Shown in pieces: positions 1 to 64,000 of a stretch of DNA of 64,000 nt. The stretch is from Sphingobacterium sp. UBA4616 (GTDB taxonomy: Bacteria; Bacteroidota; Bacteroidia; Sphingobacteriales; Sphingobacteriaceae): positions 113,351 through 177,350 of the forward strand of contig DGIS01000003.1 in NCBI GenBank assembly GCA_002386525.1. Direction: 5' to 3'. The notes beneath the pieces are model-generated. The model ran no database searches and had not been told where the DNA came from. It was given only the letters and a program-made list of their open reading frames with translations. The translations under genes and the position numbers were made by a program. Each line of letters starts with the position of its first letter. Position 1 is the stretch's first letter.

Positions 1-106
1 GTAAAGACCTTTTTTTATGTTTTGCCCTCCACTCTCTCGACAAGCTCCAGCGTTCAATTCCGTTCTCATACCAGTAGTCGCAGTTTAAAAAGCCGCGTAG
101 GAATCT

Positions 107-535
107 TTAAAAGTTTCTTTTATCAAGATACTCATCCTCTTTGGCGGTCATCTTGGCTTTATCTGCCGGTTTTTTATCGGGATAACCGCACAGGTGCATG
201 ACACCATGAATAATAACCCGGTGAAGCTCGTCACGCACATCAACCTTAAACTTTTCAGCATTCTCCTGAATACGCTCCACACTAATAAAAATATCGCCGG
301 CGATAGTGTCATCATATTCGGAAGAATCAAAAGTAACGATATCAGTATAGGTGTCGTGATTTAAATATTGCTTATTGATTTCAAGCAAGTAAGCATCCGA
401 GCAAAGGATAAAGCTCAATTCGCCAACACGTTTAAATCCTTCTCCTTTGATGGCATCAGCAATCCATTGGCGAATCTTTCCCTTTTCTTTTAATTTGAAA
501 TCCGTATCCTCGGTAAAAAATAATATGCTCTTCAT
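107..535 (-). CDS. ybeY: rRNA maturation endoribonuclease YbeY
   Basis: Metal-dependent endoribonuclease involved in 16S rRNA 3'-end maturation and ribosome quality control, acting in the cytoplasm. The 142-residue protein matches the usual family length. The zinc site is HGVMHLCGYPD at residues 110-120: the first two histidines (H110, H114) are present and the third ligand position is Asp120 instead of His, which I remember as the usual Bacteroidota form. It lies 48 bp downstream of ruvX on the same strand, so the two are probably co-transcribed; both act on rRNA. The sequence after its stop codon runs to the window edge. Confidence 0.93.
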   Translation of the reverse strand: MKSILFFTEDTDFKLKEKGKIRQWIADAIKGEGFKRVGELSFILCSDAYLLEINKQYLNHDTYTDIVTFDSSEYDDTIAGDIFISVERIQENAEKFKVDVRDELHRVIIHGVMHLCGYPDKKPADKAKMTAKEDEYLDKRNF

Positions 536-583
536 CCTTCTATTTTTTATTCATTCTTGTTTGACGTATTAGTCGTTGTGTAT

Positions 584-997
584 CTAAAAATTGCGGCTAT
601 CCATGTAGCTTTGCAAAATGATTGTTGCAGACACGGTATCAATCAACCCTTTCTGTTGACGGTCCTTCTTTTTTTTCCCACTTTGCGCGATCGCTGCAGA
701 AGCCATTTTAGAAGTAAAACGCTCATCTATTTCAGCGACAGCAATGGCTGGATAAGTCTTTTTAAGTTTTCGAATAAAACCGACAACATGCTGTGCGGAT
801 TCAGAGTCGGTACCATCCAACTGACGCGGCTTGCCGACAACAAAAGTTTCTACCTGCTCTGTCTGTAAATACGCTGCTAGAAATGTCCAGATATCCTCCG
901 GATGTACAGTCGTCAATGCCGTCGCAATAATTTGCATTGGATCGGTCACTGCAACCCCTATTCGTTTTGTACCGTAATCAAATGCCATCAGTCTCAT
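584..997 (-). CDS. ruvX: Putative pre-16S rRNA nuclease YqgF/RuvX
   Basis: RNase H-fold nuclease implicated in processing the 5' end of pre-16S rRNA; older annotation calls it a Holliday-junction resolvase-like protein. At 137 residues it has normal length. It opens with MRLMAFDYGTKRIGVAV, where Asp7 is the expected first catalytic acid; GKPRQLDGT and the ERFTS stretch supply the rest of the family signature. First gene of a likely ruvX-ybeY pair. Start at 997 is the only ATG that gives the conserved N-terminus. A possible -7 box lies 16 bp upstream of the start codon. Confidence 0.93.
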   Translation of the reverse strand: MRLMAFDYGTKRIGVAVTDPMQIIATALTTVHPEDIWTFLAAYLQTEQVETFVVGKPRQLDGTDSESAQHVVGFIRKLKKTYPAIAVAEIDERFTSKMASAAIAQSGKKKKDRQQKGLIDTVSATIILQSYMDSRNF

Positions 998-1012
998 GGA
1001 TATGTTTTTTTA

Positions 1013-1020
1013 CAAAAGTA
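1013..1020 (-). promoter_or_regulatory. Possible -7 box for ruvX
   Basis: Reads TACTTTTG on the minus strand, matching the Bacteroidota TAnnTTTG consensus 16 bp upstream of the ruvX ATG. No TTG is present at the expected -33 distance, so support is partial. Confidence 0.35.
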
Positions 1021-1144
1021 CAATTTAGATATGAGTATTGGGAGATATATGCATGAAGTTCCATTTATACGTTAACATAATCGGATTAAATTATTTACAC
1101 TAAAATAACGTTCTTTTGTGTCCTATTTAGTTCCACGTTTACTT

Positions 1145-1243
1145 AGGTTTAGTTTAGGGTTTAGTTAGGGTTAGTTTAGGTATAGTATAGGTAAAACCTA
1201 AGTAAACCCTAACTAAAATCTAACTTATAGCTATACAAATCCT
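1145..1243. repeat. 11-bp phased dyad array A (AGG/CCT)
   Basis: AGG occurs at 1145, 1156, 1167, 1178 and 1189, exactly 11 bp apart. On the other side of a centre at 1194 the complementary cores start at 1197 (CCT), 1208 (CCT), 1219 (TCT), 1230 (GCT) and 1241 (CCT), again 11 bp apart. Each left core pairs with its mirror position, with runs of about five matching pairs separated by mismatches. A shifted register also gives a 22-bp imperfect hairpin (1160-1181 with 1196-1217). It sits in the 629-bp gap between the divergent ruvX and deformylase genes. Function unknown; arrays of the same geometry occur near 40.9 and 51.7 kb. Confidence 0.75.
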
Positions 1244-1250
1244 AAGGTAA

Positions 1251-1447
1251 TGTAGGAACATACAGATCTTTACTATATCATTGTATACCTCATCAAATCC
1301 CAATGACGATTTTAAGCTTGAAGACATTGATCTTGAGAGCGAAATTTACTCACTGGGCAAATGAACACAGCTATTGCATGGAAATGGATGGTTGAATACG
1401 TCAAATTTCAACTCATTAAGATTGGGCACAATGGTGTTAAACAATGA
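1251..1447 (+). pseudogene. Possible decayed coding remnant
   Basis: Two abutting short frames look coding-like. Codons 1251-1361 are open after a TAA at 1248-1250, contain DDFKLEDIDLESEIYSLGK and end in a TGA at 1362-1364. An ATG at 1361 overlaps that stop (ATGA) and begins a 28-residue frame, MNTAIAWKWMVEYVKF..., ending at 1447. No start or ribosome-binding site is evident for the first frame. These could be the tail of a lost gene or chance. The rest of the gap to 1626 holds a weak imperfect hairpin near 1467-1500 and nothing else I can name. Confidence 0.2.
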
Positions 1448-1626
1448 AAAACAACGTTTTGAATAATCGAAATCAAGTAATAACTTTGATTGTCGATTTT
1501 GCTACGACAAAAGATATTGATTTTTGAAACTATAATCTCTTCCTTTACGCTTTGTCACATTCTAATGTTGGCAAGAAGTGGCACAGTATTAAATCATAAA
1601 AATCGGACAGAAAGATATTTAAACAA

Positions 1627-2853
1627 ATGAAAAGAACACTTGTCGCCAGTTTCCTGTTGGCCTTATGCTTGAATACGCATGCACAAACTAAATACGAGCA
1701 ATACATTACCACTCTTCGTGAAGAAAAAGCCGCTGAATTGGCGAAAGAACAATATGGTCCATTGAAATCAGATCAAGTGGCATTTTTGGATTACTTTCCT
1801 GTAGACGTCAGCTACAAAGTCAAGGGCAAAATTGATATTCTGTTTGATGAACCAGTTTTTCGGATGCCGACCTACGACGGCACAAGCAATGAATACAAAA
1901 GATACGGAATCATAACATTTATCCTTCAAGGTAAAAAACGTGTACTGAATGTCTACCAAAGCGTCGCATTATTTCAAAACCCTGCATACAAAAAGCATTT
2001 ATTTTTGCCATTTTTAGATTTAACAAATGGCCAGGAAAGTTATAGTGGTGGCCGATATATTGATCTATCCACAGACGATATAAAAGGGGACAACGTTGAG
2101 ATAGATTTTAACAAAGCATATAACCCCTATTGCGCTTATAGTAACGGTTACCGTTGTCCGGTTCCCCCAGTTGAAAACAATTTAGAAACAAAAATTATGG
2201 CAGGAGAAAAAGCATTTCATAAGTCAAAAAACGAAAGGCCGGTCAATCTTAATGCAGGCCAGGAATTCAGTGCTGCCGACAAGAAAATCATTTCATCTGG
2301 AGGTGAAAATGCAATTCTTCGTGTATTGCAGACAACGGACGAAAAAGATCTGAAAGTTTTAAAAGCGACATGCACTGATGTCAAATACAACGACCCATTG
2401 ATTGAATCACTTTCCAAAAGAATGTTTGCGACGGTACGTGATCCCAATCACCCGGGTGTAGGCATCGCTGCGCCACAAATCGGTATAAATAAAAATCTAA
2501 TCTGGGTACAGCGATTTGACAAACCAGATCAACCTTTTGAGTTCTATATCAATCCTAAAATTCTATGGCGCTCCAAATTAAAACGTACGGGTGCCGAAGG
2601 TTGCCTTTCTATTCCTAACCGTAAAGAAGACGTATTGAGGAGTTACGCGATCCGCTTGCAATACATCAATAAAGAAGGGAAAGTGATCGAAGAAAATATC
2701 GAAGGCTTTACTGCTGTTATTTTTCAACACGAAACCGATCATCTCTTCGGGATCTTGTTTCCGGATCGACTCGAAGAGCAAAGTAAAGAAGCATACTCCC
2801 CATTAAATGATAAGATTGAGTTTTCTATCAAGCCCAGCACATTGATGCCGTAA
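1627..2853 (+). CDS. Exported DUF1684-peptide deformylase fusion
   Basis: A 408-residue protein of three parts. Residues 1-20 (MKRTLVASFLLALCLNTHAQ) form a signal peptide. Residues about 50-200 match DUF1684, with the aromatic YNPYCAYSNGYRCPVPPVEN end typical of that family. Residues about 225-400 are a peptide deformylase with all three metal/active-site motifs intact: GVGIAAPQIG (277-286), EGCLS (324-328, Cys326 as metal ligand) and HETDH (368-372). Deformylases normally act on nascent chains in the cytoplasm, so an exported one with an intact active site is odd. It stands alone between ruvX and asd. It may act on secreted or cell-wall substrates, or on formylated peptides; that is inference. 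Confidence 0.85.
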   Translation: MKRTLVASFLLALCLNTHAQTKYEQYITTLREEKAAELAKEQYGPLKSDQVAFLDYFPVDVSYKVKGKIDILFDEPVFRMPTYDGTSNEYKRYGIITFILQGKKRVLNVYQSVALFQNPAYKKHLFLPFLDLTNGQESYSGGRYIDLSTDDIKGDNVEIDFNKAYNPYCAYSNGYRCPVPPVENNLETKIMAGEKAFHKSKNERPVNLNAGQEFSAADKKIISSGGENAILRVLQTTDEKDLKVLKATCTDVKYNDPLIESLSKRMFATVRDPNHPGVGIAAPQIGINKNLIWVQRFDKPDQPFEFYINPKILWRSKLKRTGAEGCLSIPNRKEDVLRSYAIRLQYINKEGKVIEENIEGFTAVIFQHETDHLFGILFPDRLEEQSKEAYSPLNDKIEFSIKPSTLMP

Positions 2854-2917
2854 TCTTTTAGGACACGATTCAGAGTCAACCAGTAAGTGCCCTAAATTAT
2901 TAATAGCTTATAAAAAA

Positions 2918-2947
2918 GAGCCCCCATGAACGTTATCATGAGGGCTC
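2918..2947. terminator. Bidirectional terminator between deformylase gene and asd
   Basis: A 12-bp stem (2918-2929 with 2936-2947, one C/A mismatch) closes a 6-nt loop. On the minus strand the hairpin is followed by TTTTTTA, a good rho-independent terminator for asd. On the plus strand the following sequence is only moderately T-rich. Confidence 0.7.
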
Positions 2948-2973
2948 CATATTTATTATGGAATCTACTTGAG

Positions 2974-3963
2974 TTAGATCAATCCTTTTTCAGCTAATAA
3001 CTCGGCTACTTGAACGGCGTTGGTTGCAGCACCTTTACGTAAGTTATCCGCTACTACCCACATGTTAAGGGTATTTGGTTGAGATTCATCGCGACGGATA
3101 CGTCCTACAAACACTTCATCTCTACCATGTGCATCTTTCGGCATCGGATATTGCAGTGAAGATGGATCGTCAACAACGATACAACCGCTTTGTGCCGCTA
3201 AAGCTGCACGTACATCATTCAAATCAAAGTCATTTTCAAATTCGATATTCAACGACTCAGAGTGTCCACCCATTACAGGTATGCGCACTGTCGTTGCAGT
3301 GACTTTAATAGAATCATCACGCATGATTTTATTTGTTTCAAGAATCATTTTCATCTCCTCTTTTGTATAGCCGTTTTCTTGGAAAACATCAATATGAGGG
3401 ATTACATTGAGATCAATCTGATAAGGATAAGCTTTCTCACCATCTTTTCCGGCACGCTCATCCATTAATTGGTTGACGGCTTTTACACCCGTACCTGTCA
3501 CAGATTGGTAGGTCGAAACTACCACACGCTTAATTTTATATTTATCGTGTAATGGCTTCAATGCCACTACCATTTGTATCGTCGAACAGTTTGGATTTGC
3601 AATAATCTTGTCGTCAGCAGATAACACATCACCGTTTACTTCCGGAACTACCAGTTTTTTTGTAGGATCCATACGCCAAGCCGAAGAATTGTCGATCACC
3701 GTAATTCCAGCTTCAGCAAATTTAGGAGCAAATTCTTTCGATGTATCACCGCCAGCGGAAAACAAAGCAACATCAGGTTTCAAAGCAATAGCCTCAGATG
3801 GAGTCACCACCTTATACTTCTTTCCCTTGAATTCAATTTCCTTACCCTTGCTACGCTCTGAAGCTACTGGAATTAATTCTGTTACTGGGAAATTTCGCGC
3901 CGCCAACACGGTTAGCATTTCAGTACCTACAAGGCCTGTTGCGCCGACTACTGCCACTTTCAT
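2974..3963 (-). CDS. asd: Aspartate-semialdehyde dehydrogenase
   Basis: NADP-dependent enzyme converting aspartyl phosphate to aspartate semialdehyde, the branch point to lysine/diaminopimelate, threonine and methionine. The 329-residue protein has the N-terminal nucleotide-binding loop GATGLVG (residues 8-14), SSAWRMD (93-99) and the catalytic-cysteine motif NPNCSTIQ, with Cys126 as nucleophile. The C-terminal half has the dimerisation domain with the GGHSES motif. Monocistronic here: terminator just downstream and a long AT-rich gap upstream. Confidence 0.96.
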   Translation of the reverse strand: MKVAVVGATGLVGTEMLTVLAARNFPVTELIPVASERSKGKEIEFKGKKYKVVTPSEAIALKPDVALFSAGGDTSKEFAPKFAEAGITVIDNSSAWRMDPTKKLVVPEVNGDVLSADDKIIANPNCSTIQMVVALKPLHDKYKIKRVVVSTYQSVTGTGVKAVNQLMDERAGKDGEKAYPYQIDLNVIPHIDVFQENGYTKEEMKMILETNKIMRDDSIKVTATTVRIPVMGGHSESLNIEFENDFDLNDVRAALAAQSGCIVVDDPSSLQYPMPKDAHGRDEVFVGRIRRDESQPNTLNMWVVADNLRKGAATNAVQVAELLAEKGLI

Positions 3964-4332
3964 TTTTGTCTGTGTTTAAATTGTGTATATAAAATTTGTT
4001 ATTTGATTTTGTTTTAGTTGATTCTCGAAGAATGAATTCTTCAAATTTAAAAAATATTCAGCAATTTCACTATTAAAATAACAAAATATTAGTCCCTCTA
4101 ATAAAAATGTCACAACATTTAGAGTTTATTGGCGCTAATTGCCGAAGAACGATCTCTACATCACTTACCAGCCGATAAAAATTAATATTAAAGCAATTCA
4201 AAAAAAGTAAAAATTTTCGCTGCTTATTCAAAAAAAAAGAACAAACGATTGAAACAGTTTAAAATCTCATAAAAACAGCCCCAAGAGTCTATAAATTAAC
4301 GTTTTTTACACACATCATCCAGCATCCCGCAG
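3964..4332. other. AT-rich intergenic region upstream of asd and tdh
   Basis: Very AT-rich divergent spacer between asd and tdh. A TAnnTTTG-like box for asd reads TAAATTTG on the minus strand at 4042-4049, without a TTG at the right distance. I see no gene, RNA or repeat. Confidence 0.4.
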
Positions 4333-4362
4333 TTGATAGATACTGAAAAGCCTTTATATTTG
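4333..4362 (+). promoter_or_regulatory. Promoter of tdh-yebC
   Basis: TTG at 4333-4335, 19 bp, then a perfect -7 box TATATTTG at 4355-4362. Transcription should start near 4368, leaving an unusually long 5' leader of about 170 nt before tdh. Confidence 0.6.
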
Positions 4363-4445
4363 CATCATAAACCGCCATGGTTGAAATTTCATTTTCATTA
4401 CACGATGAAACGTAAATTATGTCAGGCTAGATCCTGTCCTAATCG

Positions 4446-4529
4446 ATGGGAACAAATGAGCGGAGCGATTCCTTTATACTGTTGAGCATGGATACTCAAG
4501 ATGGTAAAAGTAGTAGCTTCATAAATTAA
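4446..4529 (+). other. Possible small upstream frame in the tdh leader
   Basis: A 27-codon frame (ATG 4446, TAA 4527-4529) ends 8 nt before the tdh start. It is rich in serine (SSS near its end, six or seven in total) and has two threonines. It could be a leader peptide or chance; no terminator/antiterminator pair is obvious. Confidence 0.2.
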
Positions 4530-4537
4530 ACTTACAA

Positions 4538-5485
4538 ATGAAAGAAAGCATTATTATCATTGGTGCAAATGGCCAGATCGGCACAGAATTAGCTATCGCA
4601 TTGCGCAAAAAGTTTGGTGCAGAGAATGTTGTAACCACTGACATTAGAGAACCACAGATTAAAAGCCCTGACGAAAATTTCGAAATCGCTAATGTTCTTG
4701 ACAAAAATGGACTTGAGAAATTATTTCAACAATATAAACCTACTCAAGTATACCTACTAGCGGCTATGCTTTCGGCTACAGGAGAGAAGTACCCTGAAAA
4801 AGCTTGGGAATTGAATATGAATGGCTTATTAAATGTTCTTGATTTAGCTGTGAGCTATAAAGTTTCGAAGATATTTTGGCCAAGCTCAATTGCCGTTTTC
4901 GGACCGCATTCTCCAAAAAATAATACCGAACAATATTGTGTAATGGATCCAAACACAATTTATGGTATCAGCAAATTTGCAGGCGAGCGCCTCATTGAAT
5001 GGTATCAAGAACATCGTGGTCTTGATATTCGCAGCCTCCGTTATCCCGGCATCATTTCTTGGAAAACTGAACCAGGGGGCGGTACAACGGATTATGCGGT
5101 AGACATTTTTTATGAAGCATTAAAAACCGGTTCCTATGCTTGCTTCCTATCTGAAAACACAGCATTACCGATGTTGTACATGGAGGACGCCATTCGGGGT
5201 ACACTCGAATTAATGGATGCACCAAAAGAAAGACTAAGCATTCGCCACAGTTATAATCTTGGAGGTATCACATTTACTCCAAAAGAACTTGCACAAGAAA
5301 TTAAAAAAATTCTTCCTAATTTTGCAATCTCTTACGTAGAGAACGATCCGAGACAACAGATTGCCGATTCATGGCCTGCTAGTCTAGATGACTCCTATGC
5401 AAGAAAAGACTGGAACTGGACGCCAGAATTTGACATCCAAAAGATGACGGTCGACATGATTGAAAATCTTAAAAACAAAATATAA
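4538..5485 (+). CDS. tdh: L-threonine 3-dehydrogenase, SDR type
   Basis: Short-chain dehydrogenase/epimerase-fold enzyme oxidising L-threonine to 2-amino-3-ketobutyrate with NAD. The 315-residue protein closely resembles the animal and Bacteroidota type of threonine dehydrogenase rather than the zinc-dependent E. coli type. Visible features are GANGQIG (9-15), the catalytic pair Y142/K146 in IYGISKFAGE, RYPGIISW, and GGGTTDYAVDIF in the substrate region. It is followed after 2 bp by yebC, so the two are one transcript. The partner 2-amino-3-ketobutyrate CoA ligase is not in the window. Confidence 0.9.
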   Translation: MKESIIIIGANGQIGTELAIALRKKFGAENVVTTDIREPQIKSPDENFEIANVLDKNGLEKLFQQYKPTQVYLLAAMLSATGEKYPEKAWELNMNGLLNVLDLAVSYKVSKIFWPSSIAVFGPHSPKNNTEQYCVMDPNTIYGISKFAGERLIEWYQEHRGLDIRSLRYPGIISWKTEPGGGTTDYAVDIFYEALKTGSYACFLSENTALPMLYMEDAIRGTLELMDAPKERLSIRHSYNLGGITFTPKELAQEIKKILPNFAISYVENDPRQQIADSWPASLDDSYARKDWNWTPEFDIQKMTVDMIENLKNKI

Positions 5486-5487
5486 CA

Positions 5488-6213
5488 ATGGGAAGAGCTT
5501 TCGAATTCAGAAAAGAGCGGAAATTCAAACGCTGGGCCAAAATGGCCGTTCAATTTACACGTTTAGGTAAAGAAATCGCTATGGCGGTTAAAGAAAGCGG
5601 CCCTCATCCCGAAACCAACTCGAGACTTCGTACAGCAATACACAATGCCAAGGCTGTTAATATGCCCAAGGATCGTATTGAAGCTGCAATCAAACGCGCT
5701 TCAGAGAAAGATTCCAAGGGTTATGAAGAATATGTATACGAAGGCTATGGCCCTCATGGTGTACCTGTTTTAATTGAAACTGCTACCGATAATACCAACC
5801 GAACTGTAGGAAACATTCGCAGCTATTTTACGAAAGCTGGCGGTTCACTGGGAAAAACAGGATCACTGGATTTTATTTTTAACCGCAAATCCATTTTCCG
5901 TTTTGCTGCAACAGAAGAACTGGACTTAGAAGAGTTGGAATTAGAGTTGATCGATGGGGGCTTAGAAGAATTATACGTGGAATCTGATGAAGAGGGCAAT
6001 GATGTTGCTGTCGTTCAAACTTCTTTTGAAGACTTTGGTAATATGCAAAAATTACTGGAAGAGAAAGGAATTGAGGTGAAATCTGCGAAATTGGAACGCA
6101 TCGCCTTATCGCATTCAGATATTACCGAAGAACAAGCAGCGGATGTCTTAAAGATGATTGATAAAATCGAAGAAGATGATGATGTTCAAGCTGTTTACCA
6201 TAATATGGCATAG
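5488..6213 (+). CDS. yebC: YebC/PmpR-family protein
   Basis: Conserved cytoplasmic protein (241 residues) of the YebC/TACO1 family, described as a DNA-binding regulator in some bacteria and as a helper of translation through proline stretches in others. The N-terminus MGRAFEFRKERKFKRWAKMA, and NMPKDRIEAAIKRA around residue 62, are the family signature, followed by YEGYGPHGVPVLIE. Second gene of the tdh-yebC transcript, ended by a strong terminator at 6232. Confidence 0.93.
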   Translation: MGRAFEFRKERKFKRWAKMAVQFTRLGKEIAMAVKESGPHPETNSRLRTAIHNAKAVNMPKDRIEAAIKRASEKDSKGYEEYVYEGYGPHGVPVLIETATDNTNRTVGNIRSYFTKAGGSLGKTGSLDFIFNRKSIFRFAATEELDLEELELELIDGGLEELYVESDEEGNDVAVVQTSFEDFGNMQKLLEEKGIEVKSAKLERIALSHSDITEEQAADVLKMIDKIEEDDDVQAVYHNMA

Positions 6214-6231
6214 TTAAGGAATCTGTCAAAT

Positions 6232-6264
6232 AACAAAAAAGAGCGCTAGTCGCTCTTTTTTGTT
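6232..6264. terminator. Terminator after tdh-yebC
   Basis: Perfect 14-bp stem (6232-6245 with 6251-6264), loop CTAGT, with A-run and T-run flanks, so it can work in both directions. Confidence 0.85.
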
Positions 6265-6297
6265 TAAAACACCGTCTAGCCCCGTCAGAAAAATTAC

Positions 6298-6305
6298 TAC
6301 ATTTG
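6298..6305 (+). promoter_or_regulatory. -7 box for the GFKPRFKAG-repeat gene
   Basis: TACATTTG, a perfect TAnnTTTG match 28 bp upstream of the ATG at 6334. No clear TTG at -33. Confidence 0.45.
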
Positions 6306-6333
6306 TAATAGACTAAATCAAACTCGTATCAGA

Positions 6334-7644
6334 ATGACTTTTGAAGAATTTTTCATAAAAAAGAAAATTGATTTAAAAGCTTTACAAGCTGCAGATAAAC
6401 CTTTATTTGAGGAGTTCAAAGCACATTATTCTGCGATGGGAGAAAAAAGCTTTGACCACAGCAAGAAGTTCTGGTTCAATAAGCTTCGAAAAAGCTTCCA
6501 CCTGAAAGAGGAAGAAACTCCAGCCGCAAAACCTGCAGTAAAACAGGCCGTGACTGATACTCCAACGGAGACTTCTGGTTCGAAGGCGATAAAGCCGGCG
6601 GGTTTCAAACCTCGGTTCAAAGCTGCAATTACACCTGCAGTTGATGAGGGTAAAACCACCGAAGCACCTGATTCTGCTAAAACTGAGACTGACTCTGCTC
6701 CTACAGGATTTAAGCCGAGATTCAAGGCCGGAGTAACTAAAGCTCCTGACACAGCAGCAAGCACTCCTGTATCCGAAGAAACAACTGACGAAACTACTCT
6801 ATCGGCGCCAAAACCAACAGGATTCAAACCTAGGTTTAAAGCCGGAGTCACTAAAGCTCCTGACACAGCAGCAAGCACTCCTGTATCCGAAGAAACAACT
6901 GACGAAACTACTCCATCGGCGCCAAAACCAACAGGATTTAAGCCGAGGTTTAAAGCGGGGGTGACGAAAACAGAAACTTCCGAACAAGCGCCGCAGGCCG
7001 CACCAATAGATAAAATCAGTTCAGAAACAACTATAAACGCTGAACCAGAAAATAACAATTCGGATACCCAAGAACCTGTTGCCAACAAACCAACAGGATT
7101 CAAACCGCGGTTTAAAGCCGGAGTCACTAAACCTCCTGACACAGCAGCAACTACTCCTGCATCCGAAGAAACAACTGACAAAGCTACTCCATCGGCACCA
7201 AAACCAACAGGATTTAAGCCGAGGTTTAAATCGGGGGTGACGAAAATAGAAACTTCCGAACAAGCGCCGCAGGCCGCACCAATAGGGGAAATCAGTTCAG
7301 AAACAACTATAAACGCTGAACCAGAAAATAACAATTCGGATACCCAAGAACCTGTTGCCAACAAACCAACAGGATTTAAGCCGAGGTTTAAAGCGGGGGT
7401 GACGAAAACAGAAACTTCCGAACAAGCGCCGCAGGCCGCACCGAAAGCCGAAGTCAAGTCAGAAGAAGTCGTAAATGCGGAACAAAAAAACGACGATTCA
7501 GACACACAGCAGACTCCGGCAATAGCGCCCGAAGCGCCCGAAAACCGTAGCACTGAAGAACAGCAAACTGCAACCAGTAAACCCACGGGCTTCAAACCAC
7601 GGTTTAAAGCTGGCTTAACAAAAATTGATAAAAAGGAAGAATAA
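6334..7644 (+). CDS. Repeat-rich protein with GFKPRFKAG motifs
   Basis: 436 residues. The first 57 (MTFEEFFIKKKIDLKAL... GEKSFDHSKKFWFNKLRKSF) look like a small folded domain. The rest is low complexity: A, T, E, P, K-rich linkers carrying eight copies of the basic motif GFKPRFKAG(V/L)TK or a close variant, the last at the extreme C-terminus. No signal peptide or membrane segment, so probably cytoplasmic. Two linker types alternate: APDTAAS...SEETTDE and TETSEQAPQAAP...NNNSDTQEPVANKP. At DNA level the repeats are nearly identical over long stretches, as expected of recent duplication. Regular basic/aromatic motifs on a disordered tether suggest binding to RNA, ribosome or another acidic partner; this is inference. 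Confidence 0.8.
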   Translation: MTFEEFFIKKKIDLKALQAADKPLFEEFKAHYSAMGEKSFDHSKKFWFNKLRKSFHLKEEETPAAKPAVKQAVTDTPTETSGSKAIKPAGFKPRFKAAITPAVDEGKTTEAPDSAKTETDSAPTGFKPRFKAGVTKAPDTAASTPVSEETTDETTLSAPKPTGFKPRFKAGVTKAPDTAASTPVSEETTDETTPSAPKPTGFKPRFKAGVTKTETSEQAPQAAPIDKISSETTINAEPENNNSDTQEPVANKPTGFKPRFKAGVTKPPDTAATTPASEETTDKATPSAPKPTGFKPRFKSGVTKIETSEQAPQAAPIGEISSETTINAEPENNNSDTQEPVANKPTGFKPRFKAGVTKTETSEQAPQAAPKAEVKSEEVVNAEQKNDDSDTQQTPAIAPEAPENRSTEEQQTATSKPTGFKPRFKAGLTKIDKKEE

Positions 7645-7647
7645 TTT

Positions 7648-7671
7648 TCACTACATTTAGAGTGATTTTTT
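7648..7671 (+). terminator. Weak terminator after the repeat-protein gene
   Basis: Short 5-bp stem TCACT/AGTGA with an 8-nt loop, followed by TTTTTT. Confidence 0.35.
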
Positions 7672-7709
7672 CAATTAATTTTTAAATTCCGATTAAAAAC
7701 CACAGACCA

Positions 7710-8453
7710 ATGTTAAAGGAAGAAAGACAAGCATTCATTATACATCAGATTAACCTACATAACAAAGTTTTATCTTCAGATCTAAGTGTCCAGCTGAATG
7801 TATCTGAGGATACAATTAGACGAGACTTAAACGAACTCGCCGAGAACGGTAAAGTTTTAAAAGTCTATGGTGGAGCATTATCCAAATCTTTTCAATTTCC
7901 CTTCCAGGATGGGAATGTGTATGCCAAGGAAGCAAAAAAAGAAATTGCCAAGAAAGCAAGCACATTAATCTCAAATGGCATGACAGTCTTAGTCGGCGGC
8001 GGGACAACCTTAATTGAATTGGCAAGAACAATACCCGATCACCTTCAGTGTACATTTTTCACCATAAGCCCGTTAGTTGCATTAGAACTGGCAGAAAAAC
8101 CAAACCTGGAAGTCATTTTGGTCGGCGGAAAGCTTTCACGCAACACAAACATTGTTTCTGGAGCTCAAGTGGCCAATGAATTGGCCGATCTTAAAGTCGA
8201 TCTTTGTTTGTTGGGAACAAATTCTCTTTCCGTAGAAGACGGGGTTACTGACTCGGACTGGGAAGTGGTACAAATCAAACGCGCCATGATTAAATGTTCA
8301 AAAAAGGTAGCTATTCTGAGTATCGCTGAAAAATTAAATTCTGTTCAGAAAATGAAAGTCGTCCCTTTAAGGGATATCTCTTATTTGATTACCGATGTCA
8401 ATCCGACTGATGTTTCCCTAAAAGAATTTGCGAATACAATTGCAATACTTTAA
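7710..8453 (+). CDS. DeoR/GlpR-family transcriptional regulator
   Basis: 247-residue repressor-type regulator. Residues 1-60 carry the DeoR winged helix (LNVSEDTIRRDLNEL recognition helix, then GKVLKVYGGA). The rest is the sugar-phosphate-sensing DeoRC domain with VLVGGGTTLIELA and LGTNSLSVEDGVTDSDWEVVQIKRAM. It is 23 bp upstream of the flippase gene on the same strand and may be co-transcribed with the glycan cluster. Its effector is probably a phosphorylated sugar, but which one cannot be told. Confidence 0.9.
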   Translation: MLKEERQAFIIHQINLHNKVLSSDLSVQLNVSEDTIRRDLNELAENGKVLKVYGGALSKSFQFPFQDGNVYAKEAKKEIAKKASTLISNGMTVLVGGGTTLIELARTIPDHLQCTFFTISPLVALELAEKPNLEVILVGGKLSRNTNIVSGAQVANELADLKVDLCLLGTNSLSVEDGVTDSDWEVVQIKRAMIKCSKKVAILSIAEKLNSVQKMKVVPLRDISYLITDVNPTDVSLKEFANTIAIL

Positions 8454-8476
8454 TATTGCCGCTCATTTAATTTAGC

Positions 8477-9937
8477 ATGTCATCTCATCAGGAAAATGAC
8501 TCTTTAAAATCAAAAACGACAAAAGGACTCTTATGGGGTGGCATGGCCAGCATCATACAGCAGTTTTTGGGATTTGGTTTCGGTATCCTACTAAATCGTA
8601 AACTAACAGCGGAAGATTACGGTTTAGTAGCGATGATCACTATCTTTTCCGTTCTCGCTTCTGCCTTTCAAGAAAGTGGGTTTGTTTACGGTATCGTCAA
8701 TAAAAAGCAGGTCGAACATAAGGATTATAACGCTGTATTCTGGACAAGTGTAGGGATTGGAACATTCATCTATATTGTTTTATTTTTCGCAGCTCCCCTT
8801 ATCGCTCTATATTATAACCAACCAGTACTTATAGAACTAAGCAGGTTTACCTTTTTGTCCTTTTGGCTAGGAAGTTTTGGTATCGCCCATAACGCCTACC
8901 TCTTTAGGAATCTAAAAATAAAAGAACGCGTTGTTACGGGCACTTTTGCACTTATTGTATCCAATGTGGTCGGGGTTTATCTTGCTTATAAAGATTATGC
9001 TTATTGGGCGTACGCTATTCAAATTGTATCCTACAGTGGCTTTAATATGCTCGGATTCTGGTATTTTTCCAAATTTAGGCCAACTTTTCAATTCGATTTC
9101 CGACCCATTCGTGACATTTTAGGATTTAGCAGTAAAATACTGGTTACCAACATCTTTATCAACCTGAATAAAAATATCTATGCGGCAATCTTAGGACGCC
9201 ATTATACTGCAGGAGAATTAGGTTACACGGTTAATCCAAATCGCTGGAGCATCATGGCCCAGAATATATTAACCAATATGGTCAATAATGTGACCCAGCC
9301 CATTTTAAAGGAGATAGAAGATGATAAAGACAGGCAAGTAAGGGTGTTTCGCAAACTGATTTCTTTTACTGCTTTTTTGGCATTTCCCATGTTATTGGGT
9401 TTAACCACTGTAGCACAGGATTTCATTTCGATTGCAATCACCGACAAATGGGCGCAAAGTGCCATATTTCTTCAAATATTTTGTATTGGAGCGGCATTTG
9501 ATTCTGTTAGCAACGTTTTTTCTAACCTCATCATTAGCAAGGGAAAACCTCAAGTTTATATGCGGAATATAGTCATTTTTGGTTTGCTCCAAATCGCTAT
9601 TCTCTTCTTTGGCAAATCATTAGGTTTAGAACTGCTCATTGGATTAACCTCGGGATTAAACGCGCTTTGGATATTCGTTTGGTATGCATCAGCCAAACCG
9701 TATATGAACTATTCATTCCGTTACCTTCTAGGGGATATTTTTGCTTATGCACTATTGGCAACCATCAGCTGCCTAGCAGCTCATTACGCCACCGCCGCTA
9801 TTCCTAACCTCTATCTTCGGTTTGTCAGTACAATTGGAGCTGCTGTATGCATCTACATCATCGTTAATAGAATCTTTAAACCAGGTATTCTATTAGAGCT
9901 CTCTCACTATTTCATCAAAGTTATCCGAAAAAAATAA
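8477..9937 (+). CDS. Polysaccharide flippase (Wzx/WzxC-like)
   Basis: 486-residue membrane protein of the polysaccharide-transporter group of the MOP superfamily, with about 12-14 hydrophobic segments starting near residue 18. The N-terminal LLWGGMASIIQQFLGFGFGILLNRKLTAEDYGLVAM is the classic start of this family (lipopolysaccharide biosynthesis/O-unit flippase). It would move lipid-linked oligosaccharide across the inner membrane. Its stop abuts the next gene (no gap), indicating an operon with three glycosyltransferases. Confidence 0.88.
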   Translation: MSSHQENDSLKSKTTKGLLWGGMASIIQQFLGFGFGILLNRKLTAEDYGLVAMITIFSVLASAFQESGFVYGIVNKKQVEHKDYNAVFWTSVGIGTFIYIVLFFAAPLIALYYNQPVLIELSRFTFLSFWLGSFGIAHNAYLFRNLKIKERVVTGTFALIVSNVVGVYLAYKDYAYWAYAIQIVSYSGFNMLGFWYFSKFRPTFQFDFRPIRDILGFSSKILVTNIFINLNKNIYAAILGRHYTAGELGYTVNPNRWSIMAQNILTNMVNNVTQPILKEIEDDKDRQVRVFRKLISFTAFLAFPMLLGLTTVAQDFISIAITDKWAQSAIFLQIFCIGAAFDSVSNVFSNLIISKGKPQVYMRNIVIFGLLQIAILFFGKSLGLELLIGLTSGLNALWIFVWYASAKPYMNYSFRYLLGDIFAYALLATISCLAAHYATAAIPNLYLRFVSTIGAAVCIYIIVNRIFKPGILLELSHYFIKVIRKK

Positions 9938-10810
9938 ATGGCTAAGATACTCTCGATTATCGTTTCTTATAATTTTGAGCCCTGGATCCACAAGTGCTTA
10001 CCTAGCCTTGTGGCATCGACTTATCCAACAGATATTCTGGTTATCGATAATAATTCTGCAGATAATACAACACAGATCATCAAAGAAAATTATCCAACAG
10101 TAAGGTTAATAGAAAGTACTGAAAATTTAGGGTTTGGAAAAGCTAACAACATAGGCCTCGAAATTATTTTGAAAGAAGAATATGATTATGCTTTTTTGGT
10201 CAACCAGGATGCCTGGGTGGATCGGAACTGTATCGCCAATTTAATCAAGGTAAATACAGACAATATCGGCATTATTTCACCGATTCACCACGACGGTACA
10301 GAAGCTACACTGGACCATGGCTTTGCTGAGTACACAAAAGATGCCATCACCAAAAATTCCTATCGGATCTGTCCTTTTGTCAATGCCGCCTTTTGGTTGA
10401 TCCCCAACACAGTTATCAGAAAAGTCGGTGGTTTCGCACCGATCTTTTTTCATTATGGGGAAGATAAGGATTATGCCAACCGCATCAATTACTACGGATT
10501 AAACATTGTTCTGGCTGAAGAAGCCAAGGCTTATCACGATAGGCAGCAACGCAAAACAGACCGCAAAGCTTTTATGAAAAGCGAATTTGTCTATCATCTG
10601 ACTGAATATTGCAATATCAATTATACTTTTGTAAAAGCTTTTTCGATGGCGGTATTGGCAAGCCTGAAGAAAATGGCATCTTCATTTTTTAAAGGAGATC
10701 TTTTTGAAGCAAAGAGCTATTTAACTATTGTTTTTAGATTACTTGGAAAAACGAGTGCTGTTTATCGGACTCGTCAGGCCAACAAGAAAGCATTCAACAC
10801 AATCTTTTGA
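9938..10810 (+). CDS. Family 2 glycosyltransferase (rhamnosyltransferase-like)
   Basis: 290-residue GT-A enzyme adding a sugar to a growing surface glycan on the cytoplasmic face. LSIIVSYNFE at the start, VIDNNSADNT around residue 33 and the ENLGFGKANNIG motif are typical of the rhamnosyltransferase-like GT2 group. The metal/nucleotide-sugar site appears as VNQDAW instead of a strict DxD. FHYGEDKDYANRI downstream is the usual catalytic-base region. Donor and acceptor cannot be inferred. Confidence 0.85.
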   Translation: MAKILSIIVSYNFEPWIHKCLPSLVASTYPTDILVIDNNSADNTTQIIKENYPTVRLIESTENLGFGKANNIGLEIILKEEYDYAFLVNQDAWVDRNCIANLIKVNTDNIGIISPIHHDGTEATLDHGFAEYTKDAITKNSYRICPFVNAAFWLIPNTVIRKVGGFAPIFFHYGEDKDYANRINYYGLNIVLAEEAKAYHDRQQRKTDRKAFMKSEFVYHLTEYCNINYTFVKAFSMAVLASLKKMASSFFKGDLFEAKSYLTIVFRLLGKTSAVYRTRQANKKAFNTIF

Positions 10811-10813
10811 CAC

Positions 10814-11728
10814 ATGAACAGTATTGCTCCAGTCATACTTTTTGTCTATAATCGTCCTGATCATACGATAAGAACGCTTACAGCATTAGAAAAAAATAAA
10901 CAGGCAGACCAAACTATACTTTACATCTATTCGGATGCTGCAAAAAATGAAAAATCTGTTCAAGCAGTTGATGAAGTGCGAAAAATTATCAATAGGGTCT
11001 GGAAATTTAAAGAGGTGATTATCGTAGAACGAAAAGAAAATTGGGGTCTGGCAGCGAATGTAATTGACGGTGTTACGAAAGTGGTCAATACGCATGGAAA
11101 GATTATTGTCTTAGAAGACGATCTAGAAACTTCAGTTTTTGCCCTGGATTATTTTAACAAAGCATTGGAGCGGTATAAAGATCAAGAACAGGTCATGGAA
11201 ATCAGTGGCTACAGTTATCCGGTAAAGGATTTAAATAAGCTGCCAGAGACGTTCTTTTTCCGAGTGGCAAACAGTTGGGGTTGGGCAACCTGGGATCGCG
11301 CCTGGCAATATTTCAACCCAAACATTGATGAAATTGTATCGGATTTTACAGCAGCGCAGATCCATCAGTTTAGTATAGAGGGTAAAGAAAACTTTTGGAA
11401 ACAAGTACGGGAATTGAAGGCGGGAAAGATCAACTCCTGGGCGATCCGCTGGTATGCTTCCATATTCAGAAAAAATGGGTTAGTTTTGTATCCTAGGAAT
11501 TCGATGACCCAGAATATTGGGAACGACGGTTCGGGCACACATACAGCTTCTGAATCAACTTATCAGGTTTCACTAGCTGAACATCCTGTAGCGTATTTTC
11601 CAACGGAAATTTCAGAAAACAAACAAGCTTACGAAGCCATCAAGCATTTTTATGCACATCGCAAAGGATCGTTGTTCAACCGTGCCATCCGATTCTTTAA
11701 AAAGAAAATAAACACATTCAATACATAA
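10814..11728 (+). CDS. Glycosyltransferase (GT-A fold)
   Basis: 304 residues. Begins with PVILFVYNRPDHTIRTLTALEKNKQADQ, the signature of a GT-A family seen in surface-glycan clusters; IIVLEDDLETS carries the acidic metal-binding motif. The ANSWGWATWDRAWQYF stretch about residues 155-170 is characteristic. Starts 3 bp after the preceding gene and is followed after 6 bp by another glycosyltransferase. Probably transfers one residue of the same glycan; linkage unknown. Confidence 0.82.
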   Translation: MNSIAPVILFVYNRPDHTIRTLTALEKNKQADQTILYIYSDAAKNEKSVQAVDEVRKIINRVWKFKEVIIVERKENWGLAANVIDGVTKVVNTHGKIIVLEDDLETSVFALDYFNKALERYKDQEQVMEISGYSYPVKDLNKLPETFFFRVANSWGWATWDRAWQYFNPNIDEIVSDFTAAQIHQFSIEGKENFWKQVRELKAGKINSWAIRWYASIFRKNGLVLYPRNSMTQNIGNDGSGTHTASESTYQVSLAEHPVAYFPTEISENKQAYEAIKHFYAHRKGSLFNRAIRFFKKKINTFNT

Positions 11729-11734
11729 AGAAAC

Positions 11735-12490
11735 ATGTCTGCTCATCCTAAATTTTCGATTATAACTGTCGTTTACAACAATGTGCGTGACATAGAATAC
11801 ACCCTTAAATCTGTTGTTAATCAAAGCTATGACAATATAGAGTATATTGTGATAGACGGACAATCAACCGATGGTACATTAGATGTCATCCAAAAATATA
11901 GCAATAAGATCTCTGTCGTGTTATCCGAGAAAGATAAGGGCATCTATGATGCGATGAATAAAGGGTTGGCCCTAGCAACAGGTGATTATGTTCTTTTTCT
12001 AAATTCCGGTGATGAAATATATGATCTCAACAGCATTGAGAACCTTGCTAAACTGAGTGACAACGCCGATATTCTTTATGGCGAAACTATACTTGTAGAC
12101 GAACATCGAAATATTGTTGGTGAACGGAGACATAAAGTCCCAGCTTATTTTAACTGGAAAAGCTTTCGCTATGGTATGAATATATGCCATCAGGCCATCT
12201 ATATCAAGCGTGACATAGCCGAGCCATACGATCTCAATTATAAATTATGCGCCGATATTGACTGGGTTATTCGCTGTGCCAAAAAGTCAAAAAAATCAGT
12301 TAATGCACAGCAATATGTGGCCCGCTATCTTGTTGGTGGAATGTCAAAGCAAAAACATAAGGAATCTTTGAAAGAGCGTTTTGCTATTTTCAAACACTAC
12401 TATGGGGCTATTCCTAATCTATTCAACCATGGGATTATTGCACTAAAAGCCATATGGCACCGTCTTAATTATGGAAAACCTCAAGACTAA
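11735..12490 (+). CDS. Family 2 glycosyltransferase (WcaE-like)
   Basis: 251-residue GT2 enzyme. KFSIITVVYNN at the start, YIVIDGQSTDGT at about 37-48, SEKDKGIYDAMNKGLALATGDYVLFLNSGDEIYD with the DxD-equivalent SGDE at about 90. The KGIYDAMNKG motif resembles WcaE-type transferases of colanic-acid-like pathways. Last glycosyltransferase of the cluster; its stop overlaps the next start by one base (TAATG), so translation is probably coupled. Confidence 0.87.
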   Translation: MSAHPKFSIITVVYNNVRDIEYTLKSVVNQSYDNIEYIVIDGQSTDGTLDVIQKYSNKISVVLSEKDKGIYDAMNKGLALATGDYVLFLNSGDEIYDLNSIENLAKLSDNADILYGETILVDEHRNIVGERRHKVPAYFNWKSFRYGMNICHQAIYIKRDIAEPYDLNYKLCADIDWVIRCAKKSKKSVNAQQYVARYLVGGMSKQKHKESLKERFAIFKHYYGAIPNLFNHGIIALKAIWHRLNYGKPQD

Positions 12491-12705
12491 TGTTAAATCC
12501 TGAAATTTTAACCGAGCTTGTTACAGTCAAGATGCCGTTTGGCAAATACCAGGGATACACCTTATGTAATCTTCCTGAGCCATATTTGGTCTGGTACAAC
12601 CAAAAAGGTTTTCCGAAGGGAAAACTAGGTCAACAGTTAGCGACACTCTATGAAATAAAACTCAACGGTCTGGAGTATCTCCTCGAACCTTTGAAGAAAA
12701 GGTGA
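12490..12705 (+). CDS. DUF3820-family small protein
   Basis: 71 residues. TVKMPFGKYQGYTLCNLPEPYLVWYNQKGFPKGKLG is the DUF3820 signature; the MPFGKYxG and YLxWYxQKGFPxGxLG motifs cover most of the protein. No signal peptide. Function not established for the family. It overlaps the preceding glycosyltransferase by one base (TAATG), placing it in the glycan operon, although such proteins also occur in unrelated contexts. Confidence 0.82.
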   Translation: MLNPEILTELVTVKMPFGKYQGYTLCNLPEPYLVWYNQKGFPKGKLGQQLATLYEIKLNGLEYLLEPLKKR

Positions 12706-12738
12706 CGAGGGTCATTTTATTCCATTTATTATTTTTCG

Positions 12739-12746
12739 TAGCTTTG
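12739..12746 (+). promoter_or_regulatory. -7 box for trhO
   Basis: TAGCTTTG, a perfect TAnnTTTG match 45 bp before the start codon. TTTT lies at the -33 distance in place of TTTG. Confidence 0.45.
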
Positions 12747-12791
12747 CATAGAATTTATTTTTAGCATTAAACGCCGTTTGCAGCGGTATCA

Positions 12792-13787
12792 ATGAATATC
12801 ATGACACAATATCAAACTTTGCTGTACTATTGCTACAGCCCTATCGAGGATGCCGAAAAATTTGCATCAGATCACTTAGAATTTTGTAAATCACTGGGCC
12901 TAGTCGGTCGTATCATTGTCGCTGATGAGGGTCTTAATGGAACTGTTTCCGGCACTATTGAAGCGTGTAAAAGCTACATGGATGCAATTTATGCGGATGG
13001 ACGTTTTAACAAAACGGAATTTAAAATTGACGATGTCGAAGAACCGTCATTCATTAAAATGCACTGCCGTTATAAAGCCGAGATTGTTCACTCTGGGTTG
13101 CGTGATCCGAAAGAAATTGACCCCAACCGTCAAACAGGTGTTCACCTCGAACCCAAGGATTTCTTGGCGATGAAAGATCAAGAGGATGTTGTTGTCTTGG
13201 ATGTACGTTCAAATTACGAGCACAATGTTGGTCATTTTAAAAATGCTGTTACTTTAGATATTGAAAACTTCCGCGAGTTCCCGGAAAAAATCAAAGAGCT
13301 TGAAAAGTATAAAGGCAAAAAAATATTAACCTACTGCACAGGAGGAATTAAATGTGAAAAAGCATCTGCTCTTTTATTAAAAGAAGGATTCGAGGATGTT
13401 TATCAATTACATGGTGGTATTATTAAATATGGAAAAGAAGCTGGTGGCGAGGATTTCGAGGGCCAATGCTACGTCTTCGACAACCGTGTTACAGTGGATA
13501 TCAACTCTGTCAACCCATCGGTTGTATCGACTTGCTTTAATTGTGGCAAGCATACAACGAAGATGATTAACTGTGCCAACCCGACTTGTAATGAGCATTT
13601 CACCCAGTGTGATGAGTGCGGCTGGGAGATGGACGGATGCTGCTCGACAGCATGTAAAGAGAACCCAAATAAACGTGAATATGACGGAACAGGATATTAT
13701 GTCAAGGTACCTCAACCCGTCAATATTGATAAAATCAGCAAAAGAAAACATAAAAATTTCCCACCGAAAGTATCGGTCGAAGATTAA
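12792..13787 (+). CDS. trhO: tRNA uridine(34) hydroxylase TrhO
   Basis: Rhodanese-family enzyme that makes 5-hydroxyuridine at the tRNA wobble position. 331 residues: N-terminal ferredoxin-like acyl-phosphatase-type domain (GRIIVADEGLNGTVSGT), then a rhodanese domain with VVLDVRSNYEHNVGHFKNA and the active-site loop TYCTGGIKCEK (Cys182), then a Cys-rich tail (CFNCGKH, CANPTC, CDECGWEMDGCC) typical of the long form. An ATG at 12801 is an alternative start three codons later. Stands alone between the glycan cluster and a bidirectional terminator. Confidence 0.93.
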   Translation: MNIMTQYQTLLYYCYSPIEDAEKFASDHLEFCKSLGLVGRIIVADEGLNGTVSGTIEACKSYMDAIYADGRFNKTEFKIDDVEEPSFIKMHCRYKAEIVHSGLRDPKEIDPNRQTGVHLEPKDFLAMKDQEDVVVLDVRSNYEHNVGHFKNAVTLDIENFREFPEKIKELEKYKGKKILTYCTGGIKCEKASALLLKEGFEDVYQLHGGIIKYGKEAGGEDFEGQCYVFDNRVTVDINSVNPSVVSTCFNCGKHTTKMINCANPTCNEHFTQCDECGWEMDGCCSTACKENPNKREYDGTGYYVKVPQPVNIDKISKRKHKNFPPKVSVED

Positions 13788-13806
13788 TACGAATTGGACA
13801 AAAAGC

Positions 13807-13845
13807 ATGAGGTCGGAAGTGTAGAACTTCCGACCTCATACTTTT
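13807..13845. terminator. Bidirectional terminator, trhO / DUF937 gene
   Basis: Perfect 14-bp stem (13807-13820 with 13826-13839), loop GTAGA, followed by CTTTTT on the plus strand and GCTTTTT on the minus strand. It serves both converging genes. Confidence 0.85.
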
Positions 13846-13914
13846 TAGAATCTGTATCATCTCCGCTTAAGCTCATGCTCGCTTTTCCAAAACAAAATAA
13901 TAGCTTAACACAGC

Positions 13915-14610
13915 TTATTTTCCAAACATACCGGCGATTGAATCAAGAATATTGCCCTTCGCCTGTCCATCGTTATTTTTATCAAAAAAACTGCCTGCTA
14001 GTCCACCCAACATGTCCGTAATGCTACCGCCCGCTGTGGGCTGCTCCGTTGTTTGCGCTTGTTCTTCTTGACCACCGCCCAAAAAAGAGCCCAAAATACC
14101 CCCCAACATACCGCCACCTGTATTCTGTTGTGTTCCACCTCCTAGCACAGAACCGATCAGATCGCCAATACCACCGCCACTTGAAGCCTGCTTTTGTTGC
14201 CCTAAATATCCCATTACGATAGGGGCCAGCGTGGCCAGTACCCCTGTTACCTGTGAGGAACTCAAGCCTGCTTTATCCGCAATATTCTGGGTTACTACTT
14301 CGGTATTTTGACCAAACATATGGTTAACAATTTTATTGCCATCTTCAGAACCATTCTGCTCCGCTCCTCCTTGTCCAAATAGATCGCCAATTTTATCGAG
14401 TATCCCGCTATTGCTATGCTGATCAATAGCATTGTCAATATTTTCTGCCTGCCCTTTGTTTTTCGCGTTGTAATTCAGTGCTGCAATCATCAAGGGAACT
14501 GCTGCCGCTACAATCCATTTTGCTTTAGATTCACTGACACCAGTTATTTTTGAAATAGTCTCTATCACTTTGGAACCTACTCCACCTGTAACTAAATCTG
14601 TTAAATTCAT
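13915..14610 (-). CDS. DUF937 protein
   Basis: 231 residues from the start MNLTDLVTGGVGSKVIETI at 14610; an upstream in-frame ATG at 14745 would overlap the preceding lipoprotein gene and its hairpin, so I reject it. The N-terminal half shows DUF937 features, with helical DLV...GVSESKAKWIVAAAVPLMIAAL. Two Gly/Gln-rich segments (GGGTQQNTGGGMLGG, LGGLAGSF) follow, in the style of the YidB-like family. Function unknown. No signal peptide. Read separately from the SusCD operon upstream because a hairpin lies between. Confidence 0.72.
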   Translation of the reverse strand: MNLTDLVTGGVGSKVIETISKITGVSESKAKWIVAAAVPLMIAALNYNAKNKGQAENIDNAIDQHSNSGILDKIGDLFGQGGAEQNGSEDGNKIVNHMFGQNTEVVTQNIADKAGLSSSQVTGVLATLAPIVMGYLGQQKQASSGGGIGDLIGSVLGGGTQQNTGGGMLGGILGSFLGGGQEEQAQTTEQPTAGGSITDMLGGLAGSFFDKNNDGQAKGNILDSIAGMFGK

Positions 14611-14682
14611 AAGTCTTCGTTTATAGTTATATAATGAAGATAACGATTTTTTCGGTGAGTTAAGAAAATGCATGATGATAAG

Positions 14683-14713
14683 AAAGCCGCTAACAATAAC
14701 TATTAACGGCTTT
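14683..14713 (-). terminator. Hairpin after the SusCD/DUF5689 operon
   Basis: AAAGCCG pairs with CGGCTTT (14683-14689 with 14707-14713), extended past a C/A mismatch by TAA/TTA, just past the lipoprotein stop. There is no strong T-run downstream on the minus strand. Confidence 0.45.
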
Positions 14714-14737
14714 AAATGTATTTTATTACAAATCGAA

Positions 14738-16264
14738 TTATTCAACTAGCTTTGTCGACAACTCATTTTCAACCTCCTGTAGTTTAGACTCTTTTGTTAA
14801 CAAAACATTATTTTGCACGCGGGATTTTGTCCACCTTCCTAGTGTCATATTAAATTCCCCATTAAATTGAATAAAGGTATCCGCCGACGGAGATGCGTAC
14901 ACAAATGCCTTGGTATTATCTCCATTTCTATAGAATGGCTGATTAGTTAAGGTAACCGGGTTAACAATATCATAAAAATCAGTGTTAGCGATACGATACC
15001 CAGCATTGGCACTTACTAGAGACCCTCCTGTACTCACAAATACCAAATCCTCTGGAATAGTTGTAGCTGTTACTTGAATTGTTGAAAAAACAGCTACTCC
15101 AAAAGCATTTCCGCTGTTGGCGAGTAAATTGCCAGTTTTCGTCCCGAAGTCATATCCCGCTTTGTTAGCATAATCGTAATTGGCAACCCAATGTGCGTCG
15201 GATATACTCGTAGATTTCTCACCAGCAATTAACTTATTTGTGCCACCTACATAGAAAAACTGTCCTTTTTTTACAGAACCAACTATCAGATTAATTTTGT
15301 AAGTCCTTAAGCCACCTGTGGCCCAACCGTTAATTGGTATACCGGTAGGAGTTGATGCATTTGCATTATTTGTTGTAACAACACTGAACGGTGTTTTGGA
15401 AAAATCAATATCCTCCGTTGCTAAAAACTGCATATACTCATAGTTTGCATCTGTTGAGCCGCTAGGATCATTCAGAAGCCCCGTTACAACCACCTTAGGT
15501 GTTTTGTATTCCGACCTAATCTGTACAAGATCAGATTTTGTTCTAAGGGACTGATAAGGAATAAGACTATCTCCTGATACCTCGTTAAATAATATTCCCA
15601 GATAGTTCGCCATTTTATATTGAGGCAAATTCGCCAATTCAGATTCGGGATTAGTTCTTACCGTAATAAAACCGAAACCGTCATTTATTTTTTGATCACC
15701 AGAAAGTATTTGACCTTCCCTTGGGGTATAACTAAATCCCCCCTTAACAAGAACAATTAAAGTACTTTCATATTTTGTTGGCTCTTTCAAAATTTGATCA
15801 GCGGTAACGCGGAGCGCCTGATAGCGATTTCCATCAGAAATTTTTTCAATTTTATTACTGGAAATATCTGTTATCTGCAATATTCCATTTAACCGCTGCA
15901 ATTTTCCTCCTATCAAATCTACTACAATAGAATCGCCTGGAGAATACTCGTTGGCTTTTTCTCCCATTTGAATTGAAATTCCGCGCAATAAATCCAATCT
16001 CCTACGATCCTGAAGCACTAACACACCATGCGGTAAATTACCTGCGCTATGATCTGAAGTAACAATCCCTGTTATTTTTGAAGATCCACCCAGAGTCTCT
16101 AAATTCAACTCAATTGGAGTTCCCTTGAATAGTGTACGCACGTCATAAATCCCAATGTAAGCGCTAACTTCACCTCCAGGGTAACTAGGACTGTCTTTTT
16201 TACAGGAACTGAAGCTGAATACTCCAAAAACTACTATTATTAAAAAAAATATATGCTTTGTCAT
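14738..16264 (-). CDS. DUF5689 surface lipoprotein of a SusCD operon
   Basis: 508 residues with a lipoprotein signal (FSFSSCKKDS, lipidated Cys about 21). A DUF5689-like region follows, with ITGIVTSDHSAGNLPHGVLVLQD and GDSIVVDLIGGKLQRLNGILQI, an OB-fold-like domain found next to SusC/SusD pairs. The C-terminal part, rich in N, G, T and S, has a cleaved-adhesin-like look. It starts 10 bp after susD, so is third in the operon. Presumably an accessory surface ligand-binding protein; substrate unknown. Confidence 0.8.
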   Translation of the reverse strand: MTKHIFFLIIVVFGVFSFSSCKKDSPSYPGGEVSAYIGIYDVRTLFKGTPIELNLETLGGSSKITGIVTSDHSAGNLPHGVLVLQDRRRLDLLRGISIQMGEKANEYSPGDSIVVDLIGGKLQRLNGILQITDISSNKIEKISDGNRYQALRVTADQILKEPTKYESTLIVLVKGGFSYTPREGQILSGDQKINDGFGFITVRTNPESELANLPQYKMANYLGILFNEVSGDSLIPYQSLRTKSDLVQIRSEYKTPKVVVTGLLNDPSGSTDANYEYMQFLATEDIDFSKTPFSVVTTNNANASTPTGIPINGWATGGLRTYKINLIVGSVKKGQFFYVGGTNKLIAGEKSTSISDAHWVANYDYANKAGYDFGTKTGNLLANSGNAFGVAVFSTIQVTATTIPEDLVFVSTGGSLVSANAGYRIANTDFYDIVNPVTLTNQPFYRNGDNTKAFVYASPSADTFIQFNGEFNMTLGRWTKSRVQNNVLLTKESKLQEVENELSTKLVE

Positions 16265-16274
16265 GTCTTCTTAA

Positions 16275-17807
16275 TTAAGGTTTTTGCCACCAAACTTTGG
16301 TATTAATTTCGTCTGGTCCTTGTTGCTGGACAGCAAGTTTATAATTCGTCGGATTAGCCGATTGCACAATCACTGGATAATACATCCTTGCTGGCATTTC
16401 TCCATTATTTTGTAACCCCTTACCTTTTGGCAATATAGGATGTCCTGTTCTGCGATATTCATACCACTGTTGCATATCAGCCATAAATAATGCTTGGTAT
16501 TTTTGAAAGTGAATTTGTTCCATCTTTTCAGCAAACGGTACGTTATCTTTCCATTCTCTATCTGATTTCTCTAAATGCTCTTTCGCAGTTACTGTCCAAG
16601 TTGGTATCCATAATTTTATATTATTTTCAACTCCACTGTAAAAATAATCTTCTATATTCCCTTCAATCCATCCCTTTAATACCGCTTCTGCTTTGATAAA
16701 TTGCAATTCAGCAAAAGGCATGATCATACCAGTTATTGGCTCCGTCTGCAAACTATTAACCCCATTGTTTTGATCAAAAGAATAGAAATAGGACATTTTA
16801 GAATAATCTTCTGATCCAGCTGCATATCCACTAGGAACACCCACATAATTACCTGAGACAGGAGCAATTCCCATTCGATTAATTCCTGCTGTTCCATAGG
16901 TTGGAATATCAATACGAGGATCGTTTGTATCCCTTAAATAATCTAAGAAAAAAGAGCACAACGCAACTGCTCTAAAATCCTGTGCGCGGGTTGACTTGAA
17001 AGGCGAGACATATGCTCCATCGTTCGTCCATCGTAAAATTGCAGAGTCATCGTTGCTAGCCATGATGGGATAACGATCTTTTTCAGTCGAAAGAATCGTT
17101 TTAATTTTGTCCAACACATATTCCTGATGAAGGCTTTTTTTATCAGCGACACGCAATAACAACCTTAAAAACAAAGAGTTATTAAACTTCCTCCATTTAA
17201 CCAAATCACCTCTATAAATTGGGTCATTAGTCGCATCAATTGTTTCGGTAGTCGCTTTTATTTGAAGTAACGTATTTGCAGAGTCCAACCTTTGCAACAT
17301 ATCAAAATAAATATCTTCTTGTTTGTCAAATTTCGGCTCTACTATCAGTGAATCTCCCGCCAAGTTAGACTGCGAATAAGGGATATCCCCATACATATCT
17401 GTCAAAATAGAATAAAGCCATACTTGACCAATAATAGCGATAGCCTGATAGGATCTATTGAAAGTGACCGGCTCTATCGCCTTTTTATACATTTCCTTGA
17501 AGTTTGTAATCTCCGAATAATGTGCGCCCCAGATGTAGTCTGCCCAACTCCTTCTAAAGTCATAGCGAAATACTTTTCCATCCCCATCCCCAATTGAAAC
17601 AGTAACCTGCATTAATTCGTTATTAAATGACCTATTTCTGCTCATATTTGCAGAAACCGAATTAATAAATGCGCTTGCCATAAATTGGTAAGGATATGCA
17701 TTTTCTGTTTCATTCGGGTTCGTATTGGTCTCTATGAAATTCTTTGTACAGGATTGCATTAATCCTACTACAAGAATTGCAATTAATATTATTTTAAAAT
17801 TCTTCAT
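16275..17807 (-). CDS. SusD/RagB-family nutrient-binding lipoprotein
   Basis: 510 residues with a lipobox (VVGLMQSCTKNF, lipidated Cys about 20). The first 150 residues (NTNPNETENAYPYQFMASAFINSV..., SWADYIWGAHYSEITNFKEM) place it in the SusD-like group 2 rather than classical starch-type SusD. The TPR-like helices include a YGDIPYSQ loop. It forms the lid on the SusC pore and starts 12 bp after susC. No glycoside hydrolase is nearby, so the ligand may be a peptide or other compound. Confidence 0.9.
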   Translation of the reverse strand: MKNFKIILIAILVVGLMQSCTKNFIETNTNPNETENAYPYQFMASAFINSVSANMSRNRSFNNELMQVTVSIGDGDGKVFRYDFRRSWADYIWGAHYSEITNFKEMYKKAIEPVTFNRSYQAIAIIGQVWLYSILTDMYGDIPYSQSNLAGDSLIVEPKFDKQEDIYFDMLQRLDSANTLLQIKATTETIDATNDPIYRGDLVKWRKFNNSLFLRLLLRVADKKSLHQEYVLDKIKTILSTEKDRYPIMASNDDSAILRWTNDGAYVSPFKSTRAQDFRAVALCSFFLDYLRDTNDPRIDIPTYGTAGINRMGIAPVSGNYVGVPSGYAAGSEDYSKMSYFYSFDQNNGVNSLQTEPITGMIMPFAELQFIKAEAVLKGWIEGNIEDYFYSGVENNIKLWIPTWTVTAKEHLEKSDREWKDNVPFAEKMEQIHFQKYQALFMADMQQWYEYRRTGHPILPKGKGLQNNGEMPARMYYPVIVQSANPTNYKLAVQQQGPDEINTKVWWQKP

Positions 17808-17819
17808 GACTATCAGATG

Positions 17820-20800
17820 TTAAAAACCAACAATTAAGTTAAACCCATAAGTTCTGGTGGAAGGAAATTGAGCAATCTCAAATCCTTTGACGATATCCCC
17901 ATTATCCAAGGTTCCAAATTCAGGATCAAAAGCGGGCCACTTAGACCATATAAATAAGTTACGACCATACAATCCTACTGTCACGCGCTGTAAGCCATAT
18001 TTTGATATAATTTTCTTGTTGAAAGAATAATCTAGCCTCGCTTCTCTGAATTTAATAAAGTCAGTTGGATAGGTACTTCCTTCTGCATTATCCTGCCCAA
18101 AGTGAGAGCGATAATACTCGTCAATATTAGTGGCAATAACATCATTTTTTCGATATGTTCCATCGCCGTTATCAATAACGCCATTGCCAATTATCCCACT
18201 ATAACGACCTGGCAAGGTATTCTTGGTTTTACCCTGTTCTGCTAATTTGTAGTGGGTAAGTGAATGTCCCACACCCCCCCATTGCGTGTCAAAAAGAACA
18301 TTTAAATTGAAGTTTTTATAGCCAAAAGTATTACCAAAACTAATTTTACCTTTGGGTAGTGTGTTACCTAAATAAATAATATTACTCGTTAATTTGGCAT
18401 ATCCCGTCGATGGATCGTAGATAACCTGACCATCGGGAGCTCTCTCGTAGCCTATCCCATAAAGATCCCCCATACTTCCACCTTGTTTTGCAACGATCTG
18501 CCCTGAACCTACAGACCGATATTGTAATACCAATGACGAATCCGGTAAATCAACTATTTTGTTTTGATTCGCTGTATAGGTAACTAAACTTGACCACCTG
18601 AAACCATCTTTTTGATTAATCTGATTGGTATTCACCGACACTTCAATACCTTGATTTCGAACCGCCCCCATATTAGTCTTAAACGTCCTGTAACCGGATG
18701 ACGGATCTAATGAACGATTTAGTTGCTGATTAAAGGTTTTTGAACTATATAATGCTAGATCAAAGTTTAATTTATTCTTGAAAAGCTTTGCTTCAGTCCC
18801 AACCTCATAAGACCTCGTTTTTAATGGTTGTAAATTGGGATTCTTCAATAGACTTGACGCGGTAACAGAACCAGGTAATAATCCATTACCTCGTTCATAC
18901 AATTGCTGTAGCATATAAGGATCTTGACCTCCGTTTCCAACTTCAGCAACTGAAATTCTCAATTTTGCATAATTAATGACTTTGGGCAATTTCACAACTT
19001 CAGAAAGAATAAAACTACCATTTAATGCAGGATAGATTAATCCCAATTTTTTTTGCGAGTTAACCGGTGTAGCCATAGTACTATTCCAATCCATCCGTCC
19101 AGTCGCATCTAAGTAAAGAAAATTCTTATAAGAAGCTGTGACCATTCCATACGCACTATTAGTGACAAACTTATAAAACTTTTGATCGGAGATTACGCCA
19201 TACTTGCTATTGGCCAAATTATATACCCCTGGGTAGGTCAGGCCATCTGCAGTATATGCCTCCCTTTTATAATGATTGTGTAGTGTACTCCCGCCAAGCG
19301 TAGCTGAGAATTTAATATCTCTTTTTAGATCCTTTTCATACTTTAATAGAAAGTCCAATACTGTTTCCTTTGAGAACAAAGATTGCGAACGATAACTACC
19401 TTCAGGTAGCTTCGTCCCAGAATCATATGGTCTTTCTTGCGCACGATCTTCAACAAAGAAATCTAATGATGAACGCACCATTAAACTGAGCTCTTTGTTA
19501 AATTGATAGTTGGCCGATGCATTACCCGTAAATGTATTACGATCATTCCTGTTAATAAACTCATGAGATATTGCAAATGGATTTTCAGGATATGAACTAA
19601 ATGGATATTGGATGGCTTTGTCTTCCAATCCCTGCTTCCAATAATTGCGCAGCCAGTTATAGTCAGCATTAGGTTGCCAAAAAATAAACCAATACATCAG
19701 TGATTGATTGCCATATCCAGCTCCAGGCAAATTATCAGACCACCGTCTATTGTAATTAATCTTTGCATTTATGGTTAACTTGTCTGAAATTTTTGAAGTT
19801 GCCGACAGTGCGAATGCAGTCTTATCGAAACCCGTATTTGGAGTGATCCATTTATTTCGAACATCAGTATAAGAAAACCGTGCAGATGTTTTTTCCGAAC
19901 CTCCGTCTATTGTTAGTGAATTTGTAAATGTTCTTCCTGTTTGGAAGAATTCTTTACTATTTGAATAGGGTTGCCATAACGTACGTTCGGTACCCTGGCC
20001 TTGCGTTAGCGGATCATACTGAAAAAAATATTGCCCATCAAATTTTGGACCATAAGCGGAGCTAGTCCCCCCCGTACTATTTCCATCAGCTGAACTTCCG
20101 AAGGAATAATAATTAGCTCCGCCAGTCCCTTGCCCATATTCATACTGAAAATCTGGCCAGCGGTTGACCGATTCAAATGCTGTATTACTATTAAGAGTAA
20201 TACCTAATCCCTTTCCCTTCTTTCCAGACTTCGTAGTTATAATAATTGCTCCATTCGCCCCACGCTGACCGTAAAGTGCCGCAGCGCCCGGACCTTTCAG
20301 AACGGTAATATTTTCAATATCTTCCGGATTTATGTCATCCATACCTGACCCGTAGTCGGCGGGCATGTTATCTGAACCTGTGCCGTAAACAGAGCCTGAA
20401 GATCCTCCTACACGTCTACCACTTCCCCCATTTATCACAATTCCATCTACAACAATTAACGCTCCAGCATCACCATTTAGATTTGCTTCCCCACGCAAGA
20501 TAATTTTTGTCGAACCTACTGGTCCTGCATTAGATCGCATTAGATTAACACCTGCAACTTTACCTGACAATGCATCCATCCAATTGTTAGAAAGCGCTCC
20601 TGTCAAGTCATCGCCTTTTAGTACTGTTGCTGAGTATCCCAAGGCTCTTTCTTCACGTTTAATCCCCAAAGCAGTGACAACAACCTCATCAATTGCTTCA
20701 GATGTTGGGTTTAACCCAATATGGACATTACCTTGAGCAGCCTCGTAAGTTCGCGTTTGAGCCTCATAACCGATCATCTGAAAACGGATCTTTCCCCCTA

Positions 20801-21083
20801 CTTCAATATCTACCTCAAAATTTCCGTTACGATCCGTAGACCCCTTCGTCACTCCACCTGAAAGTATCGATACAGATGCTAGTGGCTCCTTCGTTTGATT
20901 ATCGACAACTTTTCCTTTAATCTTAATCTTCCCTTGATTAAAATCATGAAAAACACAATGGCCTCGTTCTAATGGAACCATCGCCTTAGCTACATCCATA
21001 TTGCACGCAATTGCTAAAGCCGCAAATAGCACTTTCGAGGAGGCGTGCCGCAGATTAATTTGGATAGGGTTAATACTAAACAT
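17820..21083 (-). CDS. SusC/RagA-family TonB-linked outer-membrane transporter
   Basis: 1087 residues. An N-terminal signal region (VLFAALAIACNMDVAKA) is followed by a carboxypeptidase-regulatory-like domain, KGKVVDNQTKEPLASVSILSG (about 55-135). The TonB box/plug has EVVVTALGIKREERALGYS, the DALSGKVAGVNL motif and VLKGPGAAALYGQRGANGAIIITTK. The C-terminal 22-strand barrel ends in FNLIVGF. No STN anti-sigma-signalling domain, so it is probably not controlled by a hybrid sigma/anti-sigma pair. First gene of a three-gene uptake operon. Substrate not indicated by neighbours. Confidence 0.95.
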   Translation of the reverse strand: MFSINPIQINLRHASSKVLFAALAIACNMDVAKAMVPLERGHCVFHDFNQGKIKIKGKVVDNQTKEPLASVSILSGGVTKGSTDRNGNFEVDIEVGGKIRFQMIGYEAQTRTYEAAQGNVHIGLNPTSEAIDEVVVTALGIKREERALGYSATVLKGDDLTGALSNNWMDALSGKVAGVNLMRSNAGPVGSTKIILRGEANLNGDAGALIVVDGIVINGGSGRRVGGSSGSVYGTGSDNMPADYGSGMDDINPEDIENITVLKGPGAAALYGQRGANGAIIITTKSGKKGKGLGITLNSNTAFESVNRWPDFQYEYGQGTGGANYYSFGSSADGNSTGGTSSAYGPKFDGQYFFQYDPLTQGQGTERTLWQPYSNSKEFFQTGRTFTNSLTIDGGSEKTSARFSYTDVRNKWITPNTGFDKTAFALSATSKISDKLTINAKINYNRRWSDNLPGAGYGNQSLMYWFIFWQPNADYNWLRNYWKQGLEDKAIQYPFSSYPENPFAISHEFINRNDRNTFTGNASANYQFNKELSLMVRSSLDFFVEDRAQERPYDSGTKLPEGSYRSQSLFSKETVLDFLLKYEKDLKRDIKFSATLGGSTLHNHYKREAYTADGLTYPGVYNLANSKYGVISDQKFYKFVTNSAYGMVTASYKNFLYLDATGRMDWNSTMATPVNSQKKLGLIYPALNGSFILSEVVKLPKVINYAKLRISVAEVGNGGQDPYMLQQLYERGNGLLPGSVTASSLLKNPNLQPLKTRSYEVGTEAKLFKNKLNFDLALYSSKTFNQQLNRSLDPSSGYRTFKTNMGAVRNQGIEVSVNTNQINQKDGFRWSSLVTYTANQNKIVDLPDSSLVLQYRSVGSGQIVAKQGGSMGDLYGIGYERAPDGQVIYDPSTGYAKLTSNIIYLGNTLPKGKISFGNTFGYKNFNLNVLFDTQWGGVGHSLTHYKLAEQGKTKNTLPGRYSGIIGNGVIDNGDGTYRKNDVIATNIDEYYRSHFGQDNAEGSTYPTDFIKFREARLDYSFNKKIISKYGLQRVTVGLYGRNLFIWSKWPAFDPEFGTLDNGDIVKGFEIAQFPSTRTYGFNLIVGF

Positions 21084-21119
21084 AGTTATTGGTGTAAATT
21101 GTTAATTTTCAATTTGGCA

Positions 21120-21127
21120 CAAAAATA
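21120..21127 (-). promoter_or_regulatory. Possible -7 box for the SusCD operon
   Basis: Reads TATTTTTG on the minus strand, about 36 bp upstream of the susC start. No TTG at the expected distance. The remaining 21128-21380 sequence is AT-rich with no recognisable gene. Confidence 0.35.
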
Positions 21128-21383
21128 TATCCCTAACAAAAAGTTTGCTTTAACTTAATGTTTTCTTTTTGTTAACAATTATTTCGAATAGCATTTCTTT
21201 TCATCACACTATTATGGTTTCAATTGTAATTAAAATGCTTTGAGATCCACTTTGAAGGAATTATCATGCATTAGGCTCGCTTTAATGCGATATTTCGTTG
21301 GTTATTTTTAATTTTCAAATCGAAAATAATTAATAATATTTAGAAAACGAAATAAATCGAAATTATTTAAGTTGCCATCGAAC

Positions 21384-21408
21384 AAAAAAAGGGCCTCCAA
21401 AAAGCCCT
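21384..21408 (-). terminator. Second terminator downstream of trmB
   Basis: Stem AGGGC/GCCCT (21390-21394 with 21404-21408), followed on the minus strand by TTTTTT. A tandem backup to the hairpin at 21466. Confidence 0.6.
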
Positions 21409-21460
21409 ATAAATCAATTTACAACCAACAAACACAGCAATAAGTCATATCGCCACTAAA

Positions 21461-21491
21461 CAAAAAAAGCCCAAACTTTCGTTTAGACTTT
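21461..21491 (-). terminator. Terminator of trmB
   Basis: 11-bp stem including G-U pairs (21466-21476 with 21481-21491), GAAA-type loop on the minus strand, followed by a T-run. It is 24 bp past the trmB stop. Confidence 0.7.
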
Positions 21492-21514
21492 CTATTATGT
21501 AATAAATTCGTTCA

Positions 21515-22171
21515 TTAGCTTTTTTCGAAACTCCATTTCACATAATTGATATTCTTATCATCAGCTAAATACTTTTTTTCATAGTAAGTTTTGATTGATA
21601 GAACATTATCCACTAAATCCGAATGATAAAGATCGGTAGTCTCTTTATATTTTTTTAGATTCTGTAAATCGATCTGCTCCAGCGTATACGCATAAAAGCC
21701 GTCGTTATCTGTTTTCAGATTCATCATCCCATCAGGTTTCATAATGAATTTATAACGCTCCAAAAACTTTGGTCCTGTCAGCCGCTTTTTCTCTCTGCTA
21801 TCCTGAGGCTGAGGGTCAGGAAAGGTAATCCAGATTTCATCAACTTCATTTTCGGCAAAATATTCAAGGATTGTTTCAATCTGTATCCGAAGAAAAGCAA
21901 CATTCCGAATGCCATCCTCCAAAGCTGTTTTAGCACCACGCCAAATACGATTACCTTTAAAATCAATACCAATGAAATTTTTCTCCGGAAACAGTCTCGC
22001 CAGATTAACAGTATATTCTCCTTTGCCACAAGCAAGTTCCAAAACAACCGGATTATTATTACCAAACTGTTTCTCTGCCCATTTCCCTTTATATTCTTTG
22101 CCTGCGTCAAGTTGGATTACATTTTCAAAAGTAGCAACTTCAGCAAATTTACGTAGTTTGTCCTTTCCCAT
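21515..22171 (-). CDS. trmB: tRNA (guanine-N7-)-methyltransferase TrmB
   Basis: SAM-dependent methylation of G46 in the tRNA variable loop. 218 residues from the ATG at 22171 (MGKDKLRKFAEVATFENV); a TTG two codons upstream is a less likely start. SAM-binding motif LELACGKGEYTVNLA and the catalytic/tRNA-binding segment WITFPDPQPQDSREKKRLTGPKFL are intact, with LKTDNDGFYAYTLEQI at the C-terminal side. Divergent from fcl; tandem terminators follow. Confidence 0.94.
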   Translation of the reverse strand: MGKDKLRKFAEVATFENVIQLDAGKEYKGKWAEKQFGNNNPVVLELACGKGEYTVNLARLFPEKNFIGIDFKGNRIWRGAKTALEDGIRNVAFLRIQIETILEYFAENEVDEIWITFPDPQPQDSREKKRLTGPKFLERYKFIMKPDGMMNLKTDNDGFYAYTLEQIDLQNLKKYKETTDLYHSDLVDNVLSIKTYYEKKYLADDKNINYVKWSFEKS

Positions 22172-22188
22172 TTTCAATAAATATCCCG

Positions 22189-22196
22189 CAAAAATA
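22189..22196 (-). promoter_or_regulatory. Possible -7 box for trmB
   Basis: TATTTTTG on the minus strand, 17 bp before the trmB ATG; no matching TTG at -33. Confidence 0.35.
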
Positions 22197-22321
22197 ACCT
22201 TATATTCCCGCTTAAAAAAATAAATCTTATCCTAGGAAATATACCATTGATTGGCGAATAATCATGAAGCGAATAGACTAAAGAGAGAGCGATCAATAAA
22301 TCACTTTCATACGGGCGATTT

Positions 22322-22355
22322 ATATTGCATATAAAAAGCAATTTATCTAAGTTTG
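22322..22355 (+). promoter_or_regulatory. Conserved 34-bp promoter box, copy 1 (fcl)
   Basis: TTG at 22325-22327, 20 bp, then -7 box TAAGTTTG at 22348-22355. The whole 34-bp block, from ATATTGCATATAAA to TCTAAGTTTG, recurs upstream of the DUF4293 gene (48263-48296) and murF (53147-53180) with two mismatches each. It contains TTGC...GCAA half-sites. The start site should lie about 13 nt before the GTG start codon. Confidence 0.7.
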
Positions 22356-22374
22356 CAGGACTCAATAACTTATC

Positions 22375-23310
22375 GTGGAAAAAGGCGCTAAAATTTACAT
22401 AGCAGGCCATCGAGGAATGGTCGGATCAGCAATACATCGCAAATTAATAGAACTTGGATACAGCAACATCGTGACCAGGACATCTCAAGAATTAGATCTG
22501 CGGAATCAACAAGCAGTAGCTGACTTTTTCAACGAAGAAAAACCTGAATATGTTTTTCTCGCTGCCGCTAAGGTTGGTGGGATTATGGCAAACAATACCT
22601 ATCGCGCAGATTTTATCTATGAAAATATAGCCATCCAAAATAATGTCATCAAATCATCCTACGACAATAACATTAAAAAGTTAATGTTCTTAGGATCTAG
22701 CTGCATCTATCCGAAAATGGCTCCCCAGCCTTTAAATGAAGACATGTTACTGACGGGCACCCTAGAACCAACGAATGAACCCTATGCAATCGCCAAAATT
22801 GCAGGTATAAAAATGGCAGAAGCGTTCCGGGACCAATATGGTTGCAATTATATATCCGTAATGCCAACAAATCTATATGGCATCAACGATAATTATCATC
22901 CTCAAAATTCACACGTCTTACCAGCTTTGATCCGTAGATTCCACGAAGCAAAAGTCAATAAGCGAGATGATGTTGTTATCTGGGGTACGGGGACTCCTTT
23001 AAGAGAATTTCTTTTCTCTGATGACCTAGCAGACGCTTGTGTCTTTTTAATGAATCATTACAATGAAAAGCAATTTGTCAATATCGGTATAGGTAAAGAT
23101 CTAAGCATAAAGGATCTCGCAGAATTGATTAAAGATGTAATTGGTTACACAGGTAATATTACTTTTGACAGTTCCAAACCCGATGGCACACCACGCAAAC
23201 TCATGGATGTATCAAAGATACATGCACTCGGATGGAAGCACAAAGTTAACCTTCGGGAGGGCATTCAACTCGCTTATACTGATTTTTTGAAAAAAGAAGC
23301 AGCCGAATAG
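22375..23310 (+). CDS. fcl: GDP-L-fucose synthase
   Basis: SDR-family epimerase/reductase making GDP-L-fucose from GDP-4-keto-6-deoxymannose, a donor for surface glycans. 311 residues with [10 protein letters not shown] (nucleotide-binding loop), LGSSCIYPK, the YAIAKIAG catalytic Tyr/Lys pair and [14 protein letters not shown]. The start codon is GTG at 22375; no in-frame ATG fits the conserved N-terminus. The partner GDP-mannose 4,6-dehydratase is not in the window. It stands alone, converging on the 23327 gene with a 16-bp gap. Confidence 0.94.
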
Positions 23311-23326
23311 CGAAAACAATATCACA

Positions 23327-23830
23327 TTAATATGTCTCGCTGTAAGAAGGGATGCCGTATTCATTTACTTCGTCCTTTATAGCAGCATTTTCCGTTTGGG
23401 CAAATTTATTTTTCTTCTTCTTCTTAGGTCGAATAAAACTCGTTAACTTTCCAATAAGACCGCTGATTTTATCTTGATTGATTTGCCCAACCGCCCGTTC
23501 TGATAACAGCAGCATGAGCGCCTTTTTAAAAACCCCTGTATTTTTCAGAAACAATCTGTTCATTATAAACGGTACGCCAATACGTAAAGTCTTTGTTAAC
23601 CAATCAGAATCTGGATTATTACTCTTGGCAAACATCTGCTGTATAATATTCGCTCCCGGGATATTATTTTTTAAGGTATTGAAAAAACGAATGGGGGCCT
23701 CTATTTTATTATTAAGCAACGTAAATTGAGCCTTTAGGTATAGCTCCTGCTCATTCTTTAGCGTTTTTAAGCGCAATATTTCAGCTTTAAGCTCTTGTAA
23801 ATTCCGTATTTTGGTCTGTTTATTGTTCAT
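23327..23830 (-). CDS. Hypothetical protein of the YtxH/YqjE-like operon
   Basis: 167 residues from the ATG at 23830, which overlaps the end of the preceding gene by 11 bp; a longer in-frame form would run through that gene and is rejected. N-terminal helical NLQELKAEILRLKTLKNEQELYL, a middle part with ...SDWLTKTLRIGVPFIMNRLFLKNTG, and a lysine-rich patch (PKKKKKNK) before the tail. No signal peptide or strong membrane span. I do not recognise the family. Gene order is like the E. coli yqjD-yqjE-yqjK set, so it may be a membrane-associated partner. Confidence 0.7.
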   Translation of the reverse strand: MNNKQTKIRNLQELKAEILRLKTLKNEQELYLKAQFTLLNNKIEAPIRFFNTLKNNIPGANIIQQMFAKSNNPDSDWLTKTLRIGVPFIMNRLFLKNTGVFKKALMLLLSERAVGQINQDKISGLIGKLTSFIRPKKKKKNKFAQTENAAIKDEVNEYGIPSYSETY

Positions 23831-24239
23831 TTGTAGCCCTTTCTCTATCAAGTTTTTCTTTATGCAGTTCTTCCTCTTCTTCCTCAATTTCATCGTTCCA
23901 TTTAGCCAAAAAACGTCGAATGGAAAGATCCATAAATTTTGCTTCCAGTATAGGCTCAAAAACGCGTATTAAGATAATTATCACTAAAAAGATACCTGCT
24001 GTTGCCAAAAAACCCAATGAATAACTGCCCAATAACTCTCCTAGCCAAAAACCTAGAGCTAAACATAAGAAAAACAGAACAAATAAGGTAAAAATAAGCT
24101 TAGTTGCATCTACCACTAAGCTTGCAATTAAACGAGAAGACCGTTCAATGGTTTTTAATTTGACAAGTTTAAATTGGGAGTCAATATACTCCTTAGTCTT
24201 TTGAAACGTACCACTTAGTGAAAATTTTTCTTCTTCCAT
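23820..24239 (-). CDS. Phage-holin-like/YqjE-type membrane protein
   Basis: 139 residues. An amphipathic N-terminus, FQKTKEYIDSQFKLVKLKTIERSSRLIASLVVDATKLI, is followed by two close transmembrane helices (LFVLFFLCLALGFWLGELL and GFLATAGIFLVIIILIRVF) and an acidic tail (EIEEEEEELHKEK). This matches the putative actinobacterial holin-X/YqjE family, associated with envelope stress and inner-membrane localisation and not with lysis. Middle gene of a three-gene minus-strand operon. Confidence 0.82.
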   Translation of the reverse strand: MEEEKFSLSGTFQKTKEYIDSQFKLVKLKTIERSSRLIASLVVDATKLIFTLFVLFFLCLALGFWLGELLGSYSLGFLATAGIFLVIIILIRVFEPILEAKFMDLSIRRFLAKWNDEIEEEEEELHKEKLDRERATNEQ

Positions 24240-24255
24240 GCATCTAAAATTTATT

Positions 24256-24380
24256 CAGGCTATTTCAGCCCATAACTAAAAAAACGAAAACGCTGTATCT
24301 TATAATCGCAACACAGCACTACTCTACACACATGAAGAGCGCGCAGCTATCGTAAAACAGCTATCTCGCGAAATAGCCTG
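24256..24380. repeat. Spaced 12-bp inverted repeat in the ytxH-yqjE gap
   Basis: A 12-bp perfect inverted repeat (TCAGGCTATTTC at 24255-24266, complement at 24370-24381) encloses about 100 bp. Within it a direct repeat CAGCTATC occurs near 24344 and 24359, flanked by GCGCG and CGCG. ACTCTACAC occurs at 24321 and 24390. The 186-bp gap has no gene. It may be a folded 5' leader of the yqjE-like gene or a decayed element. Confidence 0.4.
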
Positions 24381-24425
24381 ATAATATGTACTCTACACCA
24401 ATTATTCTTTTGAATAATCTGCGAA

Positions 24426-24695
24426 CTATGCATGTTCGATGATATCATCATCCAGCACTTCTTCTGCCTGATTTAACTTACCCTTCAATGTAGAAACAAT
24501 TTTCTCTTTGAAATCATTCAACTGATCAAATTGCTCCTCCGCTCTTTCCCGAATAGCATCACTCAAATCGCTTAGTGAATCATTTATTTTATCTCTTGTA
24601 TCCGACCCTTTATCTGGAGCAAACAAAACTCCCAAAGCTGCACCCGCGGCAAGACCGGCCAATAACGCCAAAGCTACTTTACTTGTGTCATTCAT
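24426..24695 (-). CDS. YtxH-domain protein
   Basis: 89 residues: an N-terminal Gly/Ala-rich transmembrane helix, KVALALLAGLAAGAALGVLFAP, then DKGSDTRDKINDSLSDLSDAIRERAEEQFDQL, an apolipophorin-like coiled coil, and an acidic C-terminus. The AGAALGVLFAPxxGxxTR motif defines the YtxH (general stress) family. First gene upstream of the holin-like gene on the same strand, but separated by 186 bp. Confidence 0.88.
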   Translation of the reverse strand: MNDTSKVALALLAGLAAGAALGVLFAPDKGSDTRDKINDSLSDLSDAIRERAEEQFDQLNDFKEKIVSTLKGKLNQAEEVLDDDIIEHA

Positions 24696-24921
24696 TTCTT
24701 TTTCTTTTAAAGTTCTAAATCTATTACGACGAATCTAGTCCTCGTTAATAATACAATTACCAAAGCAAATCGTTTGCCAAACAATGCTTTTTATCCATTA
24801 TTAATAAAGAACTATATTAACAATATAATCATTTTTTTCGATAATCCTGGATCCGCCTTCAATATCTCACCCAACAATTATTAACTTACTCAATTTTTTA
24901 GTATCTTTAAATCAATCGATT

Positions 24922-26475
24922 ATGAAAATTATGCTAAATAAAACCTATTGCAGCGCCGTCTATGGGATAAATGCCTGCACAATTACCGTCGAGGTAATCG
25001 TATCTACTGGCCTCCATTATTATATCGTCGGCCTGCCTGACAATGCCGTTAAAGAAAGCTTAAGACGTATCGAAAGTGCCATTAATTCCTGTCAACTTCA
25101 CATGCCGCGCCAAAAGATCGTTGTCAACTTGGCACCCGCAGATATTCGTAAAGAAGGTTCAAGTTATGACCTATCAATCGCAATAGGCATATTAGCATCT
25201 TCCGGGCAGATCACAAATATCCGTCTGGAAAACTATCTTATCTTAGGCGAGCTATCATTAGACGGAAGTATTAAGCCCATACGTGGTGTTCTACCAATTG
25301 CATTACAGGCGCGCAAAGAAGGATTTAAAGGAATAATATTACCTGAAGCCAATGCAAAAGAAGCAGCTATCGTCACCGAAATCGATGTTATTGGTGTAGA
25401 AAATCTGACCCAAGTAGTGGAATTCCTCAACAATACAGTAACAATCAAGCCTACAAAAGTTAACATACAAACGTTTTTTCAGGATGATACGGCCATTTAT
25501 GACGTCGATTTCTCTGATGTACAAGGACAGGAGAATATCAAACGAGCGCTGGAAATCGCAGCAGCTGGTGGACATAACCTTATTTTAATAGGTCCGCCAG
25601 GCGCAGGAAAAACCATGTTGGCAAAAAGACTACCAACGATCCTTCCCCCGCTCAATATGACCGAATCGCTGGAAACGACCAAAATACACTCTGTGTCTGG
25701 AAATCTAAAGGCGAAAGATTCCCTCGTCACTGCACGGCCCTTTCGTTCTCCACATCATACAATATCCGATGTAGCCATGGTAGGCGGCGGCTCAAATCCA
25801 TTGCCGGGTGAAATATCTTTATCCCATCATGGCGTATTATTCCTTGACGAATTGCCAGAATTTAAACGGAGCGTCCTCGAAGTCATGCGTCAGCCGCTGG
25901 AATCGCGTCAAATTACGATATCAAGAGCTAAACTTACCGTCGAGTACCCCGCAAGTTTTATGCTCATTGCTGCTATGAACCCCTGCCCTTGTGGTTATTT
26001 CAATCACCCCGAGAAAGAATGCATCTGCGGCACTAACACCGTCCAGCGTTATCTAAGCAAAATATCAGGACCACTTTTAGACCGTATAGACCTGCACATC
26101 GAAGTCACCCCCGTGCTATTTGACGAATTGAGTACGACACGCTCTGTAGATGATAGCCGCACGGTACGCCGTCGGGTCATTCAGACACGCGAAATCCAGA
26201 AAGAACGTTTTAAATCTTTCCCAGACGTGCATTGTAATGCACAAATGAGTACCCGATTAACGCGAGAAATATGTCAGATTGACGAAGCCGGAAGGAAATT
26301 GCTCAAAACTGCAATCGAGCGTCTCAGCCTATCCGCAAGAGCATACGATAGAATACTGAAGGTTGCCCGCACAATCGCTGATATGGAAAATAGCCCAACA
26401 ATTGATAACCACCATATCGCTGAAGCAATCCAATACAGAAATTTAGATCGGGAAACCTGGAACGGAAAATTTTAG
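24922..26475 (+). CDS. comM: YifB/ComM-family Mg-chelatase-like AAA+ ATPase
   Basis: 517 residues. N-terminal ChlI-type domain ([33 protein letters not shown]), AAA+ core with Walker [16 protein letters not shown], Walker [11 protein letters not shown], sensor [12 protein letters not shown] with a Cys cluster (CPCG...ECICG), and the C-terminal helical lid ([18 protein letters not shown]). In Vibrio, ComM promotes branch migration during natural transformation; in most bacteria the role is open. The start could instead be ATG 24931. Its stop overlaps the converging rhomboid gene by 4 bp. Confidence 0.93.
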
Positions 26476-27095
26476 AATTGTGCCAGACAATGTTTGATAA
26501 CCCATGGAAAACAGATGATCGTCAGGATTAGTCCCGACAGCGCACCAAAGAAATGGGCATCGTGATTAATACCATCCTGTCCCTTTTTGGACGCCCATAC
26601 ACAATAACCTAAAAACAGAAATGCAAATAAGTAAGCTGGCATAGGAATAATCATCATTACCCCAATGGTCACTTTAGGGTCGAAAAGAATATAACTAAAC
26701 AGCACCGCACAGATGGCACCTGAAGCACCCAAACTATAGTAACCTGGATTATTTTTCTGCTGTACGATGGTTGGAATATCGCTCAGGATCAAGCTGCCTA
26801 CATAAATAACAGCAAATAAGATATGGCCATAGGGACTTGCAGCAGCAAGTATACGTTCTAAACCAAACCCAAAATAGTAAAAGGTAAGCATATTGAACAG
26901 CAGATGTCCCCAATCCTTGTGCACAAAACCACTTGTCAGGATCGTAAAGACATTGCGGTTGCGTGCAATACTGTAGGGATGCAACATCAGTTTGCCGAAA
27001 AGTTGTTCATGTGAAAAAGTATAGACGCTGACGGCGATCGTAAAAAAGAAGATAATACTCGCAACAGGCGTTTCGGTTAAATAAGTTAATAGCAT
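26472..27095 (-). CDS. Rhomboid-family intramembrane serine protease
   Basis: 207 residues, six predicted transmembrane helices. Catalytic serine in [13 protein letters not shown] (GASG), catalytic histidine in [11 protein letters not shown], and the membrane-embedded [11 protein letters not shown] loop-1 motif, all in the expected order. Cleaves transmembrane substrates in the inner membrane; substrates unknown. The N-terminal part is slightly different from the usual PVT start. Nine bp downstream of the LUD gene, so co-transcription is likely. Confidence 0.9.
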
Positions 27096-27103
27096 AATAA
27101 TTT

Positions 27104-27751
27104 CTAAAATCTATCCTCTAAAAGTAAAACATAAAGTTCTTTTGGCCCATGTGCTCCCAAAACCAACCTCTTCTCAATATCAGCCGTTCTGGACGGGCCG
27201 GTAATGGTGGAAATCATCGTCGGAATCTCCTGACCGTAACGTTTCTGCATATAAGCCAAAGCATCTTTCAAATCCCAGACCAATTGCGAAGCCTTGGCAA
27301 CGACAATATGAATGGGGGGATATATACTCAACCGCCGTCCGGAAGCATTTGCATTACTCACCATAACACTTCCATTACGAGCTATTAAAGCCTCACAAGA
27401 GGTGATACTGGCATTTGCCAATTCAAAATCCTTCTCTGTTTTCAAAAAGGGAAAACCATAGGGACTGAGTAAGTTTTGAATACCTTGTTCCCAAGCATAG
27501 ATATTTTTAATGCTATTTACTTCGGTCAATGAAATCAAATTTTCAATCAGACCAATCTCGCCATCACAATATAGAAATTTGCCTCCCGCAGCGGTCAATT
27601 CACGCACAAAAACAAGATCCACTAATTCATCTTCATCATGGTAAAGAGCAGTTTCCTTAAAATTCGGATGGGGATTATCATTTTTTTGTAGTAATGCCTG
27701 ACGTACCCGTTTTAACATTACCTCCTTCGCAGTTGCGTTCTTCACGTTCAT
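27104..27751 (-). CDS. LUD (LutC/YkgG)-domain protein
   Basis: 215 residues, LUD-domain protein related to LutC of lactate utilisation, but without LutA or LutB here. Signature SITSCEALIARNGSVMVSN and TGPSRTADIEKRLVLGAHGPKELYVLLL are intact. The start is ambiguous: ATG 27751 lies only 4 nt after a perfect -7 box, implying a leaderless transcript. ATG 27718 (MLKRVRQALL) is preceded by AAGGAGGTA, but with very tight spacing. In other Bacteroidota I remember this gene near ftsH, as here. Confidence 0.85.
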   Translation of the reverse strand: MNVKNATAKEVMLKRVRQALLQKNDNPHPNFKETALYHDEDELVDLVFVRELTAAGGKFLYCDGEIGLIENLISLTEVNSIKNIYAWEQGIQNLLSPYGFPFLKTEKDFELANASITSCEALIARNGSVMVSNANASGRRLSIYPPIHIVVAKASQLVWDLKDALAYMQKRYGQEIPTMISTITGPSRTADIEKRLVLGAHGPKELYVLLLEDRF

Positions 27752-27755
27752 GGCG

Positions 27756-27763
27756 CAAATATA
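27756..27763 (-). promoter_or_regulatory. -7 box abutting the LUD gene start
   Basis: TATATTTG on the minus strand, with 4 nt (CGCC) between it and the ATG at 27751. The -33 TTG is not at the usual spacing. If used, transcription starts at or inside the start codon. Confidence 0.45.
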
Positions 27764-27768
27764 TAAAT

Positions 27769-27794
27769 GCAGCGCTAGATAATTCTAGCGCTGC
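27769..27794 (-). terminator. Terminator of rsfS-ftsH
   Basis: Perfect 11-bp GC-rich stem GCAGCGCTAGA/TCTAGCGCTGC (27769-27779 with 27784-27794), loop TAAT, 10 bp past the ftsH stop, followed on the minus strand by an AT-rich stretch. It separates ftsH from the LUD gene. Confidence 0.65.
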
Positions 27795-27804
27795 AACATT
27801 CAAA

Positions 27805-29886
27805 TTAATTCAAATTATTGGACGGATTGTCTGAAATCGGACCATCGCTGGATCGCGCTTCATCCGGATGAATATCTAAGGGTAAATCAGTTTGTGGTAC
27901 ACCACCACCGTCGGCACCATTCACAAACTCCTCGTAAGTAGTCTTGGTTTCAAATGGACGCTTCCCTAGTATCTCTTCCAAATCCGATTGAAAGAGGATT
28001 TCCTTTTCCAATAGCTTCTCCGCTATTTTGATCAGTCCTTCACGTTTATCCAGCAATAACTGTTTAGTACGTGCATAAACATCACTGATCAAGTTACGGA
28101 CCTCTGCATCAATCAACTCTGCCGTTTTGTCAGAATATGGCTTCTGGAACGATGCCTCCGAGCTGTCTCTGAAAGAAACATTTCCCACTTTGTCATTCAT
28201 ACCGTATATCGCGATCATTGCATACGAAAGCTGCGTAATACGCTCCAAGTCGTTTTGAGCACCAGTTGAAATTCTTCCAAAAGTAATATCTTCAGCTACA
28301 CGCCCTCCCATGGTCATACATAAGCTATCGATAAGCTGCTCTGTCGTATATAAAAACTGCTCTCGGGGAAGATACTGCGCGTATCCCAAAGCAGCCACAC
28401 CGCGGGGCACAATAGATACTTTAACCAAAGGATCTGCATGTTCCAAAAACCAGCCAGCAATAGCATGCCCAGCTTCATGATAAGCAACAATACGTTTCTC
28501 TTCCGGAGAGATAATTTTATTCTTTTTCTCAAGACCACCGATCACACGATCAACTGCGTCCTGAAAATCTTGCATATCAATTTCTGGTTTATTTTTGCGG
28601 GCAGCAATAAGTGCGGCCTCATTACATACATTGGCAATTTCTGCTCCTGCAAAACCAGGAGTCTGTGCAGATAATTTTTTTGCATCAACCTCAGCCGACA
28701 ACTTCAGTGGTTTAAGATGCACTTTAAAAATTTGCTCACGGCCGATCAAATCTGGTTTATCAATCGAAATTTGACGGTCGAAACGTCCCGGACGCAGCAA
28801 TGCCGTATCTAATACGTCGATACGGTTAGTAGCTGCTAAAATAATAACACCCGAATCCGTGCCAAAACCATCCATCTCCACTAACAATTGATTCAACGTA
28901 TTTTCACGCTCGTCATTTCCACCCATCATTGAATTCTTACCCCGGGCACGGCCAATTGCGTCAATCTCATCAATGAAAATGATACAGGGCGCTTTTTCTT
29001 TAGCTTGTTTAAACAAATCACGAACACGAGATGCACCTACCCCCACAAACATTTCCACAAAGTCGGATCCCGATAGTGAAAAGAATGGAACTTGAGCTTC
29101 ACCAGCCACAGCTTTTGCTAGCAATGTCTTACCTGTTCCTGGAGGCCCTACAAGCAATGCTCCCTTTGGAATTTTACCTCCAAGATTTGTATACTTACGC
29201 GGATTTTTCAAGAAATCCACAATTTCCATAACTTCCTGCTTCGCCTCTTCAAGACCAGCCACATCGTTAAATGTAATATTGATCTGAGCCTCTTTATCAA
29301 ATAATTGAGCTTTCGACTTACCAATATTGAAGATAGCACCGCCACCACCGCCGGCACCGCCGCCCATACGGCGCATCAAGAAAATCCAGATCGCAGCCAA
29401 CACCAATAATGGCAACATAAAGGTGATAAACCAGCTCGCCCATGGATTAGAACGGTCATCATACGTTAACTGTACCTTTGGTGTACCAGGCGCTAACTCA
29501 GCTTGCGAAGCAGCTAACTTTTTCTCCAAAACATCGGGAGAAGCGTCTTTAAAAATATATTGTGGTCCTTTGTCCTCTTGCCCAGATAAACTTGGTAAAG
29601 GATCGGAGGTCTTTACAGCATCCTTAAAACTAGGATTATCTTTCCAGCCCTTCTTCAGATACACCTCAACCTCTACAAGATCATTTTTCTTATAAGCGAC
29701 AAGGCGCTCTACAGAGCCTGTGTTCAACATGCGTGTCTCAAAATCGCTATAGCTAACTTCCTTAGCTGGGTTTTCTCCAAAAACGTACTGTAAGGCAAAA
29801 AAACCTAAAAACATGGCAATCATAAGCCACACAAAATTAAATTTTGGCGGTTTTGGGCTTACCTTACTACTCGGGATTTTTTTCAT
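27805..29886 (-). CDS. ftsH: ATP-dependent zinc metalloprotease FtsH
   Basis: Membrane-anchored AAA+ protease degrading misfolded and regulatory membrane and cytoplasmic proteins. 693 residues. Two transmembrane helices (about 18-35 and 150-170) flank a periplasmic domain. Then Gly-rich linker, Walker A GPPGTGKT (247-254), Walker B IIFIDEID (301-308), SRH region [18 protein letters not shown], and zinc site HEAGH (469-473). C-terminal tail is acidic and proline-rich. Starts 44 bp after rsfS; ended by the hairpin at 27769. Confidence 0.97.
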
Positions 29887-29930
29887 TATATCGTAATTAT
29901 ATTTTCTTGATAAATTTTAATTGAAGACAA

Positions 29931-30305
29931 TTAGGCGCTCTGGAAATGCTGAATCTCTGCATCTCCCCATAAATCTTCGATACCATAATGCGCTCGTTTT
30001 TCGGTCTTAAAGATATGTACAACCACATCCACAAAATCCAAAATCAACCACTCACCATTGGATTGTCCTTCTTTATATTGGGGTTCTTGACCAAATGTCT
30101 TGTAAACTTCGTCTTCGACACTTTTTGCTATCGCATTGACCTGAATGTTGGAATCAGCATGACAAATAACAAAATAATCAGAAACAGAACTGTGAAGATC
30201 TCTTAAATCCAAACGAACAATCTCGTTTGCTTTCTTTTCTTGCATACCGTAAACGATAATTTCTGATAGACGTTGGGACAATTCTGTACTTTTATTTTTA
30301 CTCAT
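29931..30305 (-). CDS. rsfS: Ribosomal silencing factor RsfS
   Basis: 124 residues, RsfS/YbeB/Iojap family: binds ribosomal protein uL14 and blocks 50S-30S joining when nutrients are scarce. Motifs LDLRDLHSSVSDYFVICHADSNIQVNAIA and EWLILDFVDVVVHIFKTEKRAHYGIEDLWGDA are the complete family signature. Upstream of ftsH on the same strand; divergent from birA with a 47-bp gap. Confidence 0.94.
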   Translation of the reverse strand: MSKNKSTELSQRLSEIIVYGMQEKKANEIVRLDLRDLHSSVSDYFVICHADSNIQVNAIAKSVEDEVYKTFGQEPQYKEGQSNGEWLILDFVDVVVHIFKTEKRAHYGIEDLWGDAEIQHFQSA

Positions 30306-30352
30306 TAAAAAATATGATAGTTTTGACTTAATATTTATTTAATACTTTCAGT

Positions 30353-31123
30353 TTGCAAAATAACAATATTTCGGGACTTATCATCGGCCAAAATACAATA
30401 TATCTTGACAAAGTCGCCTCTACAAACGATTATCTCAGGGAATTATTGTCAAAATTCAAGCCACTAGCGGAAGGGACTGCCATTTTAGCAGAAGAACAGT
30501 TCCAAGGTAAAGGCCAGCGAGGAAGCTCATGGATCAGTGAACCGGGGAAAAATCTCACGACATCTATCCTTTTGAGGCCCTATTTCTTACCAATAGCGCA
30601 ACAATTCTCACTTTCGGCTACCATCGCCATTGCAACCGCCAACTGGTTGAAAACCAAAGTTGAGCATCCTGTTGCCGTAAAATGGCCCAATGATATCTAC
30701 GTCAATTCAAAGAAAATAGCCGGTATTTTAATAGAAAATACATTAAAAGGCCATAATATCAATAGCGCTATCATAGGAATCGGTATAAATATCAATCAAA
30801 CTAATTTTGACACAACATCAACAATAACCTCTTTAGCATGCCTAACCGATCGAACCGATTACGACATAAAGAACTTAGCGGATGAGCTGTATCAAAGTAT
30901 ACACCTGGAATATTTGAACCTCTTTCACAAGGGATCCCACTATCAGCTAAACAAATACAACGAATTATTATTCTGGAAAGGCGAAGAAAAACCATTTTTA
31001 ATCGCTGGCACCAAGCAAACGGGCATTATTCAGCAGGTATCTGCCGAAGGTAAACTAAAGATTTTATTAGATAACCAATTACAAGAATTTGATATCAAAG
31101 AGATTACGCATCTCATTTCTTAA
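30353..31123 (+). CDS. birA: Biotin--[acetyl-CoA-carboxylase] ligase
   Basis: Attaches biotin to the carboxylase carrier protein. 256 residues without an N-terminal DNA-binding domain, so a class I ligase that does not regulate transcription. Motifs are DKVASTNDYLREL, the biotinyl-AMP loop GKGQRGSSWISEPGKNL, VAVKWPNDIYVNSKKIAGILIE and IGIGININQ. The start codon appears to be TTG at 30353 (residues MQNNNISGL after initiation), the N-terminus usual in Bacteroidota. Only 47 bp separate it from rsfS. Confidence 0.92.
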   Translation: MQNNNISGLIIGQNTIYLDKVASTNDYLRELLSKFKPLAEGTAILAEEQFQGKGQRGSSWISEPGKNLTTSILLRPYFLPIAQQFSLSATIAIATANWLKTKVEHPVAVKWPNDIYVNSKKIAGILIENTLKGHNINSAIIGIGININQTNFDTTSTITSLACLTDRTDYDIKNLADELYQSIHLEYLNLFHKGSHYQLNKYNELLFWKGEEKPFLIAGTKQTGIIQQVSAEGKLKILLDNQLQEFDIKEITHLIS

Positions 31124-31173
31124 TCTTTACAAAAAAAGCAGAACCCATTTTTAGAAATATCAAAGCTTTGTTC

Positions 31174-31181
31174 TAACTTTG
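31174..31181 (+). promoter_or_regulatory. -7 box for the DsbD alpha-domain gene
   Basis: TAACTTTG, perfect TAnnTTTG, about 98 bp before the ATG at 31279; no TTG at -33. Confidence 0.45.
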
Positions 31182-31278
31182 TCAAAGCGTGATTAAACCT
31201 TTATTCACCCAACGTATCTAATAAAAACAACACACTGCAATAATTGTAGCGGAAAAAGAAAGAACAAATTAAAGTCTG

Positions 31279-31728
31279 ATGAAAAAATTAATACTGTTAA
31301 TGACTGCAGTGATTTTTGCAGTTACGGGAGCATTCGCTCAAATTCACAAACCAGTAAAATGGACAGTGGCCAGCAAAAAGCTAAATAGCAAAGAAGCTGT
31401 CGTATATGTAAAAGCTACCATCCAAAATGGATGGCACATTTATTCACAAAATATAAAGGATGGTGGACCAATCCCAACTTCTTTCACTTTTGCTAAAGCG
31501 GCTGATTATACCTTAGTTGGTAAAACTGCTGAGCCAAAACCAAAAGTGAAACATGAAGACGTATTTAAAATGGATGTAGGTTACTTTACAAATGAAGTGA
31601 TATTTCAACAAAAAGTAACGTTAAACAAAGGTACTGCAACAGTTAAAGGTACAGTCGAGTGGCAAGCATGTGATGCTTCACAATGTCTTCCTCCAGATGA
31701 ATATGCTTTTGCTGTGACAATCAAATAG
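31279..31728 (+). CDS. Stand-alone DsbD N-terminal (alpha) domain
   Basis: 149 residues with a signal peptide (LILLMTAVIFAVTGAFAQ). The body is the DsbD alpha-domain fold: VKATIQNGWHIYSQNIKDGGPIPTSF, and the redox pair in EWQACDASQCLPP. In E. coli this domain is fused to the membrane and thioredoxin parts; here it is a separate gene 86 bp upstream of the rest, with a terminator hairpin between. It would pass electrons from the DsbD core to periplasmic substrates. Confidence 0.88.
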   Translation: MKKLILLMTAVIFAVTGAFAQIHKPVKWTVASKKLNSKEAVVYVKATIQNGWHIYSQNIKDGGPIPTSFTFAKAADYTLVGKTAEPKPKVKHEDVFKMDVGYFTNEVIFQQKVTLNKGTATVKGTVEWQACDASQCLPPDEYAFAVTIK

Positions 31729-31757
31729 TAAAAATGATTCTATAAGGATAAATTAAT

Positions 31758-31783
31758 AAGGCGATTCTCATCGCCTTTTTTTA
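31758..31783 (+). terminator. Terminator between the DsbD-alpha gene and dsbD
   Basis: 7-bp stem AAGGCGA/TCGCCTT, loop TTCTCA, followed by a T-run. Confidence 0.75.
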
Positions 31784-31814
31784 TTTTTGAACCTAACATC
31801 TGAAATACATACGC

Positions 31815-33521
31815 ATGTTAAAAAATACATTCATTTTACTTCTGATTGCTTTTTTCAGTCTTTCGTTAACAACAGCGACGCTTGCATCGACACAAGATAG
31901 CTTAGCGAGTACAGAAGGACTTCAATTTGAATCATCACCGGACACATCTAATGCAGTTGAAGCAGTACCGGAAGACCTTAATTTTACAGCCTCACCCGAC
32001 ACGACGGTTAGCCAGGATAGCAGTAAAACCGCTCCAGCTAAAATAAACGCCTCCTCAGGCAATCCAGAAACGGGAAAGAAATCACTTTGGAGCATATTTA
32101 TTGCCGGATTAGTAGGTGGTTTTGCAGCACTACTTATGCCCTGTATATTTCCAATGTTGCCCCTAACGGTGAGTTATTTTACGAAACAAGCAGGAAGTCG
32201 GACTAGCGGTATCAGCAAGGCACTACTTTATGGCCTCTTCATCATTGTCATCTATGTCGCTTTAGGAATGGTCATCACCATTTCCTTCGGTTCCGACGCG
32301 TTAAATGCTTTATCAACAGATGGGATATTTAATTTCTTATTCTTCCTGTTATTGGTTGTTTTTGCCGCGTCTTTTTTTGGTGCCTTTGAGATCACTTTAC
32401 CGAGCTCTTTCGTCAATAAAATGGATGCCAAATCCGATAAAGGCGGCCTAATAGGCCTCTTCTTTATGGCCTTTAGCCTTTCGCTGGTATCGTTCTCCTG
32501 TACCGGCCCCATTATTGGAACGTTATTGGTAGAAGCTGCCTCAAAAGGAGAGCGCCTAGCTCCCGCAATCGGTATGCTCGGTTTCTCCATAGCGCTTGCC
32601 ATTCCTTTTGGTTTATTTGCGATGTTCCCATCGATGCTAAAATCCCTCCCCAAATCGGGCGGGTGGCTAAATTCGGTAAAGGTCGTACTCGGCTTCTTAG
32701 AACTCGCACTAGCATTAAAGTTCCTTTCAAATGTAGATCTGGCTTACCATTGGAATTGGCTAGATAGAGAAATATTCTTATCACTATGGATTGCTATCTT
32801 TGGCCTGATGGGATTATATCTTATTGGAAAAATTAAGTTTTCCCACGACAGTGAACTAAAATTTCTTTCTGTACCGAGAACTATCTTGGCTGTCATTGTA
32901 TTCGCATTCGTCATTTATATGGTACCCGGATTATGGGGTGCGCCATTGAAGTCCATTTCGGCATTCCTTCCCCCTACAGCAACTCAGGATTTTGACCTGT
33001 CTACTGGAGTAGGCGGTTCACCAGCGCATAGCGATGGTAAGGTCAAAAAATACGCTGAAATCTTTCATGAACGGGGCACGCCAAAAGGATTTGATCCTTA
33101 TTACGATTATGAGGAAGCTCTAGCAGCTTCAAAAGAGCAAAATAAGCCGGTACTCATTGATTTCACAGGCTGGAATTGTGTCAATTGCCGGAAAATGGAA
33201 GCCAATGTATGGACTGATCCCGCAGTTGCCAAACTATTGAAGGAAGAGTTTATTATGGCTGAATTATTTGTCGATGACAAAACCAAATTACCGGAAAGTG
33301 AGCAGTTTATTTCAAAATACAGTGGGAAAAAGATAAAAACGATAGGAAATAAAAACAGTGATTTCCAAGCCTCGACTTTCGACAGCAATTCGCAACCACT
33401 ATACGTGATCGTCGATTCATCCGGAACCGTATTGGTCCCGAAAACAGGTGCAAACTATAACGTTACAGAATATATTGCTTTCCTTCAGAGTGGAATTGAC
33501 GCTTTTAAGGCAAAGAAATAG
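31815..33521 (+). CDS. dsbD: DsbD beta-gamma: thiol-disulfide interchange membrane protein
   Basis: 568 residues. Signal peptide, then a low-complexity Ser/Thr/Pro-rich linker with twin SPDTS/SPDTT repeats (about 35-85). The CcdA-like membrane domain of eight helices has the PCIFPMLPLTVSYF motif (paired Cys with SFSCTGPIIGTLLVE), and a C-terminal thioredoxin domain has the redox site WNCVNCRKME. Transfers reducing equivalents from cytoplasmic thioredoxin to the periplasm. It lacks the alpha domain, supplied by the gene just upstream. Confidence 0.94.
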   Translation: MLKNTFILLLIAFFSLSLTTATLASTQDSLASTEGLQFESSPDTSNAVEAVPEDLNFTASPDTTVSQDSSKTAPAKINASSGNPETGKKSLWSIFIAGLVGGFAALLMPCIFPMLPLTVSYFTKQAGSRTSGISKALLYGLFIIVIYVALGMVITISFGSDALNALSTDGIFNFLFFLLLVVFAASFFGAFEITLPSSFVNKMDAKSDKGGLIGLFFMAFSLSLVSFSCTGPIIGTLLVEAASKGERLAPAIGMLGFSIALAIPFGLFAMFPSMLKSLPKSGGWLNSVKVVLGFLELALALKFLSNVDLAYHWNWLDREIFLSLWIAIFGLMGLYLIGKIKFSHDSELKFLSVPRTILAVIVFAFVIYMVPGLWGAPLKSISAFLPPTATQDFDLSTGVGGSPAHSDGKVKKYAEIFHERGTPKGFDPYYDYEEALAASKEQNKPVLIDFTGWNCVNCRKMEANVWTDPAVAKLLKEEFIMAELFVDDKTKLPESEQFISKYSGKKIKTIGNKNSDFQASTFDSNSQPLYVIVDSSGTVLVPKTGANYNVTEYIAFLQSGIDAFKAKK

Positions 33522-33581
33522 TCCGTATACGATTGGAGACATTCGACAAGAATAGCATACATGAACAATATAGGTAATTAT

Positions 33582-33589
33582 TAAGTTTG
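33582..33589 (+). promoter_or_regulatory. Upstream -7 box for pfkA
   Basis: TAAGTTTG, perfect match, 133 bp before the pfkA ATG. No good TTG at -33. Would give a long leader containing the hairpin at 33644. Confidence 0.35.
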
Positions 33590-33643
33590 CATTATCTTTA
33601 GCTTAACCTGAAATAAAGTGGAGTAAAAAAGCCATTACCAGTT

Positions 33644-33661
33644 GCCAATAGCATTATTGGC
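33644..33661 (+). other. Hairpin upstream of pfkA
   Basis: Perfect 7-bp stem GCCAATA/TATTGGC with GCAT loop, 61 bp upstream of the start codon and just upstream of the proximal promoter. No T-run, so not a terminator; a possible operator or leader structure. Confidence 0.35.
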
Positions 33662-33684
33662 GATAGCTAATAAAGGAAATATAA

Positions 33685-33715
33685 TTGTATATACGCTTGA
33701 AAAAAGCTAAGTTTG
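33685..33715 (+). promoter_or_regulatory. Proximal promoter of pfkA, near-leaderless
   Basis: TTG at 33685-33687, exactly 20 bp, then TAAGTTTG at 33708-33715. The ATG follows after 7 nt, so the transcript should have essentially no leader. The box shares ATTG(T/C)ATATA and CTAAGTTTG ends with the 34-bp conserved promoter box. Confidence 0.6.
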
Positions 33716-33722
33716 AGTACGT

Positions 33723-34697
33723 ATGAGTAACATTAAAAAAATTGCTGTTCTGACATCTGGAGGAGATGCTCCAGGAATGAATGCTGGTATCCGCGCTGTT
33801 GTTAGGGCGGGAATCTACAATAATCTTGAAGTATTTGGTGTAAGAAGAGGTTATGATGGTCTTGTTAATGGAGAGATTGTCCCTATGGATGCCAAATCTG
33901 TAGCGAATATCATACAACGTGGCGGCACTATCCTTAAAACTGCCCGTAGCGAAGCCTTTAAAACGATAGAAGGACGTAAACAGGCTTATGAAAACTTACG
34001 CAGCCACGGTATTGATGCCATGGTGGTTATCGGCGGGGATGGTACATTTACGGGCGCATCCAAATTTATTGAAGAATTCGATTTTCCTATTATTGGCCTT
34101 CCAGGTACAATCGACAACGATTTGGCCGGCACAGACTTTACTATTGGCTATGATACAGCCATTAATACTGTTATCCAAGCTGTAGACAAAATTCGCGATA
34201 CTGCCGAGTCTCACGATAGGCTATTTGTGATAGAAGTAATGGGACGCGATTCAGGTCTTATTGCCGTCCGTTCAGGAATCAGTACCGGCGCAGAAGCAGT
34301 CTTGGTTCCTGAGTTTGAAGTGGACTATGACGCAATCATGAAAAGGCTCGACAAGACGCGTAAAAATAAATCATCCCGTATCATTATCGTTGCTGAAGGT
34401 GATAAAGAAGGGGGTATGGTTGTATCAGAAAAAATCAAGGAAAATTTCCCACATTACGATGTTAGGCTTTCTATTTTAGGACATATTCAACGTGGTGGAA
34501 GTCCGACATGTATGGATCGTGTCTTAGCAAGCAGGCTTGGCGTAGCTGCCGTAGAGGCTTTACTACAAGGCCGCAGAGGTGAAATGGCCGGACTAATCTG
34601 CAGTGAGGTAAGATTTACTCCTTTTAAAAGCGCCATTAAACACCATGTAAAAATGAACGAAGATTTGCTTCGTATCATCGAGATCCTTTCGCTGTAA
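33723..34697 (+). CDS. pfkA: ATP-dependent 6-phosphofructokinase
   Basis: Glycolytic kinase converting fructose 6-phosphate to the 1,6-bisphosphate. 324 residues, normal for bacterial group I enzymes. ATP site GGDAPGMNAGIRAVVR and GGDGTFTGA, catalytic loop PGTIDNDLAGTDFTIGYDTAIN, substrate loop VIEVMGRDSGLIAVRSG, and LGHIQRGGSPTCMDRVLASRLG near the C-terminus. The glycine in GGDG suggests ATP and not PPi as phosphate donor. Monocistronic, closed by a strong terminator. Confidence 0.96.
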   Translation: MSNIKKIAVLTSGGDAPGMNAGIRAVVRAGIYNNLEVFGVRRGYDGLVNGEIVPMDAKSVANIIQRGGTILKTARSEAFKTIEGRKQAYENLRSHGIDAMVVIGGDGTFTGASKFIEEFDFPIIGLPGTIDNDLAGTDFTIGYDTAINTVIQAVDKIRDTAESHDRLFVIEVMGRDSGLIAVRSGISTGAEAVLVPEFEVDYDAIMKRLDKTRKNKSSRIIIVAEGDKEGGMVVSEKIKENFPHYDVRLSILGHIQRGGSPTCMDRVLASRLGVAAVEALLQGRRGEMAGLICSEVRFTPFKSAIKHHVKMNEDLLRIIEILSL

Positions 34698-34733
34698 AAG
34701 ATATCGTTTAGTCTCAACTTCATATAAAAAAAT

Positions 34734-34772
34734 GTGGCTTGTCCAACCTTTTGGACAGCCACGTTTTTTTTT
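34734..34772 (+). terminator. Terminator of pfkA
   Basis: GC-rich stem of about 12 bp with one bulged T (34734-34746 with 34751-34762), followed by nine T. Confidence 0.85.
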
Positions 34773-34890
34773 GACTTTATACAGATCTCCCCAAAACACT
34801 ATTGCAGCTATAAAGGAAACTTACTTGACTTTTAAACTCTTCGCTTTATTAGCACAAAACGAACTATAGCACACGATCTCATAAAAATTA

Positions 34891-35337
34891 CTACTTAAGC
34901 AAATTATTTAGGTATTGCTCTGACACAGGGGGCAATTGTATTGCCTGACCTGCTTTTGCCATCGAGTCAGCGAAATGATTCGTATTACTGATAGCCTGTT
35001 CATAGGCTCTAACCACCTGATCAGATAAGTGTAAAACCTCAGGGCTTTTAAGGTTAACGCGATATTGATTATCTTCTAAGGTGACATGCTGATAAAAGCG
35101 ATAGGCAGCAGCTTTTAGTTTTCCCAGTTCTTTTTGGGAGAGCTGATCGATTCTGGCATTTGGCGGAAGCGTAACGTCAATAAAGGTAGTGTCCTTCGCC
35201 AATTGATCAATAGAATGATCCAGGGGAATGGCATGAAGTGCTTCTAAGTTCACAACAGGAATACCCTTATCTTCATCACCACTACACGAGGCAATCACAC
35301 TCCACAAAAATATACTCAGAAATACTATTTTATTCAT
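34891..35337 (-). CDS. Small lipoprotein of unknown function
   Basis: 148 residues with a lipoprotein signal peptide (LWSVIASCSGDEDKG; lipidated Cys about 18). The mature part is mostly helical; ...LGKLKAAAYRFYQHVTLEDNQYRVNLKSPEVLHLSDQVVRAYEQAI looks like a helical bundle. I do not recognise a family. It is downstream of the TlpA-like gene on the same strand, but a hairpin at 35371 lies between, so it may be transcribed alone. Confidence 0.7.
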   Translation of the reverse strand: MNKIVFLSIFLWSVIASCSGDEDKGIPVVNLEALHAIPLDHSIDQLAKDTTFIDVTLPPNARIDQLSQKELGKLKAAAYRFYQHVTLEDNQYRVNLKSPEVLHLSDQVVRAYEQAISNTNHFADSMAKAGQAIQLPPVSEQYLNNLLK

Positions 35338-35370
35338 TATTATAATTTTTTTTGGTCCCTTAAGAAGAAA

Positions 35371-35414
35371 CCCCTAATTGCATCCTCATATCACATGATT
35401 TTAACAATTAGGGG
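35371..35414 (-). terminator. Hairpin after the TlpA-like gene
   Basis: Perfect 10-bp stem CCCCTAATTG/CAATTAGGGG (35371-35380 with 35405-35414), 24-nt loop, followed on the minus strand by a pyrimidine-rich TTTCTTCTT. Confidence 0.55.
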
Positions 35415-35451
35415 CTATTAAAGGCCTAATGGCAGCCGAAAACGAATTGAG

Positions 35452-36591
35452 TTATTTCAGCAATTCAGCCAGCTTCGCTTCCAAAGCTTCACCTCTTAGA
35501 TTTGATGCGACAATTTTGCCCGACGGATCGATCAGAAAGTTTTGTGGAATACCTCGCACTTCATATAATTTGACCGGAGCAGATTTCCAGCCCTGTAAGT
35601 CTGAAACATGTGGCCATTGCTGTAAATTATCATCATGGATGGCTTTCACCCATGCATCCTTTTTACCAGGATTATCTAAAGATACACCAAATACCGTAAA
35701 CCCTTTATCTTTAAACTTATTGAAGGCTGCGACCACGTTCGGGTTCTCGTGACGGCAAGGACCGCACCAGCTCGCCCAAAAGTCCAACAAGACATATTTA
35801 CCTCTTAAAGATGATAAGGAAATATTTTTTCCTGTGGTATCCGGCAACGTAAAGTCCGGTGCTATTGCACCAACAGCCACGGCTTTCAATTTCTGAATGC
35901 GATCAGCCAACTCCTTCCCTTTTTCGGAACTTTTCAATTCAGGAGACAATTTCTCGAAAGAAGTTACATATTCAGTAACATTCTCTCCATTGAGATTGTC
36001 AGACAATAAATCCAATGTATACCAGCTCTTCGGATTTTTGTTTATAAATTCTGCATCTGATTTTTCCATTTTTTCAGAAATCTCACCAGCTTGCTTTTGC
36101 AAACCTTCGATGAAACTAGGATCCTGTTTTTGAGTATCAGAAGCAGCGTAATATTGTTGATTCAACGCTTCGAATGCGTCCGAATAAGGTTTTACAAAAG
36201 CCTTATACTGCATAAGATCGTCGTTAAGCGTTGTACCCGAAATAGTTGCATCTTTAAACCCTTTGGTTGCATCGACTTTGATAACTCCCTTAGAAAGATA
36301 TAGCTGTGCCGTTTCAGGCTGCTTTTGACTATTTCTAAGTTCAGCGAAAGATAAGCCTTCTGGTGAATAGATCATCATACCTTTGGTTGGTGAGGCCACC
36401 TGCCCATTGAACTTAAACTCACCTTTTACGACCATCGCAGAATCTGTCTGCCGGGTTGCATTGGTAATGTATTGCATAAACACCTTCGCTTTGTCCGACG
36501 TAGCATTTACTTTCCCTGTCACGGTGTAGCTTTCTTGCGCCATTAATAAGGCTGGTAAAAAGCTTAAACCCATTAATATTCTCTTTTTCAT
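35452..36591 (-). CDS. TlpA-like thiol-disulfide oxidoreductase with DUF4369
   Basis: 379 residues from the ATG at 36591 (MKKRILMGLSFLPALLMAQ signal peptide); a longer in-frame start at 36621 would spoil the signal peptide. N-terminal DUF4369-like domain (YTVTGKVNATSDKAKVFMQYI...), a helical middle, then a C-terminal thioredoxin fold with GKYVLLDFWASWCGPCRHENPNV (WCGPC active site) and GIPQNFLIDPSGKIVA. Periplasmic reductase, typical of the many Bacteroidota TlpA paralogues. Electrons could come from the DsbD pair 2 kb upstream; that is inference. Confidence 0.9.
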   Translation of the reverse strand: MKKRILMGLSFLPALLMAQESYTVTGKVNATSDKAKVFMQYITNATRQTDSAMVVKGEFKFNGQVASPTKGMMIYSPEGLSFAELRNSQKQPETAQLYLSKGVIKVDATKGFKDATISGTTLNDDLMQYKAFVKPYSDAFEALNQQYYAASDTQKQDPSFIEGLQKQAGEISEKMEKSDAEFINKNPKSWYTLDLLSDNLNGENVTEYVTSFEKLSPELKSSEKGKELADRIQKLKAVAVGAIAPDFTLPDTTGKNISLSSLRGKYVLLDFWASWCGPCRHENPNVVAAFNKFKDKGFTVFGVSLDNPGKKDAWVKAIHDDNLQQWPHVSDLQGWKSAPVKLYEVRGIPQNFLIDPSGKIVASNLRGEALEAKLAELLK

Positions 36592-36665
36592 AATTATATA
36601 CTCCACATAAATGTAAAACATTTCCAGTTCATGGAAGCGCTATTTAACATTTTTTAGCAAAGATG

Positions 36666-37469
36666 TTACCAACGGCCAGATGCACCGCCACCACCAAAAT
36701 CACCACCGCCGAAACCGCCAAATCCACCGCCCGATCCACCACCGAATCCGCCGCCACCACTTCGCCCGCCACCGCCGCCAAGGCCACTCAGCAATGTCCA
36801 CCAAAACACATCAGAAGCACCGCGCCCATTCATGACACGCCGGCCACCGCCACCACCGCCGCCGCGATTCGAGAAAATAACGATCAAGATAATCACAATA
36901 ATGATCACAAACATAACAGATCCCGAGCCCTTTCCTTTTGGTTGCTTTGGATCAGCTTTGTATTCACCCTTGGTATAGGATATTAAGGAACTGGTCGCGT
37001 CATCCACTCCCTTGTAATAATCTCTTTGACGAAATGCAGGCTTAATATCATTCTCGATAATGCGATAGGCAATCGCGTCGGGAACAGCTCCCTCTATCCC
37101 ATATCCAGTCTGAATGGTCACTGCGCGATCCCCAAGTGCGACCAACAATAAAATACCGTTGTTATATTTTTTATTGCCAATTCCCCATTTCTTCGCTAAT
37201 TGTACTGCGTAATCAGAAATATCATAGCCTCCCGTAGAATTCATCATAACTACCGCGATTTGCGTGGATGTAGAATCCTCAAAGGCCAGTAGCTTTTGTT
37301 CCAGTAATTGCTTTTGATTCGCTGTCAACGTATTGGTATAATCATTGACAAGTCTGTTTGATGCTTCTGGGAAATCTTGGCCCAATACTGAGGCTATCGA
37401 CAACGTGCAAAGCAATATTGCCATAGCAGGTATTCGAATCAGGGAAAATAATTTCAATACAAATTTCAT
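36666..37469 (-). CDS. TPM-domain protein (YgcG-like)
   Basis: 267 residues. Signal peptide up to about residue 30 (ending in SVLGQDFPEA), TPM domain (about 35-180, with RLVNDYTNTLTANQKQLLEQKL, IAVVMMNSTGG, YNNGILLLVALGDRAVTIQTGYG), one transmembrane helix (VMFVIIIVIILIVIF) and a long Gly-rich C-terminal tail. Typical of the Psb32/YgcG group, exported and membrane-anchored. It neighbours a second TPM gene and lemA, an association common in bacteria whose role is unknown. Confidence 0.88.
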   Translation of the reverse strand: MKFVLKLFSLIRIPAMAILLCTLSIASVLGQDFPEASNRLVNDYTNTLTANQKQLLEQKLLAFEDSTSTQIAVVMMNSTGGYDISDYAVQLAKKWGIGNKKYNNGILLLVALGDRAVTIQTGYGIEGAVPDAIAYRIIENDIKPAFRQRDYYKGVDDATSSLISYTKGEYKADPKQPKGKGSGSVMFVIIIVIILIVIFSNRGGGGGGGRRVMNGRGASDVFWWTLLSGLGGGGGRSGGGGFGGGSGGGFGGFGGGDFGGGGASGRW

Positions 37470-37609
37470 CCTATTATTTTTTTGTCCGCCTTAAGCAATT
37501 CTTCGTGCTTCTATAGGCAATCGGTAAACCTCGAAGTTTCGCGGCTATTTATATTTATTCATTTATTCCACAAGCAGTAGCTGCGTTGCTGTTGCCTGCT
37601 AATTGACGA

Positions 37610-38038
37610 TTAACGATCCCCAAACACGACATCATTGGGCAGTTCATTGATATCATCATGCTCTCGGGGGAAGAATTTTGCCAACTGTTTGCCCGCATGT
37701 TCGATCCCTCTAACCAAGCCCTCAACAATACGATCCTCCCTAAACTCAGCCACCATCAGATCTTTGGTACTGTTCCAAAAATCACTTTCCACGCGCTGGT
37801 GGATTCCTTTATCTCCAATAATGGAAAACTTGTGATCTTCCAACGCGATATAAATAAGGACACCGTTTTTCAATACTGTTTTATGCATGCCTAATTTGGA
37901 AAAATAATAAGTTGCGCGATCATGTACCTCATCGGGGCAATGATTTTCTACTACCACACGAATTTCACCGGAAGTCTCATTTTCGGCCACATTAATGGCG
38001 TGGACGATTTTGTCTTGTTCTTCAGAATTTAAAGCCAT
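37610..38038 (-). CDS. Second TPM-domain protein
   Basis: 142 residues, no signal peptide. TPM domain: NETSGEIRVVVENHCPDEVHDRATYYFSKLGMHKTVLKNGVLIYIALEDHKFSIIGDKGI. Unlike its neighbour it lacks membrane segments, so it may sit in the cytoplasm. Separated from lemA by a terminator and from the first TPM gene by 140 bp without an obvious element; the two TPM genes may be co-transcribed. Confidence 0.85.
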   Translation of the reverse strand: MALNSEEQDKIVHAINVAENETSGEIRVVVENHCPDEVHDRATYYFSKLGMHKTVLKNGVLIYIALEDHKFSIIGDKGIHQRVESDFWNSTKDLMVAEFREDRIVEGLVRGIEHAGKQLAKFFPREHDDINELPNDVVFGDR

Positions 38039-38127
38039 AATCTATATATATATGTGTATTCTTTGACGAGTCACCAAAGGGTTGATCAATGTCCAAAAAA
38101 TATTTCTTAATTAAAAAACGAAAAAAA

Positions 38128-38164
38128 ATGGATGATGAGCTTCTACGAAAGCCGCATCATCCAT
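38128..38164 (-). terminator. Terminator of lemA
   Basis: Perfect 10-bp stem ATGGATGATG/CATCATCCAT (38128-38137 with 38155-38164), followed on the minus strand by TTTTTTT. Confidence 0.8.
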
Positions 38165-38190
38165 CATCCCATTCATTGCTGTCAATTTGC

Positions 38191-38775
38191 TTAGAATGAT
38201 ACCGTTGGTGCTTTATCCGAACCTGGGGCAGCAGTAAATGTACCTTTTGCCTTAAATCCAAACATGCCGGCCATTAAATTGTTGGGAAAGCTACGTACTG
38301 TTGTGTTATATTGCTGTACAGCTTCATTATAGGCTCTACGTTCTGTCGAAATACGATTTTCAGTACCTTCTAATTGCGCTTGAAGTTCCAAAAAGTTTTG
38401 GTTCGCCTTCAAGTCAGGATAAGCTTCAACAGAAGCCAAAAGGCGACTCAATGAGCCACTGAACTCGTCTTGAACTTTTTGAAATTTAGCGATATTTTCT
38501 TCAGACAGATCATCAGCATTAATCGTTACAGAGGTTGCTTTAGCTCTTGCCTCGACAACTGCGGTCAAGGTACTTTCTTCATGCTTTGCTGCCCCTTTTA
38601 CGGTATTGACCAAATTCGGAACAAGATCCGCACGACGTTGATACGCATTTTCAACTTGCGCCCATTTTCCTTTAACATTCTCATCCTGCGAGACCATTGT
38701 ATTATAGCCGCAGGAGTTTAAGGATACTAATGCAAATAAACCACATAGGGCGACCAAAAATCTTTTAATTTTCAT
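38191..38775 (-). CDS. lemA: LemA family protein
   Basis: 194 residues. A lipoprotein-like start (ALVSLNSCGYNTMVSQDENV) is followed by the all-helical LemA domain: KWAQVENAYQRRADLVPNLVNTVKGAAKHEESTL, VQDEFSGSLSRLLASVEAYPDLKAN, and ENRISTERRAYNEAVQQYN. The protein is thus probably a periplasm-facing lipoprotein or single-pass membrane protein. LemA and TPM proteins co-occur widely; the function is not established. Confidence 0.92.
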   Translation of the reverse strand: MKIKRFLVALCGLFALVSLNSCGYNTMVSQDENVKGKWAQVENAYQRRADLVPNLVNTVKGAAKHEESTLTAVVEARAKATSVTINADDLSEENIAKFQKVQDEFSGSLSRLLASVEAYPDLKANQNFLELQAQLEGTENRISTERRAYNEAVQQYNTTVRSFPNNLMAGMFGFKAKGTFTAAPGSDKAPTVSF

Positions 38776-38891
38776 TGTTCAAAGAATTAAATACTATTCA
38801 AATTATACGGTTACACTATCAAAGCATATACCAAGCTCTTACTAAGATAAGAATATTTTTATTTCCAAATCTTCAAATAGTCAATATTCAT

Positions 38892-38899
38892 TAACTTTG
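38892..38899 (+). promoter_or_regulatory. -7 box deciding the start of the 38936 gene
   Basis: TAACTTTG, perfect TAnnTTTG. The in-frame TTG at 38897 lies inside this box, so the ATG at 38936 is the credible start, with a leader of about 30 nt. Confidence 0.5.
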
Positions 38900-38935
38900 T
38901 ATCGGTTTTGGGATAAAAACCCAGCCCCTTATACT

Positions 38936-40480
38936 ATGCAAAAAGAAATCGAAATTGCGATACCACCTGAAAAAATGGAGGATGAACACTATATTCTACA
39001 ACAAGGTATAAAAACCCTACGCGTTCAACCCCAGCAAATCAAAGGATACAAAATCAGAAAACGTTCAATTGATGCCCGCAGTAGGCAGGTAGTCTACCGG
39101 ACCCGCATTATTTACTACATCGATGAACTGCCTATCCCTGAAATCTACGAAAATAATTTCAAGTCGGTCAAAGATGGAAAATCGGTTATCATTGTAGGCG
39201 CAGGGCCTGCTGGTATATTTGCTGCGATCCGTTGCATCGAACGTGGCCTCAAACCAATTGTCATTGAGCGTGGTAAGAAAGTACAGGACCGTAGACGTGA
39301 TCTTGCGAAGCTGAACCGTGAAGGCATTGTGAATCCCGAATCGAATTACTGCTTTGGTGAAGGTGGCGCAGGGACATACTCGGATGGAAAACTATATACA
39401 CGTTCCAATAAAAGGGGGGATGTAGACAAAGTGCTTAAGCTTTTCGTCTCTCATGGTGCCACCACAGATATTCTGGTCAATGCCCGACCACACATTGGCA
39501 CAAACAAACTACCGCATATTATTGAAGCCATGCGCGACAGTATCCTTGAGTTTGGTGGTGAATTTCACTTTGACCAGCGCGTGGACGACATTTTAGAATC
39601 TTTTGGGCAAGTTCGTGGCGTCAAGTTAGCCAGTGGCGAACACATCAAAGCCAATCACGTTATCGTAGCGACAGGGCACTCTGCTCGCGATATTTTCGAG
39701 CTTTTCTACCGTAATAATTGGCTGATTGAAGCAAAACCATTTGCTTTAGGAGTGCGCATCGAGCATCCACAGACAATTATTGATCAGGCACAGTACCACT
39801 GTCAGGTTAGAAGCGAGCATTTGCCGCCCGCCTATTACAGCTTGGTGGAACAGGTTAATGATCGTGGTGTATTTTCTTTCTGCATGTGCCCTGGAGGGGT
39901 CATTGCTCCCTGTGCAACTGATTTAAACGAAATTGTTGTCAATGGATGGTCACCATCTAAACGAAATAACCCGCACGCTAATTCAGGCACTGTTATCCAG
40001 ATAAACCTAGCGGATGTTGCCGACGCACAAACGGATCCGTTTGCATTACTCAATTTTCAGAAGGAGATTGAACGAAAAGCTTTTTCGATAGGCGGTGGGA
40101 ATCTGGTCGCTCCAGCACAACGCATGGTTGATTTCGTCGAAGGACGAGTGTCTTTCGACCTACCAGAGAATTCTTACAAACCCGGAACAGCCTCTGCAGA
40201 CCTAACCGAAGTATTGCCGTCTTTTGTTCACAAAGCATTACAAGGTGCCTTGCCTATCTTTGGCAAAAAGATGAAAGGTTATTACACCAATGAAGCTATT
40301 TTAGTTGGGGTCGAATCCCGTACGTCTTCACCGATCCGTATTCCTAGAAATAAAGAAGATTTACAACATCCTCAGGTCAAGGGACTTTATCCGTGTGGTG
40401 AGGGTGCTGGTTATGCCGGAGGTATCATTTCCGCTGCAATAGATGGAATTAATTGCGTTGATGCGATCGATTTAAGTTAA
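38936..40480 (+). CDS. FAD-dependent dehydrogenase (COG2509-type)
   Basis: 514 residues from ATG 38936. N-terminal region (EIEIAIPPEKMEDEHYILQQGIKTLRV, with KIRKRSIDARSR) is the small domain of these flavoproteins; then the FAD-binding GAGPAGIFAAIRCIERGLKPIVIERG, the NYCFGEGGAGTYSDGKLYTR motif, VIVATGHSARDIFELF, and the C-terminal PCGEGAGYAGGIISAAIDGI. Known as uncharacterised FAD-dependent dehydrogenases; the substrate is unknown. Monocistronic, 58 bp before the tRNA-Gly gene. Confidence 0.88.
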   Translation: MQKEIEIAIPPEKMEDEHYILQQGIKTLRVQPQQIKGYKIRKRSIDARSRQVVYRTRIIYYIDELPIPEIYENNFKSVKDGKSVIIVGAGPAGIFAAIRCIERGLKPIVIERGKKVQDRRRDLAKLNREGIVNPESNYCFGEGGAGTYSDGKLYTRSNKRGDVDKVLKLFVSHGATTDILVNARPHIGTNKLPHIIEAMRDSILEFGGEFHFDQRVDDILESFGQVRGVKLASGEHIKANHVIVATGHSARDIFELFYRNNWLIEAKPFALGVRIEHPQTIIDQAQYHCQVRSEHLPPAYYSLVEQVNDRGVFSFCMCPGGVIAPCATDLNEIVVNGWSPSKRNNPHANSGTVIQINLADVADAQTDPFALLNFQKEIERKAFSIGGGNLVAPAQRMVDFVEGRVSFDLPENSYKPGTASADLTEVLPSFVHKALQGALPIFGKKMKGYYTNEAILVGVESRTSSPIRIPRNKEDLQHPQVKGLYPCGEGAGYAGGIISAAIDGINCVDAIDLS

Positions 40481-40497
40481 CATTTTTGCTTTTTCTC

Positions 40498-40528
40498 TTG
40501 CAGAATACGAATGAATGCGTTATTTTTG
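40498..40528 (+). promoter_or_regulatory. Promoter of tRNA-Gly
   Basis: TTG at 40498-40500, 20 bp, TATTTTTG at 40521-40528; the tRNA begins 10 bp further on. Confidence 0.6.
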
Positions 40529-40538
40529 TAGCATCAAC

Positions 40539-40611
40539 GCGAAAGTAGCTCAGTTGGTAGAGCACAACCTTGCCAAGGTTGGGGTCGCGAGTTCGAATCT
40601 CGTCTTTCGCT
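40539..40611 (+). tRNA. tRNA-Gly (GCC)
   Basis: 73 nt, full cloverleaf: acceptor GCGAAAG/CTTTCGC, D-arm GCTCAGTTGGTAGAGC, anticodon arm CAACC-TTGCCAA-GGTTG with anticodon GCC (40572-40574), variable GGGTC, T-arm with TTCGAAT, discriminator T. CCA is not encoded. It decodes GGC and GGT. A strong terminator follows. Confidence 0.97.
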
Positions 40612-40614
40612 CTA

Positions 40615-40645
40615 AAAAAGCTTCCAAAATTTGGAAGCTTTTTGC
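40615..40645 (+). terminator. Terminator of tRNA-Gly
   Basis: Near-perfect palindrome: AAAAAGCTTCCAAA pairs with TTTGGAAGCTTTTT around a very short loop, and its T-rich arm acts as the T-run. Confidence 0.75.
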
Positions 40646-41107
40646 ATTTAATAATAGTCTCCTTTCCCTTCTATTTACATCCGGTAACGCTTTATCGTTT
40701 CTCTCCTTGCCAAATTTGAGTTTAAAATTTACGAAAGAAGTATTAGCACAACTTCGACCAGATACCAAAGAAAGTATAAATTTCAATTATGATTCTATTT
40801 AGGGAAGAAAGACCTAAAGGGGATCAGGTTCTACACTTCCTCGGTGCTTCTTCGGTACTTGCTCGGTGCTTCTTCGGTTACAAGCGAACAACTAACGTTA
40901 AAGCTCCGACTAAGATCCGTTGTAACACCGTGAGAAGGGCGAATTTGGTTCCCATGCATCCTACCATATATACCCCGCGATGTACAACATCTTTCGGGCA
41001 TTTCTTCCCAATACAATTAGAAGCTCTTCCATCCAACTAAGAGCAACAAAAAGAAAAATGTCTATTGATATAATGACTATGATTCCATCGGTCGCATAGA
41101 AAAAACA
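40646..41107. other. Gene-free region between tRNA-Gly and sufD
   Basis: About 460 bp without a convincing gene; the short frames here have no start context or family features. It contains array B at 40842-40930. The rest shows nothing I can name. Confidence 0.5.
40842..40930. repeat. 11-bp phased dyad array B (CGG/CCG)
   Basis: CGG at 40842, 40853, 40864 and 40875, exactly 11 bp apart, as four tandem units of the form CTT(C/G)(C/T)TCGGT(G/A). Around a centre at 40886 the mirror positions read ACG at 40895 and CCG at 40906, 40917 and 40928, again 11 bp apart. Apart from the innermost (2 of 3), every triplet pairs with its mirror, and part of the flanking sequence also pairs. The left arm is a true tandem repeat; the right arm is more diverged. 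Function unknown. Confidence 0.75.
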
Positions 41108-41136
41108 TGGCGTCTACTTCATTAGTAAACGCCATA
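41108..41136 (-). terminator. Terminator of sufBCD
   Basis: Stem ATGGCGT/ACGCCAT (41108-41114 with 41130-41136), inner ACT/AGT pairing possible, 30 bp past the sufD stop; on the minus strand it is followed by GTTTTTT. Confidence 0.75.
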
Positions 41137-41165
41137 TTTTAAAAGCGATATAATCCAATATGGAT

Positions 41166-42473
41166 TTAATTTGTTCTCAGGCTTTCCTCTACAAGCTCTT
41201 CAACATATTTCCGAACAACTTCGTTAGAGAAACGTGTGGTTACATCAAATGCAAAGGCATGAACCAACAGGATACGCGCAGATTCTTCACCAATACCTCT
41301 TGCTCTTAGATAAAAAAGTGCTTCGTTGTCAAACTGACCAATCGTACATCCATGCGAACATTTTACGTCATCTGCAAAGATCTCCAATTGTGGTTTAGTG
41401 TACACCGCTGAATTATCTGACATCAACATGTTATTGTTTTGTTGAAAAGCATTGGTTTTTTGAGCATCTTCGCGAACAAAAATTTTCCCATTGAAAACCG
41501 CAACGGATTTATCCTGCGTAATATTCTTATACCATTCGTAAGACTCGCAGTGCGGCTTAAGATGATCTACAACGGTATGATTATCGACCAATTGATCTCC
41601 AGCAGTTAAGTTAATGCCATATAAATGGCTTTCCACATTTTCTGCATCCAAACGTACATTGATATTGTTACGAATAAATGGTGCTCCGGGGAAATTACAA
41701 TTGTAATTATTATAAAGGCTATATTTTTCTTGGTGTACTTCTGTATGATTAAAGTACCGGCTTACAGATCCAGCGAGTTGCAAATAATAATGCTGCATCT
41801 TTGCATTCTCTTTGACGATAATCTCAGAAACCTTGTTTTGAACGTTATTTGCAGTACCTTCTGCAGTGATGAAGCTTTCGATCAACTCTAGCTCTGCATT
41901 TGGTTCGACAACAATCAAATTACGCGTTTGTGCAAAGAAATCCTCCTTGCCTGTTGCGACATGAATAATCTGAATTGGTTTATCAATTATGGCGCCTTTC
42001 TTTACATGGATAAAAACACCATTCGTGAAAGCAGCGGTATTTAACGCAACCATAATATTGTCTGACTTATCGGCATATTTGGCAAAATGCGCTTCAAAAG
42101 CAGGGTCCGACACGGCTTCATCCATAGGAACAACCGAAAGTCCTTTCACACTTTCTAGTTCGCTTACTGCCAATACATATTGGCCATTTACCAAGATAAT
42201 GCGATAGGCATCCAGCTTAGGGATCTCACCAGCACCAAAATCTAAGCCTTCGATATCCACATCAACATCAAGCGCATAGGTCTTATTGATAATACTGTGG
42301 ATGTTTGTATATTTCCATTCTTCATTCTTAACGGTGGGAAAGCCTGCTGCTTCGAAACGTTCGAATGCAAGTTGACGGGCTTGTACAAAAAACGAAGGTT
42401 CGTCCGAAACGCCTTGCTCCTTGTATGCTCCCAACACTTGTTGAAGTAATGATTCTGAAACTAATGTACTCAT
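41166..42473 (-). CDS. sufD: Fe-S cluster assembly protein SufD
   Basis: 435-residue partner of SufB in the SufBC2D scaffold for Fe-S cluster assembly. C-terminal SufBD core (RNLIVVEPNAELELIESFITAEGTAN, PFIRNNINVRLDAENVESHLYGI, KCSHGCTIGQFDNEALFYLRARGI with the conserved Cys/His) is complete. Third gene of a sufB-sufC-sufD minus-strand operon, 59 bp after sufC and ended by the hairpin at 41108. No sufS or sufE is in the window. Confidence 0.94.
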   Translation of the reverse strand: MSTLVSESLLQQVLGAYKEQGVSDEPSFFVQARQLAFERFEAAGFPTVKNEEWKYTNIHSIINKTYALDVDVDIEGLDFGAGEIPKLDAYRIILVNGQYVLAVSELESVKGLSVVPMDEAVSDPAFEAHFAKYADKSDNIMVALNTAAFTNGVFIHVKKGAIIDKPIQIIHVATGKEDFFAQTRNLIVVEPNAELELIESFITAEGTANNVQNKVSEIIVKENAKMQHYYLQLAGSVSRYFNHTEVHQEKYSLYNNYNCNFPGAPFIRNNINVRLDAENVESHLYGINLTAGDQLVDNHTVVDHLKPHCESYEWYKNITQDKSVAVFNGKIFVREDAQKTNAFQQNNNMLMSDNSAVYTKPQLEIFADDVKCSHGCTIGQFDNEALFYLRARGIGEESARILLVHAFAFDVTTRFSNEVVRKYVEELVEESLRTN

Positions 42474-42532
42474 GTTATATTTTAATCAAATCGCCAAAAT
42501 TCTCTTCTAATCCTAATAATTCAGGTAAAAGA

Positions 42533-43291
42533 TTAGGCGTTTTGTGCATCATATTCTTTTAACCAATCGTATCCTTTTTCTTCAAGTTCCAAAGCCAATT
42601 CTTTAGGTCCTGATTTCACAATGCGCCCATTATACAGTACGTGAACAAAATCTGGAACGATATAATCCAACAAACGTTGGTAGTGTGTAATAACAATGAA
42701 AGCATTGTCTTTGGAGCGCAATTGATTCACCCCATTTGCAACGATACGAAGTGCATCGATATCCAAACCAGAATCGGTCTCATCCAAAATAGACAATTTT
42801 GGATTTAACATGGCCAATTGAAAAATCTCGTTACGCTTTTTCTCACCGCCGGAAAACCCTTCGTTTAAAGAACGGTTAGCTAAATTAGCTGAAAACTCTA
42901 CTAATTTTTGCTTGTCTTTAACCAGCTGTAAAAATTCCTTTGCTTCCATAGGAGGAAGCCCTTTGTATTCGCGGATATCATTTACAGCTGTTTTCAAGAA
43001 ATTGATATTCGATACACCCGGAATTTCAATAGGGTATTGAAAAGCCAAGAACAGCCCTTCACGTGCACGATCCTCGGGTGAAAGATCCAATAAATCTATA
43101 CCATCCAATAATGCCGAGCCTTCACTTACTTCATACGATTCACGTCCCGCCAATACATTGCCCAAAGTACTTTTACCAGCACCATTAGGCCCCATAATCG
43201 CGTGAATTTCTCCCGCTTTTACTTCTAGGTTTAACCCTTTTAATATTTGTTTGTCTTCTACAGACGCATGTAAATTTTTAATGCTTAACAT
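42533..43291 (-). CDS. sufC: Fe-S cluster assembly ATPase SufC
   Basis: 252-residue ABC-type ATPase of the SufBC2D complex, cytoplasmic. Walker A GPNGAGKST (34-42), the Q-loop in LFLAFQYPIEIPGV, the signature FSGGEKKRNEIFQLAMLNP, Walker B SILDETDSGLD and the H-loop ITHYQRLLDYI. 63 bp after sufB; no membrane domain, as expected. Confidence 0.96.
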   Translation of the reverse strand: MLSIKNLHASVEDKQILKGLNLEVKAGEIHAIMGPNGAGKSTLGNVLAGRESYEVSEGSALLDGIDLLDLSPEDRAREGLFLAFQYPIEIPGVSNINFLKTAVNDIREYKGLPPMEAKEFLQLVKDKQKLVEFSANLANRSLNEGFSGGEKKRNEIFQLAMLNPKLSILDETDSGLDIDALRIVANGVNQLRSKDNAFIVITHYQRLLDYIVPDFVHVLYNGRIVKSGPKELALELEEKGYDWLKEYDAQNA

Positions 43292-43354
43292 TTTATTCGT
43301 ATTGAGTATGGTGCAATGCAGTGTTATAAAACTACATTTCCAATGATTTTTTAT

Positions 43355-44806
43355 CTATCCTACTGAACCTTCTAATGAAATTGCCAATAATTTCTGAGCC
43401 TCTACCGCAAACTCCATCGGCAACTGATTTAATACTTCCTTCGCATAACCATTGACAATTAGACCAACAGCTTTTTCTGAATCTATACCACGCTGATTCA
43501 AATAGAATACTTGGTCTTCACCAATTTTAGAAGTAGTCGCTTCATGCTCTAACTTAGCCGTCTTATTTCTATTTTCGATATAAGGGAACGTATGCGCTCC
43601 GCATTTATCACCAATCAATAAGGAATCACATTGTGTAAAATTACGCGAGTTGTCTGCATTCGGCCCGATCTTTACCAAACCTCTATAACTGTTGTGGCTC
43701 TTACCGGCAGAGATACCTTTAGAGACAATTTTAGATTTTGTGTTCTTACCCAAATGAATCATTTTCGTACCTGTATCGGCCACCTGATAATTGCGCGTCA
43801 TGGCCACAGAGTAAAATTCGCCAATCGAATTATTACCTTTTAAAATCACCCCCGGATATTTCCATGTAATTGCAGAACCAGTTTCCACCTGAGTCCAGGA
43901 AATTTTACTGTTGTCCCCTTTACAGATTCCACGTTTAGTCACAAAATTATAAATCCCGCCTTTTCCATCTTTATCACCAGGATACCAGTTCTGTACTGTT
44001 GAATATTTAATCTCGGCATCGCGTTCTGCAATCAGTTCAACGACCGCAGCATGCAGTTGATTTTCATCACGCATAGGCGCTGTACACCCCTCCAAATAAG
44101 ACACATAAGCTCCTTCATCTGCAACGATCAACGTACGCTCAAATTGTCCCGTATTTTGTGCATTGATACGGAAATAGGTCGATAATTCCATCGGACATCT
44201 CACTCCTTTTGGGACATAAACAAATGAACCATCGGAGAAAACAGCAGAATTCAAGGCCGCATAGATATTATCGGTCTGCGGGACAACTGTGCCTAAATAT
44301 TTTTTCACCAACTCTGGATGCTCTTGCACAGCTTCACCAAACGAACAAAAGATGACCCCTTGTTCTTTTAACTTCTCACGAAATGTTGTTTTGACGGAAA
44401 CGGAGTCAAAGACAGCATCTACGGCAACAACACCAGCTAATATTTTCTGCTCGTCCAAAGGAATCCCTAATTTTTCAAAAGTAGCAATCAACTCAGGATC
44501 AACTTCATCTATTGAATTCAGCTGTGGTTTTGCTTTAGGAGCGGCGTAGTAAGAAATCTCTTGAAAATCAATTTCAGGAGCTTTAAAGTTCTGCCAAGTA
44601 GGCATTTTCAACGTCAAAAAATGACGGAAAGCTTTTAATCGCCACTCCAATAACCATTCAGGCTCATTCTTTTTTGCCGAAATAAAACGCACCGTATCCT
44701 CACTAAGGCCTTTGGCTGCAATTTCCATTTCGATATCTGTCGTGAACCCGTATTTATATTCTTCGAGCTCTAGCTCTTTTAACAAATCGTCGTCTTTAGT
44801 ACTCAT
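43355..44806 (-). CDS. sufB: Fe-S cluster assembly protein SufB
   Basis: 483-residue scaffold subunit. N-terminal [10 protein letters not shown]; the core motifs [52 protein letters not shown], and [17 protein letters not shown] are all present. Cys in VRCPM and [10 protein letters not shown] are candidate cluster/cysteine-transfer residues. First gene of sufBCD; its 5' leader contains a hairpin (44834-44851) and a -7 box at 44866. Confidence 0.97.
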
Positions 44807-44833
44807 ATTGCGCTCTCACGGTTTAACTAATTT

Positions 44834-44851
44834 GGGAGGGCTTCACCTCCC
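44834..44851 (-). promoter_or_regulatory. Hairpin in the sufB 5' leader
   Basis: GGGAGG/CCTCCC 6-bp stem with a 6-nt loop, 27 nt upstream of the sufB start and downstream of its -7 box. The minus-strand copy contains GGGGAGGTGAAG, resembling a Shine-Dalgarno sequence, but too far from the start to act as one. It could be a leader structure controlling translation or decay. Confidence 0.4.
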
Positions 44852-44865
44852 CACCTATCGAACTG

Positions 44866-44873
44866 CAAAGTTA
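44866..44873 (-). promoter_or_regulatory. -7 box of sufBCD
   Basis: TAACTTTG on the minus strand, with CTG instead of TTG at the -33 distance (20 bp). No IscR-like site could be recognised. Confidence 0.45.
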
Positions 44874-45091
44874 CAATTTCAAAGCCAATAAAACAGCATT
44901 TTATACGGCTATACGCTGGTATTTTTAATAAAAAATGATATTTGTCACTCTATTTAATTAAAATGAACACATTTCAAACGATTATGACAGTCAAATGATT
45001 TTTCATCAATTAAAGCTATAAATACACATCAATGATATAGCTAAAATCTATTAATCGTCAATAATTTCGTATATTTTTAAATTTCCAAATT

Positions 45092-45099
45092 TAATTTTG
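45092..45099 (+). promoter_or_regulatory. -7 box of the Lrp-type gene with AT dyad
   Basis: TAATTTTG, perfect match, about 38 bp before the ATG at 45138. It adjoins the palindrome AAATTTCCAAATTT (about 45079-45092), which may be an autoregulatory site as in many Lrp/AsnC genes. The rest of the 330-bp suf/lrp spacer is AT-rich without further signal. Confidence 0.4.
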
Positions 45100-45137
45100 T
45101 ATATTTACAAATAGTATTGATTATTAAGACTTAAGAT

Positions 45138-45608
45138 ATGCCCTTTGCACCGGACAAAACAGATTTAAAAATTCTTAAACTATTACAAGAGAATGGTCGT
45201 ATAACTAATTTGCAGCTCGCTTCCAGCATTGGACTTTCTCCCGCTCCAACATTAGAACGTGTGCGAAAGCTGGAAAATTCAGGCTTCATCAAAAGTTATC
45301 ATGCATTTGTAGACGAAGAGAAGCTAGGTCTTGGAATCAAATCGTTCATCCAAATTTCACTCGACTTCCATACGCACAATGCGATACCGGAATTTGTTGC
45401 CGCAGTAAAAATGATACCTGAAGTAACCGAGTGCCACCACGTTACAGGAAATTGCGATTTCATTCTCAAAGTTTACGTGAAAGATATCAAAGCTTACGAA
45501 GGTGTTATTATGGAAAAAATATCCAAAATACCTTTTGTAAAGACATTCCAAACCATGATGATTATGTCTACAAGCAAAAAAGAGCCTATTATTCCTTTGG
45601 AATATTAA
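45138..45608 (+). CDS. Lrp/AsnC-family transcriptional regulator
   Basis: 156 residues. N-terminal HTH (DLKILKLLQENGRITNLQLASSIGLSPAPTLERVRKLENSGFIKSYHAFVD) with the recognition helix LSPAPTLERVRKLE, and a C-terminal RAM ligand-binding domain (VTECHHVTGNCDFILKVYVKDIKAYEGVI). Ligand is probably an amino acid, but it cannot be named. Divergent from sufBCD across a 331-bp AT-rich spacer, so it may control that operon as well as itself; this is inference. Confidence 0.92.
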   Translation: MPFAPDKTDLKILKLLQENGRITNLQLASSIGLSPAPTLERVRKLENSGFIKSYHAFVDEEKLGLGIKSFIQISLDFHTHNAIPEFVAAVKMIPEVTECHHVTGNCDFILKVYVKDIKAYEGVIMEKISKIPFVKTFQTMMIMSTSKKEPIIPLEY

Positions 45609-45696
45609 GTGGTATATGAATTATTAGGCAAATACACCTAGTCTCTATCAAAAACATCTTTACCGGCAGCTTACCTTTAGAGAACATTTACTCTTT

Positions 45697-45710
45697 CCGG
45701 CGAACGCCGG
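45697..45710. other. GC-rich palindrome after the Lrp gene
   Basis: CCGGCG AA CGCCGG, perfect 6-bp arms with a 2-nt centre, in an otherwise AT-rich 130-bp gap between converging genes. No T-run follows, so a terminator is not clear. Confidence 0.35.
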
Positions 45711-45738
45711 CGATGGTATAATAAACTTCTCGCAAAAT

Positions 45739-46413
45739 TTAAACCAGGCGCCAATCAATTGGAGTTTTACCCTGCGCAACCAAGTATTGGTTTGCTTTTG
45801 AAAAGTGTTTGCTGCCAAAAAAACCGCGATAAACAGATAAGGGTGAGGGGTGTACCGCCGTTAGGATAAGGTGTTTTTTCGCATCAATAAGCACATTTTT
45901 CTTTTGGGCATAACTTCCCCATAATAGAAATACTACGTGATCGCAATGCTCCGAAATGGCGTGAATAATGCTGTCTGTAAAAATCTCCCAACCTTTCTTT
46001 TGATGGGATGCTGCGCGATGTGCTTCTACGGTCAATGTCGCATTCAATAGCAGCACTCCTTGTTTGGCCCAAGAAGTCAAATTGCCAGATTGTGGCTCAA
46101 CAAAACCAGGTATGTCATCTTGCAATTCCTTGAAAATATTTTTTAAGGACGGCGGCACCGCAATTCCTTCCGGAACAGAAAAAGATAGACCATGCGCCTG
46201 TCCGTCATTATGGTAAGGATCCTGTCCTAAAATGACAACTTTCACTTGATCCAGTGGTGTGAGTTTAAAAGCATTCATGACAAGACCTGCCGGTGGAAAC
46301 ACTTTCTTTTGTCGACGCTCCCCTTGTACAAAAGTAGACAACTGTTTCATATAGGGTTGGGCGAACAACGGCTTTAACACAGGCGCCCAAGAATCATCAT
46401 ATTGCTTTTCCAT
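45739..46413 (-). CDS. ung: Uracil-DNA glycosylase, family 1
   Basis: Removes uracil from DNA to start base-excision repair. 224 residues, normal length. Catalytic motif [18 protein letters not shown] (water-activating Asp), [29 protein letters not shown], and the [18 protein letters not shown] minor-groove loop are intact. The ATG at 46413 sits 4 nt behind a -7 box with a well-placed TTG, so the transcript is likely leaderless. Confidence 0.96.
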
Positions 46414-46417
46414 AATT

Positions 46418-46448
46418 CAAACATAGATAAAGTTCAATACAAAGGCAA
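46418..46448 (-). promoter_or_regulatory. Promoter of ung, likely leaderless
   Basis: Minus strand TTG (46448-46446), 20 bp, TATGTTTG (46425-46418), then AATT and the ATG of ung. With the usual 5-7 nt from the box to the start site, transcription begins at the start codon. Confidence 0.6.
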
Positions 46449-46549
46449 ATTTATCCGCCCCCCTCCTTTCTCTTTCGATATGCGAAACTAGTTTAAGGGC
46501 CGCTGACTTCTATAAAAATACATTTTTACAAAATAACCACCTGAACAAG

Positions 46550-46580
46550 TTGCTTAAACGGTGAAATTAACGGATATTTG
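46550..46580 (+). promoter_or_regulatory. Promoter of the 46620 gene
   Basis: TTG 46550-46552, 20 bp, GATATTTG at 46573-46580 (first base off consensus). Leader of about 33 nt. Confidence 0.4.
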
Positions 46581-46619
46581 CAAGATTAAATTGAATAAAA
46601 ATATTTTAAACAAAGATTT

Positions 46620-47159
46620 ATGTCAAATCTCGTTAGAATCATTATTTGCAGTGCATTGCTTATCGGAACAGTTGCCTTATTCTGGACTGGGAACTGGGGC
46701 TGGGGAATATTAGGTATTTTCGTCACGATTTTAGGCTTCGTTACTGTATTTTTCCATGAATATATGCTGATTGCGCAATGGCATATGCGTAAACAAAATA
46801 TGGTCGCAGCAGAAAAATGGCTAGGAAAAATCACCAACTACGAAAAGCAATTGATTCCACAACAGCACGGTTACTACAATATGCTGATTGGGCTGATCGA
46901 ATCACAACGTGCACCCATGCAATCTGAAAAATATTTTAAGAAAGCATTGGCTCTGGGTTTACATATGGACCATAATATTGCTTTAGCAAAATTAAGCCTA
47001 GCCGGGGTAGCAATGGCAAAACGCAATAAGCGTGAAGCAGAAAAACTTCTTCAAGAAGCGAAAAAAGCAGATAAAAACAAATTATTGGCGGACCAGATCA
47101 AAATGATGAAAGATCAGATGGGCATGATGGACAGGCAGCAGATCCGATATAATCGATAA
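46620..47159 (+). CDS. Membrane protein with TPR-like tail
   Basis: 179 residues. Two adjoining transmembrane helices at the N-terminus (IIICSALLIGTVALFWTG and WGILGIFVTILGFVTVFFHEYML), then a cytoplasmic helical region with repeat-like spacing (AAEKWLGKITNYEKQ, EKYFKKALALGLHMDHNIALAKLSLAGVAMAKRNKREAEKLLQEAKK) resembling TPR units. I do not recognise a named family. Monocistronic with its own promoter and terminator. Confidence 0.75.
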   Translation: MSNLVRIIICSALLIGTVALFWTGNWGWGILGIFVTILGFVTVFFHEYMLIAQWHMRKQNMVAAEKWLGKITNYEKQLIPQQHGYYNMLIGLIESQRAPMQSEKYFKKALALGLHMDHNIALAKLSLAGVAMAKRNKREAEKLLQEAKKADKNKLLADQIKMMKDQMGMMDRQQIRYNR

Positions 47160-47171
47160 TATTGACCAAAT

Positions 47172-47208
47172 AAAAAAGCTTCAAAGTTATAACTTCGAAG
47201 CTTTTTTT
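47172..47208 (+). terminator. Terminator of the 46620 gene
   Basis: 11-bp stem AAAAAAGCTTC/GAAGCTTTTTT with an inner AAGTT/AACTT extension, T-run in the right arm. Confidence 0.8.
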
Positions 47209-47227
47209 TAAACGATACCTCAATCAA

Positions 47228-47692
47228 CTAATTCTTTAATGGAATAGGAACATCCAAAAACTCGCCTTCTTCTGTACTGCTCTCTAACACCAGCTTGATC
47301 ATAAGCGGCTTATCCGTTTTCTTCCAATCCTTAACAACCACCTGTATATCCACAGGCTTATCTTCTTCTAATAAATAATGCAGATAATTCTGTCTATCCT
47401 CGAACTTAACTAAAACATTGCCCATTTGGATCCTTGAAAAAAAATGGGACTGTTTTTTCTGATCCAACACTTGCGTGGAAAAGGTATTCATTTTATATTC
47501 CCTCGGATCAGTACTGTACGATATAGCAAATAGATTAACCACCAATTCTTTCTTAGATTCATCTACATAATACCCCTTGACATCAAACTGAATATCGTCA
47601 ACAACCAGCAACGAATCTGCAGACTGCGCATGTACTATTGTGCCACCAAGGAAAAGTATGAAGATGGACATATATCGAACAAAAACATTCAT
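47228..47692 (-). CDS. Hypothetical exported protein
   Basis: 154 residues from ATG 47692 (MNVFVRYMSIFILFLGGTIVHAQ signal peptide); an in-frame start 24 bp upstream would put extra residues before the signal and is less likely. The mature part, SADSLLVVDDIQFDVKGYYVDESKKELVVNLFAI..., is beta-rich and about 130 residues long. No family recognised. It lies 66 bp downstream of the DUF4293 gene, separated by a hairpin terminator. Confidence 0.7.
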   Translation of the reverse strand: MNVFVRYMSIFILFLGGTIVHAQSADSLLVVDDIQFDVKGYYVDESKKELVVNLFAISYSTDPREYKMNTFSTQVLDQKKQSHFFSRIQMGNVLVKFEDRQNYLHYLLEEDKPVDIQVVVKDWKKTDKPLMIKLVLESSTEEGEFLDVPIPLKN

Positions 47693-47704
47693 ATCATATA
47701 TACT

Positions 47705-47731
47705 TAAAAAAGCCACGAAAACCGTAGCTTT
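47705..47731 (-). terminator. Terminator of the DUF4293 gene
   Basis: Nine-bp stem with one C/A mismatch (47709-47717 with 47723-47731), followed on the minus strand by TTTTTAAG. Confidence 0.6.
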
Positions 47732-47758
47732 GACAATTATTGTATTATTATTTTAAAA

Positions 47759-48241
47759 TTATGCCCGTAAGCGATCCGCAGATCGGATTAACTTTTCATC
47801 TTTTCGCACGCCTCCCATGGCTAAAGCACAGAAAATAATCGAAATTGGCAATAAAAAGAATCCTACTCCGATATTTCCAGCACCCAAAAATTGGCTTACT
47901 GTAGCTAAATGGGTACTTGCAGATGAATATAACCATATTGCAAATAATATAATCGCCACGATCTCTACCCAGATAAGCAAAAGTTGAACTTTACGTTTTT
48001 TAAACTTAAATATCGTAAATATCGGAAGCCCTCCTAATAAAACGGTTGCTACAGTCTGAAGGATATACCCAAATCCCCCTTCATGTACAGACTGGCCTGC
48101 AGCCACACCATACACGCCAGTTACTTTTACATTTTTCCCTAACCCCACTAAATCGCTATAATTAACATAGGGAAATAGAAACAAGCCAAATATGACTAAT
48201 CCTGCTATCAGCAAATAAACAGTTTGGATACGTTGAATCAT
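47759..48241 (-). CDS. DUF4293 membrane protein
   Basis: 160 residues, four transmembrane helices: MIQRIQTVYLLIAGLVIFGLFLFPY, the VATVLLGGLPIFTIF segment, LLLIWVEIVAIILFAIWLY, and FFLLPISIIFCALAMGGVRKDEKLIRSADRLR. The MIQRIQTVYLL start and the DEKLIRSADRLR end are the hallmarks of DUF4293, a family I know only from Bacteroidota. Function unknown. Preceded by the conserved 34-bp promoter box. Confidence 0.9.
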   Translation of the reverse strand: MIQRIQTVYLLIAGLVIFGLFLFPYVNYSDLVGLGKNVKVTGVYGVAAGQSVHEGGFGYILQTVATVLLGGLPIFTIFKFKKRKVQLLLIWVEIVAIILFAIWLYSSASTHLATVSQFLGAGNIGVGFFLLPISIIFCALAMGGVRKDEKLIRSADRLRA

Positions 48242-48262
48242 AGTTTAATTTTTGTACAGCAA

Positions 48263-48296
48263 CAAACTTAGATAAATTGATCTTTATATGCAATAT
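48263..48296 (-). promoter_or_regulatory. Conserved 34-bp promoter box, copy 2 (DUF4293 gene)
   Basis: Minus strand TTG (48293-48291), 20 bp, TAAGTTTG (48270-48263). Differs from the fcl copy at two of 34 positions, both in the middle (GATCAA in place of AAGCAA). The start codon follows about 16 nt after the predicted start site. Confidence 0.7.
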
Positions 48297-48410
48297 AATT
48301 GCTTCCGAAAAAACAATCAACTTTATAGCTCTTTAAATAGAAAAACAATCAAACCAACATTTTGTTGCAATTTTTTACCGGATACCAAAGAGCATCTTTT
48401 TAGAAAGCTT

Positions 48411-48418
48411 TATCTTTG
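48411..48418 (+). promoter_or_regulatory. -7 box of the NeuD-like gene
   Basis: TATCTTTG, perfect match, ending 11 nt before the ATG, so the leader would be about 5 nt. No TTG at -33. Confidence 0.45.
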
Positions 48419-48429
48419 CGAAAAAAAAC

Positions 48430-48951
48430 ATGTTATATATATACGGTGCAACTGCCCACGCAAAAACTGCAGTCGATGTAGCAGAAGACCTCTCGATTGA
48501 TATTGGTGGCCTTATCGACAAATCGCTGCTCATTGAAGATGTATTCGATTATGAGGTTCAACTTCATCATCAAGTTAAAGAAACGGAAGAAGAGTTCTTT
48601 ATTGCAGTCAAAAATCCGGGTCTTCGCCAACGGATTGTATCGGAAAATGCTGGATGGAACTACAAGACGCTCATCCATCCGAAAGCTTTCGTATCGAAGA
48701 GGGCAGAAATTGGAGAAGGTACCATTATCCTTCCTGGCGCTTCTGTCGCCCCTGATGTGCAGATAGGCGACCACTGCGTTATCTCGGGCTCTGCTGTTAT
48801 CGAATGTAATACCATTATTGAAGATTTCGTTAATATCGGACCAAATGTTTCAATTGGATCAAATGTTCTTGTAGGACGGGGTTCCGAAATTAAAGCAAAT
48901 ACACGTATTGAAGATGAAGAAACTATTCCTAAAGAGAGTATTATTGCTTAA
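48430..48951 (+). CDS. NeuD/PglD-like sugar O/N-acyltransferase
   Basis: 173 residues. N-terminal nucleotide-binding-like start MLYIYGATAHAKTAVDVAED, then a left-handed beta-helix of hexapeptide repeats (AEIGEGTIILPGASVAPDVQIGDHCVISGSAVIECNTIIEDFVNIGPNVSIGSNVLVGRGSEIKA). The catalytic-type His is in GDHC. Slightly shorter than the usual 200 residues. Uses acetyl-CoA to modify a sugar or nucleotide sugar; substrate unknown. It ends one base before the converging ABC-exporter gene. Confidence 0.85.
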   Translation: MLYIYGATAHAKTAVDVAEDLSIDIGGLIDKSLLIEDVFDYEVQLHHQVKETEEEFFIAVKNPGLRQRIVSENAGWNYKTLIHPKAFVSKRAEIGEGTIILPGASVAPDVQIGDHCVISGSAVIECNTIIEDFVNIGPNVSIGSNVLVGRGSEIKANTRIEDEETIPKESIIA

Positions 48952-50715
48952 TTAAATTCCTGCGGAATGAAATTGCAAGTCGTATAGTTTCTTATAGTAA
49001 CCATCAAAAGATAACAATTCCTGATGTGTTCCGATTTCTTTTATTTCGCCTTTATCCAACACAATAATCTTGTCCGCCTTCTGAATGGTGGACAAGCGGT
49101 GAGCAATGACAATTGATGTTCTTCCCTTCATTAAATTGTCAATTGCATGCTGGATTAGCTCTTCCGTTTCGGTATCCACCGAAGAGGTCGCTTCATCTAA
49201 GATAAGAATCCGGGGATCGTGCACCAGCGCCCGTATAAAAGAAATCAACTGTGCCTGTCCAGCAGACAAAGTTGCACCCCGTTCTTTCACATCATAATCA
49301 TAGCCCCCGGGCAGCCGCATAATAAAATTATGCGCTCCTACTTCCTTCGCGGCTGCGATTACCTGCTCCCTAGAAATCGTTGGATCACCGAGCGTAATAT
49401 TGTTGAGAACACTATCCGAAAAAAGGAATACATCCTGCAATACCGTTGCTATTGTATTTCTCAAATAATCAAGGTCATAATCGCGGATATTACGGCCGTC
49501 CAACAGAATTTCACCTTTATTAATTTCATAAAACCGGCTCAAAATGTTGATCGTCGAAGACTTTCCGGCACCAGTAGCTCCCACTAAAGCCAAAGTCTCC
49601 CCTGGATTGACATTGAAGTTCACATCTTTCAGCACCCAGTTTTCTTCATTATAGGCAAACCAAACGTGCTTAAAAACAATTTCCCCGTTGATATGACGGG
49701 GTTTCAAGGTTCCTAAATTTGGTGTCTTTTCGTCAGTGTCCAGGACTTCAAAGATGCGTTCAGCACTCACCATCCCCATTTGAAGGGTATTAAACTTATC
49801 TATAAGCTCCCGAATGGGTCTAAAGATCATATTGATATACATGATAAAAGCGACCACGACACCAGGAGAGATCACATCCCCCATAATCTGCTTGGAACCG
49901 AACCAGACCAATAACCCCAAGGCAATTGCCATGATAATTTCCAAAACAGGAAAAAAGATGGAGAAGTACCAATTCGTCCGGATATGTGCATTTCGATGTT
50001 GTGCATTAATCTCCTTAAACTTATCCATTTCTTGCTTTTCGCGCGCAAAATACTGGATAATACCGACTCCCGTAATGTGTTCTTGTAGAAAAGTATTTAA
50101 GTTGGAAACCCATTTTCTCACATCAATAAAAGCAGACTTCATTGCCTCTTTAAACACATAAGTCGCGCCCACCATCAAAGGCATTGGAATTAAAACAATC
50201 AATGTCAGTTTCCAGTCGGAGTAAAACATGACAACCAGAATAACAACCAGCTGCAATAAATCACCAATAATCTGGATCAACCCTTCAGAAAAAATATTTG
50301 AAAGGGTTTCCAGATCAGAGATGGTACGTGTAATCAATTTTCCCAATGCCGTACGATCAAAATATTTCAGCCTGAGTTGTACGATGTGATTAAATACCTG
50401 AATTCGAATATCGCGAATTACGGACTGCCCAAGGGTATTCGTCATTAGGGTATGATAATAACGGATCAAAGTCTGTAGGATGACCAGGGCCAACATCGCT
50501 ATCAACATAAAAGATAATCCGCTTGTATCGAAGTTTAAGATATAGTTATCCAGTGTGTGCTGAATTAGCATGGGCAAAGCGGGCGCCACAGCGGCTAACA
50601 ATATCGTTAGAACGACCGATATCCAAAATGTGACATGATACGGCCGCATATAGCGACTCATGCGCTTTACCAAATTGATATCGTAGGTTTTACCAGTTAT
50701 TTTATCTTGACTCAC
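48952..50715 (-). CDS. ABC exporter, fused permease-ATPase (MsbA-like)
   Basis: 587 residues: six transmembrane helices (to about 320), then an ABC domain with Walker A GATGAGKS, Q-loop ATVLQDVFLFSDSVLNNI, signature LSAGQAQLISFIRAL and Walker B ILILDEATSSVD. Note LSAGQ in place of LSGGQ, which is common in this subgroup. Likely a multidrug or lipid exporter acting as a homodimer. 24 bp after truA on the same strand. Confidence 0.92.
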   Translation of the reverse strand: MSQDKITGKTYDINLVKRMSRYMRPYHVTFWISVVLTILLAAVAPALPMLIQHTLDNYILNFDTSGLSFMLIAMLALVILQTLIRYYHTLMTNTLGQSVIRDIRIQVFNHIVQLRLKYFDRTALGKLITRTISDLETLSNIFSEGLIQIIGDLLQLVVILVVMFYSDWKLTLIVLIPMPLMVGATYVFKEAMKSAFIDVRKWVSNLNTFLQEHITGVGIIQYFAREKQEMDKFKEINAQHRNAHIRTNWYFSIFFPVLEIIMAIALGLLVWFGSKQIMGDVISPGVVVAFIMYINMIFRPIRELIDKFNTLQMGMVSAERIFEVLDTDEKTPNLGTLKPRHINGEIVFKHVWFAYNEENWVLKDVNFNVNPGETLALVGATGAGKSSTINILSRFYEINKGEILLDGRNIRDYDLDYLRNTIATVLQDVFLFSDSVLNNITLGDPTISREQVIAAAKEVGAHNFIMRLPGGYDYDVKERGATLSAGQAQLISFIRALVHDPRILILDEATSSVDTETEELIQHAIDNLMKGRTSIVIAHRLSTIQKADKIIVLDKGEIKEIGTHQELLSFDGYYKKLYDLQFHSAGI

Positions 50716-50739
50716 GTTAAATTCTATATCTATTAAATA

Positions 50740-51495
50740 CTATAAATAAGGATATGCTACTTCTGTTAAATACAAGCCATGTGCCGGCACGGAAACGCCA
50801 GCTTTCCCTCGGTTCTTGCTATGAATTACCTCCTGCATAAACGAAATTGGCTTGCCTTTTATTCCAATTTCCAACGATGTGCCCACAATAGCACGTACCA
50901 TATTACGCAAAAAACGATCTGCTGCAATGTGAAAAACCAATTGTTGCTCACTATGCCATACCCACTCTGCTCTACGAATATCGCAAATATTTGTAAACAC
51001 CTGCGTATGAGACTTACTAAAGCATTCGAAATCTTGCTTACCCAGTAAGAATTGTGCCGCTTCATTCATCTTTTCTACATCCGGGCGATCGCGCATAAAA
51101 CATGAATAGGGATATAGGAAAGGATCTTTATGAAAATGAAGATGGTACTCATATGATCTTTGTGTCGCATCAAAGCGTGCATGCGCTTCAGGCCCCACTT
51201 CAATCAAGCGCTTTACTGCCACATCAAAAGGCAATAAGGCGTTAAGTGAATGAATAAATCGATCTGCTTTTTGCAAAATGCCTACAGGAACAGCATCAAA
51301 ATGTGCATACAATTGTTTCGCATGAACACCGGTATCTGTGCGGCCAGCACCAGTTGTTTCGATGGGTTCCCGCAATAGGATTTCAAGCGCATTATTCAGT
51401 ACTTCTTGCACGGAAATTGCATTATTCTGAATCTGCCAACCATGATAAGCCTGCCCAAAATAGGCTATTTCTAAAAAAAAACGTCTTTTATCCAT
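50740..51495 (-). CDS. truA: tRNA pseudouridine(38-40) synthase TruA
   Basis: 251 residues from ATG 51495 (MDKRRFFLEIAYFGQAYHGWQIQ). An in-frame start 39 bp upstream lies beyond a -7 box at 51505 and is rejected. Catalytic Asp is in GAGRTDTGVHAKQLYAHFD; VAVKRLIEVGPEAHARFDATQRSYEYHL, the FLRNMVRAIVGTSLEIG and the VPAHGLYLTEV tail are intact. Modifies tRNA anticodon stem-loops. Probably co-transcribed with the ABC exporter gene. Confidence 0.95.
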   Translation of the reverse strand: MDKRRFFLEIAYFGQAYHGWQIQNNAISVQEVLNNALEILLREPIETTGAGRTDTGVHAKQLYAHFDAVPVGILQKADRFIHSLNALLPFDVAVKRLIEVGPEAHARFDATQRSYEYHLHFHKDPFLYPYSCFMRDRPDVEKMNEAAQFLLGKQDFECFSKSHTQVFTNICDIRRAEWVWHSEQQLVFHIAADRFLRNMVRAIVGTSLEIGIKGKPISFMQEVIHSKNRGKAGVSVPAHGLYLTEVAYPYL

Positions 51496-51504
51496 TATAT
51501 GTAA

Positions 51505-51512
51505 CAAAGGTA
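51505..51512 (-). promoter_or_regulatory. -7 box deciding the truA start
   Basis: TACCTTTG on the minus strand, ending 9 nt before the ATG at 51495. The upstream in-frame start at 51534 is thus outside the transcript; the leader would be only a few nucleotides. Confidence 0.45.
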
Positions 51513-51690
51513 CGTTTTTCCAAATGAGCATCATTTCTCCGTAGAACGAATTTGCTCATTTTACTCATTATTTAATTCTTACATGACAAAACTGTTTGTT
51601 TTGCACTTCCTTTTTACTCAAATTTGCCTGATGGGTAATTTGGTATTCAGCGGCACCAAAGCCACAGTAAACACCTACTATCTTCGCCAT
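51513..51690. other. Gene-free region upstream of truA
   Basis: AT-rich sequence with a 7-bp inverted repeat ATGAGCA/TGCTCAT about 22 bp apart near 51524-51559. No gene or RNA recognised; array C follows at 51694. Confidence 0.4.
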
Positions 51691-51693
51691 GCG

Positions 51694-51780
51694 ACCACGG
51701 TAAGTCCACCGTGAGTCCACGTTGAGTCCACCTTTTAAAGTACATTCAATGCGGGAGCACCATGGTCGCAATATGGTCGC
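51694..51780. repeat. 11-bp phased dyad array C (CCA/TGG)
   Basis: CCA at 51695, 51706, 51717 and 51728, exactly 11 bp apart, with units like ACGTTGAGTCC and ACCGTGAGTCC. Around a centre at 51735.5 the mirror positions read TAC (51741, decayed), CGG (51752), TGG (51763) and TGG (51774). The outermost units pair over seven bases, GCGACCA (51691-51697) with TGGTCGC (51774-51780), and TGGTCGC recurs 11 bp earlier. It lies between truA and the end of murF. Function unknown. Confidence 0.75.
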
Positions 51781-51826
51781 ACGCCAAACTTATCCCCTAG
51801 TTGTGCATAACACAAAGCTAAAAAGA

Positions 51827-53128
51827 CTATAGTAATTCGACTAAATTTTCAAACGCCATGCCCCTTGAGGCTTTCAGTAAAACCGTGCTGTTCATTACTG
51901 GCGTGTCACGGATGGCTTGTTTTGCTTCGGCAGTAGTTTCATAAAACTCTCCCCCCTTGTATTGATGCACAAAAAACTCTTTTCCAACAAAGATCTTACG
52001 ATCAGCTGGGATAGATCTTACGTTTTCGACAATTTTTTTATGCTCTTCAAAAGATTCTTCTCCCAATTCGAACATATCTCCCAATACAATTGCTTTCTTA
52101 TCCGCATCAATAATACGGATATTATCTAGTGCAGCGGACATGCTCGTTGCATTTGCATTATAATAATCGCAGATCAGTGTATTGTGTGCAGTTTTCATCA
52201 CCTGAGAACGATTGTTCGTTGGGGTGTACCCTTCAATCCCCCGATTGATGGCAGCAGCAGAAATGTCAAAATGCAACCCTACAGCAATAGCAGCTAGAAA
52301 ATTTTCGGTATTATAAGATCCTGTTAATTGGGTATTTACTACATAAGAGTCGGTCGTACCCTTCTTTTGCCATTCAATTTGCAACAGAGGATTTGCTTTA
52401 AGAAGCTTCCCTATGACCTGATTATTTTCCGAAAAACCATAAGTAACAATATCGGTTATCTGGCGGGCGGCAGCCATTTCCTTGAGATGTGGATTATCCG
52501 CCTGCAAAAATAATACACCTTGATGGTCCTGCAACCAGTCGTACAGTTCGCCTTTGGTTGTCTTTACACCTTCAAAAGATCCAAAACCCTCGAGATGTGC
52601 TTTACCAACGTTAGAAATCAAACCATGTGTCGGTTCGGCAATTCCACATAAAAAAGCAATTTCTTTCAAATGATTTGCTCCCATTTCTATAATTGCCAGT
52701 TCGATCGAATCGTCTATTGCTAATAAAGTTAACGGAACTCCAATGTGGTTATTTAAATTTCCTTTCGTTGCATATGCCTTGAACTTTTGTGAAACCACCG
52801 CATATAACAGCTCTTTGGTTGTAGTTTTTCCATTCGTACCAGTCACGCCAATAATGGGAATATGCAATTGATGCCGGTGATAATTCGCAAGCTGCTGCAA
52901 TGTACTAAGAACATCATCAACAAGAATATAACTTTCATCTTTTTGGTAAATATCTTCGTCAATAACAACATATTTGGCGCCCATTTCAATCGCGTTTTCT
53001 GCGAAAGTATTGCCATTGAAATTAGCCCCTTTTAAAGCGAAAAAGATACTATCTTTTCCAATTTTACGTGTATCTGTTGTAATATTCGGATACTGTTTAT
53101 AAATCTGATAGAGTGATTGGATATCCAT
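51827..53128 (-). CDS. murF: UDP-MurNAc-tripeptide--D-Ala-D-Ala ligase MurF
   Basis: Adds D-Ala-D-Ala to the peptidoglycan precursor in the cytoplasm. 433 residues from ATG 53128 (MDIQSLYQIYKQYPNITTDTRKI); the in-frame ATG at 53149 falls within the promoter's -7 box and is rejected. ATP-binding GVTGTNGKTTTKELL, UDP-sugar binding GNLNNHIGVPLTLL, EMGANHLKEIAFLC and DYYNANATSMSAAL motifs are present, with the C-terminal Mur ligase domain ending in FENLVELL. Controlled by the third copy of the 34-bp promoter box. Confidence 0.95.
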   Translation of the reverse strand: MDIQSLYQIYKQYPNITTDTRKIGKDSIFFALKGANFNGNTFAENAIEMGAKYVVIDEDIYQKDESYILVDDVLSTLQQLANYHRHQLHIPIIGVTGTNGKTTTKELLYAVVSQKFKAYATKGNLNNHIGVPLTLLAIDDSIELAIIEMGANHLKEIAFLCGIAEPTHGLISNVGKAHLEGFGSFEGVKTTKGELYDWLQDHQGVLFLQADNPHLKEMAAARQITDIVTYGFSENNQVIGKLLKANPLLQIEWQKKGTTDSYVVNTQLTGSYNTENFLAAIAVGLHFDISAAAINRGIEGYTPTNNRSQVMKTAHNTLICDYYNANATSMSAALDNIRIIDADKKAIVLGDMFELGEESFEEHKKIVENVRSIPADRKIFVGKEFFVHQYKGGEFYETTAEAKQAIRDTPVMNSTVLLKASRGMAFENLVELL

Positions 53129-53146
53129 GTTGAGCAATTTGTTGAA

Positions 53147-53180
53147 CAAACTTAGAGAAATTGCTTTTTATATGCAATAC
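53147..53180 (-). promoter_or_regulatory. Conserved 34-bp promoter box, copy 3 (murF)
   Basis: Minus strand TTG (53177-53175), 20 bp, TAAGTTTG (53154-53147). Differs from the fcl copy at two of 34 positions. It settles the murF start at 53128, with a leader of about 13 nt. Confidence 0.7.
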
Positions 53181-53221
53181 AATTATCTTTCGTCTAAACA
53201 ATTTAGCATCTAACACCTTTC

Positions 53222-53247
53222 CGCAAACGTGACCGATAACGTTTGCG
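53222..53247. promoter_or_regulatory. Perfect 9-bp dyad upstream of the pectin operon
   Basis: CGCAAACGT (53222-53230) and ACGTTTGCG (53239-53247), perfect inverted arms with an 8-bp spacer, 75 bp before the pectinesterase start. The arms resemble LacI-family operator halves (GCAAACG/CGTTTGC). No regulator gene is in the visible part of the locus. A candidate operator; a hairpin in the leader is the alternative. Confidence 0.45.
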
Positions 53248-53321
53248 CATTTATTTTGAGGGATTTTCTTTAACGAAGGCTTTAATATTGGTAATTTCAT
53301 TGACCAATTAAACAATCTGGA

Positions 53322-54302
53322 ATGCGAGCAACTATACTTTCTCTTTTTTTTATCCCTTTTTTTCTTTTTGCTGTGGACGTAAAGAGTTATGACTTTACCG
53401 TGGCCGCGGATGGTACTGGAGATTTCACCACGGTTCAAGACGCCATCAATGCTGTCCCTGATTTTCGAAAAAAGGAGACTAAAATATTTATCAAAAATGG
53501 AACCTATCGCGAAAAAATCATTGTGCCGGGAAGTAAGCAGTTTGTCACCTTGATTGGTGAAGATAAATTTCGAACGGTTATCAGTCATGATGATTACGCA
53601 CAAAAGAAAAATCGTTTTGGCGAAGAAATGGGTACCTCTGGCTCTGCAACATTCTATTGTTATGGCGATGACTTTACAGCTATAAACCTTTCTTTTGAGA
53701 ACGTATCTGGCCCGGTGGGGCAGGCTGTTGCAGCCTGGATAGCAGGCGATTGCAACCTGTTTCTCCATTGTCGCTTCTTGGGTTTTCAAGACACCTTGTA
53801 TACCTATGGGAAAGGTGCGAGGCAGTTTTATTTTCAATGCTATATCGAAGGAACGGTGGATTTTATATTTGGCGCGTCCACAGCTTGGTTCGAGGACTGC
53901 GAACTACATTGCAAAAACAGCGGATATATTACCGCCGCCGCAACTCCAGAGCAAGCAGACTTTGGCTATATTTTTAACAACTGCAAGGTAACTGGAAATA
54001 AAGACACAAAGAGTTTCTACTTAGGTCGGCCTTGGCGGCCTTATGCCAAAGTAATCTTCATGAATTGTAACCTACCAGAATTTATAGAAAGCAAAGGGTG
54101 GCACAACTGGGGAAAGGAATCGAACGAAAAGACAGCCTATTTTGCAGAATATAACAGTAAAGGAGCAGGTTCCATGTCACAAAGTCGTGTCAAATGGAGT
54201 CATATCCTAACTGATGGAGAAGTAAAAAACTTTACTATTCAGCATATTTTCAAGGATTGGACGCCAAATCTCTCATTCGATAGCGTAAGTGATGGCCGGT
54301 AA
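53322..54302 (+). CDS. Pectinesterase (CE8)
   Basis: Removes methyl esters from homogalacturonan, opening it to lyases and hydrolases. 326 residues with a signal peptide (LSLFFIPFFLFAVDVKS). Right-handed beta-helix with all catalytic motifs: GQAVA, FLGFQDTLYT (Asp), GTVDFIFG (Asp nucleophile), and LGRPWR (Arg). Start AVAADGTGDFTTVQDAINAVP is typical. First gene of an eight-gene plus-strand operon reaching beyond the window; 88 bp before GH28. Confidence 0.94.
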   Translation: MRATILSLFFIPFFLFAVDVKSYDFTVAADGTGDFTTVQDAINAVPDFRKKETKIFIKNGTYREKIIVPGSKQFVTLIGEDKFRTVISHDDYAQKKNRFGEEMGTSGSATFYCYGDDFTAINLSFENVSGPVGQAVAAWIAGDCNLFLHCRFLGFQDTLYTYGKGARQFYFQCYIEGTVDFIFGASTAWFEDCELHCKNSGYITAAATPEQADFGYIFNNCKVTGNKDTKSFYLGRPWRPYAKVIFMNCNLPEFIESKGWHNWGKESNEKTAYFAEYNSKGAGSMSQSRVKWSHILTDGEVKNFTIQHIFKDWTPNLSFDSVSDGR

Positions 54303-54390
54303 CGATTGCATAAGTTTTTCATCTAAGTTACGAACAAAGAATGTACAATTGCTTTTGCAAATAACCGTTTTTAAACCAAAATGTAAAAAA

Positions 54391-56061
54391 ATGACTCCGT
54401 TTAAAAGGTACTATTCCCGTACATTACAATTCGCACTCGGTTTGCTTCTTATGCTGCCACAGATTGGCATGTCACAAGAACCGGCTCGTCCAATTATACA
54501 GCAGGTCGAATTTAAAAAAGACACTTTAAATATTAGTAATTATGGAGCCAAAGGAAATGGTCAATTTCTGAATACGGCGACTATTAACCAAGCCATACGC
54601 ACGTGTAGTGAGCGTGGTGGGGGCGTGGTATTGATCCCTGCAGGGATTTGGCTAACAGGCCCTATTGAGATGCAGAGTAATGTAAATCTACACCTTAAAC
54701 GAGATGCAGTCTTGCTATTTACAAAGGATTTTGATCAGTACAAACTTGTTGAATCAAATTGGGAAGGAGAGCCAGCATGGCGGAATCAAAACCCAATATC
54801 GGGTAAAAATCTAAGCAATATTGCTATTACAGGTGATGGTATTATTGATGGAAGCGGCGATGCTTGGCGGATGGTCAAAAAAAGCAAACTCACAAGCTCT
54901 CAATGGAAAAACCTTGTAGCATCTGGCGGGACAGTCGATAGCGATGCAGCAATATGGTACCCCTCGGAAAGTTCTCTTAGAGGTTCAAAACAAAAGAAGG
55001 CGGGCGTAATCCGTCCGGGTACGACCGCCGAAGACTTCAAAGATGTTAAAGATTTTTTACGTCCCAATCTTTTGGTATTTACAAATTGTAAAAAAGTATT
55101 AATAGAAGGGGTTACAATCCAAAACTCCCCAGCCTGGAATATACATCCCCTTTTATGTGAAGACCTTACCTTACGTAAAGTATCTGTCCGCAACCCTTGG
55201 TATGGCCAGAATGGGGATGGTGTAGATGTTGAATCTTGTAAGAACGTCCTCATTGAAGATTGCACTTTCGATGTTGGTGATGACGGCATTTGTATTAAGT
55301 CCGGCCGCGATAAGGCGGGGCGAGAACGGGGTAAACCAACAGAAAATGTCATTATCCGCAACAGTGTTGTTTATCACGCTCATGGGGGCTTTGTGATTGG
55401 CAGTGAGATGAGTGGCGGAGCTCGCAATATATGGGTTGAAGACTGTTCATTTATTGGTACTGACATTGGACTTCGTTTCAAAACAACAAGGGGCAGAGGT
55501 GGAATTGTTGAAAATATATTTATCAATAATATCAATATGGTTGATATCCCTGGTGAAGCGATTTTATTCGATATGTATTATGCTGCTGTAGATCCGGTAC
55601 CGCTTGCTGGAGAAAAGAGACCGGCGATAAAATCAGTCAACATTCCAGTCACAGAAGAGACACCACAATTCAAGAATTTCTATATCAAAAATATTGTAGC
55701 TAAGGGAGCTTCAAAAGGTATTTTCTTCCGAGGTCTTCCTGAAATGCACATTCAGAATATCTGGATTGAGCATGCAACACTGCAGGCAAATAAAGGAATT
55801 GAAATCATTGAAGCTTCGCAAATCAATCTTAAAAACATTGTATTAAAAACACAGCAAAGTAATCCTCTCATTATTATTGAAAACAGCAGCGGCATACATT
55901 TGGACAATATCCAAGCACTGGATGCTCCTGAGCTGTATGTCCAAGTATCTGGCGATAAAAGTGACAATATACGACTAACAAAATCCAATACTTCCTCGGC
56001 TAAAGTTGTCAGTCAATTTATTGCAGGAAGTACAGAAAAGTCCTTAACAATTAAAAATTAG
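54391..56061 (+). CDS. Glycoside hydrolase family 28 (exopolygalacturonase-like)
   Basis: Cleaves galacturonic-acid chains. 556 residues from ATG 54391; in-frame codons upstream at 54289 overlap the pectinesterase gene and are not credible. Signal peptide ends near LLMLPQIGMSQ. Beta-helix with the GH28 catalytic stretch: NGDGVDVES (about 272), DVGDDGICIKSG (about 294-305), HGGFVIGSEMSGG (about 330; the GHG motif is AHGG here) and IGLRFKTTRGRGG (RFK in place of RIK). These features suggest an exo-acting periplasmic enzyme. Confidence 0.92.
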   Translation: MTPFKRYYSRTLQFALGLLLMLPQIGMSQEPARPIIQQVEFKKDTLNISNYGAKGNGQFLNTATINQAIRTCSERGGGVVLIPAGIWLTGPIEMQSNVNLHLKRDAVLLFTKDFDQYKLVESNWEGEPAWRNQNPISGKNLSNIAITGDGIIDGSGDAWRMVKKSKLTSSQWKNLVASGGTVDSDAAIWYPSESSLRGSKQKKAGVIRPGTTAEDFKDVKDFLRPNLLVFTNCKKVLIEGVTIQNSPAWNIHPLLCEDLTLRKVSVRNPWYGQNGDGVDVESCKNVLIEDCTFDVGDDGICIKSGRDKAGRERGKPTENVIIRNSVVYHAHGGFVIGSEMSGGARNIWVEDCSFIGTDIGLRFKTTRGRGGIVENIFINNINMVDIPGEAILFDMYYAAVDPVPLAGEKRPAIKSVNIPVTEETPQFKNFYIKNIVAKGASKGIFFRGLPEMHIQNIWIEHATLQANKGIEIIEASQINLKNIVLKTQQSNPLIIIENSSGIHLDNIQALDAPELYVQVSGDKSDNIRLTKSNTSSAKVVSQFIAGSTEKSLTIKN

Positions 56062-56068
56062 GAATGTG

Positions 56069-57985
56069 ATGAGAAAGTTATTTTTATTTTTTTTAGTCCT
56101 GCCGATGTTTATTCCATTCGCAGGATTTGGACAACAGAAACCTCTTTCTGAACAAATGGCCAACACAGTACTTGAAAAACTCTATCCAGATTCTTTATTT
56201 AATAAGACGGACAAGTTTCCAAAATGGTCGTACGATATGGGGGTTATTTTTGAAGGCTTAACAGCGGTATGGCGCAATACAGGAAATGCAGATTATTTTA
56301 ACTATATGCAATCCCGCATGGATGCTTACCTGAGTATACCTGATTCTATTAAAAATTATGATGTCAAAGACTTCAATATTGACAATATCAAAAACGGCAC
56401 AACCCTATTAATGCTATATAAAGTAACAGGCAAAGAAAAATATCTTCAGGCATGCCATCGGTTATATGCACAACTTCAAAAACATCCACGTACTCACGAG
56501 GGCGGTTTTTGGCATAAGAAGATTTATCCTTATCAGATGTGGTTAGATGGCCTTTACATGGCCCAGCCCTTCTATGCTGAATACGCTAGCCTTATGAATA
56601 TTCCATCCGCTTTTGATGATATCGCAAACCAATTTGTTTACATGGAAAAAAATGCCCGTGATCCAAAAACTGGGCTTTTGTATCATGGTTGGGACGAATC
56701 AAAGAAGGAACGCTGGTCCGATCCAAAAACAGGTCTATCACCACATTTTTGGGCCCGCGGTATGGGCTGGTATGTAATGGCTCTGGTAGACGTATTGGAT
56801 TATTTTCCGGAAGATCACCCGCGCAGACAGGAACTGATCGCAATCTTAGATCGAACCCTATCAGCCGTTGTTAAATACCAGGACACCAAAACTGGTGTTT
56901 GGTACGATATTGTGGATTTGGGAACGAGAAAGGGAAATTATTTAGAGTCTTCAGCTTCCAGTATGTTCGTATTTGGATTAGCGAAATCATTACGTAAGGG
57001 GTATATTCGAACATCGTTTCAGAAGTATTTGGATCGGGGCTATCAAGGGATCGTAAAGGAATTTATTAGCGTTGCTGGAGATAACCGTGTAGACCTCAAC
57101 AAAACGGTGCAGGTTTCTGGTTTAGGCGGAAAAAAATATCGCGACGGTAGTTTTGCATATTACATGAGTGAACCCGTTGTTACTAACGATCCAAAAGGTA
57201 TTGGTGCCTTTATCCTTGCCGCATCAGAAGTTGAATTTGCGCAGGGAAAAAAAGGCAAAAAACAACATGTCGTCACACTGGATAATTATTTCAACAATGA
57301 GTATAAAAAGACGGCATCAGGTGAGCTTAAACCCTATCACTACCTTTGGGATGGTGATGACAACAACGGTTTTTCCTTATTGGGCAGGATATTTGAAAAA
57401 AATGGAGGGAAGTTAAATACTTTAAAGACAGCACCTACATTAAATAATCTCTTGAAATCCAATATTTACATTATTGTGGATCCTGACACAGAGAAAGAAA
57501 CCGAAAAGCCGCATTTTATGAACGAAACCCATGCACAGCAGATTGCTCAATGGGTGGACAGGGGGGGCGTACTTGTTCTTTTCTTAAATGATAGCGGTAA
57601 TTGTGAGATTAAGAAATTCAATATGCTTGCGCAAAAGTTCGGCATTACATTCAATGAAGATAGCCGTAATAGCGTAAAAGGAAATGAATTTCAAACAGGC
57701 GCAATACCTATCCCGAAAGGTAATATCGTATTTCCAAATACATCCAAAATATATATCAAGGAGATTTCAACATTACAGGTAAAATCTCCCGCTCAGGCAT
57801 TGATTCAAGACCATGGTGACACGATCATTGCTACAGCAAAATATGGAAAAGGAACGGTATTTGCCATCGGAGATCCCTGGTTGTATAACGAGTATACAGA
57901 CGGGCGGAAGTTACCGAAAGAATACGAAAATTTTACTGCGGCCAATGATTTAGTACAGTGGTTATTTAAACAGGTCAATAAATAA
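56069..57985 (+). CDS. GH105 unsaturated rhamnogalacturonyl hydrolase with C-terminal domain
   Basis: Hydrolyses the 4,5-unsaturated uronic acid left by pectin lyases. 638 residues from ATG 56069; the adjacent GTG at 56066 is one codon earlier. Signal peptide (FLFFLVLPMFIPFAGFGQ). The (alpha/alpha)6 barrel, about 30-390, has KWSYDMGVIFEGL, YQMWLDGLYMAQPF (catalytic Asp) and SPHFWARGMGWYVMALVDVLDYF. Beyond about 400, 230 residues form a second domain (YLWDGDDNNGFSLLGRIFEKNGGKL, QIAQWVDRGGVLVLFLND, GKGTVFAIGDPWLYNEY) that resembles DUF4350/GATase-like folds; role unknown. Confidence 0.9.
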   Translation: MRKLFLFFLVLPMFIPFAGFGQQKPLSEQMANTVLEKLYPDSLFNKTDKFPKWSYDMGVIFEGLTAVWRNTGNADYFNYMQSRMDAYLSIPDSIKNYDVKDFNIDNIKNGTTLLMLYKVTGKEKYLQACHRLYAQLQKHPRTHEGGFWHKKIYPYQMWLDGLYMAQPFYAEYASLMNIPSAFDDIANQFVYMEKNARDPKTGLLYHGWDESKKERWSDPKTGLSPHFWARGMGWYVMALVDVLDYFPEDHPRRQELIAILDRTLSAVVKYQDTKTGVWYDIVDLGTRKGNYLESSASSMFVFGLAKSLRKGYIRTSFQKYLDRGYQGIVKEFISVAGDNRVDLNKTVQVSGLGGKKYRDGSFAYYMSEPVVTNDPKGIGAFILAASEVEFAQGKKGKKQHVVTLDNYFNNEYKKTASGELKPYHYLWDGDDNNGFSLLGRIFEKNGGKLNTLKTAPTLNNLLKSNIYIIVDPDTEKETEKPHFMNETHAQQIAQWVDRGGVLVLFLNDSGNCEIKKFNMLAQKFGITFNEDSRNSVKGNEFQTGAIPIPKGNIVFPNTSKIYIKEISTLQVKSPAQALIQDHGDTIIATAKYGKGTVFAIGDPWLYNEYTDGRKLPKEYENFTAANDLVQWLFKQVNK

Positions 57986-57990
57986 GGACT

Positions 57991-59028
57991 ATGAAAAGAA
58001 TCGCTATTGTAAGTTCCATCGCGGCTTTCTTATTGGGTAGCCCATACGTTGCACAAGGCCTCGCTGCCAAAGATTCACTTGCAGAGAAGATGCTTGTATA
58101 TCAGCTAACAAATGGTGCCTGGCCTAAGCAGTTGGCCGACAAAAGCGTCGTCGACTATAAGCTTCCACTTACAAAAGAGCTGCTTCGAAAGATCAAAAAA
58201 ACGGATATTAATCATGCCACGCTCGACAATGGTGCGACAACCCGGGAAATAAATGGGTTAATAAACGCTTTTAAGGAGACAAGGAACGACGTTTACCTGA
58301 AGGCTGCTGAAAAAGGCATTTCATATCTCCTATCAGCTCAATATGACAACGGAGGGTTCCCACAGTATTATCCCAATAAATCGCTTTATAGAGCTGAGAT
58401 CACCTACAATGATAATGCGATGATCAATGCATTGATGGTTCTACACCATGTGGCCAATAAGCAGCCTGGTTTTGACGCTGTTAATCCTACCTTTATATCC
58501 AAAGCTCAACACGCCATAGCGAAGGGCATAGCATGTATTCTAAAAACTCAGGTCATCCAAGACGGAGAGCGGAGTATATGGGCTGCCCAATACGATGAGC
58601 AAACATTAATACCTGCCCAAGCCCGAAAATTCGAACCCCCTTCATTGAGTACCAGTGAATCGGTTGCTATCGTCCGTTTTTTAATGCTGCAGCCTGTAAC
58701 GCCCGAGATTCAACAGGCCATTGAACAGGCAATAAATTGGTTTCAACGAAATGATATCGAAGGTTACCGTTTTGATCACGTTAAAAATACGTTGACAGGC
58801 AAGAGTGAACGTAAACTTATCGCTGATAGTTCGTCCACGATATGGGCCAGATTTTATCATCTAAAGGACAACCGTCCACTTTTTGGTGATCGAGATAATA
58901 CGGTCAAATACCGTTTCGATGAAGTATCCGAAGAACGGAGAAATGGATATGCATGGTTTGGAAATTGGCCCGAAAAACTTATACAAAAAGATTATCCAAA
59001 GTGGAAAAAACAACATCACATTCAATAA
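57991..59028 (+). CDS. Pectate lyase, family PL10
   Basis: Endo-acting calcium-dependent lyase on demethylated homogalacturonan, giving unsaturated oligomers for the GH105 enzyme. 345 residues with a signal peptide (IVSSIAAFLLGSPYVAQGLA). PL10 motifs in order are NGAWPKQ, ATLDNGATTREI, YDNGGFPQYYP, AEITYNDNAMINAL, WAAQYDEQTLIPAQARKFEPPSLSTSES and WARFYHLKDNRPLFGDRD. The catalytic Asp/Arg region is intact. Five bp after GH105. Confidence 0.93.
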   Translation: MKRIAIVSSIAAFLLGSPYVAQGLAAKDSLAEKMLVYQLTNGAWPKQLADKSVVDYKLPLTKELLRKIKKTDINHATLDNGATTREINGLINAFKETRNDVYLKAAEKGISYLLSAQYDNGGFPQYYPNKSLYRAEITYNDNAMINALMVLHHVANKQPGFDAVNPTFISKAQHAIAKGIACILKTQVIQDGERSIWAAQYDEQTLIPAQARKFEPPSLSTSESVAIVRFLMLQPVTPEIQQAIEQAINWFQRNDIEGYRFDHVKNTLTGKSERKLIADSSSTIWARFYHLKDNRPLFGDRDNTVKYRFDEVSEERRNGYAWFGNWPEKLIQKDYPKWKKQHHIQ

Positions 59029-59044
59029 ATAAAAATAGCATCAC

Positions 59045-60562
59045 ATGTTACTAACGCAACATACTATACAAACGATTAATGCTGATCTGGTGCACAAGCC
59101 CACAGCAATTTCTTTCTCCTATCCGGAAAAGATCCTACAATTTGGTACGGGTGTATTGCTCAGGGGTCTACCTGACTATTTTGTTCATAAGGCCAATCAG
59201 CAGAACTTGTTCCAAGGAAGAGTGTTGGTTGTGAAGTCGACCGCATCCGCTGGCGCCGATGCCTTCGAACAGCAGAATAGTTTATATACATTATGTATCA
59301 AAGGTATAGAAGACGGGATGGAAGTTGCTCATTACGAAATCAACAATGCTATTTCTCGTGTGCTATCTGCAAATCAGCATTGGGAAGAAATATTGAAAAG
59401 CGCAGAAAATCCAGATCTTGAAATTGTCTTTTCCAACACAACGGAGGTTGGTATTACCATGAGCGACGACAACGTCAATGCAATGCCGCCGCCCTCTTTT
59501 CCAGGTAAACTTCTCGCCGTTCTATACCGGAGATTTGTCTATTTTAATGGCGACACAAACAAGGGTTTAACTATAGTTCCTACCGAATTGATTACCGAAA
59601 ACGGGAGTAAACTAAAATCTATTATCACGGCGCTGGCGAAACTTAACGAGTTACCCGATTCATTTATGGATTGGCTTGACACCGCCAACGATTTCTGCAA
59701 CACCTTAGTCGACCGTATCGTTCCTGGAACGCTCCCCTTAACAGCGTATGCGAAAACCTGCGAGCTATTAGGTTATGAGGATCAATTGATGATTATGGCA
59801 GAACCCTTTCGCTTGTGGGCAATCGAATCATTGTCTGAGCGTGTGAATCAACGTCTTTCTTTCGCTTTAGCAGACTCCAATGTATTATTGGTTCCGTCGA
59901 TTGAAAAATACAAGGAAATCAAGCTTAGACTGCTCAATGGGACACATACATTGAGTTGTGCTCTTGCACTTCTTTCAGGCTTCAATACGGTAAAAGAAGC
60001 GATGAAAAATTACGCTTTCCATCAATTTGTCAGTTTCTTAATGCGCGATGAAATCGGTCCAGCTATCGTAAGCGAAACTATCTCCGTTTCAGATATTAAC
60101 GATTTTTCATCCAAAGTGATTGATCGCTTCGCTAATCCACATCTTGAACACAAATGGGAATCCATTGCTTTGAATTACAGTTCAAAAATGGCCATGCGGA
60201 ATATCCCTTTATTAAAAAAATGGTATGCGAAGCATCATGAAGCACCGCAGCTTTTTGCGCTTGGTTTTGCAGCCTATCTTTATTTGTTAAAATCCGAGCA
60301 GAAAGATGATCATTATATCCGTGTAATCAATGGGCATACCATCGAGCTTCAAGATGAGTTGGCTCCAAAAATATACGCCGCATGGGCGAATCAGGATCAG
60401 ATTGTGCATACCCTACTTTCTGCAATAGACCTATGGGGTGAAGATTTAACGGAATTTGCACGTTTTGAAGAAACAGTTAAAGAAAAATTACAACTGATCG
60501 CTGAAAAAGGAGCATTAAAAGCAATTGAGCTTTCATTAGCCTTTGATAATAAGAAAGTATAA
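59045..60562 (+). CDS. uxaB: Tagaturonate reductase (altronate oxidoreductase)
   Basis: NADH-dependent reduction of tagaturonate to altronate, cytoplasmic, second step of galacturonate catabolism. 505 residues of the mannitol dehydrogenase family: N-terminal domain ILQFGTGVLLRGLPDYFVHKAN, catalytic-region DRIVPGT, and the LLNGTHTLSCALALLSGFNTVKEAM motif. 16 bp after PL10 in the same operon. The longer form of this family fits UxaB better than fructuronate reductase UxuB, consistent with the pectin context. Confidence 0.93.
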   Translation: MLLTQHTIQTINADLVHKPTAISFSYPEKILQFGTGVLLRGLPDYFVHKANQQNLFQGRVLVVKSTASAGADAFEQQNSLYTLCIKGIEDGMEVAHYEINNAISRVLSANQHWEEILKSAENPDLEIVFSNTTEVGITMSDDNVNAMPPPSFPGKLLAVLYRRFVYFNGDTNKGLTIVPTELITENGSKLKSIITALAKLNELPDSFMDWLDTANDFCNTLVDRIVPGTLPLTAYAKTCELLGYEDQLMIMAEPFRLWAIESLSERVNQRLSFALADSNVLLVPSIEKYKEIKLRLLNGTHTLSCALALLSGFNTVKEAMKNYAFHQFVSFLMRDEIGPAIVSETISVSDINDFSSKVIDRFANPHLEHKWESIALNYSSKMAMRNIPLLKKWYAKHHEAPQLFALGFAAYLYLLKSEQKDDHYIRVINGHTIELQDELAPKIYAAWANQDQIVHTLLSAIDLWGEDLTEFARFEETVKEKLQLIAEKGALKAIELSLAFDNKKV

Positions 60563-60655
60563 CAAGTTACCCCATGAAATACGCTCGCTTGAAAATCCAA
60601 TACGCTATTCAAAACAACCGTGTATTTCAAAGGGGACTTAAAAAAAGAAGCTTTA

Positions 60656-62302
60656 ATGAAAAATAAAGTATTAAAAATACACCCCAAAGACAACGTCTTA
60701 GTTGCCTTACAAGATCTTAAAAAGGGTGATACGATCTCGTTTGAGGGAAATCATTATATTTTGCAGGAGGATATTCCTGCCAAGCATAAATTTTTTATGC
60801 AAGACATGCACTTTGGTGATGAAATCTACATGTATGGTTTACTGGTAGGGAAAGCGCAATTTGATATCCCGCAGGGAAGTATCATGAATACGGACAATAC
60901 CAAACATGCTGCGGAGCCCTATCATTTCAGACCTTCAAATTATCATTGGGAAAAGCCAGATGTTTCCAAGTTCGAGGGTCGAACTTTCCAGGGCTACTTA
61001 CGTTCAGATGGTCGTGCCGGAACTGCAAATTACTGGTTATTCATTCCGACTGTCTTCTGCGAAAATAGAAATCTTGATGTGATCAAAGAAGCACTGTATA
61101 ATGAACTTGGGTATTCTGTGACTGGAAAATATAAAAACTTCACTCACCAGTTATTAACAGCCTACGAAAAAGGAGAAGAGCTATCTGTCGCCTCTCTGGA
61201 ACGGCTAAATAGTACAACAGATCAAAGTGATCGCATTTTTAAAAACGTTGATGGTATAAAATTCCTAAATCATCAAGGTGGTTGTGGTGGAATACGCCAA
61301 GATGCAGCCATATTGAGCAAATTATTGGCTGCCTATGCTGATCATCCAAATGTGGCCGGTGTGACAATCTTGAGCTTGGGTTGTCAGAACCTTCAACTCA
61401 ATGACCTTGTTAAGGATATCAAATTACGCAATCCTGCCTTCGATAAACCCCTCTTTGTATTTGAACAACAACAATCCAAAAGCGAAGAACTGCTCATTAA
61501 AGAAGCGATCTTGCAGACTTTTGTTGGACTGACGGAAATCAATAAATTCTCAAGACAGCCTGTTCCATTGAGTAAATTGACCCTAGGGGTAAAATGCGGA
61601 GGCAGTGACGGATTTAGTGGTATCTCTGCCAACCCTGCCGTTGGTTACACAGCCGATCTTCTGGTTGCGCTGGGCGGCAAAGTTCTCTTAGCTGAATTTC
61701 CGGAATTATGCGGAGCCGAGCAGAATTTAATAGACCGTACTATCGACCCCAAAGCAGCGAATAAATTCATTGATCTGATGACAGCCTATAGCCATGCCGC
61801 CGAAGCTGTTGGTTCTGGATTTTACATGAATCCCTCTCCAGGAAATATTCGTGACGGTCTTATTACCGATGCGATCAAAAGCAATGGTGCAGCAAAAAAG
61901 GGCGGGACATCTCCCGTGGTTGATGTTCTGGACTATACAGAAGAGGCGACGAAGCCAGGTCTTAATCTGGTTTGCACTCCAGGGAATGATGTGGAAGCTA
62001 CTACAGGAAAAGCTGCCGCAGGTGCAACACTTATTCTGTTTACTACAGGCTTGGGCACTCCTACTGGTAACCCGATATGCCCAGTCATCAAAGTGGCGAC
62101 AAATAATGTCCTGGCAGCTAAAATGGCTGACATTATCGATATCAATACCGGTCCTATTATAGATGGAGATAAATCGATCCAAACGATGGGAGAAGACATA
62201 TTAGAATATTGTATCAAGGCAGCCAGCGGGGAAGTAACTCCTAAAGCTGTGTTATTAAATCAGGATGACTTTATACCTTGGAAAAGAGGTGTAAGCTTAT
62301 AA
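60656..62302 (+). CDS. uxaA: Altronate dehydratase
   Basis: Dehydrates altronate to 2-keto-3-deoxygluconate. 548 residues from ATG 60656 (MKNKVLKIHPKDNVLVALQDL); an upstream GTG at 60620 is less likely. N-terminal SAF-like domain (up to about 90, KGDTISFEGNHYILQEDIPAKHKF), then the large domain: GYLRSDGRAGTANYWLFIPTVFCENRN, NHQGGCGG, LSLGCQNLQ, KCGGSDGFSG and CTPGNDVEATTGKAAAGA, with the Cys residues likely holding the iron centre. 93 bp after uxaB, the widest gap in the downstream part of the operon. Confidence 0.94.
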   Translation: MKNKVLKIHPKDNVLVALQDLKKGDTISFEGNHYILQEDIPAKHKFFMQDMHFGDEIYMYGLLVGKAQFDIPQGSIMNTDNTKHAAEPYHFRPSNYHWEKPDVSKFEGRTFQGYLRSDGRAGTANYWLFIPTVFCENRNLDVIKEALYNELGYSVTGKYKNFTHQLLTAYEKGEELSVASLERLNSTTDQSDRIFKNVDGIKFLNHQGGCGGIRQDAAILSKLLAAYADHPNVAGVTILSLGCQNLQLNDLVKDIKLRNPAFDKPLFVFEQQQSKSEELLIKEAILQTFVGLTEINKFSRQPVPLSKLTLGVKCGGSDGFSGISANPAVGYTADLLVALGGKVLLAEFPELCGAEQNLIDRTIDPKAANKFIDLMTAYSHAAEAVGSGFYMNPSPGNIRDGLITDAIKSNGAAKKGGTSPVVDVLDYTEEATKPGLNLVCTPGNDVEATTGKAAAGATLILFTTGLGTPTGNPICPVIKVATNNVLAAKMADIIDINTGPIIDGDKSIQTMGEDILEYCIKAASGEVTPKAVLLNQDDFIPWKRGVSL

Positions 62303-62315
62303 ATCAGCATATAGC

Positions 62316-63716
62316 ATGAAAACTTTTTTAGACGACAATTTTTTATTGAACACGAATACAGCGATTGAGCTGTATCACAATTATTCAAAACAGCTGCCCA
62401 TCATTGATTACCATAATCACTTGATTCCGGAGCAGATCGCAAACGATGTTAAATTTGAAAATATCAGCCAGGTTTGGTTAAATGGTGATCATTATAAATG
62501 GCGGGCCATGCGCGCAAATGGGGTCGATGAGCGTTTTATCACTGGCGATGCCCCAGATGAAGAAAAATTTGCGAAATGGGCAGAAACAGTACCTTATACT
62601 TTGCGTAATCCACTCTATCATTGGACACATCTTGAATTACAGCGTTATTTTGGAATTACTGATATCTTATCGCCAAAAACCGCTTCTAAAATATATGCAG
62701 ATACTGCTTCCAAATTGAGCCAAGACAGCTATTCTGTACGTGGTCTGCTTAAAATGATGAACGTAGAAGTTGTCTGCACAACAGACGACCCGATCGATAG
62801 CCTAGCATTTCATCAACAGTTTGCAAAAGAACACGAATCGTTCAAGATGCTACCTGCATTTCGCCCCGACAAAGCAATGAACTCGGACGATATTATTGCT
62901 TTAAATCAATACATTGATAAACTTGAAGAGGTAAGTGACATTCAAATCAATAGCCTAGGAACATACTTAGAAGCATTAAAATCAAGACATGATTTCTTTG
63001 CGGACCATGGATGTAAAGTATCGGACCATGGTTTGGAACAAATCTACGCGGAAGACTATACCGAGGCAGAAATCGTAGCGATCTTTGATAAGATTCGGAC
63101 AAAAAAGGAAATTTCTATCTCAGAAAGCTTAAAATTTAAATCTGCGATGCTGATTTATTTTGCCGAATGGGACCATGAAAAAGGATGGGTTCAGCAATAC
63201 CATCTGGGCGCACTACGCAATAACAATGCGCGCATGCATCGTTTGATAGGCCCAGATACTGGATGGGATTCTATTGGAGATTTTAGTCAGGCACGTGCAT
63301 TGTCAAAATTTTTGAATAAATTAGACAATCAAGATAAGCTAACCAAAACCATCTTGTACAATCTCAATCCTGCAGACAACGAACTTATTGCCACCATGAT
63401 CGGTAATTTCAATGACGGTTCTATCAAAGGGAAGATTCAATTTGGCTCAGCTTGGTGGTTTTTGGACCAAAAAGATGGCATGACAAAACAACTCAATACG
63501 CTATCAAATATGGGGCTACTAAGCCGACTTGTGGGTATGCTGACCGATTCCAGAAGTTTCCTTTCATTCCCTAGGCATGAATATTTCAGGAGATTAGTCT
63601 GTGACATATTTGGGGAAGACATCGAAAAGGGAGAAATACCAAATGATATCCAATGGGTAGGGAAAATCATACAGGATATCAGCTATAATAATGCGAAAGA
63701 ATATTTTGAATTTTAA
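62316..63716 (+). CDS. uxaC: Glucuronate/galacturonate isomerase
   Basis: Isomerises galacturonate to tagaturonate (first cytoplasmic step). 466 residues, amidohydrolase-like fold: IDYHNHLIPEQIA with the two metal-binding His, GDHYKWRAMRANGV, VVCTTDDPIDSL, MLPAFRPDKAMN, QYHLGALRNNNARM and the C-terminal GMLTDSRSFLSFPRHEYFRR. The HNHL and TDDP motifs are complete. Stop overlaps the next gene by one base (TAATG). Confidence 0.95.
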   Translation: MKTFLDDNFLLNTNTAIELYHNYSKQLPIIDYHNHLIPEQIANDVKFENISQVWLNGDHYKWRAMRANGVDERFITGDAPDEEKFAKWAETVPYTLRNPLYHWTHLELQRYFGITDILSPKTASKIYADTASKLSQDSYSVRGLLKMMNVEVVCTTDDPIDSLAFHQQFAKEHESFKMLPAFRPDKAMNSDDIIALNQYIDKLEEVSDIQINSLGTYLEALKSRHDFFADHGCKVSDHGLEQIYAEDYTEAEIVAIFDKIRTKKEISISESLKFKSAMLIYFAEWDHEKGWVQQYHLGALRNNNARMHRLIGPDTGWDSIGDFSQARALSKFLNKLDNQDKLTKTILYNLNPADNELIATMIGNFNDGSIKGKIQFGSAWWFLDQKDGMTKQLNTLSNMGLLSRLVGMLTDSRSFLSFPRHEYFRRLVCDIFGEDIEKGEIPNDIQWVGKIIQDISYNNAKEYFEF

Positions 63717-64000
63717 TGAACATGCAGGGTAAAGTTTTAAGCTTTGGGGAATTGCTGCTAAGGATCTGCCCCGATATCGAACAGGATTGGATCGAACAAC
63801 ATCAGTTGCCGTTCTATGTGGGCGGTGCAGAGTTGAATGTAGCCACAGCTTTGGCATTGTGGGATGTGCCATCAGCCTATCTTTCTGCTGTGCCCCAAAA
63901 TGCCATCTGCGAGGGTATTGACAACTACCTAAAACGTAGAAATATCGACACATCAGCAATGCTATGGGGTGGAGAACGATTGGGCATCTACTATCTTCCC
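63716..64000 (+). CDS. kdgK: 2-dehydro-3-deoxygluconokinase, partial (window edge)
   Basis: First 95 codons of a PfkB-family sugar kinase: LSFGELLLRICP and FYVGGAELNVATALALW, the substrate-binding start of KDG kinases. The start may be ATG 63716 (overlapping uxaC by one base) or ATG 63722. It would phosphorylate KDG to KDPG, completing the galacturonate route before aldol cleavage. The rest is beyond the window. Confidence 0.85.
   Translation, partial: MNMQGKVLSFGELLLRICPDIEQDWIEQHQLPFYVGGAELNVATALALWDVPSAYLSAVPQNAICEGIDNYLKRRNIDTSAMLWGGERLGIYYLP

Follow-up and report, generated by a model that had tools for sequence, protein, structure and literature searches.

Phased dyad arrays of Sphingobacterium and related genera, with copies upstream of DUF6266 genes

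The genome of Sphingobacterium sp. UBA4616 carries an 11-bp phased dyad array (array A) within a 64,000-nt stretch of contig DGIS01000003.1 that was analysed as a whole (the window). In a reading to which we give an even chance, array A belongs, as a dispersed ('away') copy, to a class of Sphingobacteriaceae arrays that have their 'home' copies immediately upstream of DUF6266 genes, and the arrays would be helically phased protein sites on double-stranded DNA, set in two opposed arms and cognate to the DUF6266 genes. The class itself exists and comprises many core types in a 10-11-bp register; it is enriched upstream of DUF6266 genes, and the same array type is found at home and at away sites in the case of A, B and CAGTG. 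The preliminary description had named array A the best candidate in the window for an undescribed element; the data support this, except that the candidate proves to be a large class with many core sequences and not one locus. The class of phased mirror-image arrays is apparently undescribed, as no account of such arrays was found in the titles and abstracts of the literature searched, where the name DUF6266 was not found either.

The core positions of array A and their symmetry about position 1194 were confirmed by direct reading of the sequence; the mirror cores of the right arm are CCT (1197), CCT (1208), TCT (1219), GCT (1230) and CCT (1241). Two further gaps of the window that had been put forward as sharing this plan do carry such arrays (arrays B and C), and the type of array B is that of the arrays upstream of MAVIKNGANG-type DUF6266 genes. 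The coordinates are summarized in Table 1. Elsewhere in the window, overlapping matches of positions 6700-7628 to one part of a related genome (G001) suggest a repeat-containing gene (ORF 6334-7644).

Table 1. Phased dyad arrays in the window (window coordinates)
Feature	Position	Strand	Remarks
Array A, 11-bp phased dyad array, A type, site TAGG..T	1137..1243	.	between ruvX (584-997, -) and DUF1684/deformylase gene (1627-2853, +)
Array A, left arm, five AGG cores 11 bp apart	1145..1191	+	starts 1145, 1156, 1167, 1178, 1189
Array A, right arm, five mirror cores	1197..1243	-	more degenerate than left arm
Array B, TCGGTGCTTCT type	40834..40935	.	between tRNA-Gly (40539-40612) and SufBD-type gene (41166-42473, -)
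Array C, AGTCCACNNTG type	51687..51785	.	between tRNA pseudouridine synthase gene (50740-51534, -) and Mur-ligase-family gene (51827-53149, -)

The pattern GGN9GGN9GGN9GG occurs four times in the window (0.55 expected; 0 of 100 shuffles reached four), and all four occurrences fall in arrays A, B and C. For G001, the nearest genome compared, 544 intergenic regions (143 kb) from sixty 20-kb stretches were scanned for self-similarity with a cut-off of at least 22/33; lag 11 was found in 15 regions versus 0.7 in dinucleotide shuffles, and the other lags gave 1 (lag 10), 5 (lag 12), 6 (lag 22) and 5 (lag 24). Seven of the 15 lag-11 regions were clear arrays by eye, and some were AT-rich DNA of low complexity. 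The shuffle comparison proposed in the preliminary description thus gave an excess of 11-bp repetition both for the window pattern and in the intergenic DNA of G001, and on these two counts array A is not a chance pattern.

The relatives of the window source are members of Sphingobacterium. A BLAST search with array A gave matches in 12 of 59 relatives, all 12 among the 36 Sphingobacterium genomes of the search, and array A is a member of a dispersed family. G001 keeps array A with 99% identity and holds at least nine copies of the family (six upstream of 16S rRNA genes, the orthologue of the window array, and two more), so that array A is neither absent from a close strain nor solitary; the outcome named beforehand as refuting it, absence from close strains with no other copies, was not observed. 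One A copy of G001 is located between a fumarylacetoacetate-hydrolase-like gene (by eye) and a DUF6266 gene (Pfam), and another between a nucleosidase-like gene and a pair of genes resembling 6-pyruvoyl-tetrahydropterin synthase and folE (named by eye). At the window site in more distant species, the array was seen in only one of 18 syntenic loci (L012-L029; by eye, 1 kb), a metagenome-assembled locus (L014) with a left arm one 11-bp unit shorter. In the alignment of the window with G001, arrays A and B are kept and array C is lost inside a larger unaligned stretch, and no site could be read as empty. The B type was found in G001, G006, G017 and G022 (4 of 40 genomes searched), at the matching site in the first three and not in G022, G063 or G027 (by eye). 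Judged by eye, G006, G017 and G027 have a complete array C, several other genomes have only part of it, and G001 has lost it; among close species the array has gained or lost units.

Of 49 A loci fetched (L051-L080, L105-L123), 25 contain a 16S start with the array upstream of the 16S, and the loci without one may be cut by contig ends; the 16S was confirmed by covariance model in 11 of 20 A loci checked. In all 25, the 16S start is on the side of the AGG arm, on the opposite strand and approx. 0.64-1.22 kb away. Two of the loci upstream of 16S (L112 and L116) also show C-like 11-bp repeats (GGACTCAACAC) a few hundred bases from the A array (by eye). The position of the A copies upstream of 16S, in a single orientation, is consistent with a supercoil buffer or a cruciform-forming insulator upstream of strongly transcribed genes, as is the position of three further A loci read (in G001 or the window), all in divergent gaps. 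However, TCGG-type away arrays show no bias to divergent gaps (22 co-directional, 10 divergent and 9 convergent, for the 41 of 50 loci that were placed, some of them orthologous or identical), and a cruciform needs pairing of cognate arms, which is not favoured by the comparison of arms given below; we consider such a function very unlikely. A role of all arrays as promoters or terminators was also rejected, since the gap orientation of the same 41 loci is like the background.

The TCGG core illustrates the extent of the class. Four TCGG units at 11-bp spacing, searched with a looser pattern, were found in 38 of 60 Sphingobacterium genomes, with 617 matches versus 20 for the reversed-pattern control; exact matches occur in 43 of 250 genomes from the order, representing 6 of the 16 genera covered. 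The elements of the class are about 100-500 bp in size and contain many units, up to ten per arm in the longest. Arrays with the core CAGTG are dispersed in at least eight of ten genomes searched and, by coordinates, lie beside DUF6266 genes in G009, G017, G018 and G022, both among the matches listed. Long TTCGG arrays were observed in seven loci (L255, L256, L258, L260-L262 and L265), followed in several by a second 11-bp array with the core GTACY; these arrays fall within an open frame, often one beginning with MNNFYKGGRG, MQQFYANG or a similar sequence, and the genes downstream are thioredoxin-like or SusC/SusD-like. Arrays at thioredoxin/SusC/SusD operons made up 7 of 13 loci, and as all 13 were chosen for array matches, no rate can be derived from this number; the operon genes were assigned by thioredoxin-like or TonB-plug domains (Pfam) in five of the seven and named by eye in the rest. 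The copies at rRNA and SusC/D operons may merely reflect where copies survive.

A comparison of positions found TCGG arrays and DUF6266 genes side by side. In a cleaner test of this association, loci were chosen by the Pfam model alone, one per genome and the best 30 by score for each set. Among 28 Sphingobacterium loci of this best-scoring set, lag 11 (at 21/33) was found within 500 bp upstream of the DUF6266 gene in 25 and downstream in none; the other upstream lags were lag 22 (19 loci), lag 33 (11) and lags 10 and 32 (3 each), with none for the rest of lags 6-33. Among 27 loci of the corresponding set from other genera, lags 10 and 11 were found upstream in 14 each (lag 22 in nine; lags 20, 7 and 14 in five each; lag 21 in four) and downstream in none, where lags 7, 14 and 21 also occur; 10- and 11-bp steps mix in these genera. 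In an enlarged set with HMM-located starts, 63 of 95 DUF6266 genes have an array at 21/33 (56 at 22/33) and 32 have none upstream at 21/33, compared with 16 of 840 control genes of G001 at 22/33, or 10 of 166 with an upstream gap of at least 300 bp. Ten of the 95 loci had been reached through array A and others had been selected in five genomes, and therefore the Pfam-only test (25/28 versus 0/28) provides the cleaner figure.

DUF6266 was detected in 88 of 201 Sphingobacteriaceae genomes and 13 of 25 genera, and in none of 14 control genomes. TCGG arrays are present in 35 of 43 genomes with DUF6266 and in 3 of 17 without (Fisher p 7e-6, a value that ignores shared ancestry). Eight genomes thus have DUF6266 without a TCGG array and three the converse; the TCGG pattern detects one core only, and in two of the eight (G066 and G081) the array upstream of the gene has a different core (L319 and L316, respectively). 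In G062, no array was found upstream of two of its three DUF6266 genes (the two with placeable starts), despite 33 dispersed array loci in this genome.

Array types and gene types are paired. MAILEDGPNG-type DUF6266 genes are found with TAGG arrays, MAVIKNGANG-type genes with TCGGTGCTT, MAIIKNGVNG-type genes with CAGTG, and the remaining gene types with TTTGC or TTCGA/G arrays. Protein identity and array-unit similarity are correlated over 63 arrays (Mantel r 0.50; 0 of 2000 permutations), a correlation that comes in part from plain orthology. In some loci the gene neighbourhood was also read: DUF6266 is followed by a DUF5675 gene in L263 and by a CHAP-domain gene in L257, and L257, L263 and L264 contain small membrane-like and lipoprotein-like genes (by eye) that resemble a lysis cassette. 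An assignment of DUF6266 as a phage gene was rejected, as 61 stretches of viral contigs matched a pattern and none was confirmed, a search of phages gave one weak match, and one PHROG matched at E 0.043 for one of four proteins.

The home arrays have a regular position. Among 18 genes of the A, B, CAGTG and TAGGG subtypes, 17 have the array approx. 171-184 bp ahead of the start codon (128 bp in L379). A TAnnTTTG motif, which we take to be the Bacteroidetes promoter motif, is present in 13 of 29 home loci, 55-83 bp from the start codon and downstream of the array end; 12 of these 13 also have a suitably spaced TTG, and TAnnTTTG is absent in 14 of the 29. The near-constant distance would also suit tandem operators for an ordinary regulator with sites every 11 bp, unrelated to DUF6266. 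The OmpR/PhoB family has such 11-bp direct-repeat operators (Pho-box type), usually few direct sites, and the arrays resemble these in their head-to-tail 11-bp sites upstream of promoters. In contrast to Pho-box-type operators, the arrays have up to ten units per arm, two opposed arms and many unrelated cores; neither this architecture nor cores linked to DUF6266 subtypes are expected of one regulator, and we judge this explanation unlikely.

Dispersed intergenic palindromic repeats with a home copy beside a gene family, and with matching types of gene and repeat, are also features of the REP/BIME elements and their RAYT genes. The arrays might, accordingly, be REP/REPIN-like selfish palindromic repeats spread by a transposase, with phasing and DUF6266 proximity as side effects. 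The sharing of types between home and away sites agrees with REP/RAYT as presented in PMC2817692, the arrays have no orientation preference, and 22 of the 33 array loci of G062 (TCGG pattern) were read and carry one closely similar element with different flanks. The G062 loci are spread out, the closest pair being 41 kb apart (0 of 20,000 random sets so spaced), and the coefficient of variation of their spacing is not unusual (p 0.06). However, the Y1/RAYT transposase (PF01797) does not follow the arrays: of 60 genomes, 13 have it, and these comprise 6 of the 38 genomes that carry TCGG arrays and 7 of the 22 that lack them; the array-rich G001, G006, G016, G017, G027 and G073 do not have it, whereas G003 and G036, with 12 and 19 matches, have no TCGG array. 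Both are present in G062, G020 and G023. Furthermore, the elements are much larger than the REPs of 20-40 bp given in PMC3733652, and no target-site duplication was seen by eye in the G062 copies. For REP/RAYT, repeats would be expected on both sides of the gene, while the DUF6266 arrays of the Pfam-only test lie upstream only; the type-specific pairing of gene and repeat is found for DUF6266 arrays as well, partly explained by orthology. With an FN3-like partner instead of a Y1 transposase, and with 10-11-bp phasing, spread as a REP-like element appears rather unlikely. In the loci read from G062 (L266-L287), further short repeats (TTATGTCT-like runs and GGTTGGTG/CACCAACC palindromes) are often found next to the arrays.

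Foldback transposons of eukaryotes are long inverted repeats of short tandem units with changing unit number, to which the arrays bear a likeness in build and variable length. The arrays differ from these in being bacterial, in having a unit of approx. one helical turn, and in that no transposase or target duplication was found.

For the A type, ten species keep the array upstream of a DUF6266 gene, and in their alignment the flanks drift and the array register stays. Across the five left-arm units of the ten sequences, phases 1-3 (TAG) and phase 7 (T) are invariant and phase 4 (G) has a single exception; the corresponding inverted bases of the right arm, CTA and A, show almost no variation. 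Hence, left-arm units keep TAGG..T and the right arm keeps its inverse. Arm-to-arm complementarity over 95 elements gives a comb of 11 and not a single peak, with means of 35.7 at the best centre (inflated, as it is the maximum by choice), approx. 30 at +-11 and 28 at +-22, and 13-20 between.

These data bear on the long stem in RNA that was raised in the preliminary description, i.e. a structured RNA with a long imperfect hairpin, for which 11 bp would represent one turn of the A-form helix. Arrays A, B and C fold better than shuffles (z -4.0, -3.6 and -2.6), and on the gene strand of the home arrays G.T mismatches exceed A.C in 35 of 57, with A.C in excess in 14 and 8 ties. In the ten-species alignment, one shifted hairpin register shows clear covariation (its score was reached by 0 of 500 shuffles), mainly through the TATAGTATA variant common to left unit 5 and right unit 2, a sharing that would also arise by copying between units. 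However, the natural register shows no covariation and the register shifted the other way only little, the complementarity of the arms is not unit-specific, 10- and 11-bp steps are mixed in other genera, promoter motifs, where recognisable, are placed between array and gene (the 13 of 29 loci above), and the Rfam scan of the window at gathering scores gave tRNA only and no match for the arrays. Most mismatches (1004) are neither G.T (318) nor A.C (222), and a G.T excess is also expected if the right arm is less constrained. The RNA stem is therefore not favoured, and we regard it as distinctly unlikely.

The other suggestion made for array A, cores on one face of the DNA for a polymerising protein, agrees with the fixed register, the unit constraint in both arms, the comb of 11 and the mixing of 10- and 11-bp steps; the protein itself is a putative one. 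The comparison with parC of plasmid R1 that accompanied it holds as an analogy, in that 11-bp repeats set sites on one helix face in both. According to PMC9426499, at least two 11-bp repeats are required by ParR of R1, the repeats bound by ParR proteins are direct, and parC adjoins parM beside the par genes; the arrays here have opposed arms and many dispersed copies. As had been stated, no partition genes are nearby: the Pfam scan of nine neighbouring proteins of the three window arrays found no partition protein (ParM/ParR). A chromosomal partition site of the parC kind was thus rejected and is extremely improbable.

The DUF6266 protein was modelled from 51 sequences (mean pLDDT 85.8; residues 1-23 of low confidence). 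It is predicted to comprise a strongly conserved Gly/Lys-rich N-terminus, two helices and an FN3-like C-terminal domain, and a structure search with the model gave the FN3-like domain only, among the matches listed, a result that bears on that domain alone. The predicted FN3-like fold is not a known DNA-binding fold, and the model is compatible with DNA binding without demonstrating it.

Helical phasing, opposed arms and the constraint on each unit favour a protein that assembles on double-stranded DNA. In such a mechanism, the array would act as double-stranded DNA with each unit as one protein site, all on one helix face, and the protein would assemble cooperatively on the two opposed arms. 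The binding protein might be the DUF6266 product of the matching type, or a partner of this product, and its binding might control the home promoter and mark or insulate away sites such as those upstream of rRNA operons. Evidence counted against this reading comprises the case of G062, the 32 of 95 genes without an array, the genomes with only one of the two partners, the predicted fold of DUF6266, the lack of a clear preference of away TCGG arrays for gaps on the promoter side of genes, the covarying register, the G.T excess on the gene strand, and the share of orthology in the Mantel correlation. A further-reaching proposal, which we put forward tentatively and lean against, is that DUF6266 represents a new class of array-binding proteins with paralog-specific 10-11-bp units, which would form a filament on the opposed arms upstream of their own gene and act at scattered copies including rRNA operons, as parallel genome-wide networks in one cell.

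With these data, the unstudied protein family DUF6266 is linked to a cis-element of clear physical design, so that a DNA pattern and a gene family, both nameless, become open to joint study. The paralog-specific array types within one genome make protein-DNA recognition and the spread of arrays directly testable, and a function in the cell's most active transcription units is hinted at by the copies that precede rRNA operons.
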